This document shows, piece by piece, positions 1-64,000 of a DNA stretch of 64,000 nt. The position numbers and the translations under genes were made by a program. The notes under the pieces were generated by a model. That model did no database searches. It worked only from the letters and a program-made list of their open reading frames with translations, and was not told where the DNA came from. How positions within the stretch are numbered: the first letter of the stretch is position 1; each line of letters opens with the position of its first letter. Location: assembly GCF_900102085.1 (NCBI RefSeq), contig NZ_FMVM01000020.1:1-64000 (forward strand), in the 5' to 3' direction. Origin of the DNA: Paenibacillus polysaccharolyticus (GTDB lineage Bacteria; Bacillota; Bacilli; Paenibacillales; Paenibacillaceae).

Positions 1-182
1 GCTCATTTTGAATCTGACGAGATTAAAAATCTCATTTGTGTTCCAGTTTTCATACAGCCAGATGGCATGTACCAAAAACCTTCACGTCATTCTGCGAGCA
101 GAATGTTTACTCACTCGTTGTTCAGTTTTCAAAGATCAAACATATTCAGTCACCGTCACTCATTCGCTTCAGCAACTTTTAT
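1..182 (-). other. Probable pre-16S rRNA leader (rRNA operon continues off the left edge)
   Basis: Read on the minus strand, this stretch follows two good promoters and contains GATCTTTGAAAACT at 124-137, which resembles the rRNA antitermination boxA. The words CTTTGAAAACTGAAC and CAACGAGTGAGT that follow are what I remember from leaders of Paenibacillus/Bacillus rRNA operons. It has no convincing coding potential. The 16S gene itself would lie just left of base 1 and is not visible, so its presence is inferred. Confidence 0.65.
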
Positions 183-211
183 ATCATATCACTTCCAAAC
201 CAACTTTGCAA
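183..211 (-). promoter_or_regulatory. rrn-type promoter P2
   Basis: On the minus strand a -35 TTGCAA (206-211) and a -10 TATGAT (183-188) are separated by exactly 17 bases. It is the nearer of two tandem promoters to the presumed 16S gene. Tandem strong promoters are normal for rRNA operons. Confidence 0.6.
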
Positions 212-294
212 GCTCTTTTTTTCAAGTTTCTTTTGAAGCTTGTTTTCATTTGCTTGCCGCACCGTGTAAACTGTGTTTTCTTGGCCGGATTTAG

Positions 295-324
295 AATATA
301 TCATAACATGCAACCCTTTGGCAA
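295..324 (-). promoter_or_regulatory. rrn-type promoter P1
   Basis: Upstream member of the tandem pair on the minus strand: -35 TTGCCA (319-324), 18-base spacer, -10 TATATT (295-300). The sequence upstream is AT-rich, as expected for UP-element-type DNA. The match is weaker than for P2. Confidence 0.5.
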
Positions 325-663
325 CTTGTAAAATATCCCATTAATAAATCGACTTTAGATCAAAACCATATAACATCAGCATGCTTCTATAATGATAATT
401 GAAACTGCCCTCACACACTACATCCCTTTACTTACCCTACTCGTTTCAGCTACACATGAAATACACCTTATAGAATACTCATCATTTAAATCTATCCAAG
501 GAATCCTGTGATACTAGACCAACTCTTATTTTTTAAATGGTTGTTCTCAGTTAGCTTGTATTAATCATACAACGCTTCCATCTAGCATTAGGGATAAAAC
601 TATCTAGGGTAACCTTTGATGCGTGTATTCTAGCCACTAAACAAAGCCCCCTAATTTCATATG
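325..663. other. Gene-free AT-rich region upstream of the rrn promoters
   Basis: I see no coding frame, RNA gene or clear terminator here. It separates the end of the acetyltransferase gene from the presumed rRNA promoters and may supply UP-element sequence. Confidence 0.4.
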
Positions 664-1218
664 CTATCTCGTTCCATGGGCAAATCTGGCCATCATCACG
701 GTATCGTAATACTGTCCATCCGCATGCCGTCGATCTCGCTTGAGGACTCCTTCAATCTCAAAACCGCTTGTCTTATATAATCGTATCGCTTTATCATTCG
801 TTGAAAGTACCTTTAACGTTACCTTTTCGATCCCTTGTTCATCCGCCCAATGTAAGGACGATTTCAGTAACTCTCTTCCTATACCATTTCCCCAGAAGGA
901 ACGGGCAACACATACCCCAAACTCGGCCTGATGCGAAAAACGCTTCAACTCAGATCCAGCACACCTGCAGTACCCGACAATGTCACCTGATGCCACAGCA
1001 ACCAGAAACAGATTGTTACGTTTTGCGGTATCCATACAAATCAACTCTTGGAACCCCGAAGCATCAATGTAGGCTTCGCCCGCTTCACGATCCATATTAT
1101 CCGTCTCACCGTCTAGCTGCACACGAAGTGAGCACAACGTATCGGCATCCTTTTCCACGGCTGAACGAATGGTATATCGCTTTCCTTTGAATAGGTACTC
1201 CTGATCATCAATGATCAT
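664..1218 (-). CDS. GNAT family N-acetyltransferase
   Basis: A 184-residue protein of the GNAT fold, which transfers an acetyl group from acetyl-CoA to an amine. The acetyl-CoA pyrophosphate loop is seen as RSFWGNGIGRELL, followed by the usual beta5-alpha4 segment VTLKVLSTNDKAIRLYKTSGFEIEG and a C-terminal YYDTVMMAR strand, so the domain is complete. It resembles the RimJ/RimL/ribosomal-protein or small-molecule acetyltransferases, but the substrate cannot be told. The frame stays open to 1293. I prefer the ATG at 1218 because AGAGGCGAG precedes it and the extra N-terminal 25 residues look non-conserved. It is monocistronic; the next gene upstream ends 180 bases away. The start is moderately certain. 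Confidence 0.82.
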   Translation of the reverse strand: MIIDDQEYLFKGKRYTIRSAVEKDADTLCSLRVQLDGETDNMDREAGEAYIDASGFQELICMDTAKRNNLFLVAVASGDIVGYCRCAGSELKRFSHQAEFGVCVARSFWGNGIGRELLKSSLHWADEQGIEKVTLKVLSTNDKAIRLYKTSGFEIEGVLKRDRRHADGQYYDTVMMARFAHGTR

Positions 1219-1398
1219 CTCGCCTCTTTCACACCTTTCACGCTTAACATTAACAACATCATCAACTCTGTTTAGGCTACATTCCACACTCACCTTGTCA
1301 TATTCTCTTCTATATACTGCTCCGTTCGGTGCGCCAACCTCACTCGATCTGACTTAGAATCCCGAATCTTCAACTTGCCAGACTGACAACTAATCCAC

Positions 1399-3006
1399 TC
1401 AACCAATCTCTGACGGGCTTTTCCCTGTCAACATCTTGAACACCTGACTAAAATACGTCGCATTGCGGAACCCCGTCATCTCACTAACTTCGTACACCAT
1501 ATAATGTCCCGACTGTAAAAGCTCCATTGCCCGCTGGATACGGTATCCGTTCAGGTAGCTGACGAAATTCTCTCCGGTTACCCTTTTGAATAGCTGGCTT
1601 AAATACTTGGGATGCACAAAAAGACCTTTCGCGATGGCCTCGAAACTGATCTCCTCTGCGTAATGTTCCTCAACGTATTGTTTCACTTGAGCGATAAGTT
1701 TGTTACTTTTCTTCTCGCCCATCTCCTTGCGGATCTGCTCCAGCCATCCCTTAATGACGCCATCCATCCAGTTTATCAGATCATGCAAAGCATATTTAGA
1801 CTGTATTTCACGCAGGAAGTCACTCATCGTGAGTGGAGGTGTCAGCATCGGCTGTTGCTTTTTCCAGCTATGCATCATCGTATCAAATAAACTAACCGCT
1901 ACCACCTGGGCATCCTGAATGCTTGCACAGTTTCCCTCTTGTAGCGATTGGAATAATTGAAACCAGACCTCCTCCGCCTGATTAATCCGCAGATCGGCCC
2001 ACGCCTCATCCCATTGATGAAGCAACAATGAATAATCTGTCGCGCTTCGCTCCACCTCTTCCGATGTCTCCACATGATAAATGCGGTTCCCACCCTGAAA
2101 CTCCGCTCGTTCTACCGCTTCCCTGCTCTCCAGATAAGAATCGATGACCTCGCAGGGATGCTCTTTCACCCGACCAATGCCGGCGCTAACTTCAATTTTC
2201 AGATACGTAAAGATCTGATCAATCATCCGACCTACGAGAGTCTGCAAGTCCTCAAAATAATCCTTGTCTCCAAGCATAACGAGTACAAATACCTGATCCG
2301 AATAATCCACAACCTCCACTTGGCAATTCGCCATCTCAGCAGTCTGTTGCTTCACTGTCTCTTGGATGATATCCGCCGCTCCATAACGTAACAGTTGCCA
2401 GTCTCGCTCTTTCATACGTGTCATAAAACCTGGACGATTCAACTGCAAACTGACTGCACGAACCTTATCATAGATTTGAAACCCGATATAATCCATCCGT
2501 GCCTCGGGCAATTCGTCCGCTCGATAACGTGTGGTCAGCAATTCATGAAGAAACTGTTTGCGTAAGTAAGGGAGCACTCTTCCCGCTTCTTGTTTATACG
2601 TCCGCTCCAGCCGCTCTCGCCGCTCTCGCACATCTTGTTCCAGCAACACTTCCCGTAGCACTGACTCAATCTCTTCCACCTCCGCTGGCTTTAGCAAAAA
2701 GTGATTCACGCCCCAGCGCATAGCCGCTCTGGCGTTTTCGAACTCGTCATATCCACTAAGGATGATAATCGGCAAGTGGGGATAGTCACGCCGCAACTCC
2801 TGCGTGACTTCAAGTCCAGTCATGCCCGGCAAGTACACGTCGGTCATGACAAGATCCGGACGCACGCGCTGGAACAGCTCAAGTGCATCCACTCCACTCG
2901 CAGCTGTACCAGCAATACTCAGGCCCAAAGAGGGCCAGTTAATATGCTCGGTCAGCGCTTTAATAATATGCGGGTCGTCATCGACAAGCATAATGGTTTT
3001 CATCAT
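1399..3006 (-). CDS. yesN: YesN-type response regulator, CheY receiver plus AraC DNA-binding domain
   Basis: A 535-residue cytoplasmic response regulator. The N-terminal receiver has the acidic cluster DDD at residues 9-11, the phospho-acceptor D56 in MTDVYLPGMTG, and the conserved lysine in LLKPAEV near residue 105. A long middle linker of unknown fold follows. The C-terminal ~100 residues form two helix-turn-helix motifs of AraC type, ending in the typical NATYFSQVFKMLTGKSPSEI pattern. Its ATG overlaps the stop of the upstream sensor-kinase gene by four bases, so the two are translationally coupled and surely partners. By analogy with Bacillus YesN/YesM pairs it should activate the neighbouring sugar-transport genes when the kinase senses an oligosaccharide. 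The gene symbol is by family analogy only. Confidence 0.92.
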   Translation of the reverse strand: MMKTIMLVDDDPHIIKALTEHINWPSLGLSIAGTAASGVDALELFQRVRPDLVMTDVYLPGMTGLEVTQELRRDYPHLPIIILSGYDEFENARAAMRWGVNHFLLKPAEVEEIESVLREVLLEQDVRERRERLERTYKQEAGRVLPYLRKQFLHELLTTRYRADELPEARMDYIGFQIYDKVRAVSLQLNRPGFMTRMKERDWQLLRYGAADIIQETVKQQTAEMANCQVEVVDYSDQVFVLVMLGDKDYFEDLQTLVGRMIDQIFTYLKIEVSAGIGRVKEHPCEVIDSYLESREAVERAEFQGGNRIYHVETSEEVERSATDYSLLLHQWDEAWADLRINQAEEVWFQLFQSLQEGNCASIQDAQVVAVSLFDTMMHSWKKQQPMLTPPLTMSDFLREIQSKYALHDLINWMDGVIKGWLEQIRKEMGEKKSNKLIAQVKQYVEEHYAEEISFEAIAKGLFVHPKYLSQLFKRVTGENFVSYLNGYRIQRAMELLQSGHYMVYEVSEMTGFRNATYFSQVFKMLTGKSPSEIG

Positions 3007-4892
3007 TTTTCACCGCCCAGCCACAGATTTAAATGCTCTTCGGTCTCAATGCGCGGTAGTGTAATCTCCACCTCGACACCGCCTGAACTTCCATTCCGTA
3101 GTTGCACGCCATACCTTTGTCCACAATACAACTGAATGCGTTGATGTACATTACGAACACCGATACCTCGTGCATCCTCCATGTTCCAATCCTCCGGCAA
3201 ACCTTGTCCATTATCCGTGATTCGAATGGTGATGTCAGCAACAGCCCCTTCCGCCGGGGCAATACATACTTGGATACGCAATGTTCCTTCCAATGGATGC
3301 CCATGCATCACAGCATTTTCAATAAAGGGTTGCAAGATGATCTTGGGGATATGACATCCACGTATACGTGGGTCGATCCGCTCCTCATATTGAATCGAGA
3401 ACGGTAAGCGTTCAGATTGAATGCTGACGTAACAACGGGCATGCTCTAATTCATCCCTTACACGGATAAACAATCTGCCCCCACTCAGCCCGATCCGCAG
3501 CAGCTTGCTCAATTGCACAATCATACGACTGATGTCCTTGGCTTCATAATCAAGCGCACGCCAGTGAATCATATCCAGCGTATTGTATAAGAAATGAGGT
3601 TTGATCTGAGCCTCAAGCAAGCTGGTTTGTGCTTCCCGTTTCGCTCGACTCTCTTCTTTGACCTGCTCCATCAGCATCGTAAGCTGTGAAGCCATATGGT
3701 TAAAACCATAAGCCAGATGGGCGTACTCCTCTGTAAACGACAGTTTTACACGCGTATCGAAGTCCCCTTTTTCGAGTTGTCTCATTCGTTTGATCAGTTG
3801 GCGCAGAGGTCGAATAATCTGCCGTACAAACAAATAAGCAAGCACAGCCGAGCATAACAATCCAAGCACAGCGATGCCGAGAATCTGCCAGCCTGCTTGG
3901 CGCACCGGGGATAACAAGGTATAGACAGGAATCGTCTGCACAAGACGCCACTGAAGCATAGCAGGTCTGGAGTACAGCACCAACTCTGCTCCACCCGGTT
4001 GACCTGATACCACTTCGAATCCATCTTCTCCAGGCCGCGCATGCTCCTGAATCCAGGCACTATCTATAATAGAAGATGATGAGTCAGTCCCGTCCACCGT
4101 TCCTTGAGCTATGGTCTGCTTTTCTTCGGGACGTGATTGATCTTCTTGATCGGACTGACCTGTACTTCCCCCTGACGGATCAGCCTTCCCTATCTGCATC
4201 ACCACATTGCCGGCGGTATCCACCAGTAGCACTTTGCCATCAAGCACCATTGGAACATCGGCAAACCTGCGTACGATATCTGCTCTGCTTAGACGAATGA
4301 GCACATAAGCGACCGTCCCGCCTCGACTATCATAGATCCGCTGTGCATATCCAACCAAGGATTGTCCCGATTCATTCTCACGTAACGGAACCCAAGCTGC
4401 GTCCGCCTTCTCCAGTGCGGCAAACCATGAATCATTCGATATAGCATCTACAGGAAAAATACGGTCAGCCATGGTAACTGTTACTTCATTAAAAGCATCC
4501 GTATACAGCTCAATTGAGGTAATCCCATCACTCACCACCATGGTATGATCCAGAATTTTTGAAACCTCTCTCCGCTGATGAATTTGTGCCAACCTGCCCG
4601 TATTGGATGTATCCAGCAAGTTAGACAACTCCCTGTTGCTTGCGAGCCCATAGGACGTGCCCGTTACCCCAGTAATAAAATCAAAGCCCCGCCTGGTGCT
4701 CTCATTCAAAAGAGCAAGACGTGCTTTGCTGATTTCGGTAAATGTGACCGCAGAGAAGGATTGGTAAGCCAGCCATACAATAATGGAGACAAGCAGCAAG
4801 TTAAACGCAATAAAGCAAGTCACCATCAATGTGGAGAGCTTGCTTTGTTGCAACTTTTGAAGAATGTAGGCAGACCATCTTGTTTTTCGCAC
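3003..4892 (-). CDS. yesM: YesM-type membrane sensor histidine kinase
   Basis: A 629-residue membrane histidine kinase. Transmembrane helices lie near residues 20-42 and 335-358 and flank an extracytoplasmic sensing domain of about 290 residues. A HAMP segment (IIRPLRQLIKRM) follows, then the His_kinase box with the phospho-acceptor in PHFLYNTLDMIHW near residue 432, and a C-terminal ATPase with N box ENAVMHG and G boxes GQGLP and GIGVRNVHQR. This is the LytS/YesM class. The start is a GTG with no obvious Shine-Dalgarno, 27 bases after the permease stop, so expression may depend on coupling. The extracytoplasmic part holds an odd serine/acidic stretch (GGSTGQSDQEDQSRPEEKQ, residues ~240-258) likely to be a flexible loop. 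It pairs with the downstream AraC-type regulator. Confidence 0.92.
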   Translation of the reverse strand: MRKTRWSAYILQKLQQSKLSTLMVTCFIAFNLLLVSIIVWLAYQSFSAVTFTEISKARLALLNESTRRGFDFITGVTGTSYGLASNRELSNLLDTSNTGRLAQIHQRREVSKILDHTMVVSDGITSIELYTDAFNEVTVTMADRIFPVDAISNDSWFAALEKADAAWVPLRENESGQSLVGYAQRIYDSRGGTVAYVLIRLSRADIVRRFADVPMVLDGKVLLVDTAGNVVMQIGKADPSGGSTGQSDQEDQSRPEEKQTIAQGTVDGTDSSSSIIDSAWIQEHARPGEDGFEVVSGQPGGAELVLYSRPAMLQWRLVQTIPVYTLLSPVRQAGWQILGIAVLGLLCSAVLAYLFVRQIIRPLRQLIKRMRQLEKGDFDTRVKLSFTEEYAHLAYGFNHMASQLTMLMEQVKEESRAKREAQTSLLEAQIKPHFLYNTLDMIHWRALDYEAKDISRMIVQLSKLLRIGLSGGRLFIRVRDELEHARCYVSIQSERLPFSIQYEERIDPRIRGCHIPKIILQPFIENAVMHGHPLEGTLRIQVCIAPAEGAVADITIRITDNGQGLPEDWNMEDARGIGVRNVHQRIQLYCGQRYGVQLRNGSSGGVEVEITLPRIETEEHLNLWLGGEK

Positions 4893-4919
4893 TCGGAATC
4901 AACTCGTTTCGTCTTGGAA

Positions 4920-5768
4920 TTACCCTTTGAGCCCAGAGGTCGCGATTCCTTCCACGAAGTACTTCTGACACACGATAAATACGATAAAACATGGCACAAG
5001 GGATAAAACAGACATGGCAAACATCGGACCCCAATCGGACTGTGAGCTCGAATCCAGGAACAGGCGTAGTCCCAGCGGAACGGTGTACTTGCTCACATCG
5101 CTCAGGTAGATCAATTGACTGAAGAAATCATCCCATGTCCACAAAAACGTAAAGATCATCGTCGTTACCAGTGCCGGAAAAGCGAGCGGGATAATGATTT
5201 TGGTATAGATTCTTACCGGGCCACAACCGTCGATCGTCGCTGCTTCATCCAGTTCTCGCGGCAATCCCCGGAAAAACTGTACCATAAGGAAGATGAAAAA
5301 CGCGTCAGTTGCCAACCATTTTGGTACAACAAGTGGCAAGTACGTATTCACCCACTCCAACTGATTAAAGAGAATATACTGCGGGATTAGCGTAACGTGG
5401 TGCGGTAGCATAATCGTCATCAGCATTAGCCCGAAGCAGATCGCTTTGAAGCGGAAGTTTAGCCGGGCGAAGGCATAGGCCGCCATCGAACAGGAGATCA
5501 CATTGCCCAGCACGGCTCCAAGCGACAGAACGATGGAGTTGGTCAGAAATTTGGAAAAGGCATTCCCCTGAGCGCCGGACCAGCCCGTCATGTAATTTTG
5601 CCAATTCCATTCCTTTGGCCAGAACCAAGTTTCTGTAAAAATCATGTGCCCCGGCTTGAACGAGCTGCCCAGCATCCATAGAACAGGATAGAGCATCACA
5701 AGGGCAATACCTGAAATCAGTACATGTTTGGTGACAATCCATGCTACGGAGTTACGTTGTCCAATCAT
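4920..5768 (-). CDS. yesQ: Carbohydrate ABC transporter permease (MalG/YesQ type)
   Basis: A 282-residue inner-membrane permease with six predicted transmembrane helices. It carries the EAA loop that contacts the ATPase, seen as ELDEAATIDGCGPVRIYTKI near residues 185-205. Family: MalG/LplC-like carbohydrate uptake permeases. Its ATG overlaps the stop of the preceding permease by four bases (ATGA), so the two are made together. No ATPase gene is nearby; in Bacillus such importers share the multitask ATPase MsmX, and I infer the same here. The likely substrate is an unsaturated pectin or rhamnogalacturonan oligosaccharide, judged from the GH105 hydrolase upstream. Confidence 0.93.
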   Translation of the reverse strand: MIGQRNSVAWIVTKHVLISGIALVMLYPVLWMLGSSFKPGHMIFTETWFWPKEWNWQNYMTGWSGAQGNAFSKFLTNSIVLSLGAVLGNVISCSMAAYAFARLNFRFKAICFGLMLMTIMLPHHVTLIPQYILFNQLEWVNTYLPLVVPKWLATDAFFIFLMVQFFRGLPRELDEAATIDGCGPVRIYTKIIIPLAFPALVTTMIFTFLWTWDDFFSQLIYLSDVSKYTVPLGLRLFLDSSSQSDWGPMFAMSVLSLVPCFIVFIVCQKYFVEGIATSGLKG

Positions 5769-6715
5769 GATTTTCCACCATCCTCATAGTGTACCCACAA
5801 CTTGCTGCTGCGGAATACGAGCAATGTAAATACGCCGATCAGGATTACCAGCACCCACGCCATGGCAGAAGCATAACCCATCTGGAAGAAGGAGAACCCT
5901 TTTTTGTACAGATAGAGAGAGTACATCAATGTGGAATTTACCGGACCCCCGCTGCCGTTACTGATAATGAAGGCCTGTGTGAACGATTGAAAGGACGTAA
6001 TCAGCTGCATAACTAAGTTAAAGAAGATGACAGGTGACAGGATCGGCAACGTGATATAGAAAAATCTCCGCATCGGACCCGCACCATCTACCGCAGAAGC
6101 TTCATCATACTCCGGTGGAATCTGTTTGAGTCCTGCCAGGAAGATGATCATGGATGAACCGAACTGCCATACAGACAACAGAACAATGGAATACAGTGCG
6201 TACTTCGGATTAGCCACCCAGTCAGGTGCTTTAATGCCTACCAACGCCAGTACGCTGTTGAGCAATCCGTCACCACCCAGCATTTTGCGCCACAACATTG
6301 CGATAGCTACGCTTCCTCCCAACAATGTAGGGATGTAATACACGGTGCGGTATATGCCAAGTCCGCGAATGCCTTTGTTGAGCAGCATCGCGACAAATAA
6401 GGCAAAAATCAGTTTGAGTGGAACGGAGACAGCAACGTAGGTAAATGTCACCTGAAGGGACTTGGTGAACAACTTGTCAGACGTAAACATGGTGACGTAG
6501 TTATTCAGACCGACCCAGTTCGGAGCGGCAAGAATACTATAATCGGTAAAGGAAATGTATAACGAAGCAAGCATGGGACCCAGGGTCAGAAATACTAATC
6601 CGACAAGCCAAGGAGCGAGAAAGAGCAGAGCGGCTCCATTATGGGCGTATCGACGTTTCATGCGCCGGGCGGCTACTTTCTCGATTCTGGCTTGACTGAC
6701 CTGTGATGTCGTCAT
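5765..6715 (-). CDS. yesP: Carbohydrate ABC transporter permease (MalF/YesP type)
   Basis: A 316-residue membrane permease with six or so hydrophobic helices after a basic cytoplasmic N-terminus (ARRMKRRYAHNG). The EAA motif reads EYDEASAVDGAGPMRRFFYITLP near residues 200-222. It is a MalF/LplB-like partner of the next permease. The start is an ATG 135 bases downstream of the substrate-binding-protein stop, and a perfect stem-loop sits in that gap. Rhamnogalacturonan transporters of the yesOPQ type share this order (binding protein, permease, permease), but the exact sugar is inferred only from context. Confidence 0.92.
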   Translation of the reverse strand: MTTSQVSQARIEKVAARRMKRRYAHNGAALLFLAPWLVGLVFLTLGPMLASLYISFTDYSILAAPNWVGLNNYVTMFTSDKLFTKSLQVTFTYVAVSVPLKLIFALFVAMLLNKGIRGLGIYRTVYYIPTLLGGSVAIAMLWRKMLGGDGLLNSVLALVGIKAPDWVANPKYALYSIVLLSVWQFGSSMIIFLAGLKQIPPEYDEASAVDGAGPMRRFFYITLPILSPVIFFNLVMQLITSFQSFTQAFIISNGSGGPVNSTLMYSLYLYKKGFSFFQMGYASAMAWVLVILIGVFTLLVFRSSKLWVHYEDGGKS

Positions 6716-6767
6716 TTTCGCAACCTCCCCGCAGTATTTGAATTCATCGGAACGGTTTCCGCCAGGT

Positions 6768-6807
6768 GTATTTGTAGATATATATTTGTAGACATATCTA
6801 CAAATAC
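6768..6807 (-). repeat. Perfect 14-bp stem-loop between binding-protein and permease genes
   Basis: GTATTTGTAGATAT at 6768-6781 is repeated as its exact reverse complement at 6794-6807, with a 12-base loop that itself contains a third TTTGTAGA word. No U-run follows in the direction of transcription, so it is not a classic terminator. In ABC operons such intercistronic hairpins commonly protect the binding-protein mRNA from 3' decay. That role is inferred. Confidence 0.6.
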
Positions 6808-6850
6808 AGATACAGGTAAAACTCGTCTATAGCTACAAGTTCTATTCTCT

Positions 6851-8182
6851 TTACTGGCTTGATCCAAGCGTTGCTTTGGCGCCCTCAATAAACTGGGCAA
6901 TGATGTCTGTCATACTACCTTGACCAAAAGCGATCTGTTCGCTTGCACTTTTGAAACTCGTGTCCACTTCAGCAAAACCTTGCGGGTATGGCGGGCTAAT
7001 TTCACTGGAATGTTTGGATACCGTATCAATGAATTGGAAAATGACTTTCTCTGCATCTGACAGCTTCGGCTGCATCTGCTCACGGATGCTCGCATTGACT
7101 GGCACACCGCGCTCTGATCCAAGAATCGCTGTCGCTTCAGGGTCATTCACCATAAAGTCTATGAACATAGCTACTTCTTTTGGATGCTTGGATTTCGCAT
7201 AACCGGACAGGAACTGGCCTGGCTTCAGATACTCACCGATCCGTTGTTCGTTCACACCATGTGGCAACACTTGAATGCCAAGCTTATGATCCTGGTTTTT
7301 GTTCACTTGTTGGAACGTAAGCAGTTGGTTGGACCACGCAAAGTCCATAGCCGCTGTACCCAAAGAAATCGGTCTGGTTTCGAGTGCATTGGTTGTGGAA
7401 GCAGCGACTTCAGCGGATGTAGCTCCTCTGTTCTCACGCAATGCAGCCCACATCTCAAACCACTCTTTCAATTGGTCACTTGTTGCTGTCATGGTGCCAT
7501 CCTCAAACAACCCTTTACCGGACTGGCGTACAAATACCTCAAACATATTCGTAGCACCGGAAATGTCAGCCGAACCGTAGAATCCGTCTCCCTTCGCTGC
7601 AGCAATCTTGGCTGCTATCGCTGAGAAGTCGTCCCATGTCCAGCTTTCCTTCGGCTCTTCAATGCCCAGTTGCTGGAATAATGTTGCGTCATAAATGACA
7701 CCTGGCGCATTCACCCCAAGGGTGATGGCATATAGTTTATCGTCGATCGATCCGGCTGTAATCATGCTCTTGTCGTGGTCTTTGATTCGCAGCTCTTTAT
7801 CTGCATATGGCGTCAGGTCAAGCAAAGCACCGCGCCGTGCAAAGTCCGTCAGAAACGCGTAGTCCATCTGGATGATATCCGGAGCGTTCGAACCGGCAAC
7901 CTGAGTCGTAAGTTTGTCAAAATATCCATCCCAGCCCGAATATTCAGCTTTAATCGTAATGCCTGGATGTTTCTCTTCAAACAGTTTGATCACTTTTGTT
8001 GTCAGATCATGTCTGGTCTGTGACCCCCACCAGGTCATGCGCAGTTCAATTTTGTCAGAAGTACCGCCTTGGCCTGAATCACCGGAAGATGCCGGTGTGC
8101 TTGAGGTTCCTCCAGAACAGGCTGTAGCGAATAATAACAGGGACAGGCAGAACAGGGTTACCCACTTTTTGGTGATGATCAT
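6851..8182 (-). CDS. yesO: Extracellular sugar-binding lipoprotein of ABC transporter (YesO type)
   Basis: A solute-binding protein of family 1, 443 residues from the chosen ATG. It opens with a lipoprotein signal, positively charged then hydrophobic, ending in FATAC|SGG, so the cysteine near residue 22 should be lipid-anchored. The mature protein shows the family patterns MTWWGSQTRHDLTTKVIKLFEEKHPGI and DIIQMDYAFLTDFARRGALLDL. The frame runs upstream to 8254, but the ATG at 8182 is preceded by GGGGAGGAAATTC and starts the signal peptide directly. A perfect cre-like box lies about 30 bases upstream. As first gene of the transporter-kinase-regulator operon it captures the oligosaccharide outside the cell and delivers it to the two permeases. 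Confidence 0.93.
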   Translation of the reverse strand: MIITKKWVTLFCLSLLLFATACSGGTSSTPASSGDSGQGGTSDKIELRMTWWGSQTRHDLTTKVIKLFEEKHPGITIKAEYSGWDGYFDKLTTQVAGSNAPDIIQMDYAFLTDFARRGALLDLTPYADKELRIKDHDKSMITAGSIDDKLYAITLGVNAPGVIYDATLFQQLGIEEPKESWTWDDFSAIAAKIAAAKGDGFYGSADISGATNMFEVFVRQSGKGLFEDGTMTATSDQLKEWFEMWAALRENRGATSAEVAASTTNALETRPISLGTAAMDFAWSNQLLTFQQVNKNQDHKLGIQVLPHGVNEQRIGEYLKPGQFLSGYAKSKHPKEVAMFIDFMVNDPEATAILGSERGVPVNASIREQMQPKLSDAEKVIFQFIDTVSKHSSEISPPYPQGFAEVDTSFKSASEQIAFGQGSMTDIIAQFIEGAKATLGSSQ

Positions 8183-8210
8183 GAATGAATTTCCTCCCCT
8201 TTTGCTTATA

Positions 8211-8224
8211 TGAAATCGCTTACA
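8211..8224. promoter_or_regulatory. CcpA catabolite-response element (cre)
   Basis: TGAAATCGCTTACA matches the cre consensus TGWNANCGNTNWCA at every defined position. It sits 29 bases upstream of the binding-protein start codon, where bound CcpA would block transcription of the sugar-transport operon when preferred sugars are present. Confidence 0.7.
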
Positions 8225-8303
8225 AAAATATTGTAATCGCCTGTCTCTGTACATGACATAAACAAAAGTAAGCTATCCTGTCAAAAAAGTAAGGGGTTCA
8301 CAG

Positions 8304-8342
8304 GAAAGAAAAACCACCGGAAACCACATTCCCGGTGGCGCT
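8304..8342 (-). terminator. Rho-independent terminator after the GH105 gene
   Basis: On the minus strand the stem CCACCGG / CCGGTGG is followed by TTTTTCTTT. It lies between the GH105 stop and the start region of the binding-protein operon, so GH105 is probably its own transcription unit. Confidence 0.75.
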
Positions 8343-8404
8343 TATCTCTTCATGATGAACAAACCTAAAAAATGAAGCAGGTGGGAAGCTGATACAACCT
8401 CGTT

Positions 8405-10693
8405 CTATCCGGAATGTACAGTAGACGCTGTAGACTTCGCCGTGCGCTCCGATAAATGTTTCTCCATTTTGGCTACCTCTGTTCCAGCCAGCATCATGAT
8501 CCCGATCCCATGGTTGTCATTGGTAACCGTCCGCAAATCTTGATCGTAGTATTCAGCTGTGAATGCATATCTTGATCCGCTACATACGCCGTGAACGTTC
8601 CCTTGACGGTCAATGGCGTTGCTCACTAGTCCCTTCCAAGCCCGCTGAGCTGCCGTAACGTATGCCGAAGGATCTTTAAACCAGCCGAAACGCACACCGC
8701 GTGCGAAACCATACGCAAACATAGCTGTACAGGAGGCTTCCAGATACGTTTCCGAATGATTCAATACTTGATGCCAGAGCCCGCTCTCACTTTGCAGTGC
8801 TGCATAACCCTCGCATAGCTCGTTGAAAAACTCGATTAAAGCGGGACGCTCCGCGTGGTCTTCAGGCAATGCCTCCAGTACTTCTGTCAGGGAGAAAAGA
8901 GTCCACCCGTTACCACGCCCCCAAGGAATCTGAGTCGCCTGTTTATATTTGAAATCATATACATGAGACATGATCTTGTATTCAGGCATAAACAAATATT
9001 TGCGATACAATGAAAACTGTTTGGCCGCTTCATCGAGTGCTTCGGATTTCCCTGTCACACGAGCATACCGCACAAGGAATGGTGTACTCATGTAAAGGTC
9101 ATCTGCCCACATCGTATTCTCGGCATATTCCCCAGCACATGTCCGATAGAACGCCCCATCCGCTTGACGCTCCAAACGGTTAAGCATAAAGTCCGCGATT
9201 CGTTCAGCAATGGGAAGGAAGGTTGGTTCCTTGCATTCCGTATATGATTCCAACATCGCTGAGCCGAAGGAACCACAGTTATCCAACATTTTCAACATAA
9301 TTAACTGCTGATTAATAGAAGGGAAACCGTACTGCTCACGATCCCATAGAGAATACTCATACATCTGAGTGCATGACTGTACATGTTCTGCGGCATAACG
9401 GGTAATATCTGTTCTTTGCATATATCGTCCTGCCTGGAGCAGGCCATAGACGGTGACACCCAGCGGGTAATCCCAACGTCCATAGTTGGTTACACTACCC
9501 ACGGTCCATTTATTGCTCAGCATCGCATTTTCATAATAAGGTCGGATGAACGTATCCGGCCGATCCAAACGCCAGTACGTCCGCCCTGCTTGCGAAACGC
9601 CGCTAGTTCCTGTGCCTTGTTGTCCTGCATTAGTCCGGTACACACGATCCAAACGCATCAAATCTGCAAGTTCTGGCTCGGCTCCAGATTCAAATGGACC
9701 TGCATAGAACCAACATTCTTCCAATGCTCCCTGCACTCGTTGCGGAAGCTCCAACTGAAGAGACTCTGTACCGACAGAAGCTTTCAGGTCAAATCCCCAT
9801 GAGCCAGCACCGGCTTGACATTCACTTCTTACCAGAAGATCATTTCGGCCAAATGTAGCTTCAACCTCCACTTCAAACGATCCTGCGTTTTTTATTGTTG
9901 CAACTGACTTGTCCCCGAGCCAGATCTGTATTGGACCAGAGGATTGTCCAGATAATCGAACCGGACGTCCAGAGGTATCACGATTGTTCAGATTCGTCCA
10001 TGCATAAGCGTGTCTGCCTGGAAGCAGTCCATAGATTCGTTCCAAAGCCGATTTATTCTGATCAGAAGCAGACCACTGGGTCTCTGGCAACCATTTTAGA
10101 TTACTCTCTCCTTGACTCGCGAGCAGGTTTGGCTGGGCTTGTGCGGATGTAACTGGTTCAGAGAAGACCCATCCCGCTTGCCCCGAACGCTCTTGAAAAG
10201 GAGCAAGTACATTCAGAATACGTACTTTGCCTTCATCGGAACCGAACTGGCATCCGAATCCGGCAGGGGTGTTTTTCATCTCCAGCCACACGGTATTCCA
10301 GCCGGGCTCGATGTCGATTCCAAGCTTCACCGTGGCATCTGGCGTTATCTCATCAATGACCGTAGAACGGTAGATCAACTCGTTGTTAAAATAAAAACGT
10401 ACCGGTCCATAGCAACGTACCAGCACATCGAGATTGCGATTCTCATCCCCCCATACCAGCGCTGCGGCGTAGGAGATATGATCTTTCGGCGCGTCTGGAA
10501 AGCGTTTACCAAGATTCAGATCATAGAGCCCTTTATCATTTTGCAAAATGCCGGATTGCTGAAACGCACGGTATACAAAATCAGCCTGTGCATTGGCACC
10601 AATATATCTCTCGGCAAGCACCTTCAATACCTGCTCCTGATTTTCTCCGAATCGATAATACATGCTCTGCGGTTCACTGAAATACGTTGTCAT
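8405..10693 (-). CDS. GH105-type unsaturated glucuronyl / rhamnogalacturonyl hydrolase with N-terminal beta-rich region
   Basis: A protein of about 762 residues. The C-terminal ~400 residues match glycoside hydrolase family 105/88 (YteR/YesR), an (alpha/alpha)6 barrel. The barrel patterns are NYGRWDYPLGVTVYGL, ENTMWADDLYMSTPFLVRYARVTG, WGRGNGWTLFSLTEVLE and GLWHQVLNHSETYLEASCTAMFAYG. These enzymes remove the 4,5-unsaturated uronic acid left at the non-reducing end by pectate or rhamnogalacturonan lyases. The first ~350 residues look like beta-sandwich or carbohydrate-binding regions, so the protein is about twice the size of minimal YteR. No signal peptide is seen, so it should work in the cytoplasm on sugars imported by the adjacent transporter. 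The frame begins at 10747, but AGAGGA favours a start at 10693 or the ATG four codons earlier. Confidence 0.88.
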   Translation of the reverse strand: MTTYFSEPQSMYYRFGENQEQVLKVLAERYIGANAQADFVYRAFQQSGILQNDKGLYDLNLGKRFPDAPKDHISYAAALVWGDENRNLDVLVRCYGPVRFYFNNELIYRSTVIDEITPDATVKLGIDIEPGWNTVWLEMKNTPAGFGCQFGSDEGKVRILNVLAPFQERSGQAGWVFSEPVTSAQAQPNLLASQGESNLKWLPETQWSASDQNKSALERIYGLLPGRHAYAWTNLNNRDTSGRPVRLSGQSSGPIQIWLGDKSVATIKNAGSFEVEVEATFGRNDLLVRSECQAGAGSWGFDLKASVGTESLQLELPQRVQGALEECWFYAGPFESGAEPELADLMRLDRVYRTNAGQQGTGTSGVSQAGRTYWRLDRPDTFIRPYYENAMLSNKWTVGSVTNYGRWDYPLGVTVYGLLQAGRYMQRTDITRYAAEHVQSCTQMYEYSLWDREQYGFPSINQQLIMLKMLDNCGSFGSAMLESYTECKEPTFLPIAERIADFMLNRLERQADGAFYRTCAGEYAENTMWADDLYMSTPFLVRYARVTGKSEALDEAAKQFSLYRKYLFMPEYKIMSHVYDFKYKQATQIPWGRGNGWTLFSLTEVLEALPEDHAERPALIEFFNELCEGYAALQSESGLWHQVLNHSETYLEASCTAMFAYGFARGVRFGWFKDPSAYVTAAQRAWKGLVSNAIDRQGNVHGVCSGSRYAFTAEYYDQDLRTVTNDNHGIGIMMLAGTEVAKMEKHLSERTAKSTASTVHSG

Positions 10694-11072
10694 TGAATGC
10701 CACATTCCTCTCATGTTGAAGTACTTCTCAATCTTATAAAAGCCCATGCTTGTTTACAGGACGTTGTTCACTTATTTTCATGATATAGATATAGCGCTTA
10801 ACCTCAATGAGGATACCCCTTTATGAGCAAGCGACAGAGTTTCTTTTACCCTTCGTATCAATTAATAATCCTAGTATAACTGACACAGCTCATGGTGGCT
10901 ACAGATTTTTGTTTACGCTTACACTGTACTCGCAAATCCTCGCTTTGCTTACCAAAATCAAGAAATATATGGTACATGTGACAATCATGGTTAAAAGAAA
11001 TTCGAGACGCAGCCGATATATACTAGGTAGTTTAATAACAACCCATACTAATTTGGAAAGGACAGATTTATA
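10694..11072. other. Divergent intergenic region between GH105 hydrolase and chemoreceptor
   Basis: AT-rich spacer holding the divergent promoters. A weak cre-like core AGCGCT occurs near 10793 with poor flanks. The plus-strand Shine-Dalgarno GGAAAGGA near 11055 serves the chemoreceptor. No further gene is seen. Confidence 0.35.
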
Positions 11073-11900
11073 TTGAATACGCTTGAATCTCTGGTCAATA
11101 CGATGCCTTTTGTACGTCAAATGTTCCGTGACGATATCTCCATATCGATCAATGATCATGAAAAGGTATTATATTTCTCCGAAGCCCAAAGTCTAGATAT
11201 TGGTGTAAAAGCCGGCGACGAACTACATGATGACTACAAGCATTTCAAAATGCTGAGCAATAAGGACTCCCGCACCGTTGTGCGCATGCCTGGTGATCTT
11301 CAGGGAAGGCCGTTCGATTCCATCCTCATCCCTGTAAAAGAAAACGGACAAGTAGTCGGCATCCTGGGGGTCAACTATGCACTTGATAATCACCTTACAC
11401 TGGAAAAGCTGATTAGCGAAAGCGAAACAACAATTAACTCCCTTGTTGGTGGCATTCAGCAAATTGCAGCTCATTCGGAGCAGCTGTCAACAACCTCGGA
11501 GGAAATTTTGCGAAATTCTCAAAAGGCATCCGAAAATTCGATTAACGTCACAAAAGTCACTAACGTGATTCGTGAAGTCTCCGAGCAAACCAATCTGCTT
11601 GGATTAAACGCAATGATCGAGGCCGCTCGTGTCGGTGAGCAAGGCGCCGGATTCGGCATCGTAGCTAGTGAAGTCCGCAAACTCTCCGATCATACGAAAC
11701 AAGCTGCGTCGGATATAGAGACCTCTCTGGGCAGTGTGCAGCATTCCATGAAATATATGGAGCAAGAGATTGGCCAGATTACGACAGCAACTGGAGATCA
11801 AGCCAAGCTTGTGACTGAATTCATGCAAAGTATTGAACAACTGAGTGAGACCAGTGCAAATCTAAAAAAGTTTGTACAGCAGATGCTTACGCTTGAGTAA
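11073..11900 (+). CDS. Soluble methyl-accepting chemotaxis-type protein
   Basis: A 275-residue protein with no transmembrane segment. Residues 1-120 form a small sensing region (NDHEKVLYFSEAQSLDIGVKAGD ... ILGVNYALDN) that recalls PAS/GAF or heme-free cytosolic sensors. Residues 120-275 are a short MCP signalling domain with the hairpin tip recognisable as EVSEQTNLLGLNAMIEAARVGEQGAGFGIVASEVRKLSDHT, the part that binds CheW and CheA. This size and layout resemble the cytoplasmic receptor YfmS of Bacillus. The start codon is TTG, preceded by GGAAAGGA. It stands alone, with a hairpin terminator about 65 bases downstream. The ligand is unknown. Confidence 0.88.
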   Translation: MNTLESLVNTMPFVRQMFRDDISISINDHEKVLYFSEAQSLDIGVKAGDELHDDYKHFKMLSNKDSRTVVRMPGDLQGRPFDSILIPVKENGQVVGILGVNYALDNHLTLEKLISESETTINSLVGGIQQIAAHSEQLSTTSEEILRNSQKASENSINVTKVTNVIREVSEQTNLLGLNAMIEAARVGEQGAGFGIVASEVRKLSDHTKQAASDIETSLGSVQHSMKYMEQEIGQITTATGDQAKLVTEFMQSIEQLSETSANLKKFVQQMLTLE

Positions 11901-11966
11901 ACTTGAGTAAGTCAACCCTAGCCACCACGAATTACATAAAAAATAGCCCTATTACGACACACCAAG

Positions 11967-12013
11967 AGCCTCCGCAGTCATTCCCTGTTCGGGATATGAG
12001 CGGAGGCTTTCTA
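11967..12013 (+). terminator. Rho-independent terminator after the chemoreceptor gene
   Basis: Nine-base stem AGCCTCCGC / GCGGAGGCT with a 24-base loop, followed by a short T-rich tract (TTTCT) on the plus strand. Confidence 0.7.
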
Positions 12014-12090
12014 TCTACATGATCGAATATAGCATTCAGGCGTACACGAGAAAGAGAATGTACGTGCAAAAGCATAAACTCGGAAGATCC

Positions 12091-12915
12091 TTATATCTCT
12101 ACCGCAACACCGAAATGATCGGATACGACAGGTCCCTTTTTACCATTTAACACAACGTTGGAGGTCTGCGCCTGAACAGGACGATTCGAGAAAATATAAT
12201 CAATTCTTAGCGGTTGTTCATTGTTCGCCCAGCCGGCAATCGCTTTAACCACAGTAGCCCCGTCGTCTTTTTGTTCGGCTGTCGTATACAGATCATTCCA
12301 GCCATGTTCCATCATGTAATCGTAGCCTTGTCCACGAATCTCCGCGACATTGTTGAAGTCCCCCATCAGATACAACGGTTGATGCATATAAGGTGCAAGC
12401 ACACGCTCGGTCAAATCCCATTGCCCCTTAAAAGGTTCCTGTGCATCATCCCACCAGTTATAATGTCCGTTCACAAACCATGTGGATGTGGACTCACCTT
12501 CCAGGGTAGTCTCAATCCCGACGATTTTGCGTGTTCGATAGTTGTTATAATCCCGCATGTGGGACACGTATTTGCCGAATGAACAAGTAATGGGTGTCCG
12601 GCTTAGAATCGCCAGCCCCTCATCGTATGTACGAAACCCGATATGTGTTGGAATCCAGGTCCAGTAATACGTCTCGGTTAGTTGCTGTAGCAGGACATGA
12701 GCGTAGTTATCCTTTTTGATCGTCACATCCGCTTCGGTTGCTGTATACGTCTGCAATTCCTCTTGGGTCAGAGCCGTTTCTTGAATCGGCTGGTTCACTT
12801 CTTGCATCGATATGATATCAAATTGATGTGTATTGATAAAATCAGCCAGCTGACTGATCTTGGTTCGTTGGTTTTCTTCTGCCCAAGCATGGACATTTAA
12901 TGTAAGGATTTTCAT
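12091..12915 (-). CDS. Endonuclease/exonuclease/phosphatase family protein
   Basis: A 274-residue protein of the metal-dependent EEP superfamily (DNase I, AP endonucleases, sphingomyelinases, inositol phosphatases). The catalytic signposts are LNVHAWAEEN at the N-terminus, SMQEVNQ with the metal-binding glutamate, NGHYNWW, MGDFNN and the C-terminal SDHFGV. No signal peptide is visible, so it is probably cytoplasmic. The start ATG has GGAGCG ten bases upstream. The family does not reveal whether DNA, RNA or a phosphorylated small molecule is the substrate. It is transcribed alone, divergently from the SWIM/SNF2 pair. Confidence 0.88.
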   Translation of the reverse strand: MKILTLNVHAWAEENQRTKISQLADFINTHQFDIISMQEVNQPIQETALTQEELQTYTATEADVTIKKDNYAHVLLQQLTETYYWTWIPTHIGFRTYDEGLAILSRTPITCSFGKYVSHMRDYNNYRTRKIVGIETTLEGESTSTWFVNGHYNWWDDAQEPFKGQWDLTERVLAPYMHQPLYLMGDFNNVAEIRGQGYDYMMEHGWNDLYTTAEQKDDGATVVKAIAGWANNEQPLRIDYIFSNRPVQAQTSNVVLNGKKGPVVSDHFGVAVEI

Positions 12916-13020
12916 CTCTATGCTCGCTCCTGTTGTTGAATATAGTCTTCATATGGCTGCCGCGCAGCCAGTACTGCTCCTGAAATGAATACATACGTTA
13001 TAAGATAAGCATACACAATA

Positions 13021-13124
13021 TGGAGTATTCGTGCAGTAGATTCGGATGACGTCTGCACGAGCATCTCCAGAACTGATATGATAGAAGCATTGAAACTCTA
13101 GGCCTTGACGTCGAAGACGTCATC
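13021..13124. repeat. Nested inverted repeats upstream of the SWIM/SNF2 operon
   Basis: TCGTGCAG (13029-13036) pairs with CTGCACGA (13053-13060), flanked further out by TGGAG/CTCCA. GATGACGTCT (13045-13054) is the exact reverse complement of AGACGTCATC (13115-13124). TGACGTC-GAA-GACGTCA (13106-13122) is itself a perfect palindrome with a 3-base spacer. These repeated half-sites fit a protein operator. No regulator is identified. Confidence 0.5.
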
Positions 13125-13159
13125 ATTAGTTAACCATGTATACCCCAGGAGATGGAATG

Positions 13160-14908
13160 ATGAACATACCTAAGGATCAGATCATGGATGACACGCAGTG
13201 GCAAGCACTGATTCGTGAAGTTGCAGATCTTTTTAACAACCTGACGATCATGCGTGGATTCCAATATTATAAACAGAAACGTGTTATATCTATAAATTTC
13301 AACGATGCTCAGGCTATTACCGCCGAGGTACAAGGATCAGAATCATACGAGGTTGTGCTCCGTATGCAGGACTTGTCCACCAGTTATTGTACCTGCCCGG
13401 TTAACTCTCCATGCAAACATATGGCTGCTATATTGATGAGTTATGCTGAACAGCAAGGACGCCCCGTTCCTGCACTGGTCAATGCACATGCAAGTACTGC
13501 CTTGAAACAAACCAGCAAACCGGCAGGTTCGACATCTGCGAGAGCTTATAGCTTCAGCGATGTTACGGAACAAGAGGAGGCTGTCCAAGACAATATCTCC
13601 TCGGATGGACCCCAGTATAGCACAATTAAGGAGCGGGCAACCGAACTCGCTGGAATGGACATTGTTGAATGGCATGAACTATTTCGAGCGACCCTTAAGC
13701 GACTCGGGACAGGAACGGCAACGACGGGCTACATTCAGGAAGCTGCAGATGAACTATACGCGATCAAACCCAAGATGTCAGTGGCGATGGATCAGCTGTT
13801 TGAGCTGCATGTTCAGCTTTACCTCATGCGATACTGTATACCACCCGCGCGCAACTCGATTACGCATACTCCTGTGTATTTAAGTTACCCTGCCCAGCTG
13901 GCGGTAGACTCTCTCCAAAAAGGAATTGAGACCCTTCTGCTCCAGTCGCTGGACTTGTCCGGATTGAAGGGCACGGCATTTGAACAAGTCTGGGCAAGGC
14001 TCGAAGAAACTTCGGCTTATTTGCGGACAGAGATGTTGCCGGAGACAGCTAATATGATGTTCTTCTCACCCGTTTACTCCAAGCTGTGGCTGAACTGGAT
14101 TGTGCCCTGGCTTCAAGGTAAACAGGCGATGTTGGAGTCAGAACTTCATCTACTGAACGAAGCAGAAGCAAAGATCATTTCGCCAGAAGGAGCTGCCCCC
14201 GGCGGAGAGAAGAACGTCAGAAAAGGATCTTTACCCTTACCGCTTGTTCTGGCACAGAGCTGGATGTACTACCATCTGGAACAGGATTCATCAGCTTGGC
14301 AGAAACTTGTCCATGGCAGCTCAGCCTATGGCATTCCGCCGGAACATCTGTTGTACTTTCTCCATACACTGACCGATGCAGCTGAATGGACACGTCTGTC
14401 CGAATGGCTGGTACAGCTCGGGCCCCTGCTGGCGGGTCGCCGCAATGCTCCTTTACAGGACTATATGCGATTGTGGGATACTGCAATCCAGCATGTCCCG
14501 GATGCAGAGCACCGGATGTGGGACACGCTGGTCAGCATGCTTCCCCACTCCAGGCCTGCTTATGAGGATGCCATGCATTCTCGGGGGCAGTGGCGCAGGT
14601 GGATTGATTTTCAGCTGAGCACAGGCACTGAACCTCTCGAATTCCGAGTAGCTGTATTGCAACCCATTGAGAAGGACGCCCCTGAGTTGCTTTTGCCGTT
14701 CTATCATCAGGCGGTGGAGCGTTATATTGCACACAAGAACAGGGATGGTTACAAAGCCGCAGTAAAGCTTCTGAAACGACTGTCCAAAATATATAAAAAA
14801 ATGAAGCGAGAGGAGCCGTGGGAGCAGTTCATTACTGCACTGGCTGTTCGCAACAGCCGATTGCGCGCCCTGCAGGAGGAGCTTCGGAAAGGTAAGCTGA
14901 TTCCATGA
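13160..14908 (+). CDS. SWIM zinc-finger domain protein, partner of SNF2 helicase
   Basis: A protein of about 582 residues. A SWIM zinc finger lies near residues 77-92 with the pattern C-T-C-(5)-C-K-H (SYCTCPVNSPCKHMAA). The remaining ~480 residues are helical and unassigned, ending in a lysine-rich tail. Several in-frame ATGs exist from 13136. AGGAG at 13147-13151 is best spaced for the ATG at 13160 (or 13157). Its stop overlaps the ATG of the SNF2 helicase by four bases, a strict coupling found often for SWIM/SNF2 pairs in Firmicutes. SWIM fingers are thought to bind DNA or protein; I infer that it helps the helicase to load. The process served is unknown. Confidence 0.87.
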   Translation: MNIPKDQIMDDTQWQALIREVADLFNNLTIMRGFQYYKQKRVISINFNDAQAITAEVQGSESYEVVLRMQDLSTSYCTCPVNSPCKHMAAILMSYAEQQGRPVPALVNAHASTALKQTSKPAGSTSARAYSFSDVTEQEEAVQDNISSDGPQYSTIKERATELAGMDIVEWHELFRATLKRLGTGTATTGYIQEAADELYAIKPKMSVAMDQLFELHVQLYLMRYCIPPARNSITHTPVYLSYPAQLAVDSLQKGIETLLLQSLDLSGLKGTAFEQVWARLEETSAYLRTEMLPETANMMFFSPVYSKLWLNWIVPWLQGKQAMLESELHLLNEAEAKIISPEGAAPGGEKNVRKGSLPLPLVLAQSWMYYHLEQDSSAWQKLVHGSSAYGIPPEHLLYFLHTLTDAAEWTRLSEWLVQLGPLLAGRRNAPLQDYMRLWDTAIQHVPDAEHRMWDTLVSMLPHSRPAYEDAMHSRGQWRRWIDFQLSTGTEPLEFRVAVLQPIEKDAPELLLPFYHQAVERYIAHKNRDGYKAAVKLLKRLSKIYKKMKREEPWEQFITALAVRNSRLRALQEELRKGKLIP

Positions 14909-17900
14909 GTCTAATTCACCCCTACACAGAAACGATTGAGGTACACGTGGCGTTGACCGGCTATGGCGATGCGCTATTTTACGGTGCGCTGAATACACAT
15001 CACTTTGTGTCAGGCCAGTCGTTGAAACAACGTCTATTCGCATGGCATGCTCCTTCCTTTTACGGCACGGAGCTTGAAATCCGGCAGATTGAAGAGATTG
15101 AGCTTGTGGTGTTGCCTGCGGAAGAGGTTCTCCCATTTTTTGCAGAGATGAAGACTCTGATTCATATTGAGTGGAAGTGGGATGAACAGGCTGAGTACCT
15201 GATCCGACTAGCCCCGATACTGTCCTCGTCTATTGATCATCGCAAGCATGTACCCAGCTTTGAGGCTTATCGTGCCGGACAACTGCAATGGACGTGGGAC
15301 TCGGATAGTCTGAAAAAGCAGGATCTGGCTGCACTTCACCAAGCCATGCAGCAGACGGATGAAAGTTTCGCTGAAGGACTTGGCGCAGCTTACTCCGCCG
15401 CTGTGTTCCAGCGCTGGTATAGCTCCGAAGAAGCAGCCACCGACCTGCGGCGGGAGTTCCCGCAGCTCTTCCCCGAGCGCGGAGTGCTTCCGCGAACAGG
15501 CGGCCTTGATGCTCGGTCGTGGCTGGTGTCCATCGGTTGGAAAGCCGATGCTGCACCCTTCCGCCCGATGCTGCAATTGCAGGAGCCGGACGAGGACGAC
15601 TTCTCCTGGCGACTGCGTTTGGTATTGCAGAACAAGCTGGATGCTGCCGTTCTCGTGCCCGTCATGCTTGATTCACGCGGACGACTGGAGGGCGAATGGC
15701 CCGAAGCTTGGACGCCATTTGTTCTGGATCGCTCGGCTGGCTGGCTGGATCAGCTGCGTGCGCAACTGCCGCGTCTTGGCAGTTCCATCAGCGGCAGACG
15801 AGATATTCTGAGCGATCCGCTGGATGATCAGCAAGCCTGGCAGTTTCTGACCCAAGAGAGCGGTCGCTTGCTAGCCGCGGGATGGCAAGTTCTATTGCCG
15901 GGCTGGTGGGAAGCCGCCCGGAAGAAAAAACCGAAGCTGCGAGCCAAAGTAAAACCGGAGGAAGGCAGTGAGCGTGGCCAATCGTTCTTTGGATTGGACT
16001 CCATCATTCATTTTGACTGGCGCATCGCCATTGGGGATAGTGATCTTAGTGAAGAAGAATTTGCAGATCTCGTCGCCCGTAATGAACGACTCGTCCGATT
16101 CCGCGGCGAATGGGTTCCGCTCGACCCCGATCTGCTGGAGCAAATTCGCAGAGCGATGGGTGGTGTAGATCGGGAGGAAGGACTCTCTTTCCAGGATATT
16201 CTGCATCTGCATCTGCTTCACAATGAGCAGCGGGAATATGCCAAGCAGAAATGGAAGGAAGGTCAACAGGCCGAGGGCGAACAGGAACCAGACCCATCTC
16301 AGACCAGCGAGAGTATCAGGCTTGAGGTGGAGTTAAATGATCATCTGAACCGGGTCATCGCTCAGCTCGGAGGCGGACAAGGCGGAGCCCCTTCCCTGCC
16401 CGTTCCGGAGGGACTTCACGCAGAGCTACGTTCCTACCAGAAGGAAGGTTTTGCTTGGCTTGGTTTTCTGCGCAGATTCGGCTTAGGCGCTTGTCTTGCT
16501 GATGATATGGGTCTTGGGAAAACGATTCAGTTCATTACGTATTTGTTGCACATTAAAGATCATGAGCCAAGACTACCTGGACAAGCACCTGCCCTTCTGA
16601 TTTGTCCAACATCCGTACTCGGGAACTGGCAGAAGGAAATCAGCCGTTTTGCTCCTTCCATCCGTGTCAGTCTGCATTACGGGGCACGCCGGTTAAACGG
16701 AGAAGAATTCCGGGAGCAAGCCGAACAGTCGGATATTATCATTACTTCCTACGCCACGGCGACGCTGGATCAGGAACTGCTGGAAACCTACACGTGGTCT
16801 GCTATCTGCCTCGATGAAGCACAGAATATCAAGAATGCCCAGACGAAACAGTCCCTGGCTGTACGCAGCTTCCCGGCGAAACATCGCATTGCGCTTACAG
16901 GTACGCCGATCGAGAATCGGTTATCCGAACTGTGGTCGATCTATGATTTCATTAATCCGGGTTATCTGGGCAGTGCCCGGGCATTTCAAACCCGCTTCAT
17001 CAGTGCGATTGAAAAGGATAAGGATGAGCAGCGCATGCAGGATCTGCAACAACTGGTGAAACCTTTTATGCTTCGCCGTAAGAAAAAAGATCCGAATATC
17101 CAGCTCGATCTGCCGGACAAAAATGAGATGAAAACATATATTCACCTCACAGGTGAACAGAGTGCATTATATGACCAATCGGTGCAAGCCCTGATGGATA
17201 AAATGAAAGAGCTGGAGGGCATCAAGCGCAAAGGTGCGATTCTCTCCGCGTTAACCCAATTGAAGCAATTGTGTGACCACCCGCTGTTGCTCACCAAGGA
17301 AACGTTGCCTGAAGAGCTGCCTGCGGATGATCCGGCAACATCAACCTATGACGTGTACAGTCCGCAGGACATGGCGATGCTGATCAGCCGCTCGGCCAAG
17401 CTGGAACGGCTGATGGAGCTTGTTCGTGAGCTGCGTGACGAGGGGGAGCGATGCCTGATTTTTACACAATATATCGGTATGGGGCAGATGTTACAGCAAG
17501 TGCTGCGGCAGGAGCTGCAAGAACCTGTACTCTACCTACATGGTGGCACATCGAAAACAGCACGGGATCGCATGATTGAGGATTTCCAATCTCGCACACT
17601 GCCTGCGGACAAGCAACCTTCGGTCTTCATTCTGTCGATTAAGGCTGGCGGTGTTGGTCTGAATCTGACGGCAGCCAATCATGTCTTCCACTTTGACCGC
17701 TGGTGGAACCCCGCAGTGGAGAACCAGGCAACAGACCGGGCCTATCGGATGGGACAAACCAAGGACGTGCAGGTGCACAAGTTTATCTCTCTCGGTACGC
17801 TCGAGGAACGCATCGACGAGATGCTGGAGAGCAAGCAACAACTTAGTGACAACATCATCACGAGTTCGGAGAACTGGATTACCGAACTGTCGACCGATGA

Positions 17901-17943
17901 GCTGAAGGACTTGTTCACGCGTCGCCGGGACTGGTCTGGTTAA
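14905..17943 (+). CDS. SNF2-family ATP-dependent helicase/translocase
   Basis: A 1012-residue SWI2/SNF2 protein. The N-terminal ~500 residues are a family-specific region (SNF2_assoc-like) with no named motif. The RecA1 lobe shows LRSYQKEGFAWLGFL, Walker A DDMGLGKT near residue 535, DEAQ near 636 (CLDEAQNIKN) and ALTGTPIENRLSELWSIYDF. The RecA2 lobe shows RCLIFTQYIGMGQML, LHGGTS, SIKAGGVGLNLTAANHVFHFDRWWNPAVENQATDRAYRMGQ and ends with TLEERIDEMLESKQ. All motor motifs are intact. Such enzymes translocate on duplex DNA and remodel protein-DNA complexes or aid RNA polymerase recycling (HepA/RapA-like). It is the second gene of a two-gene operon with the SWIM protein and is followed by a bidirectional terminator. 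Confidence 0.95.
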   Translation: MSLIHPYTETIEVHVALTGYGDALFYGALNTHHFVSGQSLKQRLFAWHAPSFYGTELEIRQIEEIELVVLPAEEVLPFFAEMKTLIHIEWKWDEQAEYLIRLAPILSSSIDHRKHVPSFEAYRAGQLQWTWDSDSLKKQDLAALHQAMQQTDESFAEGLGAAYSAAVFQRWYSSEEAATDLRREFPQLFPERGVLPRTGGLDARSWLVSIGWKADAAPFRPMLQLQEPDEDDFSWRLRLVLQNKLDAAVLVPVMLDSRGRLEGEWPEAWTPFVLDRSAGWLDQLRAQLPRLGSSISGRRDILSDPLDDQQAWQFLTQESGRLLAAGWQVLLPGWWEAARKKKPKLRAKVKPEEGSERGQSFFGLDSIIHFDWRIAIGDSDLSEEEFADLVARNERLVRFRGEWVPLDPDLLEQIRRAMGGVDREEGLSFQDILHLHLLHNEQREYAKQKWKEGQQAEGEQEPDPSQTSESIRLEVELNDHLNRVIAQLGGGQGGAPSLPVPEGLHAELRSYQKEGFAWLGFLRRFGLGACLADDMGLGKTIQFITYLLHIKDHEPRLPGQAPALLICPTSVLGNWQKEISRFAPSIRVSLHYGARRLNGEEFREQAEQSDIIITSYATATLDQELLETYTWSAICLDEAQNIKNAQTKQSLAVRSFPAKHRIALTGTPIENRLSELWSIYDFINPGYLGSARAFQTRFISAIEKDKDEQRMQDLQQLVKPFMLRRKKKDPNIQLDLPDKNEMKTYIHLTGEQSALYDQSVQALMDKMKELEGIKRKGAILSALTQLKQLCDHPLLLTKETLPEELPADDPATSTYDVYSPQDMAMLISRSAKLERLMELVRELRDEGERCLIFTQYIGMGQMLQQVLRQELQEPVLYLHGGTSKTARDRMIEDFQSRTLPADKQPSVFILSIKAGGVGLNLTAANHVFHFDRWWNPAVENQATDRAYRMGQTKDVQVHKFISLGTLEERIDEMLESKQQLSDNIITSSENWITELSTDELKDLFTRRRDWSG

Positions 17944-17959
17944 GCTGGCTGAGTAAAAT

Positions 17960-18012
17960 AAAAAAAGAGCGAAGTTTAGGAATGTGGATTCCGGCTTTGC
18001 TCTTTTTGCTTT
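17960..18012. terminator. Bidirectional terminator between SNF2 and secreted-protein genes
   Basis: AAAAAAGAGCGAAG pairs with CTTTGCTCTTTTT around a loop of about 20 bases. A-run on one side and T-run on the other allow termination from both directions. Confidence 0.75.
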
Positions 18013-18071
18013 TGTAACGTTGTGCTTCTTGATGAAAGTACCATTCTAAACCTTGTATTGGGATCCCAGTT

Positions 18072-18539
18072 CTAGCGCATGTTACCGATGATAGAGGATC
18101 TGGAGTCTTGCATTTTTTTAATGAAATTAGTCATGAGATCAAAAGCTTCATTCCGCTTGTTAGACATGGACTGCAGACGAAGCATATCCATTTGTTGCGA
18201 ATTGCTGAGGGCATCAATCTGGCCTTTCAATGTTTGCACAGCGGCTTGATCTCCGTTTTGCTGAGCCACTTGCAATTCTGCATTGAGATCAGCAATCTGT
18301 TGATTGCGGTTCTGTACCTCTTGAATTTGTGTTTGCAATTGAGCATCCAGCAATCTGGTGCGCTCCTGCTGCACCATCATCAAGGCCGTTTCAATATCCA
18401 TAGAGGAGATGTTAATACCAGACAATGAAGAAACGGAATTTGCCACAGTCGCACTTGCTGCTGAAGCAGAAGTGACAACCGATACTGCTGCAATTGTAGC
18501 AATGGCTGTTGAAGAGAGAAGCTTTGTTGACTTTTTCAT
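18072..18539 (-). CDS. Small secreted coiled-coil protein, unknown function
   Basis: A 155-residue protein that I do not recognise. It begins with a clear signal peptide (MKKSTKLLSS then AIATIAAVSVVTSASA) with a cleavage site near ASA|A at about residue 28. Residues ~50-120 are rich in Q, E, L and A with heptad-like spacing (MVQQERTRLLDAQLQTQIQEVQN..QIADLNAELQVAQQ), so a coiled coil is likely. There is no cell-wall anchor or lipobox. A good Shine-Dalgarno, GGGAGG, precedes the ATG. It is monocistronic and shares a bidirectional terminator with the SNF2 gene. A structural or envelope-associated role is only a guess. Confidence 0.8.
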   Translation of the reverse strand: MKKSTKLLSSTAIATIAAVSVVTSASAASATVANSVSSLSGINISSMDIETALMMVQQERTRLLDAQLQTQIQEVQNRNQQIADLNAELQVAQQNGDQAAVQTLKGQIDALSNSQQMDMLRLQSMSNKRNEAFDLMTNFIKKMQDSRSSIIGNMR

Positions 18540-18714
18540 AGGGTAGACCTCCCAAAATATGTAGAAGACATCTGGTCATAATTGACATCTTTCGACATGA
18601 TTATATCAGAAGACCTAGGACTTTAAATCTATTTATTTTAAATTTTAAATAAAATATATACTTCCCGTTGTTATATCCAGGGCTGACCCTCCAATAACCT
18701 CTCCACTCCGCTCT

Positions 18715-19362
18715 TTACATCGTCCGTGATAACTGTTGAATCAGTTCGTTAATGTAGGCTTTTACCGGCTGATCATCCAGATTTTCAATCCGTGACGGGC
18801 TGAGTAACTGATGTTTCTTTAGGATGTAAAAGTCAAACAAACCCTGACGGATGGTCATATCATGCATGATGGAAAACGACGGCTCAGCAATTGTGCGGAT
18901 CACCGCCTCATCTTGAATCATGTACAGCACCGGACTAATGCGATTAAAGGTACCTTGTGCCATTCCCTTTTCAAAAAAGGAACACAACTGTTCACTATGA
19001 TGCTGCAGAGCAGAAGCAATGCCTTCGTATAATTCCGGGTAAAGCTTCTTCACCTCGTTCCAAAAGAACTCGGGGAGATATAACACATGGGTCATCGCAT
19101 GCTCATAGGCGATCTGAAATCTACGCTCGTACGAGATCGTATCATCGTCCATTGTTGCCCGGGAATCATGAATCTCCTCAATATATACGTTCAGAACGTT
19201 CTGGATAATTTCCTCTTTGGATGAGAAATATTTGTATAGGGTTGCCTTGCTGATATCCATATGTTTCGCGATGTCATCCATGCGCAGGGAACTGATGGAC
19301 TTTGCACGCAGAACCGGAATGATTTTGGTTAGTAGTTTTTGTGAATTTTCCAAACGTTTCAA
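18715..19362 (-). CDS. TetR/AcrR family transcriptional regulator
   Basis: A 215-residue repressor from the TTG start. The N-terminal HTH of the TetR type is seen in ISSLRMDDIAKHMDISKATLYKYFSSKEEII (about residues 22-52); the helical C-terminal region for ligand binding and dimerisation follows. The frame is open to 19434, but that region contains the gene's own promoter. GAAGGAGGT lies six bases before the TTG at 19362, so TTG is almost certainly the start. It is divergent from a DJ-1/PfpI-type gene, and an inverted repeat AAACGA-(15)-TCGTTT lies between the two promoters, so it probably controls itself and that neighbour. The inducer is unknown. Confidence 0.9.
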   Translation of the reverse strand: MKRLENSQKLLTKIIPVLRAKSISSLRMDDIAKHMDISKATLYKYFSSKEEIIQNVLNVYIEEIHDSRATMDDDTISYERRFQIAYEHAMTHVLYLPEFFWNEVKKLYPELYEGIASALQHHSEQLCSFFEKGMAQGTFNRISPVLYMIQDEAVIRTIAEPSFSIMHDMTIRQGLFDFYILKKHQLLSPSRIENLDDQPVKAYINELIQQLSRTM

Positions 19363-19405
19363 GGGGGTACCTCCTTCATGCTGCGTCAATTGCTTCAAAT
19401 TGGAC

Positions 19406-19434
19406 AATATAATAAGTATACCACGCCTAGACAA
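19406..19434 (-). promoter_or_regulatory. Promoter of the TetR-family gene
   Basis: Minus-strand -35 TTGTCT (19429-19434), 17-base spacer, -10 TATATT (19406-19411). Transcription would start near 19399, which rules out start codons upstream of it. Confidence 0.65.
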
Positions 19435-19446
19435 AATAGATATAAT

Positions 19447-19473
19447 AAACGAACTATACGAATTTCATCGTTT
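19447..19473. promoter_or_regulatory. Possible TetR operator (inverted repeat)
   Basis: AAACGA (19447-19452) and TCGTTT (19468-19473) form a 6+6 inverted repeat with a 15-base centre, between the divergent promoters. Its size is within the range of TetR operators, but the match is short. Confidence 0.35.
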
Positions 19474-19476
19474 TAG

Positions 19477-19505
19477 TTTACTTTAACAAATGAGTATGAT
19501 ATATT
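19477..19505 (+). promoter_or_regulatory. Promoter of the DJ-1/PfpI gene
   Basis: Plus-strand -35 TTTACT (19477-19482), 17-base spacer, -10 TATATT (19500-19505), about 70 bases ahead of the ATG. Confidence 0.6.
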
Positions 19506-19576
19506 GTCTGCATGAAGTTGTTAACGATTATATTTTACACAATTTAAATCACAAGCATGTACAGGAGGTTTTCACG

Positions 19577-20260
19577 ATGAAAAAAATATTAGTTGTTTTG
19601 ACCAATGTCGATAAATATGCAACCAAAGATGAACCTACAGGTCTGTGGCTCAGTGAAGCCACTCACTTCATTGAAGAGTTCGACCATAACGATAATGTGC
19701 AGATTGATCTGGTTAGCCCGAACGGCGGCAACGTGCCACTTGATCCGAAAAGTCTGGGCGACTCTCTGGATGCCAGCACCAAAGCTTATTTCGAGAACGA
19801 ATCCTTCATGAACAAATTGAAAAATACATTGAAACCGAGCGAAGTAAGCGCAAGCGACTACGATGCCATCTACTTTACGGGTGGACACGGTACAATGTGG
19901 GATTTCCCGGACAATGCCGAACTTCAAGCGCTATCACGTGATATTTATGAAAAAGGTGGCGTAGTATCCGGCGTGTGCCACGGGGTTACTGCCCTGCTTA
20001 ATGTGAAGCTGTCCAATGGCTTGCTTCTGATTAACGATAAAAAAGTGTCCGGCTTCACCAACGAGGAAGAAGAACTGGCACAACAAACGAAATATGTTCC
20101 ATTCCTGCTCGAAGATGCACTTCGGGAACGTGCTTCCGAGTACGTTAAATCCTCTCCTTACACTTCCTATGTGACAACAGATGGACGTGTGGTTACGGGA
20201 CAAAACCCGCAATCCAGCAAAGCCGTAGCCGAAAGTGTCAAAGAATTGCTTGGTCTGTAA
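19577..20260 (+). CDS. Type 1 glutamine amidotransferase-like (DJ-1/PfpI, Hsp31-like) protein
   Basis: A 227-residue protein of the DJ-1/PfpI superfamily. The start ATG has ACAGGAGG upstream; the longer frame from 19490 is discounted. The family signs are PTGLWLSEATH near the N-terminus, the conserved glutamate in that strand, YFTGGHGTMWDFPDN, and the nucleophile elbow GVCHGVTALL with the reactive cysteine near residue 136. This pattern is the Hsp31/glyoxalase-III-like branch, which handles methylglyoxal or acts as a chaperone/deglycase. It is divergent from a TetR-type regulator, consistent with stress-inducible expression. Substrate specificity is not certain. Confidence 0.9.
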   Translation: MKKILVVLTNVDKYATKDEPTGLWLSEATHFIEEFDHNDNVQIDLVSPNGGNVPLDPKSLGDSLDASTKAYFENESFMNKLKNTLKPSEVSASDYDAIYFTGGHGTMWDFPDNAELQALSRDIYEKGGVVSGVCHGVTALLNVKLSNGLLLINDKKVSGFTNEEEELAQQTKYVPFLLEDALRERASEYVKSSPYTSYVTTDGRVVTGQNPQSSKAVAESVKELLGL

Positions 20261-20322
20261 GATACCTCAGCTCCCCCATGAGCTTTTATATAAATGAATG
20301 TTGCAACAATTTACACAACACA

Positions 20323-20366
20323 AACAGCACGTATCCGTCATGATCTGATGGGTACATGCTGTTTTA
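20323..20366 (+). terminator. Terminator after the DJ-1/PfpI gene
   Basis: AACAGCACGTATCC pairs with GGGTACATGCTGTT (one internal mismatch and a G-T pair) around a short loop, followed by TTATT. Confidence 0.7.
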
Positions 20367-20440
20367 TTACTGTTTCTAGTCTTAAGCCTTTTGGAAACTA
20401 CTAGGAATTAACCTTCACTATAGATACAGGTGCGATGCGG

Positions 20441-21931
<1,491 letters not shown>

Positions 21932-21933
21932 TT

Positions 21934-22115
21934 AAGTTGAATCAAAGATTTTACACAGTCCACTCCGATGACAGAATAACCTTTAAATCGCTGTTATCCC
22001 CAGATTTTTTTGATTTCCTTTCCCGAATGGAAGAATCCGGTGATAAAGGCGACCGCTTCGCTTTTCCAGGTTTTTTCTGTCCTCTTCGTTAATGTGTAAA
22101 AGAACTGTTCAACTT
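21934..22115. repeat. Structured intergenic repeat, copy A
   Basis: A 182-base element between bglP and bglA. Its ends are inverted: AAGTTGAATCAAAGATTTTACAC at the left reads back as GTGTAAA...TGTTCAACTT at the right. Inside, GACAGAATAACCT pairs with AGGTTTTTTCTGTC. It closely resembles copy B (57601-57792), with long identical blocks such as CTCCGATGACAGAATAACCT and TCGCTGTTATCCCCAGA. It has no coding potential. The identity could be a MITE-like element or a folded RNA in the 3' untranslated region. Confidence 0.8.
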
Positions 22116-22153
22116 GTGTAATTAGTAATGCATTCAGTTCGGACAAACCTCAA

Positions 22154-24085
22154 TTAAGGAATAAGTTTAATTAAAGCTTCGCTCTCCCGGATCGGGCCAC
22201 TGCTCGCTGTCGTGAGCACATCTCCATATTGTTGCATGTTAGTAACAACAATCGATGTAATCGTGTTATAACCTGCTGATCTAATGCCGTCTGGATCAAA
22301 CTCCACCAACAAATCTCCTGCTTGGATAGTCTCTCCCTGTTTGATGTGTGCGTTAAAATATTTGCCTTTCAGGCTGACGGTGTCTACCCCGATATGGATC
22401 AGAATCTCTACGCCGTTATTTGCCTTTAAGCCAATAGCATGTTTCGTGCGATAAAGAGCTTCAACCACTCCGTCAAACGGGGCATATACCTTGCCTTCCG
22501 TTGGCACGATCGCAATCCCTTTTCCCATCAATTCTTGTGCAAAAGCTTGATCCTCGACTTCGGAGATCGGTTTAATCTCACCCGTCATCGGACTTACGAT
22601 CAGCATATTTGAAGAAGAAGTGTCGTTCAAAATAGACTTTTCTGATTGTACTGTGCTTGCCACTGCATTCGATTGATCGGTGTTGACTGTGCCAGAAGTT
22701 TTCTGCGACGGGCTTCCGTCTGTATCTTCCTTAATGCCCCCAATCAGGGTAAATACAAAGGCTAATACCACTGAAGCAATACACCCGATGATGACATAGA
22801 TGTAACGATCTGCTGTGTACGTGCCTAGCGCCAATAAACCTGGAAGTGCAATTGCATTAGCCGTGGTATGAACCAGACTGTAAAATCCACCAACGATACC
22901 ACCAGCCAAACAAGCTGCGAAGAAAGGGCGTTTATATTTCAACGTTACACCATAGATTGCTGGCTCCGTAATTCCGAATAACGCCGTGATGCCACTAGAT
23001 CCCGCAGCAGATTTCATCGTTTTGTTTTTCGTTAGGACAAATACACCAAAGGCCGCGCCAGCTTGCGCCAGATTCGCTGCCAGTGCTGTAGGAATCAGCA
23101 CCGTTGCACCCAGTGTAGCCACCTGTTGAATCTGAATCGGCATGATGGCATAGTGCATACCAAACATAACCATAATCGGTTTAAAGAAACCGAGAATCGC
23201 TCCTGCCAGAACACCCGCGGTAGAGAAGAGTGAGTTAATACCGTTCGTCAGCCAGTCACCAATATGTGAACCCACAGGGCCAAACACGATAAGTTCAAGG
23301 GGAACCATAATAAACAGCACGATCATTGGCGTAAGCAACACTTGCAAAAACTTAGGAATCACTCGATTGACGAGTGGATACAAGTAACTCATAATCCAAA
23401 CAGCCAGAATAATAGGAATAACCGAAGATGAGTACTTCATTAACAGGATCGGCATGCCCAGAAAATCAACAGTGCTCACACCTGTCTCAGCTATTTTAGC
23501 TGCCGCATTCAAAATCGTCGGATGCATCAGTCCAGCGGCAAGCGCTACTGCCAGATAGGGATTTGTTTTGAACTTATGTGCTGCGCTGACAGCAAGGAAG
23601 AACGGCAAGAAATAAAAGATCAAGTCACCGATCATATTGATAATGACCATGAATCCAGACCCTTCCAACCAGCCGAGTGCAGCCATTACCGTGGCAAAAC
23701 ATTTGATCATGCCGCAACCAACCAGTGCTGGCAGGATCGGCGTAAAAATACCGGCAATCGTTTCAAGAACCGCATTGAACGGATTGCGTTTTTGCTTCGA
23801 TCTACTGCTTGCTGCGGATTCCTCGGAATTTTCAAGTCGATTTGAGGTTAAATTTTTGACTTCATTGTAAACAGCATCTACTTTCGCTCCAATGATGATC
23901 TGAACCTGCCCCCCGGAGTTCTGCGCTTTAAGCACACCTTCCAGCTGATTCAGTTCCTTCAAATTGGCCTTACCATCGTCTTTCAATACAAAACGCAAAC
24001 GGGTAGCACAGTGTGTAAGTCCGGATATATTTTGCTCGCCGCCAACGAGCTCAAGCACGTTTTTAGCCAAGTCTTTATTATTCAT
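22154..24085 (-). CDS. bglP: PTS beta-glucoside transporter, fused EIIBCA
   Basis: A 643-residue phosphotransferase permease that imports and phosphorylates beta-glucosides. From the ATG at 24085 (GAGGAGAACAGGATT upstream) the EIIB domain spans residues 1-85 with the phospho-cysteine C26 in GLTHCATRLRF. EIIC follows at about 105-470, with about ten hydrophobic segments and GITEPAIYGVTLKY. A linker rich in S and T leads to EIIA at about 500-640, with the phospho-histidine in VEILIHIGVDTV near residue 561. All domains are complete. The frame extends to 24142, but that part lies in the RAT/terminator leader. It is preceded by its own RAT switch, so LicT controls it directly. Confidence 0.95.
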   Translation of the reverse strand: MNNKDLAKNVLELVGGEQNISGLTHCATRLRFVLKDDGKANLKELNQLEGVLKAQNSGGQVQIIIGAKVDAVYNEVKNLTSNRLENSEESAASSRSKQKRNPFNAVLETIAGIFTPILPALVGCGMIKCFATVMAALGWLEGSGFMVIINMIGDLIFYFLPFFLAVSAAHKFKTNPYLAVALAAGLMHPTILNAAAKIAETGVSTVDFLGMPILLMKYSSSVIPIILAVWIMSYLYPLVNRVIPKFLQVLLTPMIVLFIMVPLELIVFGPVGSHIGDWLTNGINSLFSTAGVLAGAILGFFKPIMVMFGMHYAIMPIQIQQVATLGATVLIPTALAANLAQAGAAFGVFVLTKNKTMKSAAGSSGITALFGITEPAIYGVTLKYKRPFFAACLAGGIVGGFYSLVHTTANAIALPGLLALGTYTADRYIYVIIGCIASVVLAFVFTLIGGIKEDTDGSPSQKTSGTVNTDQSNAVASTVQSEKSILNDTSSSNMLIVSPMTGEIKPISEVEDQAFAQELMGKGIAIVPTEGKVYAPFDGVVEALYRTKHAIGLKANNGVEILIHIGVDTVSLKGKYFNAHIKQGETIQAGDLLVEFDPDGIRSAGYNTITSIVVTNMQQYGDVLTTASSGPIRESEALIKLIP

Positions 24086-24130
24086 AATCCTGTTCTCCTC
24101 TGCTTCATGATGGATAATTAGATATATATG

Positions 24131-24176
24131 AAAAATGACCAAGCCGGGGAATCGTCATTCCCTTCGCTTGGTCATG
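24131..24176 (-). terminator. LicT-controlled terminator ahead of bglP
   Basis: ATGACCAAGC pairs with GCTTGGTCAT around a 25-base loop, and TTTTTC follows on the minus strand. Its 5' arm overlaps the RAT site, so the two structures exclude each other. Confidence 0.85.
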
Positions 24177-24199
24177 CCTGATCGAATCAGTAACAGTCC
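24170..24199 (-). promoter_or_regulatory. RAT antiterminator site 2 (LicT binding) ahead of bglP
   Basis: On the minus strand it begins GGACTGTTACTG and ends CAGGCATGACC, the pattern of ribonucleic antiterminator sites bound by LicT/BglG proteins. The last bases form the start of the terminator stem, the classic switch design. Confidence 0.85.
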
Positions 24200-24240
24200 A
24201 TTAATGAGTATTCAGTTGTAATACTAGACAAACAAGAATG

Positions 24241-24291
24241 GTTTACACAGACACTTCGATGACAGAAGAACCTGGAGAGTAGCTGTTATTC
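24241..24291. repeat. Fragment of the structured intergenic repeat (copy C, partial)
   Basis: TTTACACAGACACTTCGATGACAGAA and GAACCT...GCTGTTAT match the left third of copies A and B with scattered changes. The other two thirds are absent. The fragment begins exactly at the licT stop codon, since the TTAT of GCTGTTAT supplies its TAA on the minus strand. Confidence 0.6.
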
Positions 24292-25122
24292 TGCTGGTTC
24301 GTTAGTGGTTAATCGCTGGATGTGCAGGATCAGATACAATTTCTCATCATCGGAACATGTCCAGCCATAGTTTGTTTTCAGGAAATCAGCAATCTTCTCC
24401 ACACAAGCGAGTTCCTTCGGGAACTTTTCCTTCACCATCGTATACAGGGACTCATTCTCATCTTTCAGCGACTTGCCGCTCATCTGCCGCATGATGAAGT
24501 ATCTTATATGTGTAGCGAACCGCATGAAATGAATGGAGTCCTCTTGAAAATCAATCTTGAGTGCGTATTTGATTACGGAAAGGATCTCTCCCGTCACGGT
24601 AGTTACCTTGGTTGTATCACTCATCTCGCCAGAACCTACCTGTGCATTCACAAAATGCAGAGCAAGCAGGGTAATCTCGGCTGACGGCAGAGCCAAATTC
24701 GTTTTCTCCTCAATCAGCTTCAGTGCAGCTTCCCCTACCCGGGTCTCACTCGGATACAGTGTCCGTACTTCCCATTCCAGCGGATTTTTAATATTGATGC
24801 CTTCTCTGGTTCGGGAAAGGGCAAAGCTGATATGGTCGGACAGGGTGAGAAGCAGATTCGGGTTAAAGGTTTTGTTCAAAATCTCACTGCCCAGCTTCAT
24901 CACTTCCTCCGCGAGATAAATATCCTCAATCGGAATGCTGTTTAGCAGGTCATACATCCGGATGTTCTTCGGGGCCACGAAGATTTTCTCCACCAGATCC
25001 GTCTCGGTCAGCTCATATGGGGTTTTGAGAAACCCTACACCTTTGCCCACCACGAATACCTCTTCGTTATGCTCATTAATCGCAATGGCCACGTTATTAT
25101 TCACTTTTTTGATAACCTTCAA
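24286..25122 (-). CDS. licT: LicT/BglG family transcriptional antiterminator
   Basis: A 278-residue RNA-binding antiterminator. Residues 1-55 are the CAT RNA-binding domain (KVIKKVNNNVAIAINEHNEEVFVVGKGVGFLKTPYE). Two PRD domains follow, about 65-170 and 171-278, with conserved histidines in LSDHISFAL, ALHFVNAQ, MRFATHIRYF and LILHIQRL that are phosphorylated by the PTS to set activity. The frame could start at a GTG at 25131, but GGGGGGTGAGAACA fits a TTG start at 25122, and that places MKVIKK as the N-terminus, as in known LicT proteins. It heads the licT-bglP-bglA operon and regulates both its own leader and that of bglP. Confidence 0.93.
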   Translation of the reverse strand: MKVIKKVNNNVAIAINEHNEEVFVVGKGVGFLKTPYELTETDLVEKIFVAPKNIRMYDLLNSIPIEDIYLAEEVMKLGSEILNKTFNPNLLLTLSDHISFALSRTREGINIKNPLEWEVRTLYPSETRVGEAALKLIEEKTNLALPSAEITLLALHFVNAQVGSGEMSDTTKVTTVTGEILSVIKYALKIDFQEDSIHFMRFATHIRYFIMRQMSGKSLKDENESLYTMVKEKFPKELACVEKIADFLKTNYGWTCSDDEKLYLILHIQRLTTNEPAE

Positions 25123-25145
25123 TGTTCTCACCCCCCGTTAGAAAT

Positions 25146-25190
25146 AAAAAAAGACCGAAAGCGATTACACGAAAGCAATCGAATTCGGTC
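25146..25190 (-). terminator. LicT-controlled terminator ahead of licT
   Basis: GACCGAA pairs with TTCGGTC, with further pairing of CGATTGCTTTCG against CGCTTTCGG-type sequence, then TTTTTTT on the minus strand. The 5' arm overlaps the RAT site. Confidence 0.85.
25156..25169. promoter_or_regulatory. Putative cre box in the licT leader
   Basis: CGAAAGCGATTACA differs from the cre consensus only in its first base. It lies downstream of the licT promoter, inside the terminator stem, so a roadblock role for CcpA is possible. The overlap with the terminator makes chance a fair alternative. Confidence 0.45.
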
Positions 25191-25215
25191 ATGCCTGGTT
25201 TCCCAGTAACAGTCC
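25187..25215 (-). promoter_or_regulatory. RAT antiterminator site 1 (LicT binding) ahead of licT
   Basis: Minus-strand GGACTGTTACTGGG...CAGGCATGACC fits the RAT consensus and partly overlaps the following terminator. It allows LicT to antiterminate its own mRNA. Confidence 0.85.
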
Positions 25216-25234
25216 GTGTTAACAATATACTTTT

Positions 25235-25262
25235 ATTATAGGCACATCCTTCGAAAAGTCAA
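25235..25262 (-). promoter_or_regulatory. Promoter of the licT-bglP-bglA operon
   Basis: Minus-strand -35 TTGACT (25257-25262), 16-base spacer, -10 TATAAT (25235-25240). Transcription starts near 25228, directly ahead of RAT site 1. Confidence 0.8.
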
Positions 25263-25490
25263 TTGGTTAATATCAGGTGAAAATGAGCCTGCTTCCTATG
25301 TAACCTGTACTTTGGCATTTTGCTACGCATGAAGGGCATCTGTTGCTCCTAAACGTCTAACCAACTAGAACTTTTTTATTCAAAAATAAATGTGACCATC
25401 TGCCCCACCCGGCAGTCTAATCTATGTAAAACCGGCCAAGAGATGTATCTCTAACACGATATAAACCCGTTACGAAAGGAGCTGTTAACT

Positions 25491-26027
25491 ATGGATTCAC
25501 CCGATCTCATCACACAGGCTATCCAGGGAGATCGTGAAGCTTTCATCAGGCTGATCCGAGAGATCGAAAATTCCCTATACAATACCGCCATATCCATGCT
25601 GCGCAAAGAAGAGGATGCCGCGGACGCGATTCAGGAGACGATCCTGAAAGCCTACAAATCCATGCATACCCTTCGGGAATCACAGTATTTCAAAACCTGG
25701 ATGTTCCGTATTCTCATCAATGAATGCAATACCTTGTTATCCCGCCGCTCTCTCTCCACTTCTTACGCAGAAGTACCCGCAGAACATCAGGCACAATCCA
25801 GTCCATACGATGAGGTGGATATGCGAGAAGCAGTCGATCAGCTGGAAGAAGCCAAACGCATTGTGATTGTACTGCACTACTTTGAAGATATGAGCCTGCG
25901 TCAAGTCGCCGATACACTGGGCCTGTCCGAAAGCGCCGTGAAGATGAGGCTGAGCCGGGCAAGGAAAGAGCTATATCAAAAATTCAAAAACTTTCGGGAG
26001 GTAAAATTACATGTCGAACTCGTTTAA
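25491..26027 (+). CDS. ECF-type RNA polymerase sigma factor
   Basis: A 178-residue group 4 (ECF) sigma factor with only regions 2 and 4. Region 2 is seen in LYNTAISMLRKEEDAADAIQETILKAYKSM (about residues 25-60) with the core-binding DA.QET pattern; region 4 is IVIVLHYFEDMSLRQVADTLGLSESAVKMRLSRARKELY (about 122-160). GAAAGGAGC precedes the ATG. The next gene, an anti-sigma-like DUF4179 protein, starts 16 bases before this stop, so the pair is translationally coupled. It resembles the SigV/SigM-like envelope-stress type, but the subgroup and signal cannot be assigned. I found no convincing ECF autoregulatory promoter upstream. Confidence 0.92.
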   Translation: MDSPDLITQAIQGDREAFIRLIREIENSLYNTAISMLRKEEDAADAIQETILKAYKSMHTLRESQYFKTWMFRILINECNTLLSRRSLSTSYAEVPAEHQAQSSPYDEVDMREAVDQLEEAKRIVIVLHYFEDMSLRQVADTLGLSESAVKMRLSRARKELYQKFKNFREVKLHVELV

Positions 26028-27138
26028 TCTCGATCAAAAATTAAAAGAACAAGCAAAGGAGCGTCCTGCCATGTCTAAAATCGTACGTAACCGCATTGAT
26101 GCCACACTGGATTCCCTTCCGGAATCAGCTAGCCAAATGAATATAGAGTCGTTTCAGGCTCATCCATCAAGACGTGTTCATAAAGGACTACGCCGTACCG
26201 CAGGAGTCGCTGTCGCAGCAGGTGTGCTGGGATTAACCGTATTTGCATCCGGTTTTGTCTCTCCAGCAATGGCTGACTCGTTGCGCAATATTCCACTGAT
26301 AGGCAGTCTCTTCAGCTCGATTGAAGCTGATATGGGTCTGAGAACAGCAGGCAACGAAGGTTTGACTACACCAGTGAACAGCTCTTTCACTTATCAGGAT
26401 GTGAAATTCAAAGTATTAGAAACGGTCTATGACGGCACACGTGCAGCGTTTCTCGTTCATGTTACTGCACCTAATCTCAATCAGGGCATGTACGACAATG
26501 GCAAAGATATCGTAAAGCTGAGCAGTGGCGTTGAAAATGTATTTTTCGATGTGAACGGTTCTCGTCCAGATAGCGGTCTGTTCTATAGTTCAGCCGGAGC
26601 GAACGAGCCTGATACGTTGCTTTTTGAACAGGTTATTCCTGCAGATCACACAGGCGCCATCCCGGATCAGTTCGAAGCTAAAGTGAAGTTGAAGTTGCAA
26701 GGTATGGATCATGAGTTCGAATTGACCGTTCCGTTCACTAAATCTACAACGGACACTCATAACGTTCAGCCGAATAGCACGATAGAAAATGATCTGTACA
26801 CGGTCACTGTGAACAAAGCCGAGGTCACCCCTATTACGACTCGTCTAACTGCTTCGATCGCGTTAAAAGGGGAAGAAACGTTAAGTAAAAAAGAAGAGAA
26901 ACAGCTACGTGAAATCAGATTCGCTGTCTATGATGATCAAGGCCGACAATTGACTGCATTGAGCGGTGAAGGTGCGTATCAAGCAAACCAGTTGAACTGG
27001 GAAAACATCTATGCTACTACAGCCAAGGATGTGAAATACCTGATTGTGAAGCCTTTTAAGGTGAAAGATGATTTTGCCGAAGAGGTTAAAGACGATCAAT
27101 TCATTAAAGGAATGGAAATGAAAATCCAGCTGCCATAG
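26011..27138 (+). CDS. Anti-sigma factor-like protein, DUF4179 type
   Basis: A 375-residue membrane protein that should hold the upstream ECF sigma factor inactive. The cytoplasmic N-terminus (about residues 1-65) is charged. A single transmembrane segment follows at about 68-92 (TAGVAVAAGVLGLTVFASGFVSPAMA), then a large extracytoplasmic domain. The juxtamembrane segment SLRNIPLIGSLFSSIE is typical of DUF4179 anti-sigma proteins. The ATG lies within the sigma gene, with GGGAGG upstream. The signal that would release the sigma factor is unknown. RsiV-type lysozyme sensing is possible but is not supported by a visible motif. Confidence 0.85.
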   Translation: MSNSFNLDQKLKEQAKERPAMSKIVRNRIDATLDSLPESASQMNIESFQAHPSRRVHKGLRRTAGVAVAAGVLGLTVFASGFVSPAMADSLRNIPLIGSLFSSIEADMGLRTAGNEGLTTPVNSSFTYQDVKFKVLETVYDGTRAAFLVHVTAPNLNQGMYDNGKDIVKLSSGVENVFFDVNGSRPDSGLFYSSAGANEPDTLLFEQVIPADHTGAIPDQFEAKVKLKLQGMDHEFELTVPFTKSTTDTHNVQPNSTIENDLYTVTVNKAEVTPITTRLTASIALKGEETLSKKEEKQLREIRFAVYDDQGRQLTALSGEGAYQANQLNWENIYATTAKDVKYLIVKPFKVKDDFAEEVKDDQFIKGMEMKIQLP

Positions 27139-27171
27139 CTCAATTTCATTTCCTTGCAGAGGGGTTATCGC

Positions 27172-27750
27172 ATGTCCATTCAGTTTACCATTTCATCCTT
27201 TGTAGTTCTTGTGCCACTGTTTATTCTGATCCTGCTCACTCTGGTGATTCATGCCAGGGTGAGCAAAGCCAGATATACAGGCAAACAGTATATGTTGATG
27301 CTGACATTTGTGATATATATGCTGGGCATGATGCATTTTGTATTTTTCCCCATTGATGTGAACATCGGGATGTATGCCAACCAAACACCCTGGTATTCAA
27401 ACATTCAGTGGGTTCCATTGCTGACTGCGGATGCGCCAAGCTTTCTTTTGAACATCCTGCTGTTTATGCCGTTAGGCTTCCTGCTTCCTCTTTGGAGACC
27501 TTCGGTCAACTCCATAAAAAAAGTGGCGAAGACAGGCTTAACGGTAAGTTTAACTATTGAACTATTGCAACTCGTGATTCGAATTGCGGTAGGCAACGGC
27601 CGCTCAACCGATATTAATGATCTGATCGCCAATACTTCAGGAAGTGTGCTTGGGTTTATTGTGCTTAGTCTGCTTACCCACCTGATCGGCCAAAAGCTGA
27701 TTCTTCCTTGGAAAATGCCAGGTCATAAATCAAACTCTACGCAACGTTAG
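27172..27750 (+). CDS. VanZ-like membrane protein
   Basis: A 192-residue integral membrane protein of the VanZ family, with four or five hydrophobic segments. VanZ-like hallmarks are the segment NIQWVPLL, NILLFMPLGFLLPL, the following cytoplasmic loop, and GNGRSTDINDLIANTSGSVLGFI near residue 145-167. The upstream frame extends to 27154, but AGAGGGG favours the ATG at 27172. VanZ itself gives low-level teicoplanin resistance, and homologues are widespread with unproved roles. It sits 33 bases after the anti-sigma gene on the same strand and may be co-transcribed with it. Confidence 0.85.
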   Translation: MSIQFTISSFVVLVPLFILILLTLVIHARVSKARYTGKQYMLMLTFVIYMLGMMHFVFFPIDVNIGMYANQTPWYSNIQWVPLLTADAPSFLLNILLFMPLGFLLPLWRPSVNSIKKVAKTGLTVSLTIELLQLVIRIAVGNGRSTDINDLIANTSGSVLGFIVLSLLTHLIGQKLILPWKMPGHKSNSTQR

Positions 27751-27953
27751 AATGATACATCTGAAAATGAGCTTCATCCTTTGAAGGCAAAACATGGTCT
27801 GTTCCTTAAGATGAAAAAGTTCGCGAGCTGTGATACAATGAAGGAATTGTGTATTCGCAGACAGACATGCAGATCGCGCTTAAAAATAAAACATTTTGGG
27901 CACTCTTTATCGATTGATCATGCTGCCACTTTAGGGAGGTTTATGGAACAACC

Positions 27954-28586
27954 ATGCTCATTATTGGTATCGCCGGAGGAACCGGCTCCGGCAAAACAAC
28001 GGTAGCTCGCTCCGTTATTGAACGTCTGGGATCAGCCAAAGTTACATTCATATCCCAAGACAATTATTACAAAGACCAGTCAGACCTCACACCTGAGCAA
28101 CGCAGACTGACGAATTACGATCACCCGTTTGCTTTTGATAACGATCTGTTGATTGAGCATCTTACCCTGTTGAAAAAGGGCCAGCCAGCGTATGCTCCCG
28201 TGTATGACTTCACCATAGATAACCGCGCTGCAGGCGAAACGATTGAGCTTGCGCCGAACCACATCATCATTGTCGAAGGGTTACATGTGTTGATTGATGA
28301 GCATCTTCGTACACTGCTGGATATCAAGGTATTTGTAGATACCGACTCCGATGTACGCATTCTGCGCAGAGTACTACGGGACATGGAAGAGCGTGGACGC
28401 TCGATTCAATCCGTGTACAAACAATATCTCGAAACGGTAAAACCGATGCATGATGCGTTTATCGAACCGTCCAAAAAGTATGCGGATATCATCATCCCTG
28501 AGGGCGGGCATAATGAAGTAGGGATTCAGATGCTGTCCATTCTTACCGAGAAATATCTCACGGGAGAAAACTGGAACAGGTCTTAA
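27954..28586 (+). CDS. udk: Uridine kinase
   Basis: A 210-residue enzyme of pyrimidine salvage that phosphorylates uridine and cytidine using GTP or ATP. The P-loop is GGTGSGKTT at residues 8-16; other family blocks are SQDNYYKDQSDL, NYDHPFAFD, VYDFTIDNRA, HIIIVEGLHVL and RVLRDMEERGRS, giving full length. A GGGAGG site lies 14 bases upstream, further than ideal. It is better placed for a short out-of-frame ATG at 27943 that overlaps the udk start, so translation may involve coupling or reinitiation. A terminator follows about 45 bases downstream. Confidence 0.95.
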   Translation: MLIIGIAGGTGSGKTTVARSVIERLGSAKVTFISQDNYYKDQSDLTPEQRRLTNYDHPFAFDNDLLIEHLTLLKKGQPAYAPVYDFTIDNRAAGETIELAPNHIIIVEGLHVLIDEHLRTLLDIKVFVDTDSDVRILRRVLRDMEERGRSIQSVYKQYLETVKPMHDAFIEPSKKYADIIIPEGGHNEVGIQMLSILTEKYLTGENWNRS

Positions 28587-28626
28587 TCAAAGTTGCATAT
28601 AGGATAACAGGAGTTTTTCAGGGATT

Positions 28627-28665
28627 AATCCAGGTTACGATACAGCGTAATCTGGATTTTTTGTT
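28627..28665 (+). terminator. Terminator after udk
   Basis: AATCCAGGTTACG pairs with CGTAATCTGGATT (one G-T pair) around a 6-base loop and is followed by TTTTTG. Confidence 0.85.
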
Positions 28666-28725
28666 TTCGGGGATGGATATATCATCTATACTATATGACA
28701 TCGTTTCGTTGAGAGGAGTTTATTT

Positions 28726-29055
28726 ATGGCTACTTTTGAAGAGTTCATGCAACATGATATTCGGGTAGGTACCGTGGTGGAGGCTGAACCTTTTCTGAAG
28801 GCTCGTGTTCCTGCGATTAAGATGAGAATAGATTTCGGGCCACTCGGTTTAAAAAATTCCAGTGCCCAGATCACCCACCGTTACACGCCCGAGCTGATGA
28901 TTGGCAAACAGGTCGTTGCTGTCGTGAATTTCCCACCTCGGCGGATTGCCGGTTTCGTGTCCGAGGTACTTGTACTGGGCGGTGTTCCCAGCGAAGGTGA
29001 TGTCATCCTGCTCTCCCCAGATCATCCGTTACCGAATGGAACACCGATTGCTTGA
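28726..29055 (+). CDS. csaA: CsaA-type tRNA-binding domain protein
   Basis: A 109-residue protein made of a single tRNA-binding OB fold, as in CsaA of Bacillus. The hallmarks are FMQHDIRVGTVVEAEPFLKARVPAIKM, IDFGPLGLKNSSAQIT, and GKQVVAVVNFPPRRIAGFVSEVLVLG. CsaA was described as a dimeric chaperone-like factor that can relieve secretion defects; tRNA binding is a property of the fold. The ATG follows GAGAGGAG. It is monocistronic, with its own terminator. Confidence 0.93.
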   Translation: MATFEEFMQHDIRVGTVVEAEPFLKARVPAIKMRIDFGPLGLKNSSAQITHRYTPELMIGKQVVAVVNFPPRRIAGFVSEVLVLGGVPSEGDVILLSPDHPLPNGTPIA

Positions 29056-29162
29056 ATTTATTTTTATGTACATGGGGTTTTCAAATGTTGGAAAATGGAG
29101 TATTCTCTATGTATTGAGCAATAACTGAAATGAATTACATATTTCGAGAGACCTTAAAGCAT

Positions 29163-29198
29163 AAGGCTATGAATCTGCGGATTCGTGGCCCTTTTTTG
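29163..29198 (+). terminator. Terminator after csaA
   Basis: GGCTATGAATC pairs with GATTCGTGGCC (two G-T pairs) with a 4-base TGCG loop and a run of six T. Confidence 0.75.
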
Positions 29199-29312
29199 TG
29201 TTTTGAGAGGATATACATGGTAGAATATTGATTATTACTACAAATTTAGCAGTTATCATCCTAGTAAGTACATACCAGCGCCAACCTATAGCAATGGAGA
29301 GGAGTTAGATTC

Positions 29313-30590
29313 ATGAGAAAACAGATGATTTCCAGTTTAGCAGCACTAGCTTTATTCGTAGGGGGATATGCAAGTTTTGCGGGGATGGGCGGCACTAGTA
29401 CAGTCGAAGCAGCGCAAGCCGTCAGCTCATTTAAAGATGTACCCGCATCTCACTGGGCATCCTCAGCAATTTATTCCGCAGTAGAGAAAGGTTATTTCAA
29501 GGGATATGCCGACGGAACGTTTAAACCAGGTTCACCCGTCACCAAAGCTGAAATGGCCAGTATTTTAGCACGTTTGAATGATCAGCCGGAATCGCCGACT
29601 GCTGAGCTGAATCATTTTACAGATGTACCGGAGTGGGCTAAAAATGGTGTCGCTACGGCGATTGCCAAAGGATTTATCCGTCCTTCCAGTTATAAGGGCA
29701 AACTGGATGCTCAAGCTACACTTGAACGGGGCGAGATGGCGGACTGGTTGACACAGGGGTTGAGTGTAGTGGATTCAGACTATGGACAGGCTCTCTCGGA
29801 TGTGACAAACACCGTCATTCCTGCGAAGGAATATTTTACAGGCAAGCTGGCAGACTCGCAAAAAAATGCTGTCGCTGTTGCCCTTGGAACCGGGCTGATG
29901 AGCGTTGCGAATGATAAAACATTTGGCGTGAACCGCACCACAACCCGGGCAGAAGTCGCCGTGTTGCTCAGTCGTTACGCGTCCGTGGCCAAAACCAAAC
30001 CTGCCGATCTTCAAGGGCTGAATGAGCTACGGCAGGTGGGATTGACAGGCACCAATCTGAGTGTGATTGCACCGAGGTATCAAGTTTTCCCTGAAAACAG
30101 ATATCCAGACTCATATGACTATAGCAAGGTAACGGATGACTTCTCAAAAATTCGTAATAAAGAATTGAATACTGTAACTAAATATGCTTCAGCCAAGCTA
30201 AAGAATTGGGTTGTAATTAATCCCTATGTGAAAGAAACCGAACGAAGTATCTATTACCCAGTATTTGTTGACGAAAAGGATAAACTTCTTCGTGGCGCAT
30301 ATTACTCTTTCACGGAATATGATTTCAACATCATTGACTCTATGAGTCGTTTACAAGCTGGAAGTCTTTTTAATTCCCCAACGATAAATCCATTAACCTC
30401 ACCTAATAGCAAAGCATTTAGAGAATACGCGGTACCACATATGAACAATCTGCTTAGCTCTAAAGGTATTTTCAATGTAAAAAATCCAATCTATTGGGGA
30501 GAGGGCTTATTACACTTTGACAAAACGTTAAATCCAGAGGTCCATCTTACTCTCAAAGATGGCACCACTTTTTACATAGTGCCAAATTAA
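29313..30590 (+). CDS. S-layer homology (SLH) domain surface protein
   Basis: A 425-residue exported protein. It has a signal peptide at about residues 1-33 (ending VEAAQA). Three SLH repeats follow: FKDVPASHWASSAIYSAVEKGYFKGYADGTFKPGSPVTKAEMASIL, then HFTDVPEWAKNGVATAIAKGFI with GEMADWL, then DVTN...AVAVALGTGLMSVANDKTFGVNRTTTRAEVAVLL (about residues 155-225). SLH repeats dock on pyruvylated secondary cell-wall polymers, so the protein should be non-covalently attached to the wall. The C-terminal 200 residues are unassigned. The start has GGAGAGGAG upstream. The next gene, another large secreted protein, follows after 20 bases, so the two are probably one operon and may work together at the surface. 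Confidence 0.9.
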   Translation: MRKQMISSLAALALFVGGYASFAGMGGTSTVEAAQAVSSFKDVPASHWASSAIYSAVEKGYFKGYADGTFKPGSPVTKAEMASILARLNDQPESPTAELNHFTDVPEWAKNGVATAIAKGFIRPSSYKGKLDAQATLERGEMADWLTQGLSVVDSDYGQALSDVTNTVIPAKEYFTGKLADSQKNAVAVALGTGLMSVANDKTFGVNRTTTRAEVAVLLSRYASVAKTKPADLQGLNELRQVGLTGTNLSVIAPRYQVFPENRYPDSYDYSKVTDDFSKIRNKELNTVTKYASAKLKNWVVINPYVKETERSIYYPVFVDEKDKLLRGAYYSFTEYDFNIIDSMSRLQAGSLFNSPTINPLTSPNSKAFREYAVPHMNNLLSSKGIFNVKNPIYWGEGLLHFDKTLNPEVHLTLKDGTTFYIVPN

Positions 30591-30610
30591 ATCTAAAAGG
30601 ATGATTATTA

Positions 30611-33600
30611 TTGGATATACATAGCAATTCAATCTTTAGAAGGTTTCTCATCTCTTTGATAACGGTCTGCATTCTATTCTACCCTTTTCATTTTGTTTTT
30701 GCAGGTGGGGGTCCAGGTACTAAACCTATATTGGAGGCCACGTACTTTGAGCCTTCAATACCCGCCAAATCACAGAAGAAATTGACTCCTGTAGAGGGAA
30801 CAGGCACAACAAATATCGGAGTGTTTATTTACCAATTGGATAGTTTAAAATGGATGGTCGAGGGAGAATGTAATGGTCAACAATTATCTAATAACAGATC
30901 TACTAACAAACCCGTTTCATCCCTGGTGTGTGTTGACCTTTCTTTAGAAGATCCTAGTTATCAACCTTCTTTGTATAAAGACAGTTTGGGTAATCAACAT
31001 CCCAGCAATGAGCTCACCGAGCTTTCTTTAAAGCCAATCTACATGGATAATATAGCTCATTATCGTCCTGGAAGGCCTATTTTAGTAAGTGTAGATTCCT
31101 TTACTGGTAAAAAGGTTAAATTCACCACTCAAATCGGAGGAGTAATTGAACCAATAGAATATAGGCCATATAATCCACCCAAATACTCTGCAGACTATGT
31201 ATTTAATACCGATATATATTGGCGGGCTGTCGCCGAAACCACCAAAGAAATCAACCTCTCTCCTGGAGGGCAAATTCGGTTAAATCAAACCAAACAGCTC
31301 AATGCGATGGTTAAAACCAAAACAGGGGATGGTAACTTTGGTGCAGAAACCAATGTAAACACAGGCAGCGGAGGAACGACCACGTGGGAGTCCTCCAATC
31401 CCTCGGTTGCAACGGTAAGTAACTCCGGGATGGTACAAGCGGTTAGCAGAGGCACTACATCCATCACGGTTTTATGGGAAAAAGACGGATTCCAATTAAC
31501 AACCCGCACAACCATTGGTGTTGAACAGGGAACCGGTGGTGGTGGTGACGACGGAGGCGGGAATACCGGCGGTGGAGATAGCGGAGGCGGTGGTGGCTGT
31601 ACACCTACGATTGGATCACCATCTCCAGGTACAACGATGAATATGAGTGACCTTGATCCCAACGCTACAGGTATAATAAAGTCAGATAACAGAGGTAATA
31701 AAACATTCAATGTATTGAAAGGAATTCCTACTTCCGAGTCTCTTTACACTAACGCCTTCGCGGACAATTATCTATTCAAGCAAGCCTGGACCAAAATGAG
31801 CGGCAAAGTGATATATGATTGTAATATCACCATCTCCTATGATAGAGAATGGACCGTACCTGGACCGCAGGTCTGTAATGACGACGGATGTAGGGATGGC
31901 ACACCTATACCTAAAAATGATACCGTTCCTAAACCATACAACTTTCAAATTACACGAGACTATTCCTACTGGATGATTAGCAATCTTGAAGTGTACAAGC
32001 TCGCCAAAGCAACGATGAAAAATTATGCACTGCCCGGCGAAACCATTACGATGAATCCTGCCGGTTATGTTCCACCGACACTTGAATCCAGCAATGACTC
32101 TGCCGTTGAACGTCATGTGAGGCCAGGACAAACGTCATCCATCTCCTATACTCCATCCAAACTAACAGGTGGCTTGAATGCACCCCCGGATGTACCAGAT
32201 GACACAGCCCTATTAAAGGGAATGGCGGAAACTAACACACCACAAAGCACCGTAAAAAATGATTTGGTGAAGTTCAACAATGCAGTGATCATGAATGATA
32301 ACGAAACTACCAAGGATGGGCCACTGCCGAACAACATTCCTTCACCAACAACAATTGGACGGGATGTCTTGTACACTCCCAACCACAGGATCAGCAGTTC
32401 CCTGCGAAACAAAGCCAATACGGAAAGTTCTGGCCAAATCTATTATGATCTACTACCGGGTAACGTGAACGGCGGAGCCAACAAGATACTTCCGATTCAT
32501 GGGATAAACACTGTTACGGTGCACACTCCCGTCGTAAACTACGCATGGGTGTCCGACGATCAGCCGCATAATCAGAAAACAACACCTGACCCTACCCGTG
32601 CTGCACTGATTTTGGAGCGCCCCTTCATTGTGCGTATCCCTACATCCGGACAGCACCTAGATGCATCCATCTATCCTGGATATGGCAACCGGGACTATGC
32701 CAAATATTTTCGTATCAAACAGGTGTTATTCCCGTTTGACGTCTACACAGCAGATCGAACACAGTTCATCCCAAGCCACACATGGGTCAACATTCCGGTG
32801 AACCAAATGGATACAACATTCTATCTGCCAGTATGGGTGGACGAGGGGAAATATACCATCGAATTTCGGAACATCGCCGAGAATTCATCGGCAAACTTCA
32901 CAGAGCAACCCGATGCCAACACCGATCTAACTCATCATGTTGCAAGCGATAAGATACCTGTAGATGTAATCGGCAGGCTGTATGACTTTCATGTGACTGA
33001 TGTATCCGACTATAACTGGGAGAGTGTATTCCGCAAACGACCAGGTAGTCCGGAACCTACAGGTCATAGCTACTGGAGCGGATTACGCGGCATCGATGGT
33101 GATCCCCGAGGAAACCTTGCTCCATTCGTATTGCCGATTCGGCCTGGCAGTCATCCGGTCCAAGGATTTCGGAACGTTGCTGTGAAAACAGGCTATCACT
33201 TCAAGTTTGATCTCAAGACGAAGGGTAATATGTTTGGAAAACAGGATGGTATTCGAATAACACCCACATTCTCTTTTATAAACAAGGATAACTCTTCCCG
33301 TCAGGAGGTTGATCTATACTACCATCGGGGGCAGGAACGTCTTATTCGAATTGGTTCAGCGCAGGATATGGAGAAACGATTTGTTGTGTTGAACTCACGA
33401 CTGCGTAATGTACCCGGCACCGAATTGAGCGATGCGGCACGTTACCAATATACGTATGAATTTTCACCAGACGAACGCAATCGTCTCAAATTAGCAGAAC
33501 ATATGATCAAAGTCGCCAACCAGACTTCACACCAAAAAACCTGGACAGGCCGTTATGACTGGATGATTCTGACGGCGCCGATTCGTACACTGATTGGTCC

Positions 33601-34018
33601 TAAAACCAATATCCCTTCCAGCGTTAACGTTGACAGGGCCAATGCTGCAATCCAGCGGTGGTACGGGGAATACAGTCTGCCGGCAGATGTGTACGCTGTT
33701 CCCAAAGGCACAAATCTTGAACCACTTGCCAGACAGAATAAGCTAGATGAACAATCTGATATCTTTTTGAAAAATGGGTACATCGTCGTCAACTTTAATA
33801 TCGAGAGTCTACGTAACGGCAATACACAGGCACCGCATCTGCAATATATCCATGCTCCACTTATGAATCAGTGGCAGTTGGAGGGTTTCAACCAACCACC
33901 TGCATTCAATAACAGCGCTAACGACAGCAGTAGATGGCCGTTGAAGGATGGCGATATTCTCTTCTATTATGCAGACCAGTCTAGTCGAAATGACTTTCAG
34001 TCCCAGGTGCCTCATTGA
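30611..34018 (+). CDS. Large secreted protein with Big2-like domain, unknown function
   Basis: A 1135-residue protein with a signal peptide (about residues 1-31, ending FVFAGG). Residues ~215-300 form a bacterial Ig-like Big2 domain (LSPGGQIRLNQTKQLNAMV, TTWESSNPSVATVSNSGMVQAVSRGTTSITV). A low-complexity glycine linker (GTGGGGDDGGGNTGGGDSGG) leads to an ~800-residue C-terminal region that I do not recognise. That region is rich in Y, N and P and contains several probable beta-domains. No sortase signal, SLH repeat or transmembrane anchor is seen, so anchoring may rely on the upstream SLH protein. The start codon is TTG with AAAGGATG upstream. Coding quality is uniform through its length. Function is unknown. 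Confidence 0.82.
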   Translation: MDIHSNSIFRRFLISLITVCILFYPFHFVFAGGGPGTKPILEATYFEPSIPAKSQKKLTPVEGTGTTNIGVFIYQLDSLKWMVEGECNGQQLSNNRSTNKPVSSLVCVDLSLEDPSYQPSLYKDSLGNQHPSNELTELSLKPIYMDNIAHYRPGRPILVSVDSFTGKKVKFTTQIGGVIEPIEYRPYNPPKYSADYVFNTDIYWRAVAETTKEINLSPGGQIRLNQTKQLNAMVKTKTGDGNFGAETNVNTGSGGTTTWESSNPSVATVSNSGMVQAVSRGTTSITVLWEKDGFQLTTRTTIGVEQGTGGGGDDGGGNTGGGDSGGGGGCTPTIGSPSPGTTMNMSDLDPNATGIIKSDNRGNKTFNVLKGIPTSESLYTNAFADNYLFKQAWTKMSGKVIYDCNITISYDREWTVPGPQVCNDDGCRDGTPIPKNDTVPKPYNFQITRDYSYWMISNLEVYKLAKATMKNYALPGETITMNPAGYVPPTLESSNDSAVERHVRPGQTSSISYTPSKLTGGLNAPPDVPDDTALLKGMAETNTPQSTVKNDLVKFNNAVIMNDNETTKDGPLPNNIPSPTTIGRDVLYTPNHRISSSLRNKANTESSGQIYYDLLPGNVNGGANKILPIHGINTVTVHTPVVNYAWVSDDQPHNQKTTPDPTRAALILERPFIVRIPTSGQHLDASIYPGYGNRDYAKYFRIKQVLFPFDVYTADRTQFIPSHTWVNIPVNQMDTTFYLPVWVDEGKYTIEFRNIAENSSANFTEQPDANTDLTHHVASDKIPVDVIGRLYDFHVTDVSDYNWESVFRKRPGSPEPTGHSYWSGLRGIDGDPRGNLAPFVLPIRPGSHPVQGFRNVAVKTGYHFKFDLKTKGNMFGKQDGIRITPTFSFINKDNSSRQEVDLYYHRGQERLIRIGSAQDMEKRFVVLNSRLRNVPGTELSDAARYQYTYEFSPDERNRLKLAEHMIKVANQTSHQKTWTGRYDWMILTAPIRTLIGPKTNIPSSVNVDRANAAIQRWYGEYSLPADVYAVPKGTNLEPLARQNKLDEQSDIFLKNGYIVVNFNIESLRNGNTQAPHLQYIHAPLMNQWQLEGFNQPPAFNNSANDSSRWPLKDGDILFYYADQSSRNDFQSQVPH

Positions 34019-34124
34019 GGATTAAGTAAAGGGTCAAGGATCAATGATTACGTTCAAATATTCGGATTACAAAATTACTCTGCCAGTCAGAACAGCTTAT
34101 CTCCGTATAGATGAGAATATTAAA

Positions 34125-34177
34125 AGGGTGATCTGTAGTGAATTCATTCATCACAAGAATTCACTACAGATCACCCT
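34125..34177. terminator. Very long perfect inverted repeat (likely bidirectional terminator)
   Basis: A 21-base arm (34125-34145) is exactly repeated in reverse complement at 34157-34177, with an 11-base loop. Plus strand is followed by GTTCTTTT and minus strand by TTTTAATATT, so the U-runs are short. It sits between two convergent transcription units. It is unusually long and perfect for a terminator. Confidence 0.6.
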
Positions 34178-34220
34178 GTTCTTTTATAACTTTATGAATA
34201 ACCATGCTTGTCTTTCTAAT

Positions 34221-35066
34221 TTATCTACTCCCGGCCAAAACCTCTATACGCTCCCGCTTCTGCATTTCACCCTTCAGCTCTCTCAGCGACAGAGCGGAGG
34301 ACATCAGACTTCGGGTATACGGATGATTCGCCGAACTGGTCAGCTTGGCACTGTCCACAACCTCCACTACTCTCCCTTGATGCATGACTGCAATACGGTC
34401 ACTCACTTGCTGCACCACAGCAAGATCATGTGATATGAATATGGAGGAAACTCCCGTCTCCCTACGTAGTTCCATAAGCAGATCCAAAACCTGTTGCTGA
34501 ATGGAAACATCCAAAGCAGAGGTAGCTTCGTCAAACAAAATGATCTCGGGCCGTAAACCAATCGAACGAGCAATGACAGCTCGCTGTTGTTGCCCGCCGC
34601 TTAATTCATGTGGATACTTATCCGCATCCATAGCAGACAATCCAACGCGCTCCAGCAATCTACGTGTTTCCTGAGCAGCCGCCTGCCGTTTCATCATTTT
34701 ATAATTCAACAGAGGCTCACCGATAAACATGCCCACCTTCATGCGTGGGTTGAAAATCGCCGCAGGCTCCTGAAAAACCATCTGAATCTGCTTGCGCATC
34801 TGGCGCAACCTTTCACCTTTCAAACGGGTAATCTCCTGCCCATGGTACCAAATCTCTCCTGAAGTCACCTGTTCCAACTGAGTTACACATTTGGCAAGAG
34901 AGCTTTTGCCGCTTCCACTCTGCCCAACAATGCCCAGACACTCCCCGGGATATAACGCAAGATCTACGCTTTGTAAAGCCTGAACAGCCTGCTGCCCTTT
35001 CAACTCATACGTTTTACATACGTTACTCAGTTTTAGAATGGGTGATCTGTCATTCGTCATGTGCAT
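34221..35066 (-). CDS. Dpp/Nik-type ABC transporter ATP-binding protein (second ATPase)
   Basis: A 281-residue ABC ATPase. Walker A GQSGSGKSS, signature LSGGQQQRAVIARSI and Walker B IILFDEATSALD are all intact, and the C-terminal MHQGRVVEVVDSAKLTSSANHPYTRSLMSS is the oligo/dipeptide and nickel (DppF/OppF/NikE) pattern. Its start overlaps the end of the preceding ATPase gene by ten bases (GGAGG precedes the ATG), so the two are coupled. It is the last gene of a five-gene importer set behind a cobalamin riboswitch, suggesting cobalt or a related ligand. Peptide transport cannot be excluded from this protein alone. Confidence 0.93.
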   Translation of the reverse strand: MHMTNDRSPILKLSNVCKTYELKGQQAVQALQSVDLALYPGECLGIVGQSGSGKSSLAKCVTQLEQVTSGEIWYHGQEITRLKGERLRQMRKQIQMVFQEPAAIFNPRMKVGMFIGEPLLNYKMMKRQAAAQETRRLLERVGLSAMDADKYPHELSGGQQQRAVIARSIGLRPEIILFDEATSALDVSIQQQVLDLLMELRRETGVSSIFISHDLAVVQQVSDRIAVMHQGRVVEVVDSAKLTSSANHPYTRSLMSSALSLRELKGEMQKRERIEVLAGSR

Positions 35067-35872
35067 TCCCCCTCCAGCTCAGGTACAGCTTGAAGCAGCT
35101 TGCGAGTATACTCATGAGTGGGATTCGATATGACACGCAGTGTATCTCCCAGTTCCACCAACCTGCCGTCTACCATCACACCGATCCGGTCAGCCATATG
35201 GGCCGCAACCGCCATATTGTGCGTCACGAGCATCATGCCCGTTCCCTTGTCCGCACAGAGCCTGCTCAGTTGGCTCATCACTTCGTTTTGAGTCGTAACA
35301 TCCAGCGCACTCGTCGGCTCATCCGCCAGCAACAGTTCCGGCTCCAACGTAGCCGCCATCGCAATCGCGGTTCGTTGCTTCATCCCCCCGCTAAGCTGGG
35401 AAGCATAGACATGCATGACTCGCTCAGGATCATCCAGTCCCATACGGGCCAGTGTGTGAACGGCCAATCTCCAAGCCTCTTTGCGAGACATGGGCAAGTG
35501 GGCACGAATGGTCTCCACATACTGACTTCCAATACGACGAATCGGATTCAGATACGAACCGCTATCCTGAAATACCATCGCGATTCGCTTGCCACGCATC
35601 CCTTGCCAATCTTGTTGCGAGTCACGCAGCAACACCCTCTCCCGAAAGACAATCTCTCCTCCGGTGTATCGTCCGCCTACAGGCAGTAGGCCCAGCACAG
35701 CCCGGATCAGGGTCGACTTCCCGCTGCCGCTTTCCCCCACAATGCCAATGATTTCTCCTGGCTTCATCGAAAAGGATACATCCCGTAAGGAAGGCACTCC
35801 TTCCTTGTAACTTACAGACAGATTCTTCATCTCAACAAGCAAAGATGTCGTTCCCCCACGCAAGGACGTCAT
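35057..35872 (-). CDS. Dpp/Nik-type ABC transporter ATP-binding protein (first ATPase)
   Basis: A 271-residue ABC ATPase of the DppD/NikD type. It shows Walker A GESGSGKSTL, Q-loop MVFQDSGSYLNP, signature LSGGMKQRTAIAMAA, Walker B LLLADEPTSALD, and the C-terminal GDTLRVISNPTHEYTRKLLQAVP. It forms a heterodimer with the downstream ATPase to power the two permeases. Spacing to the binding-protein gene stop is only two bases, and the ATG has a poor Shine-Dalgarno, so translation is probably coupled. Its role is read from the operon context. Confidence 0.93.
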   Translation of the reverse strand: MTSLRGGTTSLLVEMKNLSVSYKEGVPSLRDVSFSMKPGEIIGIVGESGSGKSTLIRAVLGLLPVGGRYTGGEIVFRERVLLRDSQQDWQGMRGKRIAMVFQDSGSYLNPIRRIGSQYVETIRAHLPMSRKEAWRLAVHTLARMGLDDPERVMHVYASQLSGGMKQRTAIAMAATLEPELLLADEPTSALDVTTQNEVMSQLSRLCADKGTGMMLVTHNMAVAAHMADRIGVMVDGRLVELGDTLRVISNPTHEYTRKLLQAVPELEGECT

Positions 35873-35874
35873 GA

Positions 35875-37473
35875 CTACTCGACCTTAATGTTGCGGTCTA
35901 GCAGATAGAAGTCGATCGGGTACATCGTTGCACCCTTGACATTACTTTTGCTGACGATATTAATCGGCGTGTATGTCAAAAACATATACGCGGCATCATC
36001 CAGGATGATCTGCTGCGCTTCTGCCGCAAGGGCATACCGTTTCTCCACATCAAACTCCGAGTGAAGACGTTCAATCAGCTCGTCCAGCTTCGGATTGCTG
36101 TATCCGCCAACATTCCACTCCGCACCTGTTTTGAAATAAAAGTCGAGAATATACTGCGGATCGCCCGTGATGCCTGTGTTAATACTTGTCAGAGCCAGAT
36201 CATAATTCCCGCTCTTCTGATGGTCGGTGAGATCCTCATATGAGGTGAGCTCCAGCCCAACCCCAATTTCTTTAAGCTGGGATTGCATCGCAGCAGCCAC
36301 AACGGAATCGGATTCATAAGCTGAGTTAAGGATGAGTTGTAACGATAGCTTCTTCCCTTCCTTTTCACGAATGCCATCTCCATCAGCATCCTGATATCCA
36401 GCCTCATCCAGCAATTGTGTTGCCTTCGCGGGTTCGTAATCATATCCGGTAATTTTGTCGTACCCAAAAGGCAATGCAGAGGTAAACGGACCTTTGGCTG
36501 CTTGTCCACCCACCAGCGTATTCGCGTACATTTCGCGGTCAATTCCGTAAGATATGGCACGGCGAACCTTTACATCGCTTAGCAGTGAATGGGTCGTGTT
36601 AAACCACACAAACTGCGTACGGAGGCTCGGAATTTCATCAATCGTATATTGTGTTTTATCCTGAAAAAGAGGCATCTGGCTGCGTCCCACATTACTCGCT
36701 ACATCAATTTCCCCTGATTGCAGTGCCAGCGCCCGTGTATTATCATCCTTGATGTATTTCAGTGTCATCGTATCCAGATCAGCCGCGCCACCCCAGTATT
36801 TATCGTACTTTTTCACCTGAATCTCCTGGTCGGGCGTATATCCTGTAACCATGAACGGCCCGGTAGCGATGGGCTCACTCTTGAATTTTGATGTGTCTGC
36901 ACTCGTATCCACGATAATAAACAGCGGCTCTGCAATATTGCCTAGCAGTGAGGCATCTGGCTGTGTTGTTTTGATCGTCAGATCCTGCCCCTTGGCAGTC
37001 ATTGACGCAATTGGCAGTGTGGATTGACCTCTCTCATTCAGCGAGATGGAGCGTTCGATTGATTTTTTTACCGCATCCGCAGTCACGGGATTGCCATTAT
37101 GGAACGTTACCCCGGCCCGAATATGAAAATGCCAGGTTGTATCATCGATCCGATCCCACTTATCGGCAAGTTTAGGGACGATCTTCATCTGCTCATCAAA
37201 CTGAATCAACGTCTCCCCAATAGCCGCGCGCGTCAGCGTCCAGCCGTTCCATTCCTCCGCAGGATCAAGGCTACTCCCCAGCCAGAACAAGGCCACATTC
37301 AGATGTGATTTCTTGTCCTCACCACCCGCACCACTCGCATTCACTCCTGCCTTTTTCCCCGTAGCATCGGATGATGAAGGTGTTGAATTTTTGTCGTTAC
37401 CACAGGCCGCGAGCAACAGAATAGTCATCATTGATATGATAGCCAGTAGCCATGTTTTTTGAAACTTACCCAT
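35875..37473 (-). CDS. Nickel/peptide-type ABC substrate-binding lipoprotein
   Basis: A 532-residue extracellular binding protein of SBP family 5 (DppA/OppA/NikA). The lipoprotein signal ends in LLLAACGND, giving a lipid-anchored cysteine near residue 24. Family blocks: RAAIGETLIQFDEQMKIVPKLADKWDRID, TTWHFHIRAGVTFHNGNPVTADAV and VRRAISYGIDREMY. It resembles nickel-type proteins more than classical OppA, but the metal-binding residues cannot be identified by eye. It is the third gene of the permease-permease-SBP-ATPase-ATPase set. Ligand candidates are cobalt, nickel (as a chelate) or a corrinoid precursor, suggested by the upstream B12 riboswitch. Confidence 0.9.
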   Translation of the reverse strand: MGKFQKTWLLAIISMMTILLLAACGNDKNSTPSSSDATGKKAGVNASGAGGEDKKSHLNVALFWLGSSLDPAEEWNGWTLTRAAIGETLIQFDEQMKIVPKLADKWDRIDDTTWHFHIRAGVTFHNGNPVTADAVKKSIERSISLNERGQSTLPIASMTAKGQDLTIKTTQPDASLLGNIAEPLFIIVDTSADTSKFKSEPIATGPFMVTGYTPDQEIQVKKYDKYWGGAADLDTMTLKYIKDDNTRALALQSGEIDVASNVGRSQMPLFQDKTQYTIDEIPSLRTQFVWFNTTHSLLSDVKVRRAISYGIDREMYANTLVGGQAAKGPFTSALPFGYDKITGYDYEPAKATQLLDEAGYQDADGDGIREKEGKKLSLQLILNSAYESDSVVAAAMQSQLKEIGVGLELTSYEDLTDHQKSGNYDLALTSINTGITGDPQYILDFYFKTGAEWNVGGYSNPKLDELIERLHSEFDVEKRYALAAEAQQIILDDAAYMFLTYTPINIVSKSNVKGATMYPIDFYLLDRNIKVE

Positions 37474-37492
37474 ACTTCCCCATTCCCCTCAG

Positions 37493-38326
37493 TTACACTG
37501 TATTTTTCTTGGGATCAAGCACATCTCGCAGACTGTCCCCCAGCAAATTAAAAATGATAACCGTGCCAAATATCGCGAGCCCCGGATAGATTAACAGCCA
37601 AGGCGCTGTCTGCAGATATCTTCTGCCTTCATTCAACATCGCTCCCCACTCGGGATCAGGCGGCTGTGCACCAAGTCCGAGAAAGGACAAACCCGAAATC
37701 GACAACATCATGCCGCCCACGTCCATCATCGCCATGACGATCAAGGGTGGCAACATATTCGGCAGAATCGTTCTGCTAATGATCTGGATTTTACGCGCAC
37801 CGCTGAACGCGGCGGCAGTGACGAACTCCTTTTGCTGAAGAGAAATGACCAGGCTTCGGGCCATCCGTGCATACTTTGCCCACCAGACAACTGACAGTGC
37901 GACCACCGTGTTAAATAACCCCGGCCCTAACATGCCTACTACGGCAATAGCAAAAATCAAACCCGGAAATGCCATCAACGTATCGCACAGCCGCATCAGC
38001 AGCGTATCCACCAGCCCTCGCAGAAAACCTGCGACGACACCAACCGCTACGCCTAAGCTGAAAACAATACCGATCATCATAAATGTAAGCAACAGAGAGG
38101 TGCGTGCTCCATATAAAAGTCGAGACAGGACACATCGCCCAAGCTGATCCGTACCGAGTGGATATTCGGGGCTGGATGGCTGCAACACTTTCGCAAAATT
38201 CGTAGCAAGTGGATCATGAGGCGCCAGAAGCGGCGCAATCAGAGCCAGAACGATCCAGCCTGTGGTCAGGGATAGCAAGAAAATAAATAGACGACGTTGT
38301 GTCAGATATGCTCGAATCTTCATCAC
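37493..38326 (-). CDS. Dpp/Nik-type ABC transporter permease (NikC/DppC)
   Basis: A 277-residue membrane permease with about six transmembrane helices. The DppC/NikC signature segment LAPHDPLATNFAKVLQPSSPEYPLGTDQLGRCVLSRLLYGARTSLLL is at residues 33-80, and the EAA-type loop is FVTAAAFSGARKIQIISRTILPN near 165-187. The C-terminal ISGLSFLGLGAQPPDPEWGAMLNEGR is also diagnostic. It follows the NikB-type permease by three bases. Confidence 0.93.
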   Translation of the reverse strand: MMKIRAYLTQRRLFIFLLSLTTGWIVLALIAPLLAPHDPLATNFAKVLQPSSPEYPLGTDQLGRCVLSRLLYGARTSLLLTFMMIGIVFSLGVAVGVVAGFLRGLVDTLLMRLCDTLMAFPGLIFAIAVVGMLGPGLFNTVVALSVVWWAKYARMARSLVISLQQKEFVTAAAFSGARKIQIISRTILPNMLPPLIVMAMMDVGGMMLSISGLSFLGLGAQPPDPEWGAMLNEGRRYLQTAPWLLIYPGLAIFGTVIIFNLLGDSLRDVLDPKKNTV

Positions 38327-38329
38327 TAT

Positions 38330-39268
38330 CTACACATCCACATCCAGTTGAATGCGCGGATCGCGAAGATGTGTCCAGAGATCCACGATCAGATTCAGGG
38401 TGACATAGATGACTGCCATCCAGATTACATAACCCTGTATCAGGGGGTAATCGCGGGTGAAAATGGCATCCACCGCCATCTGTCCTACTCCCGGCCATAC
38501 GAATAAACTCTCCACAATTGCTGCTCCGCCAAGTAGTGCTCCTGTTGTCATGCCTAGCAAGGTCACAATTGGCAACAGTGAATTGGGCAAAATATGTCGC
38601 CAAATAATCATTGATTCCTTCACACCTCTTGCTCTTGCACCCACTACGTAATTCTGGCTTGTCTCCTCCAGCATAACTGCACGAATCTGCCGGCTGTATT
38701 GGGCAATCAATGGAATCGCGAGTGTCGCAGCAGGCAGGATCAGGCTGTTCCAGCCGGAACTACCCATGACCGGCAGCAGCTTCAGCTGCACACCAAATAC
38801 CAGCATCAGCAACATCCCCAGCCAAAAGCTCGGCATGGATAGACCGGCAAACGAAAACAGGCGAATCACATAATCCAGCCCTTGATTCCGGCGTACAGCC
38901 GAAAGAACTCCGAGCGGAAAGGAAATCAAAATCACCAGAAGCATTGCGCTCCCGGTTAACTTGAGCGTTGCTGGAAGGCGGGCCATTAACACATCCAGCA
39001 CCGGACGGTCATATTTATACGACGTGCCAAAGTCTCCAGTGACTACTTGTCCCAGCCATGTGCCATACCGAACCAGAAATGGCTTGTCCAGCCCAAGCTC
39101 TGACCTCACCTGTCTGACCAGTTCATCCGAAGGTGTGACTCCGGTAGACATCAGCATCAGTCTGGCGGGATCTCCAGGAGACAGATACGTTAATAGAAAT
39201 GTCAGGAAGGTGATTCCAAACAGAACGGCGACCAGTTGTAATAACCGTTTAACGATATATCTGCCCAA
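38330..39268 (-). CDS. Dpp/Nik-type ABC transporter permease (NikB/DppB)
   Basis: A 312-residue membrane permease that is the first gene of the riboswitch-controlled operon. It shows the DppB start MGRYIVKRLLQLVAVLFGITFLTFLLTYLSPGDPA, the ELGLDKPFLVRYGTWL extracytoplasmic segment, and the EAA-type loop NYVVGARARGVKESMIIWRHILPNSLLPI near residues 200-228. The start codon is TTG, with GGAAGGGCG about ten bases upstream. A cobalamin riboswitch and terminator lie 80-380 bases upstream, so expression should fall when coenzyme B12 is plentiful. Confidence 0.93.
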   Translation of the reverse strand: MGRYIVKRLLQLVAVLFGITFLTFLLTYLSPGDPARLMLMSTGVTPSDELVRQVRSELGLDKPFLVRYGTWLGQVVTGDFGTSYKYDRPVLDVLMARLPATLKLTGSAMLLVILISFPLGVLSAVRRNQGLDYVIRLFSFAGLSMPSFWLGMLLMLVFGVQLKLLPVMGSSGWNSLILPAATLAIPLIAQYSRQIRAVMLEETSQNYVVGARARGVKESMIIWRHILPNSLLPIVTLLGMTTGALLGGAAIVESLFVWPGVGQMAVDAIFTRDYPLIQGYVIWMAVIYVTLNLIVDLWTHLRDPRIQLDVDV

Positions 39269-39345
39269 TAATAAAACGCCCTTCCCGGTTTAATGCGCGT
39301 GTACGCCTTCATTCTCATTCCATTCAATACAAGCCAATTCAAGCC

Positions 39346-39385
39346 AAAAAAGCGCCCTTTTCCGTTTCACGGGATAAGGACGCCT
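39346..39385 (-). terminator. Terminator of the cobalamin riboswitch expression platform
   Basis: Minus-strand GGCGTCCTTATCC..CGTGAAACG..AAGGGCGC folds back on itself with G-T pairs and ends in TTTTTT. It lies between the riboswitch and the first permease gene, as needed for transcription attenuation. Confidence 0.8.
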
Positions 39386-39439
39386 TAAATAAACAGATTT
39401 TCAGAAAAAATCATGCTCTTTAAACACCTTCCTATCTCC

Positions 39440-39640
39440 CGTAGGGTACTGCTGTGTTTGTCCAACCTGGCAGGTCTCCTGGCTCCAGTATCATTGCCAT
39501 AGCAGCTCCTTCCCGGTCTTCGTAAGACCAGTGGATATGCTGCCTGACTCCTCTGTTACAGTGGCGGGACCGCGCCGGCATCACACCGGACTTCCCTTTT
39601 AAGCTTCTACCCCAGCGGGTAGAGCACCAAGTTCCACATA
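39440..39640 (-). ncRNA. Cobalamin (adenosylcobalamin) riboswitch
   Basis: On the minus strand the B12 box AGCCAGGAGACCTGCC lies at 39469-39484, preceded by the other conserved pieces in order: GGTGCTCTACC, GGGAAGTCCGGTG, the GATGCCGGCGCGGTCCCGCCACTGTAA core and GTCAGGCAGCATATCC. This is a strong match to the class-I cobalamin riboswitch. It is followed by a terminator and then by the Nik/Dpp-type transporter operon. Binding of B12 should stop transcription. Ends are approximate. Confidence 0.93.
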
Positions 39641-39681
39641 TTCAATTCACTAAAAGTTGGTATCTGTTACACTTCTGTATC

Positions 39682-39710
39682 AGTATAGCGGCATACGGAA
39701 TAATGTTCAA
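39682..39710 (-). promoter_or_regulatory. Promoter of the riboswitch-controlled transporter operon
   Basis: Minus-strand -35 TTGAAC (39705-39710), 17-base spacer, -10 TATACT (39682-39687). Transcription begins near 39675, just ahead of the riboswitch. Confidence 0.75.
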
Positions 39711-39745
39711 AACTTTTCTTTCAAAATTTAAAATCATGAATGCGG

Positions 39746-40582
39746 CTAATCTCGCACTCGCGAGCCCTTGGGTGATACCCCCGTCACACGTTTGAACATT
39801 TTGGAAAAAAGCAGCGGGTCGGTGTATCCAACGGAGTGGGCTACTTCACTCACAGACAGCATCGGGTTACGAAGCAACTCCGCTGCACGATTCATGCGAT
39901 ACTCTAAGAAAAAGGCTTGCAGCGACTTGCCATATCGCTCTTTGAACAACCCCGATAAATACGTTCGATCCAGTCCTACCGCATGTGCGATATCCAGAAT
40001 AGAAGTACGCTGGCTATACCGGTTCTCCATAAACTGCACAGCCTGCCGAATATAAGTCTCTTTCGTCGAAAGGAGCGGATTTTCTTCTTCTTTGATCGGT
40101 GAGGATGCGATTAATGCCGCCATAAGTCGGTATAACAGACTTTGATGTAACACATCCCCTCCTGCAACGGAGCTCGTTCCGGCCTGAAGCATCTCGTCAT
40201 ACAGCGCTGCCATCATATTCTTATCATGAGCAGTAAACACCGGGTGCTCCTCGCTTAACTGTGCACGTTGCATAAAAGCCTTCGCCTGTACACCTCTGAA
40301 GCCAAACCATGAATATGTCCAAGGCTCCTCAGCATCGGCCTCATAATGAATGACCGTGTCGGGTAAAATGAGAAATCCTTGGCCCTCGCCCAGAGGATAT
40401 TCCTGATCTCCCATATATACCGTACCATAACCCTCATGTACGTAATGCACGATATAGGAATCACGCACCCCCGGCCCCCAATAGTGGGCAGGATCACATG
40501 CCTCCCATCCATAAAATAACAAGACCAGTTCCATCTGCGTCCAGCCGGCAGAGACCACATTCATTTCAACTTTCCGACTCAT
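39746..40582 (-). CDS. AraC-family regulator with cupin sensor domain
   Basis: A 278-residue regulator. Residues ~25-140 form an AraC-type cupin (YIVHYVHEGYGTVYMGDQEYPLGEGQGFLILPDTVIHYEAD) that should bind a sugar. The C-terminal ~100 residues carry two HTH motifs, ILDIAHAVGLDRTYLSGLFKERYGKSLQAF and VSEVAHSVGYTDPLLFSKMFKRVTGVSPK. The ATG follows AAAGGAGGGG. It is divergent from the GH4 alpha-galactosidase-like gene 226 bases away, so it most likely activates that gene when its sugar (melibiose or raffinose type) is present. A TATGAGC word occurs twice in the shared intergenic region. Confidence 0.93.
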   Translation of the reverse strand: MSRKVEMNVVSAGWTQMELVLLFYGWEACDPAHYWGPGVRDSYIVHYVHEGYGTVYMGDQEYPLGEGQGFLILPDTVIHYEADAEEPWTYSWFGFRGVQAKAFMQRAQLSEEHPVFTAHDKNMMAALYDEMLQAGTSSVAGGDVLHQSLLYRLMAALIASSPIKEEENPLLSTKETYIRQAVQFMENRYSQRTSILDIAHAVGLDRTYLSGLFKERYGKSLQAFFLEYRMNRAAELLRNPMLSVSEVAHSVGYTDPLLFSKMFKRVTGVSPKGSRVRD

Positions 40583-40620
40583 GTTTCCCCTCCTTTCGAC
40601 GATGAGGTTAAAGATATCTT

Positions 40621-40638
40621 AATATGAGCTCACATATT
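40621..40638. promoter_or_regulatory. Possible AraC-regulator operator
   Basis: AATATG-AGCTCA-CATATT is a 6+6 inverted repeat just upstream of the AraC gene. TATGAGC within it recurs near 40755, closer to the GH4 promoter. Confidence 0.35.
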
Positions 40639-40691
40639 CCCTTACCAGTACACACAACAAATTATAACAGGTAGAAGAGAGGAAATCTTGC

Positions 40692-40705
40692 TGAAAACGA
40701 AAACA
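40692..40705. promoter_or_regulatory. Putative cre box upstream of the GH4 gene
   Basis: TGAAAACGAAAACA fits the looser cre consensus TGNAANCGNWNNCW. It lies about 100 bases upstream of the GH4 start. AT-rich context raises the chance of a random match. Confidence 0.45.
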
Positions 40706-40808
40706 AAAATGGGATTATGCCATATTTGAGAGGGTTTGAGCCATAGTGATATGAGCCTGTTCGGCCTATAGTTGGGGTACAACATTTTTCGGGAAGGATG
40801 AAGTTGAA

Positions 40809-42107
40809 ATGAACAAAATTACGTTTCTCGGTGCAGGCAGCACCGTTTTTGTCAAAAATGTATTGGGTGATGTGATGATGACGGAGGCCTTGCAGGACTT
40901 TGAACTGGCCTTGTTTGATATTGATGCTGAACGTCTAAGTGACTCGGAGCGTTTGTTAAAAAGTTTGGCTCAGTCGCTAGGAAGCCGCTGTTCCGTTAAA
41001 ACATACCATGATCGCAAGGAAGCGCTCCGCGGAGCTAAATATGTCATCAATGCCATTCAGGTGGGCGGATATGACCCGTGTACGATTACCGATTTTGAGA
41101 TTCCGAAGAAATACGGCCTGCGTCAAACGATTGCCGATACGCTCGGCATTGGCGGAATCTTCCGTAACTTGCGTACCATTCCGGTGATGCTGGACTTCGC
41201 CAAGGATATGCAGGAAGTGTGCCCGGATGCCTGGTTCCTCAACTATACGAACCCAATGGCTGTGCTCACTAATGTCATGAACGTGCATGGCGGAATTAAA
41301 ACGATCGGTCTGTGTCACAGTGTACAAGTTTGCGTACCTCATCTGTTCGATACGCTGGGGATTGACCAGACGGGTGTCGTTGCCAAAATCGCCGGGATTA
41401 ACCACATGGCATGGCTCCTGGAAGTAACAAAGGATGGTGTCGATCTATATCCTGAGATCAAACGTCTTGCCAGACAGAAACAGCAGGAGACACATGATGA
41501 CATGGTACGTTATGAACTGATGCATCGCTTCGGTTATTATGTTACCGAGTCTTCTGAGCACAGTGCGGAATATCATCCGTATTTTATCAAACGCAACTAT
41601 CCGGAACTGATCGAACGCTTCAACATTCCACTCGATGAGTATCCGCGTCGCTGTGTGAACCAGATTGCAGAATGGAAGGAAATGCGAGAGAAGCTGTTTG
41701 CGAGTGAAAATATTCACCATACCCGCAGCCATGAATATGCTTCGCATATTATGGAAGCGATGGAGACAGACCGTCCTTACAAAATTGGCGGCAACGTTAT
41801 CAACAACGGACTCATCACCAACTTGCCACGCGAAGCTTGTGTAGAGGTTCCTTGTCTGGTCGATGGTTCGGGCATCAACCCAACATATATTGGTGACCTG
41901 CCGCCACAACTGGCAGCGCTGAACCGTACCAATATCAACACCCAGTTGCTCACCATCGAAGCGGCTATGACAGGCAAAAAAGAGCATATCTATCACGCGG
42001 CTATGCTCGATCCGCATACAGCTGCTGAGCTGTCCATGGACGACATCGTGGCGATGTGCGACGATTTGATTGAAGCTCATGGCGACTGGCTGCCTAAATT
42101 TTCATAA
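40809..42107 (+). CDS. melA: GH4 alpha-galactosidase-type glycosidase
   Basis: A 432-residue NAD-dependent, metal-dependent glycoside hydrolase of family 4. The Rossmann start is KITFLGAGSTVFVKNVLGD, then ELALFDIDAERL, NAIQVGGYDPCTITDFEIPKKYGL, NYTNPMAVLTNVM and GLCHSVQ with the metal-binding cysteine/histidine, and GINHMAWLLEV. The block GGYDPCTITDFEIPKKYGLRQTIADTLGIGG is typical of the MelA alpha-galactosidase group rather than 6-phospho-glucosidases. No signal peptide, so it acts in the cytoplasm. AGGATG precedes the ATG, and a strong terminator follows. It is divergent from its likely AraC activator. Galacturonate- or glucuronate-specific GH4 enzymes remain possible. Confidence 0.9.
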   Translation: MNKITFLGAGSTVFVKNVLGDVMMTEALQDFELALFDIDAERLSDSERLLKSLAQSLGSRCSVKTYHDRKEALRGAKYVINAIQVGGYDPCTITDFEIPKKYGLRQTIADTLGIGGIFRNLRTIPVMLDFAKDMQEVCPDAWFLNYTNPMAVLTNVMNVHGGIKTIGLCHSVQVCVPHLFDTLGIDQTGVVAKIAGINHMAWLLEVTKDGVDLYPEIKRLARQKQQETHDDMVRYELMHRFGYYVTESSEHSAEYHPYFIKRNYPELIERFNIPLDEYPRRCVNQIAEWKEMREKLFASENIHHTRSHEYASHIMEAMETDRPYKIGGNVINNGLITNLPREACVEVPCLVDGSGINPTYIGDLPPQLAALNRTNINTQLLTIEAAMTGKKEHIYHAAMLDPHTAAELSMDDIVAMCDDLIEAHGDWLPKFS

Positions 42108-42185
42108 TCTAAACGTTTAGACGTACAAATGAAGATATGTAAACAGAATGTATAACCAGATGCATAACTAAGATATACAAAAGTA

Positions 42186-42227
42186 GCACCGTGCCTTTCG
42201 AAATCGAAGGGGCGGTGCTTTTTTTCA
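42186..42227 (+). terminator. Terminator after the GH4 gene
   Basis: AGCACCGTGCC pairs with GGGCGGTGCT around a TTTCGAAATCGAA-type loop and is followed by seven T. It may also serve the convergent kdpE gene weakly. Confidence 0.85.
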
Positions 42228-42239
42228 CTTATTTTCAGA

Positions 42240-42941
42240 TTACTCCGCAGGCAGTAGAAAACGATATCCGATCCCTGGTTCCGTCTGAATATAGGATGGC
42301 CGGGTGGGATCTTCCTTTAGCTTTTTACGCAAATGACCCACATAAACTCGCAAATAATGGCTGTCCGACTCATGATGATGCGCACCCCATACTTGCTGTA
42401 AAAGCTGGCGCTGGGTAATAATTTTGCCTGCATTCGAGGCAAGCACCTTCAGCATCTCATATTCGGTTGGCGTTAATTTGACCTGTTCTCCGTCCAGCTC
42501 AACCTGTCTTAAAGCCAAATCAATCACCAAGGAGCCAAAACGTAAAATCGGTTCATCGGTTGTTTTGGCCACATGTCGCAGCGCCACTCGAATCCGGGCA
42601 ACCAGTTCACCCATGCCAAACGGTTTCGTCACATAATCATCTGCACCTGCATCCAGTGCGGCAATCTTATCAGCCTCCTGATCTTTTGCTGTCAGCACAA
42701 TAATTGGCACCTGTGACCATTCCCTTATTCGGTGAAGCACGTCCATGCCAGATATGCCTGGCAAACCTAGATCAAGAATGATCAAATCGGGATGCACCAC
42801 ACTTGCCTGCGTAATACCCTCCTCTCCATCAGCACACTCATAATGATCATATTGGTGAGCCTGAAGAGTCACTTTTAGCAGTTTGCGAATCTGCGGTTCA
42901 TCATCAATCACCAGAATGCGAGCCCCTAATGCGGCATTCAT
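42240..42941 (-). CDS. kdpE: Kdp operon response regulator
   Basis: A 233-residue OmpR/PhoB-type regulator. Receiver domain: acidic pair DDE at residues ~13-15, phospho-acceptor aspartate in LIILDLGLPGISGMD near residue 57, lysine in YVTKPF. The C-terminal winged helix reads LTPTEYEMLKVLASNAGKIITQRQLLQQVWG...YLRVYVGHLRKKL. It ends with a typical GIGYRFL. It follows the kinase gene directly (GGAGATTAG before the ATG). It should bind the two TTTAC-type boxes upstream of the operon and switch on kdpFABC at low potassium or high turgor demand. Confidence 0.95.
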   Translation of the reverse strand: MNAALGARILVIDDEPQIRKLLKVTLQAHQYDHYECADGEEGITQASVVHPDLIILDLGLPGISGMDVLHRIREWSQVPIIVLTAKDQEADKIAALDAGADDYVTKPFGMGELVARIRVALRHVAKTTDEPILRFGSLVIDLALRQVELDGEQVKLTPTEYEMLKVLASNAGKIITQRQLLQQVWGAHHHESDSHYLRVYVGHLRKKLKEDPTRPSYIQTEPGIGYRFLLPAE

Positions 42942-44570
42942 CTAATCTCCAACCTCTCCTTGCCCTGTATAGGAAAATGGCATTTCATCCCTTCCCACAG
43001 GCAACTCTATACGTATTCTTGTTCCTCCATCCGGATTGCCCTCAGCATGGATTGTACCTCCGTGAACCTCCACAATACCTTTGCAGATGGCAAGTCCCAG
43101 CCCGGTTCCCGTAATATGCTGCGTGGAGGGTGAGCGATAGAACTTATCAAACACGCGAGTACGCTCCGGTTCCTCAATCCCAACACCCTGATCATCTACG
43201 ATGAAGGTCACACAACGCTGTCTCGGTTCATTCTTCACCCTTATGATCACCATGCTCTCGTCGGGTGAATATTTGAATGCATTGCTGACGATATTCACAA
43301 GTACCTGCTCAAGCAGCACCTCATCTCCGTCAAAAAAAACCGGTTCTTCCGGCAGTTGTACCGTAACTTCACGATGAGGACTGAATTCTCTGACTTTTGC
43401 CAAAACAACGCTAATCATATCCCCTACATCACACCATTTGCGATTAAGTTGTAGCATACCGCTCTCCAGCCGCACCATGCCAAGCAAGTTGGTTACGAGA
43501 CGATTCATACGCAACGCGCCGTCACGGATGTTACCAGTCAATTCCAGGCGATCCTCGGGTGTAAAAAGACTGTCATTCTCTATCAGCCCTGTGGCTGAAC
43601 CGATAATGGCAGTTAACGGCGTACGTAGCTCATGGGATACCGAATCCAGCAGCGCAGTTCGGATGCGCTCTGATTCAGCGGTAACTTGAGCAAGGCGCGC
43701 TTCCTCAGCCAGCTTCACCCGGGCGATTGCACCTGCCGCAAGACTGCCGCAGGCTTCCAGCAGCTGGCCCTGTTCCTGTTGCTTCTCCGGCTCACTAGTA
43801 GTCATGTATACAGCAAGTACACCGTGAATGTGGTTCTCTGTTTGCAGCGGAACATACAGCCCCGCCGATTCACCCAGCTTGGGCGATCCTTTGCCTGCGG
43901 TCTGTCCCTGTTTGTAGACCCAATCCGCGATAGCCAGCTCCGAAGAACGGCTTCCCCAGGCATTCTTCTCTGTCCCGATCTCAGACGCAGGTCTCTGTTT
44001 CGTCCAAAGCTTCAGTTCACCCTGCTGATCCGGCAGATATATGGCGGCTGGACTTCCGAGCATAAGGGATATCTGGCTCGTCATGTTATCCAACAAGGTA
44101 TCCAGATTAGTAATTGCAGTGATCTGTCGACTAAGATCATACAGGGCATTCGTTGTGGCTTCACGAGATTTAACCCGATCCAGCTGTTGCCGTAAACGTC
44201 CGGCGAGACTTGCCGTCATGACGGCGACAGCCAAATACACCCCAAACGAAATCAGATATCGCAAATCCTCTATCGTAAAACTGAGATAAGGTGGAACAAA
44301 AAAGAAATCAAACATGACAACACTAAGGGTCGCTGCATATACTGCTGGCCCCATTCCCCAATATACAGCACTAATCAGTATAGGAAACAGGTACACCAAT
44401 GCAACGTTGACCAAGTCATCACTCATCCCGATGATATGAAGCAGTACGGTTAACAGGATGATGGTAAGTGTTACCCATATATAGGCGGGAACCCTTTTCC
44501 AACGAGAGATCCCCTGTAAGCTTTCCTGATCTTTGCCCTCTTCCTGATGTTCAGACAAATTCAATTCCAC
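42942..44570 (-). CDS. kdpD: KdpD C-terminal half: membrane sensor histidine kinase
   Basis: A 542-residue histidine kinase equal to the C-terminal two-thirds of a normal KdpD. Four membrane helices (DUF4118) lie at about residues 30-125, a GAF-like domain at about 145-280, the phospho-acceptor in SVSHELRTPLTAIIGSATG near residue 312, and a HATPase domain with N box NIVSNAFKYS and G boxes DQGVGIE and GTGLGLAICKGIVEVHGG. It lacks the N-terminal KdpD and USP domains, which are on the upstream ORF. The start is a GTG five bases after the upstream stop, with no clear Shine-Dalgarno; translational coupling is likely. Confidence 0.9.
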   Translation of the reverse strand: MELNLSEHQEEGKDQESLQGISRWKRVPAYIWVTLTIILLTVLLHIIGMSDDLVNVALVYLFPILISAVYWGMGPAVYAATLSVVMFDFFFVPPYLSFTIEDLRYLISFGVYLAVAVMTASLAGRLRQQLDRVKSREATTNALYDLSRQITAITNLDTLLDNMTSQISLMLGSPAAIYLPDQQGELKLWTKQRPASEIGTEKNAWGSRSSELAIADWVYKQGQTAGKGSPKLGESAGLYVPLQTENHIHGVLAVYMTTSEPEKQQEQGQLLEACGSLAAGAIARVKLAEEARLAQVTAESERIRTALLDSVSHELRTPLTAIIGSATGLIENDSLFTPEDRLELTGNIRDGALRMNRLVTNLLGMVRLESGMLQLNRKWCDVGDMISVVLAKVREFSPHREVTVQLPEEPVFFDGDEVLLEQVLVNIVSNAFKYSPDESMVIIRVKNEPRQRCVTFIVDDQGVGIEEPERTRVFDKFYRSPSTQHITGTGLGLAICKGIVEVHGGTIHAEGNPDGGTRIRIELPVGRDEMPFSYTGQGEVGD

Positions 44571-44575
44571 CCGCT

Positions 44576-46909
44576 TTATTTATAATCATCATCCGCTACG
44601 ATCAATACATCACGATGTCTCGACAGACGAACAAGCTGGTTCACCACCGATCCCGAGCCACGATGACCATTCAGCCACCATACCCGTTTTGCCTGCCCAA
44701 CTACCAGTTGTGTCGCCTTCGCTTCCGTAGCCTTTGCATCCAAAATACCTGGTACTTCCCGCAACTTTGCACTTTGATGGATATGAAAATGCCCTCCTAG
44801 CCGCACAGTGAGTTGCTCCAATCCTGCCAGGTGCTCCTTCACTTCTGGAGTCATTGCCATGCCTGTGCCGATGTGTACATGATGGACATGCCAGGATGCC
44901 TTCAGCCGATAAGCCATGCGAAAACCTCTACGAATTAACCGTTCGGCGTGACGGTCGCTACTGACACACACAAAAACCGACTCCTCACGACGCCATGGGC
45001 CCCGTAACGTACGTGCCGCTCGCTGCGATTCAAGCCGCTCATCCACATCATCTGCAAGTTCGCGTAGAGCCAGTTCACGCAGAGCAATTAGATTACCTAT
45101 TTTAAAAAAATTCGCAAGCGCCTGCTCTACCTTGGCAGTTGCATAGATTTTACCCTCTCGCATGCGCTGCCGCAAGGCCTCGGGAGCGACATCAATTAGC
45201 TGCACCTCGTCCGCCAATTGAATGATCTTATCAGGTACCGTCTCTCGCACCCGAACCCCCGTAATATGCTCAACGGCATCATTTAAGCTTTCAAGATGCT
45301 GTACGTTCACGGTTGTAATGACGGATATGCCCGCGTCCAGCAGTCGCAGCACATCCTCGTAACGCTTTTTCCGAGCATTTCCAGGCACATTGGTATGCGC
45401 AAGCTCATCCACAAGCACCACCTCGGGATGCAATTGTAATATCGCTTCCGTATCCATTTCCTCTAAGCATGCGCCTTGATATATACTCTGCGCCCGCGGG
45501 ATGATGGGCAAGGAGCCGATTTGTTCCACCGTGTCCGCTCGTCCATGGGTTTCCAGCAATCCAATTTGCACATGGATGCCTTTGCGCAACAGATCATTGC
45601 CTTCCCGAAGCATCATGTAGGTTTTGCCCACCCCCGGAGCAGCTCCAATATAGATTTTAAATGTCCCACGCCGAATCAGTCCAATCTGTTCCTTCATCTC
45701 CTGCTCACTGAGTCTGCGATAGGTTTTCTGCTCCGTATCACTTACTTTTGCCGGCACTACCCGTTCGCCCTCTCGTGCTGACCGATCCGCAACAAGTAGT
45801 AAATCTATCCCTTGCAGTTTGCGAAGCAGCGAGTTAATGAGGGAGCCTTGCCATAATTCCTGCCATCGTGTACGCCGCGAATGCCCCATAACAATCCGGG
45901 TAATCTGCCGTTTGATCGCATACTGTACCAATGTGGCCGGGATGTAGCGGTGATGTATGACCGGAAGCTCCTGCATGTGGCCGCCGATTTTCTCCACCAG
46001 TTTCATCATGTTGCGGCGAAAAACCGTCGCTTCCCTCGTTAGTGGCTGTTTCATGGGACGGAAGACAACGACATGCAAGCTCCCATTCAATCGACGGGCA
46101 ATCTGCTGTCCGCGCTGAATGTAGATCGAACCGTTCCAGTGGTACTGCGCGGAGACAAGAATACGTTCCATAATGCCTGTTGCGGGCGGAAGACCCATTT
46201 CCTTGCGATGTTCACGTAAAGACTCGTTAACCCCTTCAGCAACAATTTTCAATGCCAGCTCACGTAAAATTCCGAGATTACCATGGCGGAAAACATCCGC
46301 ACTTCCGTGACCTTGCAGATGACCTTCCGCAAGACGACTCAAAATGGTCTCTGGCGTAACGTCGATCAGCTTCACTTCATCCGCCAGTTCCAGTGTGTCT
46401 GCCGGTACAGTATGTGACACGTTAATTCCCGTGAGCTGTCTGGCGAGTTCGGTATACCCCTCTAGTTCATACACATTCACGGTAGTTATGACACTGATAT
46501 TGCGGTGCAATAGAAAACGGATATCCTCCAGTCTGGTCGCATGCCTCGCCCCCTCCCGGTTTCGATGTGCCAACCCGTCGACCAGGACAACCTCCGGATT
46601 GCGAACTAGCAATGCATCCAGATTCAAGTCTTTCATCTCCGCTCCGTCACTGCTTCGAATCCAGTGAATGCTGGGCACGCGCTCAAGCTCACCAAGCTGT
46701 TCTACGGTTTCCGGCCTTCTCATCGTGGAGACTGCACATATGACAACATCTACGCCCTGCTCGCGCAACTGATTGCCGTCTCTGAGCATATGATATGTTT
46801 TACCTGAACCGCTGACCGGGCCAATGTAGATTTTAAACGTGCCCTCTTGCAGCTTCGAAATCATGCGCAGCATCTCTTCCGGCGATTTACGTTTGAAGCT
46901 GTCCTCCAT
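44576..46909 (-). CDS. KdpD N-terminal half with duplicated KdpD-USP module
   Basis: A 777-residue cytoplasmic protein equal to the N-terminal sensor part of KdpD, present twice in tandem. Module 1 (about 20-390) has Walker A-like GPVSGSGKT at 30-38, VVLVDGLAHRN and then a USP-like domain. Module 2 (about 410-777) has the canonical GAAPGVGKT near 421, VVLVDELAHTNVPG, TTVNVQHLESLND, and a second USP-like domain. Module 1 has lost the glutamate and threonine of DELAHTN (now DGLAHRN), so it may no longer bind nucleotide normally. The transmembrane and kinase parts are on the next ORF. ATG has AGGACAG upstream. I infer that it signals to that kinase. Confidence 0.88.
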   Translation of the reverse strand: MEDSFKRKSPEEMLRMISKLQEGTFKIYIGPVSGSGKTYHMLRDGNQLREQGVDVVICAVSTMRRPETVEQLGELERVPSIHWIRSSDGAEMKDLNLDALLVRNPEVVLVDGLAHRNREGARHATRLEDIRFLLHRNISVITTVNVYELEGYTELARQLTGINVSHTVPADTLELADEVKLIDVTPETILSRLAEGHLQGHGSADVFRHGNLGILRELALKIVAEGVNESLREHRKEMGLPPATGIMERILVSAQYHWNGSIYIQRGQQIARRLNGSLHVVVFRPMKQPLTREATVFRRNMMKLVEKIGGHMQELPVIHHRYIPATLVQYAIKRQITRIVMGHSRRTRWQELWQGSLINSLLRKLQGIDLLLVADRSAREGERVVPAKVSDTEQKTYRRLSEQEMKEQIGLIRRGTFKIYIGAAPGVGKTYMMLREGNDLLRKGIHVQIGLLETHGRADTVEQIGSLPIIPRAQSIYQGACLEEMDTEAILQLHPEVVLVDELAHTNVPGNARKKRYEDVLRLLDAGISVITTVNVQHLESLNDAVEHITGVRVRETVPDKIIQLADEVQLIDVAPEALRQRMREGKIYATAKVEQALANFFKIGNLIALRELALRELADDVDERLESQRAARTLRGPWRREESVFVCVSSDRHAERLIRRGFRMAYRLKASWHVHHVHIGTGMAMTPEVKEHLAGLEQLTVRLGGHFHIHQSAKLREVPGILDAKATEAKATQLVVGQAKRVWWLNGHRGSGSVVNQLVRLSRHRDVLIVADDDYK

Positions 46910-46987
46910 GCCACTGTCCTCATTCCCTCAGAATTTACTTCCGAACATATGATGTAGTAGTACTATTCCCTATCCGTAATAAAATGG

Positions 46988-47016
46988 AGAAAGCCCCTTC
47001 CAGATTGGAAGAAGGC
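46988..47016 (-). terminator. Hairpin between kdpC and the kdpD N-terminal ORF
   Basis: GCCTTCTTCC pairs with GGAAGGGGC on the minus strand, with a 5-base loop and then TTTCTCC. It may act as an attenuator that gives less regulator than transporter mRNA. The T-run is short, so full termination is doubtful. Confidence 0.5.
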
Positions 47017-47080
47017 ATTGACCTTTAGCCGCACATCATCAAATAGCTCTATGATAAATCTGTCCGCACATTTCTCTTTC

Positions 47081-47644
47081 TCACTTCTCTTCTGCGATCA
47101 GTGCCAGATTCAGCTCATTCACATTGACACGCGGTTCACCGAATATACCTAACTGGCGGCCTTGTGTATGATCCTCAATAAGCTGAGTCAACTTCTGCTT
47201 ACTAAGTCCTGTCGCTTGACTAATCCGCGGAATTTGGGCCATAGCCGCTTCAGGAGACAGGTCCGGGTCAAGCCCTGAACCGGAACCCGTAACCAGATCG
47301 GCAGGGATCTGTTGCGGCAGAGTAGGATTTTCCTGGCGGAGTGTAGCCAGCTTTTGGTTCATCTCTGCAATGTATTCTGGAGATGCCACCGCTCGATTAG
47401 ACCCTGCCGATGCGGTCGGATCATATTTCGCATTTGAAGCGCGAGGCTGGAACAATCCCGGTGATTTCACTTCCTGCGCTAACAGGGATGAACCGATGAT
47501 TTTCCCATCTTGAATGATGAGACTGCCGTTTGCCTGTGAAGGAAACAGCAACTGGGCCACCCCCGTTGTGACGAGCGGATAGAGCAGACCACAGACTAGC
47601 ATGAGCACAACAGACAACCGCAATGCGGGTATAAACATCTTCAT
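47081..47644 (-). CDS. kdpC: Potassium-transporting ATPase subunit C
   Basis: A 187-residue subunit of the KdpFABC potassium pump. One N-terminal membrane helix (ALRLSVVLMLVCGLLYPLVTTGVAQLLF) leads into an extracytoplasmic domain with the KdpC blocks LFQPRASNAKYDPTASAGSN, VTGSGSGLDPDLSPEAAMAQIPRI and LIEDHTQGRQLGIFGEPRVNVNELNLAL. The frame opens at a GTG at 47653, but AGGAAGTG suits the ATG at 47644. KdpC is thought to stabilise or help the ATPase catalyse. It is about 100 bases downstream of kdpB. Confidence 0.95.
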   Translation of the reverse strand: MKMFIPALRLSVVLMLVCGLLYPLVTTGVAQLLFPSQANGSLIIQDGKIIGSSLLAQEVKSPGLFQPRASNAKYDPTASAGSNRAVASPEYIAEMNQKLATLRQENPTLPQQIPADLVTGSGSGLDPDLSPEAAMAQIPRISQATGLSKQKLTQLIEDHTQGRQLGIFGEPRVNVNELNLALIAEEK

Positions 47645-47750
47645 ACAAATCACTTCCTGAATGAATTTAATGTATTCATTAAAAGGGGGACAACCACGTC
47701 ATCTTCACCATGAGTTACATCACGCCTGTACTTCACAGCTGCAGTGACAT

Positions 47751-49844
47751 TTACATCAAACCTGACAAAACCAAGTCAATCAGCTTGATGCCGATAAACG
47801 GTACAATCACACCGCCAACACCATAGAGGAACACATTGCGGCTCAGCAACCTTTCGGCAGACATCGGACGATATTTCACACCTTTCATCGCAATCGGAAT
47901 GAGCAACGGAATAATAATCGCATTAAAGATCAGTGCGGACAGAATTGCAGATTGCGGTGAAGAGAGATTCATAATGTTCAGTGCCTGAAGCTGTGGCATG
48001 GCGAGAATGAACATCGCTGGGATGATGGCAAAATACTTAGCGATATCGTTGGATATGGAAAAGGTGGTCAGTGCGCCACGCGTAATCAGCAGTTGCTTGC
48101 CTATAGAGACTACCGACAACAGCTTGGTCGGGTCAGAGTCCAGGTCAATCATGTTGGCCGCTTCTTTGGCCGCCATCGTTCCAGAATTCATCGCCAGGCC
48201 CACATCGGCCTGCGCCAGAGCAGGAGCATCATTGGTGCCGTCGCCTGTCATGGCGACAAGTTTGCCCTCCTGCTGTTCTTTTTTGATCGCCGCAATCTTG
48301 TCCTCAGGCTTCGCTTCCGCTATAAAATCATCCACACCCGCCTCCAGTGCGATCGTCGCTGCCGTCAGTGGGTTATCGCCGGTGCACATGATTGTCTTGA
48401 TACCCATGGCACGCATCTCGGCAAATTTCTCCTTGAGACCGCGTTTCACGGTGTCTTTCAAATAAATCACGCCATAGATTCGGTTATGGATCGCTACCGC
48501 CAGTGGTGTCCCCCCGGCCTTTGCAATCCGCGTCGCTATTTCGTCCAGATCACCGGGTACACGTCCGCCTTCGGAGGTCACATACCGCTTGATTGCATCT
48601 ACTGCGCCTTTGCGGATTTTGGTTCCATCACTCAGATTCAGACCAGACATGCGTGTTTCCGCAGTAAACTCGATACGATCGGCATTGGTGTGGTTGCTTT
48701 CCTCCCAGCTCTGCCCCTGCTTACTTGCAAGTTCGACGACAGAACGACCTTCTGGTGTTTCATCTCGCACTGAAGCTTGAAGCGCCGCCCGTGTCATCTC
48801 GGGTACAGTTACACCCTGAACCGGAATAAATTCAGAAGCCATCCGGTTGCCGTATGTGATCGTGCCTGTTTTGTCCAGAATCAACGTATCGATATCGCCA
48901 GCCGCTTCCACCGCTTTCCCCGACATCGCTAGCACGTTAAACTGTGTCACCCGATCCATGCCAGCAATCCCGATGGCAGACAGCAGACCGCCGATCGTAG
49001 TTGGAATCAGGCACACAAGCAGAGCAATTAAGGTAGCCAGATCGAGCCGGATGCCGAGATAATTTGCCATAGGGACCATCGTCACAATGACGATCAGGAA
49101 GATTAGCGTTAATACGGCAAGAAGGGTAGTCAGGGCAATCTCGTTTGGCGTTTTCTGACGCTGTGCGCCTTCCACGAGAGAGATCATTCGATCCAGAAAC
49201 GATTCGCCGGGATCGGTCTGAACTCGCATGATGATGTAATCAGAGGTCACCCGTGTACCTCCGGTGACTGAAGAGAAATCGCCGCCGGCTTCCTTGATCA
49301 CCGGGGCGGACTCCCCTGTAATAGCCGATTCATCGATAGAGGCCAAACCTTGGGTAATCTCACCGTCCGTTGGAATGAGTTGCCCGGCTTCCACACGGAC
49401 GAGGTCCCCTTTTTTCAACTCGGTCGAAGCGACCTGTTTCACAGTTCCATCCTTCTGCAATAGATTGGCCATCGTATCCGATTTTGTCTTACGCAGGGTA
49501 TCCGCCTGTGCTTTGCCCCGCCCTTCCGCTAGCGCCTCGGCAAAATTGGCAAATAGCAACGTGAAGAGCAGAATAAAAAATACAGCCACATTGTATCCTC
49601 GCCCTGCATCCGAAGCGGTAAATAGATTGGGATCAATACATAATAGCAACGTAATGAATGTGCCGACTTCCACGATAAACATGACTGGATTTTTGATCAT
49701 GACCATCGGATTCAGTTTTTTGAATGCATCTCGCATGGCCTGGAGCAACATGGATTTATTTAAAGATCGTTTCGACCCGGGATGATGCTGAACGTGGTTG
49801 ATGCGTTGATGAATTTGTTCTCTGTTTTGTTCCACTGCATTCAT
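47751..49844 (-). CDS. kdpB: Potassium-transporting P-type ATPase subunit B
   Basis: A 697-residue P-type ATPase that energises potassium uptake. The phosphorylation site is [13 protein letters not shown] near residue 321. Other catalytic blocks are [10 protein letters not shown] (actuator), [31 protein letters not shown], and [21 protein letters not shown]. Seven or so membrane segments are present. The ATG at 49844 has GGAGGTGG a few bases upstream; earlier ATGs at 49901 and in between are discounted. It partners KdpA, C and F. Confidence 0.96.
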
Positions 49845-49988
49845 TGTGAATGCCACCTCCATACTATACGTGCTTACTTCAATCCTTTGCCGTGCTTCCA
49901 TAATTATTGGCTGTGTCGCTGTCGCTCCGCTGGCTTATTCACCTGCCACTTCTTCAGCCATCACCACCTCGTATCATTCACCTGCCGC

Positions 49989-51668
49989 TCATCGCACCAT
50001 CGCCAAATGCTCCGCAATAGGACCTAGAGCCAGCGAAGGGAAGAATGTCAGCGCGCCTACGACCACAATCATCATGACCAGAATGCCTGCAAATAGCGGT
50101 GTATGCGTCCGTAGCGTTCCTGTGGTAACCGGGACAACCCGTTTCACGGCAAGTGAACCTGCTATCGCCAGCATGGCAATCATCGAGATATATCTTCCGA
50201 GCAACATCACAATCCCTATAGCGATATTGTAAAAGTCCGTGTTGGCGTTCAGTCCGGCAAAAGCCGATCCATTATTGGCCGCTCCTGAGGCAAAAGCGTA
50301 CAACACCTCGGTTAGCCCATGTGTACCGCCATTGGAAATGGAAGCCACGGCCTCCGGCCTTATTAAAGCGAGTGCGGTTGGCACGAGAATAATCAACGGA
50401 TGAATCAGCAGCGCGATACAAGCCAACTTAATCTCTTTGCCTTCAATCTTTTTGCCCAGGAACTCCGGTGTCCGGCCGACCATTAACCCGCAGATAAAGA
50501 CCGCAATGATCACATACAGCAGACCATTCAACAAACCTACACCCTTGCCGCCAAATACATTGTTTAGCATCATCTGAGCAAGAGAAACCAATCCCCCAAG
50601 CGGAGTAAGTGACTCATGCATGTTGTTCACCGACCCCGTTGTTGCTGCTGTAGTTACAGCCGTGAACAAAGCCGATTCGGGAATCCCAAACCTGACCTCC
50701 TTACCTTCCATGTTGGTTTGTAGTCCATTCGCATCCAGCGCAGGCACTCCGCGATACTCGGAAATAAATACCGTCGTCAGCATCACTAGGAACAGAACTC
50801 CCATTGCAGCAAACAACGTCCAGCCCTGCTTCCGGTTATTCACCATCAAGCCAAATGCATACACCAGCGCTGTCGGCAGCAACATCATACAAACGATATG
50901 CACCAGATTGCTCAGCGCCGTTGGATTCTCAAACGGATGCGCGGCATTGGTGCCGAACCAGCCCCCGCCGTTGGTTCCAATGTGTTTAATCGACTCGAGC
51001 GAAGCCACTAATCCGCGCGTAATGGTCTGCTGTGCACTCTCCAGCGTGGTTGCGTTCACCGCACCGGCCAGCGTCTGCGGCACCCCTTGAAATACAAGGA
51101 ACAAAGCCACAATGAAGCTGAGCGGTAAAAAAATACGAGTAATCGACCGAACCAGGTCGACATAAAAGTTACCCAGATCATCCCGGCGGCCTACTAATCC
51201 GCGAATAAAGGCAATCGCCACCGCGAATCCCGTTGCCGCCGAGGTGAACATCGGGAACGTTACTGCGAGCAGTTGTGACAGATACGACAGAGCATTCTCT
51301 CCCGTATAGGACTGCCAGTTGGTATTGGTCATAAACGATGCGGCTGTGTTAAATGCCTGCGCTGCTGGCATATTATCGATCCCATCCGGATTGAGAGGCA
51401 GGAACTTTTGCAGCCGTAACACCAGAAACATCAGGATCAGCATGACCGCATTGGAGATGAGCACGGCAGACAGATATTTTTTCCACCCCATCGTTTCATC
51501 TTCCCGTACACCCATCAGCCGATACAATAATCGCTCCGGTCCTCCAAACACACGATCAAGTCCCGTTCGTTGCCTGTCAAATACCCTCACCAAATAACTG
51601 CCCGCCGGCTTCACCAGTAACAATATGATGAGTAGCGTAACCGCTACCTGCACTACACCGATACCCAT
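49989..51668 (-). CDS. kdpA: Potassium-transporting ATPase potassium-binding subunit A
   Basis: A 559-residue membrane subunit that holds the potassium-selective pore. The four pore-loop regions contain NTNWQSYTGENALS, KHIGTNGGGWFGTNAAHPFENPT, ATTGSVNNMHESLTPLGG and GAANNGSAFAGLNANTDFYN, with glycine/asparagine-rich selectivity segments intact. About ten membrane helices. ATG follows GGGAGGATATGCAGAT. It is preceded by two tiny membrane-peptide genes, kdpF and an unnamed 28-residue ORF. Confidence 0.96.
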   Translation of the reverse strand: MGIGVVQVAVTLLIILLLVKPAGSYLVRVFDRQRTGLDRVFGGPERLLYRLMGVREDETMGWKKYLSAVLISNAVMLILMFLVLRLQKFLPLNPDGIDNMPAAQAFNTAASFMTNTNWQSYTGENALSYLSQLLAVTFPMFTSAATGFAVAIAFIRGLVGRRDDLGNFYVDLVRSITRIFLPLSFIVALFLVFQGVPQTLAGAVNATTLESAQQTITRGLVASLESIKHIGTNGGGWFGTNAAHPFENPTALSNLVHIVCMMLLPTALVYAFGLMVNNRKQGWTLFAAMGVLFLVMLTTVFISEYRGVPALDANGLQTNMEGKEVRFGIPESALFTAVTTAATTGSVNNMHESLTPLGGLVSLAQMMLNNVFGGKGVGLLNGLLYVIIAVFICGLMVGRTPEFLGKKIEGKEIKLACIALLIHPLIILVPTALALIRPEAVASISNGGTHGLTEVLYAFASGAANNGSAFAGLNANTDFYNIAIGIVMLLGRYISMIAMLAIAGSLAVKRVVPVTTGTLRTHTPLFAGILVMMIVVVGALTFFPSLALGPIAEHLAMVR

Positions 51669-51758
51669 ATCTGCATATCCTCCCTAATTCCAACCTTGGT
51701 GTTTCCGACTAACCTACTCTTTATCTTCAGCTTCAGGCACATGATCTGAACAGTTACG

Positions 51759-51836
51759 TTAGAATTTCTCTGGCTTCACCAGCACGTACCCGAGATAGAC
51801 AATCAGAGCCATGACAATCACGCCGATGAAAATCAT
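51759..51836 (-). CDS. kdpF: Potassium-transporting ATPase subunit F (small peptide)
   Basis: A 25-residue single-helix membrane peptide. It starts with MIFIGVIVMALIVYLGYVLV and ends KPEKF, which fits the KdpF pattern of one hydrophobic helix then a short charged tail. KdpF stabilises the KdpABC complex. ATG has a purine-rich GGAAGGGCGAAAAG upstream. Confidence 0.85.
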   Translation of the reverse strand: MIFIGVIVMALIVYLGYVLVKPEKF

Positions 51837-51859
51837 CTTTTCGCCCTTCCTTTCTGCCC

Positions 51860-51946
51860 TCAGGCCTTCTCACAAAATTTTACAAAGCCCCAAAACAAAG
51901 CAAACAACAGTACGATCAGTCCAATCATCGTTGCATCATTCACCAT
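51860..51946 (-). CDS. Unnamed 28-residue membrane peptide at the head of the kdp operon
   Basis: A short frame beginning ATG after GAAGGACGC, ending TGA just before the kdpF Shine-Dalgarno. The product has a polar N-terminus (MVNDAT), one hydrophobic helix (about 14 residues, rich in L, I, F, W) and a charged end KFCEKA. It fits a membrane-spanning peptide. Position as first gene of the operon, 23 bases ahead of kdpF, suggests a role with the Kdp pump or its sensor. I do not recognise a named family and offer no function. Confidence 0.65.
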   Translation of the reverse strand: MVNDATMIGLIVLLFALFWGFVKFCEKA

Positions 51947-52014
51947 GCGTCCTTCATCCTCTCTTCTCTACCGTTCCTCTCGCTTGCTACAAGTAAAATC
52001 GTAATACGAATCGC

Positions 52015-52031
52015 TGTAAAAAGGGGGTAAA
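52015..52031 (-). promoter_or_regulatory. KdpE box 2
   Basis: Minus-strand TTTACC-CCCTT-TTTACA, two TTTAC-type half-sites five bases apart, like the KdpE site TTTATA-N5-TTTACA of E. coli. Its second half could double as the -35 of the kdp promoter. Confidence 0.6.
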
Positions 52032-52047
52032 GAAACGCCGCTCTGGC

Positions 52048-52064
52048 TGTAAAAAAAGCGTAAA
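52048..52064 (-). promoter_or_regulatory. KdpE box 1
   Basis: Minus-strand TTTACG-CTTTT-TTTACA, the same half-site arrangement as box 2. The two boxes start 33 bases apart, about three helical turns. The first half-site overlaps the U-run of the upstream terminator. Confidence 0.6.
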
Positions 52065-52106
52065 AAAGACCCGTTCTTCTCAGCGATCAGCTGAAAGAAC
52101 GGGTCT
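52061..52106 (-). terminator. Terminator after the bacilliredoxin-like gene
   Basis: Minus-strand AGACCCGTTCTTTCAGC pairs with GCTGAGAAGAACGGGTCT around a short TGATC loop, then TTTTTT. It insulates kdp from the gene upstream. Confidence 0.85.
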
Positions 52107-52268
52107 GACGTAAATACATATCAATGTAGGATTAAAGATTACATTGAATAGGTCATCTTTTTTTTAAGAACTGCGAGTAGTCCTGCCCTTAATGCCAGCG
52201 GGGAAAACATTTTAGATCTCAAGGTTTTACAACAAAAAGGAAATCAAGAATTAGATCCAGAGCCCTCC

Positions 52269-52808
52269 CTACCCGAACGGATTCTGCGCCCACTGTGTCA
52301 GCCGTTTTTTGGTGATGTGTCCATGTGAAGTGTGTTCAATAACCTTCCCCTGATCGAGTAGGAGTACCTGCGGCGATTCATGGCGAACCTCGGTCTCTTC
52401 GGAGATGTGACGGGATAACGGACGGTTCTCGATAACTTTCACCATACGATATTCCATCGTCTGTTTCGGATCGGATGCATTGGTGCCGACAAAAGCCATG
52501 AACTCTCTATATGCTCGCGCACTAACGGGACAAGTTGTGCTATGTTTCAGCAAAAGCACCGGATGCTCTTGCGAACGTTGGAGCGCCTCTTGCCAATCCT
52601 CCAGTTTATGCAATTCCAGCACATGCTCGCTTAACATCTCATGTGAATCGGCGCCTGTACGTTTACTGACCACGGAACCGATCACCACGCCAAGAGCAGC
52701 ACCAAAAGCGATGCCCAGTCCAATCTGCCCCGTAGCTGTACCAAAGCTTGCACCAAGGGCCACACCGACTCCGAGCCAAAGTGCCTGATGATTCACCTTT
52801 TTCTCCAC
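52269..52808 (-). CDS. Bacilliredoxin-like (YtxJ/BrxC-type) protein fused to a glycine-zipper membrane domain
   Basis: A 179-residue protein. The C-terminal ~110 residues match the YtxJ/BrxC thioredoxin-like family: LEDWQEALQRSQEHPVLLLKHSTTCPVSARAYREF, then PQVLLLDQGKVIEHTSHGHITKKRL. The single redox cysteine in TCPVS is the bacilliredoxin position that reacts with bacillithiol. The N-terminal ~50 residues (VALGASFGTATGQIGLGIAFGAALGVVIGSVV) are glycine-rich and membrane-like, absent in ordinary YtxJ (about 110 residues). GTG start with AAAGGATG upstream; no good internal start precedes the redox domain, so the fusion looks real. It would place the redox domain at the membrane. Confidence 0.8.
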   Translation of the reverse strand: MEKKVNHQALWLGVGVALGASFGTATGQIGLGIAFGAALGVVIGSVVSKRTGADSHEMLSEHVLELHKLEDWQEALQRSQEHPVLLLKHSTTCPVSARAYREFMAFVGTNASDPKQTMEYRMVKVIENRPLSRHISEETEVRHESPQVLLLDQGKVIEHTSHGHITKKRLTQWAQNPFG

Positions 52809-53050
52809 ATAAAGTCATCCTTTCTCTACGTATGAATCAAGCGATTCGAAGCTATATAAGTCGAACGACTAAACAGGCTTTTCCTGAATACTTCAATGAT
52901 CATATTTTTATCTCATATTTTGTTCAAATTATAGCACAGCCCCTGCACACAAGCTTTCAGAATCTGCATCTTTCGGGTACATAATTGTGTTACACTGATG
53001 GTAATTTGGAAACGATGAACATAAGAGCAACTGAAAGGCGGAAATCCAAT

Positions 53051-53896
53051 ATGACATACGCTTTTACAATTGAACCACCGGAATATTATGCACTGGACAA
53101 CGAGCCTGAGTTAATTGCCAAGTGTCAGGAATGGGGTCTAATTTCGGCGAAAGCGACCAAACTCAAAACATTTTATTATAAAGGGAACGGACTGAATCTG
53201 CCCTGCACCATTCTAGGTTTTGTGGATCACATGACGGCTGTAATTGAGCTGGATAACGGGCAAAAACACTGCATTCACCCATCCTATCTCAAAGAAATGC
53301 AGGCTTCGGGTTACAGCACCAGAGGATTAAGCGGAGCGGGGGCAGAGACGGGAACGGAACAGGGCTACACTGCACAAGCCCCTGATTCCGCTGAAACATC
53401 TGCCCAGGACGACTCGTCAGCCGAGCTGGTTAATCCGGAGGATGACATGGATGGGCCAGATTCCTTCTCCGAGCTCAAAGGTGATCCTGACGGATTGGTG
53501 GAGGAATACATTGGGCCTCAGGCAGGCAGCAATGCCGATGCGACTTCAGAAACCAAACCCAAAACCAAAGCTGCACCGAAAACAAAAGCCGTTAAAATCG
53601 ATCTGCCCGAAGGCAAAGTGAAGATGAGCGGGGTGGTTAAGGAGTTTACGACAGTACCCAACCATTTCTCGGACAATGACGATGAAGTTATCATTTATGA
53701 GTCTGTAACCATTACGGAGCCTGATGTCATCGAGGTCGGAGAGGCTTGGTCCAGTCACAGTGCAACGATGAAGAAACAGGAATTAGAAGTTGGCGATGTG
53801 CTAACCTTTGAAGCTAAAATCATCAAAAAGAAATTAACCCGCAATCCGGTACCCTATAAAATCAACAACCCGTCCAAGATTCAGAAGGAAGATTAG
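53051..53896 (+). CDS. Hypothetical protein with acidic linker and OB-like C-terminal domain
   Basis: A 281-residue protein that I do not recognise. N-terminal ~90 residues look like a compact domain (YALDNEPELIAKCQEWGLISAKATKLKTFYYKGNGLNLPCTILGFVDHMTAVIEL). The middle (~95-185) is acidic and low-complexity with D/E/S/A/T, then a lysine/threonine/proline stretch (ETKPKTKAAPKTKAVK). The C-terminal ~85 residues (KMSGVVKEFTTVP...VTITEPDVIEVGEAWSSH...LEVGDVLTFEAKIIKKKL) have a beta-rich, OB-like look. A longer frame from 52985 exists; GGCGGAAATCC supports 53051. No signal peptide. Terminator follows. Confidence 0.75.
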   Translation: MTYAFTIEPPEYYALDNEPELIAKCQEWGLISAKATKLKTFYYKGNGLNLPCTILGFVDHMTAVIELDNGQKHCIHPSYLKEMQASGYSTRGLSGAGAETGTEQGYTAQAPDSAETSAQDDSSAELVNPEDDMDGPDSFSELKGDPDGLVEEYIGPQAGSNADATSETKPKTKAAPKTKAVKIDLPEGKVKMSGVVKEFTTVPNHFSDNDDEVIIYESVTITEPDVIEVGEAWSSHSATMKKQELEVGDVLTFEAKIIKKKLTRNPVPYKINNPSKIQKED

Positions 53897-53920
53897 TTTT
53901 CTTTCACAAAAAAGTACACA

Positions 53921-53963
53921 AAAAAACCTCCACGCTACCTGATGTAGCGAATGGAGGTTTTTT
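53921..53963. terminator. Bidirectional terminator
   Basis: AAAAAACCTCCACGCTAC pairs with GTAGCGAATGGAGGTTTTTT, a strong stem with A-run and T-run flanks. Confidence 0.9.
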
Positions 53964-54042
53964 CCAGATAGTTATTTAGTTATTACGTGTTTTATAGTTT
54001 AATGCTTGATATTTAGCACATAAGCCCAGACTGTAGCTGTCC

Positions 54043-54471
54043 CTATGCTTGTCCAGGAGTTGCACTGATTTGGAACTGCACACCAAATTTATCAGTAACA
54101 TTACCGTAAGCCGGGCTCCAGAACGTTTCCTGAATTGGCATATTCACTTTACCGCCTACTTCAAGCTTACTGAAAATGTCCTTCGCTTGCTCTGCCGTGT
54201 CCGTATTGACCGTCACCGTGATGTTATCTCCAACGGTGTGAGGCATACCAGGCAGCGTATCCGATAACATCAACACCGAACTGCCGATTTGCAGAGACGC
54301 ATGCATAATCCAGTCTTTGGCTTCTGGTGGAATCGGATGATCCGGGCTGGATGGGCCTTCCCCAAACGTCTGCATTGCGAGTACTTCCGCACCAAATGCC
54401 TCTTTGTAGAACTCGACAGCTTCACGCCCGTTACCATTGGTAACAAGGTATACATTCAAGTTAATTGCCAT
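54043..54471 (-). CDS. VOC-family (PhnB/glyoxalase-like) protein
   Basis: A 142-residue protein of the vicinal-oxygen-chelate fold, PhnB/3-demethylubiquinone-methyltransferase-like branch. Blocks: LVTNGNGREAVEFYKEAFGAEVLAMQTFGEGP, DWIMHASLQIGSSVLMLSDTLPG and NMPIQETFWSPAYGNVTDKFGVQFQIS. These proteins bind small ligands or metals; the reaction is not known. ATG follows AGGAGATG. Monocistronic. Confidence 0.88.
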   Translation of the reverse strand: MAINLNVYLVTNGNGREAVEFYKEAFGAEVLAMQTFGEGPSSPDHPIPPEAKDWIMHASLQIGSSVLMLSDTLPGMPHTVGDNITVTVNTDTAEQAKDIFSKLEVGGKVNMPIQETFWSPAYGNVTDKFGVQFQISATPGQA

Positions 54472-54650
54472 GGATTGTTCATCTCCTTGGATTTGTGTAG
54501 TATATATGGGTCAGGTCACTTGCGACATGAGTATATAGGAGCGAATTGTCCTTTGACAAGCACAAATTTCCACTCTACACGGTGACCGTTACTGAGCTAT
54601 ATTTCCCAAAATCTTCTTCTCCCATTCTCTACTTCATTCAACTTCACCAT

Positions 54651-55211
54651 TTAAACCTTACGCTTGCGAAGGTAATGCACAACCATGATCACCATCCCCG
54701 GTACAAGAACGGCAAAACTGGCGTAGATTACACACCATTTTAACAACGTAAATACAGGAGTCAGTTCAGCAATCACAGATGTTCGCTCGGGATACCGGAA
54801 CATGACCAGAGATGCCCCCAGGTTTTCCAGCATATCCATCCCCCAGCCCATAAAGGGCAGCAGATTTATCCACCTCCAGCGGCTTGTGGCAGGAAGTACT
54901 CGATACAACATGGATATCAAAGCGACGAGCAGGAACAGATACACTAGCGGCCAGATCATATCAAATGTAAACCTGGCCTGAATATAAGCGCTTCGCCCGC
55001 TCTCTCCATAGTGTCCAGCCATCCGATACAAATCATCGGCGCTGTATAGAAACGACGAATCTGGCGATTCTCCGCCGCCTGTTGCCTCCTTTGACTTTTC
55101 TGCCTGCCAAGGCAGAACGAATGCGATAAAACACCCAAAGACAATGGTCGCAACGACAACCCATTTCCAGTTTACATACCGATATAAACCTGATGATAAC
55201 CTGCCGAGCAT
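54651..55211 (-). CDS. Hypothetical membrane protein
   Basis: A 186-residue protein with four hydrophobic segments: about 15-35 (WKWVVVATIVFGCFIAFVLP), 85-105 (WPLVYLFLLVALISMLY), 112-130 and 160-185 (VIYASFAVLVPGMVIMVVHYL). No family recognised. The frame extends to 55247, but the ATG at 55211 has GAGGGGGAG upstream and the extra codons overlap the preceding gene's terminator. Function unknown. Confidence 0.72.
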   Translation of the reverse strand: MLGRLSSGLYRYVNWKWVVVATIVFGCFIAFVLPWQAEKSKEATGGGESPDSSFLYSADDLYRMAGHYGESGRSAYIQARFTFDMIWPLVYLFLLVALISMLYRVLPATSRWRWINLLPFMGWGMDMLENLGASLVMFRYPERTSVIAELTPVFTLLKWCVIYASFAVLVPGMVIMVVHYLRKRKV

Positions 55212-55233
55212 GCCTGACTCCCCCTCTCTATTC

Positions 55234-55276
55234 AAGAAAAAAGCCACTCTCCCGAGTAATGCCCGGTAAAATGGCT
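55234..55276 (-). terminator. Terminator after the small HTH gene
   Basis: Minus-strand AGCCA...CCGGG...CTCGGG...TGGCT ending TTTTTTC; imperfect inner pairing. Confidence 0.55.
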
Positions 55277-55338
55277 ATAAATGTTCTATTCAGTTATTAC
55301 CCCGGTCAACTAAGACTGCTTGCCTTTTTCCTACTTAT

Positions 55339-55566
55339 TTATTGTGCCTGCACAATGCGATCGATTTCACTTTTTAACAAAAGATATCGATGCACACTTC
55401 TCATAATAGGTACTTTGGTGAGTTTGTTTTTATCCACGTATAACTTCATCTGGTCTTTACTCAGCCCTAGCAGGCTGCCCGCCTCAGTTACCGTCAATAC
55501 CACTTCGGGATTCGTTGCGTTGAACGTCTTCTTTACCTTTTGGTTCCAGTCCTCAAATACCTGCAT
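55339..55566 (-). CDS. Small helix-turn-helix (MerR/excisionase-like) protein
   Basis: A 75-residue protein (83 if the ATG at 55590 is used). It resembles HTH_17/excisionase-type DNA-binding domains: VVLTVTEAGSLLGLSKDQMKLYVDKNKLTKVPIMRSVHRYLLLKSEIDRIV. The AGGAG site lies about 13 bases before the ATG at 55566, rather far, and no site suits 55590, so the start is uncertain. No mobile element surrounds it. A terminator follows. Confidence 0.65.
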   Translation of the reverse strand: MQVFEDWNQKVKKTFNATNPEVVLTVTEAGSLLGLSKDQMKLYVDKNKLTKVPIMRSVHRYLLLKSEIDRIVQAQ

Positions 55567-55702
55567 AGATTCACGATCTCTCCTATCCATAGCCAGTTAT
55601 TTTCAGGCTGCGTACATTCAGTATAGCATACTTGTGATTATCGTCACTTATTCCTCTTTATGGCACTACAAAATGATCTCCTAGTTCGTATGCTGTATAT
55701 GA

Positions 55703-55730
55703 CAAAAAGAGCCACGAAAACGCGGCCCTA
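55703..55730 (-). terminator. Terminator at the end of the glycan operon
   Basis: Minus-strand AGGGCCGCG pairs with CGTGGCTCT (two G-T pairs), loop TTTT, followed by TTTTTG, just after the stop of the last isomerase gene. Confidence 0.75.
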
Positions 55731-55755
55731 TACCAAATCACTATTAATATTCCCT

Positions 55756-56628
55756 CTATGCTTCATCCCAGAAACGACGCAGATTATCCATGGCGATTTT
55801 GGAAGCGGCTTTGCATTCCTCCATGCCTTCGAACTCCACCGTTATGTTGCCATCGTAACCGGAATCTTTGATCAGCTTGACGATTTTACGGATGGGGATA
55901 TCACCTTGACCCACGATCGCACCGCGCAGGAAGTTACCATAAGTTGTGGTAAACCACTCCCCTTCCCCCGGATGCTCGTCATACGGACGGAAGTAGAAGT
56001 CTTTGAAATGAATGAGCGAAGCGTACGGCAGATTTTTCATCACACCGATAATCGGGTTTTCATCTACACACATGAAATTTCCGATATCCAGCGTTGTTTT
56101 GAAATTCGGCCGATCTACGGCATGCAATACTCGCTGAACCCGATCACTAGCCTGCACACTGAATCCATGATTCTCAATCGTTGTAATTATCCCGTACTGT
56201 GCAGCATAATCGGCAATGACCTGGCTTCCCCTGACCATCAAAGGCAGATGCTGTTCAAACCAGGCAATGGTCGTGCTCTCCTTGGGTAGCCTGAATGAAG
56301 TAACGTCGTGGCGCAGATGCCTGACACCCATCCGGTGTGCGACATCCACATGTCTTTTGACCCGGGCCATCTCTTCTTCAAAAGCCTCTTCCGTCTCCTG
56401 CACAAAGTCGGCTGGCATAGAATAGTTGGACAGTTCAATCCCAGCTGCTTCGGCGCGCTCCCGAATCGCATCCGCCAGTTCATGATTATCCTCCACCGTG
56501 TATCCGTAGGGAACCATCTCCATGTGCTCGCCGCCGTTCGCTGCAATCCAGTCGATTACATCCAGCACTGTCATGGCTCCTGAATTCAGATCATTCAACA
56601 AACTGTACGTGCTCAGACCTACCTTCAT
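55756..56628 (-). CDS. Sugar phosphate isomerase/epimerase-like TIM barrel
   Basis: A 290-residue protein of the xylose-isomerase-like (AP endonuclease 2) TIM-barrel family. Metal-binding residues are expected in the blocks ITTIENHGFSV, TLDIGNFM, ASLIHFKDFYFRP and NITVEFEG, with E, D, H and E positions present. Reaction could be an isomerase, epimerase or dehydratase-like step on a sugar. Frame starts with a GTG at 56637, but AGGAGTGGAG fits the ATG at 56628. It follows the related isomerase gene by about ten bases, so the pair is one operon; the two share family but are only distantly alike. Confidence 0.88.
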   Translation of the reverse strand: MKVGLSTYSLLNDLNSGAMTVLDVIDWIAANGGEHMEMVPYGYTVEDNHELADAIRERAEAAGIELSNYSMPADFVQETEEAFEEEMARVKRHVDVAHRMGVRHLRHDVTSFRLPKESTTIAWFEQHLPLMVRGSQVIADYAAQYGIITTIENHGFSVQASDRVQRVLHAVDRPNFKTTLDIGNFMCVDENPIIGVMKNLPYASLIHFKDFYFRPYDEHPGEGEWFTTTYGNFLRGAIVGQGDIPIRKIVKLIKDSGYDGNITVEFEGMEECKAASKIAMDNLRRFWDEA

Positions 56629-56639
56629 CTGCTCCACTC

Positions 56640-57515
56640 CTATCGATATTGTTTGATGAACTGCACAGCTTTGCGAATATCCACTTCCGGTTGGTCCCCC
56701 ACTTCGCGCTCAATGGTTAGATACCCTGTATAACCAATCTCCTGCAGCACGGCAAAATAAGCATTAAAATCAACAGCTCCCTCGCCCAGTGGCACTTCGC
56801 GGAAAAAGGCGCCGGAAGCTACCATTTCGGCAATTTTCTCATGATCCATCGGAGCATAACCCACAGCACCGTACACGTCCCGTGGATCGACCTCTTTCAG
56901 ACGCAAGCCATCCTTCACATGTGTATGCACGATATAATCCTTGAGTAGCTTCACACCCTGTACCGGATCATCTCCTGTCACCATCACCATGTTTGCCGGG
57001 TCAAAATTGACCGACACCCCGTTCGTGGAGAGGGTATCCAAGAAACTTTTCAGATCAGCAGCCGTTTCCGGCCCTGTCTCGATCGCAAAGTAGGCTCCGA
57101 CACTTTTGGCGTACTGTCCCAGTTCTTCACAGGCAGCGTGCAGTGTTTCGTATACTTCGGAAGAAGGATCATGTGGAACAATACCGATATGTGTGGTCAC
57201 AATATTTGTGCCCAGATCGAGAGCAAGATCAACAATTCGTTTAGACTTTTCTACTTTCCATGCATTGTCTTCCTTGACCTGAAATCCGTGACCGCCCAGA
57301 TCACCAACCAATGCTGAGATCTCAAGACCGAGACCATCTATATAACTACGAAGCTCTTTACGAGCCGCTAGCGACAGATTTTCCGGGTCCATCTCCCCCT
57401 TCACCGCGTAGATCTGTACGCCTTCTGCACCTGCATCCTTGGCTTTCAACAGCCCTTCCCGCACGCCTACGCCAAAACTGTCTACGATTACACCGATCTT
57501 ATTGGTTAATTTCAT
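56640..57515 (-). CDS. Sugar phosphate isomerase/epimerase-like TIM barrel
   Basis: A 291-residue protein of the same TIM-barrel superfamily. Metal-site blocks: FAIETGPETAADL, VNFDPANMVMVTGDDP, VHTHVKDGLRLKEVDPRDVYGAVG and YLTIEREVGDQPEVD. ATG follows GGGAGGTACGAC. It starts 281 bases downstream of the alpha-mannosidase stop, with structured repeat copy B between them. The presence of two such barrels downstream of GH38 and GH3 glycosidases suggests that the sugar released is rearranged further; the substrate is unknown. Confidence 0.88.
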   Translation of the reverse strand: MKLTNKIGVIVDSFGVGVREGLLKAKDAGAEGVQIYAVKGEMDPENLSLAARKELRSYIDGLGLEISALVGDLGGHGFQVKEDNAWKVEKSKRIVDLALDLGTNIVTTHIGIVPHDPSSEVYETLHAACEELGQYAKSVGAYFAIETGPETAADLKSFLDTLSTNGVSVNFDPANMVMVTGDDPVQGVKLLKDYIVHTHVKDGLRLKEVDPRDVYGAVGYAPMDHEKIAEMVASGAFFREVPLGEGAVDFNAYFAVLQEIGYTGYLTIEREVGDQPEVDIRKAVQFIKQYR

Positions 57516-57600
57516 GTCGTACCTCCCATGAGATTAGATGAGTTATGCCGCTCTTTGACGTTTCAATCCATCGTGCATCCGTGAATTCAAAAATCAAGCT

Positions 57601-57792
57601 ATATAAGTTGAACTAAAGGTTTTTTACACGGAACACTCCGATGACAGAATAACCTTCCAATCGCTGTTATCCCCAGATTTTTTTGATTCCCTTTTCCAAA
57701 GGGGAAAATCCGGTGATAAAGGCGAGCGTTTCGCTTTTTCAGGTTTTTTCTGTCCTCTCCGTTATAGTGTAAATGAATAGTTCAACTTATAT
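57601..57792. repeat. Structured intergenic repeat, copy B
   Basis: A 192-base element with a perfect 15-base terminal inverted repeat, ATATAAGTTGAACTA (57601-57615) and TAGTTCAACTTATAT (57778-57792). A second inverted pair TTTACAC/GTGTAAA lies inside, then GACAGAATAACCT against AGGTTTTTTCTGTC, and small hairpins GATTCCC...GGGG...AATC and GCGAGCGTTTCGC. It starts five bases after the GH38 stop (minus strand). Long blocks are shared with copy A at 21934-22115. No coding potential. Confidence 0.85.
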
Positions 57793-57796
57793 CGTA

Positions 57797-60700
57797 TCAA
57801 CTTGATGGCACAAGCTTTACCGATTTGATTTCATAGGGTTTAAACGTCAGTTTAAACACTCCACCCTCGCAAGTGAGCGGGACAAGCTCATCTTCCAGCA
57901 GATTAATGATTGAAGCACTCACGTTTTGTTCATTCCACTGCACCTGTACCGTTTCCCGGCCCCCACTCGATTCATAGAAACGCAGTACCGTTCCTGCTCC
58001 GTCCTCCGACACCTTGATCGTATCCAAAATGACATGTTCACTATGGAACTGAACCCAGCTGTGTTCCGAGGGTTTTGTGCCTCTATGTGGTGTAGGTGCA
58101 ATCACTTGAACCGGATGATTCAGTTCCATCGCACGTTGCACGACATTAGCCTGGCGCCAGTCACCTGCATGTGGCAGTACGGAATATGTGAATTCATGCT
58201 GTCCTTGATCGGCATGTACATCCGGCCATTTTGGCGCTCGCAACAGTGAAAGACGAATCGTGCGATCCTTAATGTCGTAGCCATACTTGCAGTCATTCAG
58301 CAAACTAAAGCCGCTATTGCCCTCCGAAAGATCAGCCCAACGATGCCCGCACACCTCGAACTGCGCCCGTTCCCAACTCGTATTGTTATGCGTTGCCCGT
58401 TCCAAGGCACCAAACGGAATCTCATAGGTTGCTTTAGCCGCCACCAAATCTGCCGGGAACGCCACCTTGAGCAGCTTGTGACTTTCATTCCAGTCTACCC
58501 GAGTTTTAAAATCAACGCGCCGTTGATGATGAAACAAAATTACATCCTGGCTAATCTCGGATTCATTCAGCTTCCAGCGGAAACGCAGTACATCCTGCAC
58601 AGGGCCGCGCTGAACAATCTCTCTGGAGATCAGCTGCACAGCACTCGCCCGCTGAGATTCAAATCTTGGGTCTATATCCCATGCATCCCAGTACGTCGGT
58701 TTGTCGTGGAAAAACTGCCACTCATTTGCTCGATCGCCCGGCCTCAACCATTCACGCTCTACCGTCTTGTCATACCATCTTGTGATCTCACCCAAGTCGT
58801 TGAATTCGAGCAAATAGAACTCGGTTTCCCAACAAGCAGGTATCTGCTCAAGCTTAGCTGTCTTTTGGATCGCTGAACTCACTTCTAGATCTGCATTTGT
58901 TGTTTTTTTCCCTACTGGAATGTCGCTCTCACCTGTTGCTCCTAATGCGCTATCCGCTCCCTGTTCTACAGTTACCGCTATTTCTTCTTTTGAATATCGT
59001 TCTACTTCTTCTTTTGTCTCGCGCAACCATATGGTGATATACCCAAAGGCAGGAATCGAAGGAACAAGAACATGCAATCTAACCCTATTTTCTTGCTCTT
59101 CCCGCTCTACCTCGCTAATCAAACGATTTCCATAGCGATCATACGCCGCCAAGCCCTCCCAATCTGTATCCCCTGCGATACAGATCACTTCACTCCGCTC
59201 CCAGCCAAGACTGTTGAATACAACGTACGGCTTACCTGATACTTCATTCGTTGCAATGTTATCCGTGAGCACATCGAGTGACCCCTGTAACACGTCATCA
59301 CCAAGCGCAAACACCTTCGTATACTCCTCAGCAGAAGTTACATACACTTCGGGAATCGACGTACCCGGAATAATATCATGGAACTGATTCAACATGATCA
59401 GCTTCCAGCCTTCATCAAGCACTTCCTTGCGATCCAACATCCGGACGCGATTCTGATCCCACTGGCTCCAGATTTCTGCTTCGCGATAGAGTACCTCGGC
59501 CTTACGGTTGCTGCGTTTATTCCGTGCATGGGTTGTATATGTGCCGCGATGCAGCTCCAGATATAGATCACCATGCCACTTCGGTAGTGTTGGCTTACTC
59601 GCTGCAATGCCTTCAAAAAAGGCGCCCGCCGTGCTGAATTGACTGATCGGCTGCCCTGCCATCAGGTGAGAACGCTCCGCAAACTCCACCATTTCGTTCG
59701 TCACACCGCCGCCACCATCGCCGTGTCCATAAAGCAACATCTGCTCTGCATGAACGTCTTTTTGCTTGTAAGACTGCCAGTGTTCATGCACATCTTTGGG
59801 ACGCGTATGTTCGTTTACACCATGATTCAGGTAAGACAGCACGGAGGTACCGTCAATCCCCACCCAGTCGAACAGATCATACGGAAACACATTCGTATCA
59901 TTCCAGTTTAGTTTGGTCGTCATAAAATAAGGAATGTCGGCAAGCCTCAGAATCTGAGGCAGTGAAGCACAATATCCAAACGTATCCGGCAGCCATTCAA
60001 TGCTCGAACGTTTGCCAAACTCCGACTGATAGAACTGCTGTCCGTACAAAATCTGCCGCACCAGGGACTCACCACTTGGGATATTCAGATCCGGCTCCAC
60101 CCACATGCCACCGACCAGTTCCCAGCGCCCTTCGGCAATTCGTGCCTTCACCCGTTCATACAGCTCAGGATAATGCTCCTTAACAAAAGCATATAGTTGA
60201 GGCTGGCTCTGGGAGTACACAAAATCCGGGTATGTGTCCATAAGCGTACACATCGTAGAGAACGTTCGGCTCGATTTGCGCACGGTTTCCCGCACAGGCC
60301 AGAGCCAAGCCACATCAATATGAGACTGTCCAACCAGATGCATAAACCCGCTTCGATGCTGCTCCGGGTCTTCCCGCTCCACGGTCTGGACGATTCTCTG
60401 CTCCAGCTCATGTAGCCATACACCATCCTGCCAGCGTCCCGAATCATGGTACATCTCATCCATCACCTGATGGACAGACCGAACCAGTGTTGTGCGTTTC
60501 AAATCCTTCTCCGGTAAAGCCTGCAGCGATTCTGAAAGTACCATTATGCTGTACATCAGGCTCTGCAACGGTTGATTCACATGCACCAGCGCCGCTCGTA
60601 TCCCCTGAATCGGGGGCTGAATTACCGCTTGCCGATTCAAGGGATCATGCGGTTCAGGGATGGGGTCATACAGCTCGATCTCCAGCTGTGGCGAGATTCC

Positions 60701-61102
60701 CACACGTTCTCTTGGGAGAGGTACGAAGGTATGATTACGATCCAGACCGTGATACGGAACACCGTTGACCTTCATCAACCCTTCCCCACCCGCTTCAAAA
60801 ATGAATCCGATAGCCTCACCCTGCCACGTCTCAGGAATCTGCACTCTTTTGCTCAGAAAATACGTCGTTCCGTGTGTGCTGTTCAACGGATTCAGGGAAT
60901 GCTGGATCTCCTCGTGCCCTTCCTGTTCAGATGCGCGCTCCTGACCATACGCATATCCCTGCTCATGTGCATATTCTTGCTCATACTCGTATTCTCCCGG
61001 CCGAATATATCGTGCTCGCTGCATCTGCCACTCGGGAAGCTCAACGACTTCCAGCCACTGCTTCTGCTTCAAGTCTTCGATAAACCTCTGCATTCGGATC
61101 AT
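57797..61102 (-). CDS. Alpha-mannosidase, GH38
   Basis: A 1101-residue family 38 glycoside hydrolase. Catalytic domain: the zinc-binding QSHIDVAWLWPVRETVRKSSRTFSTM near residue 255-280, GGMWVEPDLNIPSGESLVRQILYG, and the nucleophile region WLPDTFGYCASLPQIL. An insertion-domain and C-terminal beta domains follow (ANEWQFFHDKPTYWDAWDI, HADQGQHEFTYSVLPH). No signal peptide, so it is cytoplasmic. Its ATG at 61102 overlaps the stop of the GH3 gene by four bases, and GGAGGTGAAGG precedes it, giving strict coupling. The N-terminal Y/E/Q repeat (EYEYEQEYAHEQGYAYGQE, about residues 38-56) is odd, low in complexity and unlike the family. Target is probably an alpha-mannosyl oligosaccharide. Confidence 0.93.
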   Translation of the reverse strand: MIRMQRFIEDLKQKQWLEVVELPEWQMQRARYIRPGEYEYEQEYAHEQGYAYGQERASEQEGHEEIQHSLNPLNSTHGTTYFLSKRVQIPETWQGEAIGFIFEAGGEGLMKVNGVPYHGLDRNHTFVPLPRERVGISPQLEIELYDPIPEPHDPLNRQAVIQPPIQGIRAALVHVNQPLQSLMYSIMVLSESLQALPEKDLKRTTLVRSVHQVMDEMYHDSGRWQDGVWLHELEQRIVQTVEREDPEQHRSGFMHLVGQSHIDVAWLWPVRETVRKSSRTFSTMCTLMDTYPDFVYSQSQPQLYAFVKEHYPELYERVKARIAEGRWELVGGMWVEPDLNIPSGESLVRQILYGQQFYQSEFGKRSSIEWLPDTFGYCASLPQILRLADIPYFMTTKLNWNDTNVFPYDLFDWVGIDGTSVLSYLNHGVNEHTRPKDVHEHWQSYKQKDVHAEQMLLYGHGDGGGGVTNEMVEFAERSHLMAGQPISQFSTAGAFFEGIAASKPTLPKWHGDLYLELHRGTYTTHARNKRSNRKAEVLYREAEIWSQWDQNRVRMLDRKEVLDEGWKLIMLNQFHDIIPGTSIPEVYVTSAEEYTKVFALGDDVLQGSLDVLTDNIATNEVSGKPYVVFNSLGWERSEVICIAGDTDWEGLAAYDRYGNRLISEVEREEQENRVRLHVLVPSIPAFGYITIWLRETKEEVERYSKEEIAVTVEQGADSALGATGESDIPVGKKTTNADLEVSSAIQKTAKLEQIPACWETEFYLLEFNDLGEITRWYDKTVEREWLRPGDRANEWQFFHDKPTYWDAWDIDPRFESQRASAVQLISREIVQRGPVQDVLRFRWKLNESEISQDVILFHHQRRVDFKTRVDWNESHKLLKVAFPADLVAAKATYEIPFGALERATHNNTSWERAQFEVCGHRWADLSEGNSGFSLLNDCKYGYDIKDRTIRLSLLRAPKWPDVHADQGQHEFTYSVLPHAGDWRQANVVQRAMELNHPVQVIAPTPHRGTKPSEHSWVQFHSEHVILDTIKVSEDGAGTVLRFYESSGGRETVQVQWNEQNVSASIINLLEDELVPLTCEGGVFKLTFKPYEIKSVKLVPSS

Positions 61103-63426
61103 ACCTTCACCTCCACCTGTTGTACATGCAGACTGCAAGCCGTCCAGTCCGCAGAGCTGCGTCCAACCATCAGCTTGAATTCACCCGGTTCCACCACAGA
61201 CTGGAGACGGGAGTCGATCAGTGCGAGATGTTCCTTTTGTACAGAAAACGTTACGGTTTGAGTCTCTCCTGGTGCCAGATGGATTTTGCTGAAACCTTTC
61301 AGGGCAATTTCAGCCCGGGTAACGGAAGCCGTCACATCGCTAATGTACAGTTGTACGACCTCTTTGCCTGCCACAGCACCCACATTCGTCACTTCGACCT
61401 GCACCTGTGCCTCCTCGTCCGGGCCAATCACTTCCGGTGTCACTCGAACATTGTCGTACTTGAAGTCCGTGTAACTAAGCCCATGTCCGAAAGCATATTG
61501 CGGCGTTAGATCCATCTCCAAATACCGTTTGCCACGCGTCCGTTTCGCATGATAGTACACGGGAAGCTGACCTTCATGTTTGGGAATGGATACGGTCAGT
61601 CGCCCCGATGGATTCACATCCCCAAACAGTACATCGGCGATGGCATTGCCCCCTTCCTGCCCCGGATACCATGCTTCCAGAATGGCTGGAATGTGCTCGT
61701 CGATCCACGGTTCGGCAATAGGGCGCCCGTTAATATACACCACAACGACTGGTTTCCCCAGCTTATGTATTTCTTGCACCAGTTCCAGCTGCACACCCAT
61801 CAGGTTCAACGAAGAACGGTCTATGCCTTCCCCGCACTCCATGTCATTCCACGGATCGTCGGTTACCACGGATGCCCCTGTTCGCAGATCAATTGTACCT
61901 TCGCCGAAATCACGCGCACTCGATCCACCCATCACCATAACGATGACATCGGCCTGCTCTGCACATGTCAGCGCCTGCGCAAAGCCTTCTCTCGAATCCC
62001 CCTTGATCCGACATCCGGGTGCATACAGCACCTGAGCAGAATCGGTCCCACCGAGTTTGCGCGTAATACCATCCAGCACCGTCACAATCTGCTCTCTCGG
62101 CTGCGGTGAGGTATAATCTCCAAGCTGGTTATAGATATGGTTGGCGTTCGGCCCGATCACAGCCAGTTTGGCTCCCTGAGTAGCAAGCGGAAGCACATGT
62201 CCTTCATTTTTCAACAGGACGATTCCCTCTTGTGCCACCTCCCGTGCAAGCCCAACATGCTCGTCACACCCGATAACCTTTTCTGCAAAATCAGGATCAA
62301 CATACGGCTGCTCAAACAAACCAAGCCTGAATTTCATCTCCAATACCCGTCGCACCGCCAAATTTAGTTCTGCCTCTTCCAGTAAACCCTGTTCAAGCGC
62401 TTGTGCCAGATGTTTGCGATACATGAATCCAGACATCTCCATATCTACACCTGCCAGCAGGGACTGGGCCACGGCTTGCTCTCCATTCTCTGCCGTATTG
62501 TGTCCGTTCACTAGCATCTGGATCGCCCCAAAATCGGTAATGACAAATCCGTCAAAACCCCACTCTTCCCGCAAAAGATCATGAAGCAGATACGTACTGG
62601 ATGTACACGGCACACCATCGATCTCGTTATAGGCCGTCATGACCGAGCAGGCTCCGGCTTCCACCGCTTGTTTGAACGGCAGCAAGTCGATTTCGTGCAA
62701 CTCACGCATTCCCATATGCACTGGCGCCGCGTTGCGTCCTCCCTCTGAACTGCCGTACGCTGCAAAATGTTTAAGTGTCGCTATCACCGTCCGGTCTGAA
62801 TTAAGACGCTCTCCCTGCAATCCATAGATGGCTTCTACGGCAAACTGCCCGATCAGATAAGCGTCTTCGGCAAAACATTCCTCCGTCCGTCCCCATCTCG
62901 GGTCACGCACAACATCCAGCACTGGAGAATACGTAGCTGCGCCGCCCTGACTCCGGGTTTCCACAGCGATCGCCTCGCACATCCTGCGATATAGATCGGT
63001 ATTCCATGTGCTCCCTACCGTTAAAGGCACAGGAAAGACCGTTGCACCAATGGCCATATGCCCGTGGGAACATTCTTCTCCGAACAGAATCGGAATGCCT
63101 AACCGGGAATGTTCTATGGCATATTGCTGAATCACATTTGTGGCTACTGCTCCTTGCCGCGGTGTCAGTCCTGTATCCAAAGTAACTCCTGTCCATGGAT
63201 CAGCCCTGAGTACACCATACAACGAGCCGACACCACCCTGCGCCATGTCCGCCTCGAACTCTTCGGTTACCTGTACCGTACCGTCTGCCGCTTTCTTGTA
63301 CGTTTTCCACCCCATAGGTTGGATCAACTGCCCAATCTTCTCTGCGGTAGTCATTCGTTCGAGCAGATCCCGTACCCGCTCCTGAATGGGAAGTGATGCA
63401 TCTTTGTAGCCCATTTGCGTTTGCAT
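61099..63426 (-). CDS. GH3 beta-glycosidase
   Basis: A 775-residue family 3 enzyme (beta-glucosidase or beta-xylosidase type). Domain 1: IPILFGEECSHGHMAIG, VRDPRWGRTEECFAEDAYL, LKHFAAYGSSEGGRNAAPVHMG and the nucleophile in FDGFVITDFGAIQML. Domain 2: EGIVLLKNEGHVLPL, AVIGPNAN and VVVVYINGRPIAEPW. A C-terminal FnIII-like domain (TNVGAVAGKEVVQLYISDVTASVTRAEIALKGFSKIHLAPGETQTV) completes the usual layout. No signal peptide. ATG at 63426 follows AGGAGGAGAATG; a GTG two codons earlier is possible. First glycosidase of the operon, coupled to GH38. Confidence 0.93.
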   Translation of the reverse strand: MQTQMGYKDASLPIQERVRDLLERMTTAEKIGQLIQPMGWKTYKKAADGTVQVTEEFEADMAQGGVGSLYGVLRADPWTGVTLDTGLTPRQGAVATNVIQQYAIEHSRLGIPILFGEECSHGHMAIGATVFPVPLTVGSTWNTDLYRRMCEAIAVETRSQGGAATYSPVLDVVRDPRWGRTEECFAEDAYLIGQFAVEAIYGLQGERLNSDRTVIATLKHFAAYGSSEGGRNAAPVHMGMRELHEIDLLPFKQAVEAGACSVMTAYNEIDGVPCTSSTYLLHDLLREEWGFDGFVITDFGAIQMLVNGHNTAENGEQAVAQSLLAGVDMEMSGFMYRKHLAQALEQGLLEEAELNLAVRRVLEMKFRLGLFEQPYVDPDFAEKVIGCDEHVGLAREVAQEGIVLLKNEGHVLPLATQGAKLAVIGPNANHIYNQLGDYTSPQPREQIVTVLDGITRKLGGTDSAQVLYAPGCRIKGDSREGFAQALTCAEQADVIVMVMGGSSARDFGEGTIDLRTGASVVTDDPWNDMECGEGIDRSSLNLMGVQLELVQEIHKLGKPVVVVYINGRPIAEPWIDEHIPAILEAWYPGQEGGNAIADVLFGDVNPSGRLTVSIPKHEGQLPVYYHAKRTRGKRYLEMDLTPQYAFGHGLSYTDFKYDNVRVTPEVIGPDEEAQVQVEVTNVGAVAGKEVVQLYISDVTASVTRAEIALKGFSKIHLAPGETQTVTFSVQKEHLALIDSRLQSVVEPGEFKLMVGRSSADWTACSLHVQQVEVKV

Positions 63427-63469
63427 GTGCACATTCTCCTCCTGCCTGTGAGTTGGTCATACGTGGAGC

Positions 63470-63997
63470 TTACATCGCCTTGCGATAGTCACTTGGAGCC
63501 ATGCCGACCACATTTTTAAAAGCACGATTGAAGGAATTGTAATTGGTATATCCCACTTCCTCACTGATCTCCTGAATGGCTTTGTCCGTCTGTTGCATGA
63601 GCTGTTTTGCTTTTTCGATCCGGTGACTGATGAGCAGATCCACGAATTTCTCCCCGATCTCATCTTTGAAAAGCTTGCTCAGATACTTCGGATTGATATC
63701 GAACAGATCGCTAAGGTAATTCAGCGACAGATCGGGATTGTTGTAATGCTCTTCGATATATTTGCGAATCTCCAGAATATGTGACCGATGTTTGCGAGAG
63801 CATTGCAGTGTCTCCATCTGCTTCGCCAACTCACGGAACCCTTCCAGGCACAGCTCGCGCAGATCATCCAGCGTCTCCCAACCTTCTAGCCGTGGTAACA
63901 ATGGCGTAAATATCGCTGCCCATGACTCCTGATATTCACGCGGAAGCTCGGCAAACTCACGATTATAATGCTGGAACAACAGCTGAACCGTGTTCAT
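63470..63997 (-). CDS. AraC-family regulator, C-terminal part (runs off the window)
   Basis: The C-terminal ~175 residues of an AraC-type regulator. The two HTH motifs are LNYLSDLFDINPKYLSKLFKDEIGEKFVDLLI and IQEISEEVGYTNYNSFNRAFKNVVGMAPSDYRKAM. An ATG lies three bases from the right edge, but the protein is probably longer, with the sensor region outside the window. It stops 43 bases before the GH3 start, same strand, so it is likely the regulator of, and perhaps co-transcribed with, the glycan operon. Confidence 0.85.
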   Translation of the reverse strand: MNTVQLLFQHYNREFAELPREYQESWAAIFTPLLPRLEGWETLDDLRELCLEGFRELAKQMETLQCSRKHRSHILEIRKYIEEHYNNPDLSLNYLSDLFDINPKYLSKLFKDEIGEKFVDLLISHRIEKAKQLMQQTDKAIQEISEEVGYTNYNSFNRAFKNVVGMAPSDYRKAM

Positions 63998-64000
63998 AAT

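Follow-up and report, generated by a model that had tools for sequence, protein, structure and literature searches.

A doubled KdpD-USP protein without a histidine kinase in the kdp operon of Paenibacillus polysaccharolyticus, with a first module predicted to be a pseudokinase

Introduction

The KdpD domain of Escherichia coli is described in the available text of PMC11018627 as an atypical serine kinase that phosphorylates S162 of KdpB, inhibiting the pump. According to the same text, phosphorylation of KdpB requires the Walker A motif, D109, E110 and W39/R190, the substitutions E110A and D109A each abolish it, and ATPase activity was not seen. Split forms of KdpD are described there as well, and in relatives single KdpD modules are serine kinases, the short KdpD of Deinococcus geothermalis being stimulated by c-di-AMP. 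Binding of, or a response to, c-di-AMP by short KdpDs is thus on record for two groups (PMC11018627, PMC11302148), and for S. aureus-type USP domains a c-di-AMP motif, (A/G/C)xSxSx2N...(Y/F), is given in the part of PMC8214093 at hand. The main text of PMC11018627 mentions neither Paenibacillus nor the string 'duplicat', and no biochemistry of a doubled KdpD was found in the main texts searched, which were mostly open-access.

The kdp locus and its doubled protein

The window analysed here is a stretch of 64,000 nucleotides of Paenibacillus polysaccharolyticus (contig NZ_FMVM01000020.1, positions 1 to 64,000), and all features given below lie on its minus strand. The pump genes comprise a probable kdpF of 25 aa (51759-51836), assigned by position and hydrophobicity only, kdpA (49989-51668), kdpB (47751-49901, the true start possibly lying further downstream) and kdpC (47081-47653; PF02669, 233.8 bits). 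The serine of the ITGES motif of KdpB, equivalent to E. coli S162, is encoded at 49308-49310. A hydrophobic ORF of 28 aa (51860-51946) lies immediately upstream of the probable kdpF, and a cobalamin riboswitch (117.2 bits) is found elsewhere in the window at 39452-39646.

After kdpC comes an ORF of 777 aa with an ATG start (44576-46909), here called ASK2, which has the domain order KdpD-USP-KdpD-USP and no histidine-kinase part. It matches NF038185 (KdpD_non_kinase) in two stretches (719.9 bits) and Pfam KdpD, PF02702, likewise in two stretches over the curated cut-off (521.7 bits in total). A structured attenuator in the gap between kdpC and ASK2 was considered and rejected, the fold being not better than shuffles (z -0.54). 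Only 5 nt separate the end of ASK2 from a histidine kinase of 542 aa with a GTG start and the domains DUF4118-GAF-HisKA-HATPase (42942-44570), in which the domain search found neither a KdpD nor a Usp domain, and the KdpE response regulator (42240-42941) is next. The TM, GAF, DHp and CA parts of a full-length KdpD are thus carried by this separate ORF and not by the ASK2 chain; what is usually a single KdpD protein is split here, and its soluble N-terminal part is doubled.

In the whole-genome scan the KdpD domain of module 1, a predicted ATP-binding pseudokinase (46229-46846), scored 222 bits against PF02702, and that of module 2, with canonical active-site residues (45044-45673), scored 310 bits. 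USP1 (residues 248-376, 45782-46168), delimited by alignment and model, contains the only stretch of the ORF over the Pfam Usp threshold (residues 277-364), while USP2 (residues 643-774, 44588-44983) was delimited by alignment and model and assigned from the NF038185 match over residues 397-773 and from the placement of model residues 642-774 on the KdpD-USP structure 7ji4 (Z 14.5). The two copies are 46.5% identical in their KdpD domains (101/217) and 28.2% in their USP domains (37/131).

The initial annotation had seen both domains twice in one ORF; the two PF02702 stretches, the two NF038185 stretches and the structure model bear this out, and the motif letters it quoted for both copies are correct. 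Its premise that the first module is homologous to KdpD-USP, with changes at catalytic positions, is likewise supported; that the ORF stops short of the kinase region, which is a gene of its own, had gone unmentioned. An assembly artefact, the other event that could have undone it, is rejected by the recurrence of the same double frame in 59 of 61 loci of the genus.

Residue patterns of the two KdpD domains

Residues were counted in 198 distinct doubles, left from 220 double frames once genomes present in two collections had been removed, and sorted by hand into 180 of the type found in the window and 18 of the Alicyclobacillus type. Frames with a module of fewer than 170 residues (including L037, L073 and L205) and doubles spread over two frames (L276, L280) were not counted.

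The Walker A motif of module 1 in ASK2 reads GPVSGSGKT (46796-46822) and retains the G-x5-GKT spacing, and across the window-type doubles the first module keeps the equivalents of the ATP-binding residues K37, T38, D109 and R190 without exception (180/180), with Y at position W39 in 179/180. The catalytic glutamate, E110 in E. coli, is missing from 174 of the 180 first modules, where its place is taken by G (140), H (21), D (7), N (3), S (2) or Q (1); in ASK2 the residue aligned with this lost Walker B glutamate is G112 (codon 46574-46576). As E110 is present in 6/180, its loss is not universal; the six first modules that keep it are those of L058, L059, L064, L083, L165 and L166, the four from the genus belonging to riboswitch lineages. 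A further signature, NVYELEGY (46454-46477), replaces NVQHLESL, and its changes are fixed in all 180, which carry Y (178) or F (2) in place of Q at position 145 and E (178) or D (2) in place of H at position 146.

Module 2 of the same proteins holds the complete serine-kinase set, with K, D, E and R in 180/180 and an aromatic Y or F at position 39 in 180/180; the E110 equivalent, E502 in ASK2 (codon 45404-45406), and H146 are present in every case. Module 1 does not have the full set, its glutamate being absent in the window as in the great majority counted above. E110 is present in 18/18 modules from single-module frames, and the substrate motif TGES occurs in 74 of the 76 KdpB ORFs scanned, the pattern having failed in two.

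Judged by these residues, module 1 looks like a conserved pseudokinase, predicted to bind ATP without transferring phosphate. For the 'pseudo-ATPase' of the initial annotation, 'pseudo-serine-kinase' is the more fitting term, the E. coli domain phosphorylating KdpB with no ATPase activity seen (PMC11018627, available text).

The USP domains and the candidate ligand

The b1-a1 loop of USP1, QYHWNGS (46127-46147), is a predicted ligand pocket in which Q, Y, H, N, G and S are each found in 58 of 58 sequences of the genus; over the 180 window-type doubles the pattern QY[H]WNGS holds with Q in 179, Y in 180, N in 180, G in 177 and S in 178. USP2 is variable at this loop position in the genus and does not have Q-Y-x-x-N-G. 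The b4-a4 loop of USP1, GHSRRTRWQELWQGS (45842-45886), corresponds to the signature GxSxxxRWxExxxGS of single short KdpDs, in 15/15 of which G, S, R, G and S are conserved; genus USP1 sequences have its G, S, E and G in 58/58, the last S in 57/58, W in 53/58 and R in 48/58. In genus USP2 the signature is broken, with A for S in 36/58 and N for E in 36/58, and the diverged loop of ASK2 lies at 44648-44698. Most of the signature is retained in USP2 of the doubles from Brevibacillus and Bacillus (n=14), so that its loss in USP2 appears as a feature of the Paenibacillus side.

To score the c-di-AMP motif known from S. aureus, columns were taken from a full-length KdpD, L202, which itself matches 4/5, in place of an S. 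aureus protein. Of 56 genus USP1 domains, 55 match none of the five positions, and 57 genus USP2 domains match 1-3 of 5; four full-length KdpDs of the genus reach 3-4 of 5. That the motif is unmatched in both USPs argues against c-di-AMP binding of the S. aureus type. Short KdpDs elsewhere are nevertheless reported to bind or respond to the nucleotide (PMC11018627, PMC11302148), and 18 single short KdpDs match the motif at 0-2 of 5 only, so that c-di-AMP, as suggested by the initial annotation, stays a candidate. Six other Deinococcus sequences served as stand-ins, the D. geothermalis KdpD not being among the 45 listed of 436 plasmid records. The genome itself has 3 diadenylate-cyclase-domain matches and five riboswitches for c-di-AMP; in the window, no match to this riboswitch rose above the gathering score. 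USP1 with its QYHWNG loop is best described as a likely ligand sensor whose ligand is probably a nucleotide, c-di-AMP being the leading candidate. The idea that module 1 could sense a ligand is supported, a regulatory role of this kind being the best reading. Taken together, the split in catalytic residues and the conserved loop confined to USP1 suggest that function is divided, with module 1 sensing and module 2 phosphorylating.

Structure models

An AlphaFold2 model of ASK2 built from 80 rows has a mean pLDDT of 81.5 and a pTM of 0.53, and one of an Alicyclobacillus double, from 18 rows, a pTM of 0.42, values at which the domain arrangement is weakly determined in both. Module 1 of the former matches the N-terminal KdpD domain of P. 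syringae (2r8r) with Z 29.0 and 1.6 A over 206 residues. USP1 and USP2 are placed together in this model (pTM 0.53) in a pair that resembles tandem USPs, namely 7mq5 (Z 21.3, 247 aligned, 3.6 A) and UspE 5cb0 (Z 19.9), the Foldseek alignment to 7mq5 being poor (rmsd 13.4); the pair also resembles C-terminal domains of KCC transporters, with Z about 14-15. The Alicyclobacillus model shows the same pairing (4r2j, Z 21.0, 242 aligned, 3.5 A). At the b4-a4 place of the ASK2 model, residues 348-354 of USP1 are helical, and the USP2 loop residues 746-752 have pLDDT <50.

Selection and history

Purifying selection on module 1 is similar to that on module 2. Over 225 genus pairs from 52 genomes the median dN/dS is 0.051 for KdpD1, 0.053 for KdpD2, 0.056 for USP1 and 0.077 for USP2, and the mean identity within the genus is 77% for KdpD1, 69% for USP1, 82% for KdpD2 and 63% for USP2; 63 of 219 columns of KdpD1 are invariant across 59 genus doubles. 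The first copy had been called 'degenerate' and 'drifted', a description that does not survive these values, the substitutions fixed in 180/180 and the conserved loops of USP1; given dN/dS of 0.051 against 0.053, decay of module 1 is rejected.

In a tree of 104 modules, on which 27 window-type and 10 Alicyclobacillus-type doubles were placed, the 27 first modules group in a single clade together with a truncated copy that stands alone (support 100/99), and the 27 second modules group in another (support 98/95). The module-1 clade covers several families, some of its members have long branches, and the main splits of the two clades are similar. One clade for each module type and similar main splits point to an old doubling that was inherited as a unit. 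The Alicyclobacillus and Sporolactobacillus doubles are placed apart from the window-type clades, and AU tests rejected neither a doubling shared by Alicyclobacillus-type and window-type doubles (p 0.466) nor modules 1 and 2 as a single clade (p 0.566). In three loci (L180, L181, L280) the two modules occur as adjacent genes.

Distribution and operon context

Within the genus, PF02702 is over cut-off in 61 of 75 genomes (62 at E 0.001), and KdpA and KdpC are present in 61/75 each; by the listings all three mark one and the same set of 61, and the remaining 14 are without all three. The double is intact as one open frame in 59 of the 61 loci, which answers the proposal of the initial annotation to look for the architecture in other Paenibacillus, and is frameshifted in two (L037, L073). 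That it might occur as an orphan gene without a pump was rejected, the 13 genus loci apparently lacking kdpABC having kdpA and kdpC farther upstream; genes are inserted between pump and double. In the four loci that were mapped, all polymyxa-like (L296, L299, L301, L302), the interval between kdpC and the double spans about 4-9 kb and holds, by eye, apparently NRAMP-type and metal ABC transporter genes.

Long frames bearing the double are common among the matches listed in family and order searches, and in the best 80 of 589 loci it lies in one frame in 78. Among the matches listed it is found in Paenibacillus, Cohnella, Saccharibacillus, Siminovitchia terrae, Bacillus methanolicus, Brevibacillus and Gottfriedia, and also in Alicyclobacillus, Sporolactobacillus and metagenome bins; the loci fetched from beyond the genus were mainly those with top scores and thus not a random sample. 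In other Bacilli, KdpD is either a full-length protein or a lone module of about 360-470 aa. A very diverged double (L205, G425:C12; a 716-aa frame, 85 + 49 bits) stands outside all counts.

Transcription of these loci is apparently controlled in two ways. In 39 of the 61, a histidine kinase match of >250 bits and KdpE accompany the double on its strand, and the 3 kb before kdpA contain no c-di-AMP riboswitch on that strand; in one of them (L092) a riboswitch sits a short way upstream but on the opposite strand. In 21 genomes ASK2 is kept, a c-di-AMP riboswitch precedes kdpA and an adjacent HK-KdpE pair is absent (6 loci checked directly, 10 more fetched and checked, 5 placed by coordinates). 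The frameshifted locus L037, which has histidine kinase fragments and no riboswitch, brings the first group to 40, and the 40:21 split requires about 2 changes on the gene tree, so that it represents few events and not 61. Mutual exclusion of the riboswitch and KdpDE has already been reported (PMC6488665, available text), and is relevant here because ASK2 is retained where the histidine kinase does not adjoin.

Further KdpD copies were seen in some genomes. Full-length KdpD occurs elsewhere in 4 of the 21 riboswitch genomes (G019, G027, G028, G059); the last has a second kdp locus (L203:5125-15035) with a full-length KdpD, KdpE and, following kdpC, a 278-aa truncated piece of module-1 type, and the full-length KdpDs of L204, L207 and L208 are distant from the sole kdpA found in those genomes. 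The four full-length copies in the genus have D for E110 and C for W39. Downstream of the double in Paenibacillus sedimenti (L268:5323-8028) and in L134:1-1035, cut by the locus end, a full-length KdpD-like histidine kinase adds a third copy to the operon; it gave no match to the Walker B pattern D.LAH.N.

A proposed mechanism and its alternatives

The explanation that we favour, if by a modest lean, is that in ASK2 the serine-kinase arm of a split KdpD stands free and is doubled, with module 2 as the kinase, module 1 as a pseudokinase bearing the USP1 sensor, and the two allosterically coupled. At ample K+, module 2 would phosphorylate the conserved TGES serine of KdpB and shut the pump; module 1 would bind ATP without passing on its phosphate, and the QYHWNG loop of USP1 would take up a nucleotide signal, perhaps c-di-AMP. 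Pairing of USP1 with USP2 inside the chain, in the manner of a tandem USP, could couple both halves, such that module 2 would be regulated by the ligand bound to USP1 and by the ATP bound to module 1.

The main competitor takes ASK2 as a histidine-kinase sensor half that has become detached and acts mainly in trans on the downstream kinase or otherwise on transcription, as the N-terminus of a full-length KdpD would. The kinase 5 nt downstream, in which neither a KdpD nor a Usp domain is seen, speaks for it, as do the 39 of 61 genus loci with kinase and KdpE on the same strand and the altered kdp and ktr transcripts seen under some conditions on deletion or overexpression of the short KdpD of B. 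anthracis (PMC11302148, available text). Yet ASK2 is retained in the 21 riboswitch genomes where no HK-KdpE pair adjoins it, and in B. thuringiensis deletion of the short KdpD left kdp transcription unaffected (PMC6488665, available text), so this reading is unlikely. Retention of the ORF while control of the locus varies between a two-component system and a c-di-AMP riboswitch argues that its constant job is control of the pump. What binds the USPs is a separate matter that overlaps the explanation favoured above: we give a little less than an even chance to ATP, AMP, another small molecule or a partner protein in place of c-di-AMP, in view of the unmatched S. aureus motif in USP1 (0/5 in 55/56) and of a QYHWNG loop unlike those of Deinococcus and other single-module proteins. 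The 18 single-module short KdpDs, however, match that motif as poorly (0-2 of 5), short KdpDs share much of GxSxxxRWxExxxGS with USP1, and for two groups outside Paenibacillus short KdpDs are on record as binding c-di-AMP or responding to it (PMC11018627, PMC11302148).

Two further readings concern module 1. It could be a second active kinase with another chemistry or another target, for all counted ATP-binding residues are retained, E110 persists in 6/180 and the replacements are fixed, not random; but the change of the glutamate to G in 140/180 and to H in 21/180, set beside the inactive E110A protein of E. coli (PMC11018627, available text), makes this improbable. Or it could be a decaying or purely structural remnant of a tandem duplication, as its lower Pfam score (222 vs 310 bits) and lower genus identity (77% vs 82%) might be taken to say. 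Against a remnant stand a median dN/dS like that of module 2, a single clade across several families, the 63 of 219 columns invariant in 59 doubles, and a USP1 more conserved than USP2 (69% vs 63%), and we regard it as very improbable indeed.

Beyond the reading of ASK2 as a doubled serine-kinase arm, a bolder version may be put forward tentatively, as possible but doubtful: that of a bacterial pseudokinase-kinase tandem, comparable to JAK JH2-JH1, controlling a P-type ion pump, in which, after the doubling, module 1 would have lost catalysis and turned into a nucleotide-gated sensor, module 2 (in Paenibacillus) would have lost its sensor pocket and stayed catalytic, and the USP pair would be the transmitter. 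If true, the QYHWNG-bearing USP1 would represent a nucleotide pocket of a new class. ASK2 appears to separate, within one protein, the sensing and phosphorylating that are mixed in single KdpD modules, so that switching of a KdpD serine kinase by a USP ligand becomes testable by mutating the halves singly.

Comparison with known systems

The short KdpD/Usp serine kinase of the D. geothermalis type is, like ASK2, a KdpD and USP chain without a histidine kinase encoded after kdpC, and module 2 shares its canonical active-site residues; ASK2 differs in having two modules per chain, catalytic residues being lost in a conserved way from module 1, which also has a USP loop of its own. The family NF038185, 'KdpD-like non-kinase potassium sensor', files a single module, whereas ASK2 matches it in two stretches. 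The KdpD and USP domains of full-length KdpD (E. coli, S. aureus) are homologous to those described here, where the histidine kinase half is a separate gene; there are thus two proteins in place of one, the sensor half is doubled, and the S. aureus c-di-AMP motif is unmatched. The split KdpD of PMC11018627 (available text) likewise consists of a KdpD/Usp chain and a TM/GAF/HK chain. In the tandem-type USPs (UspE, Rv2623, PA1789) two USPs are paired in one chain, as may be the case in ASK2 according to the models of low global confidence; in ASK2, unlike in them, a KdpD domain sits between the USPs in sequence. The doubled KdpDs of Alicyclobacillus and Sporolactobacillus have a four-domain order identical to that of ASK2, and differ from the window type in keeping K37, D109, E110, Q145, H146 and R190 in both modules (18/18).
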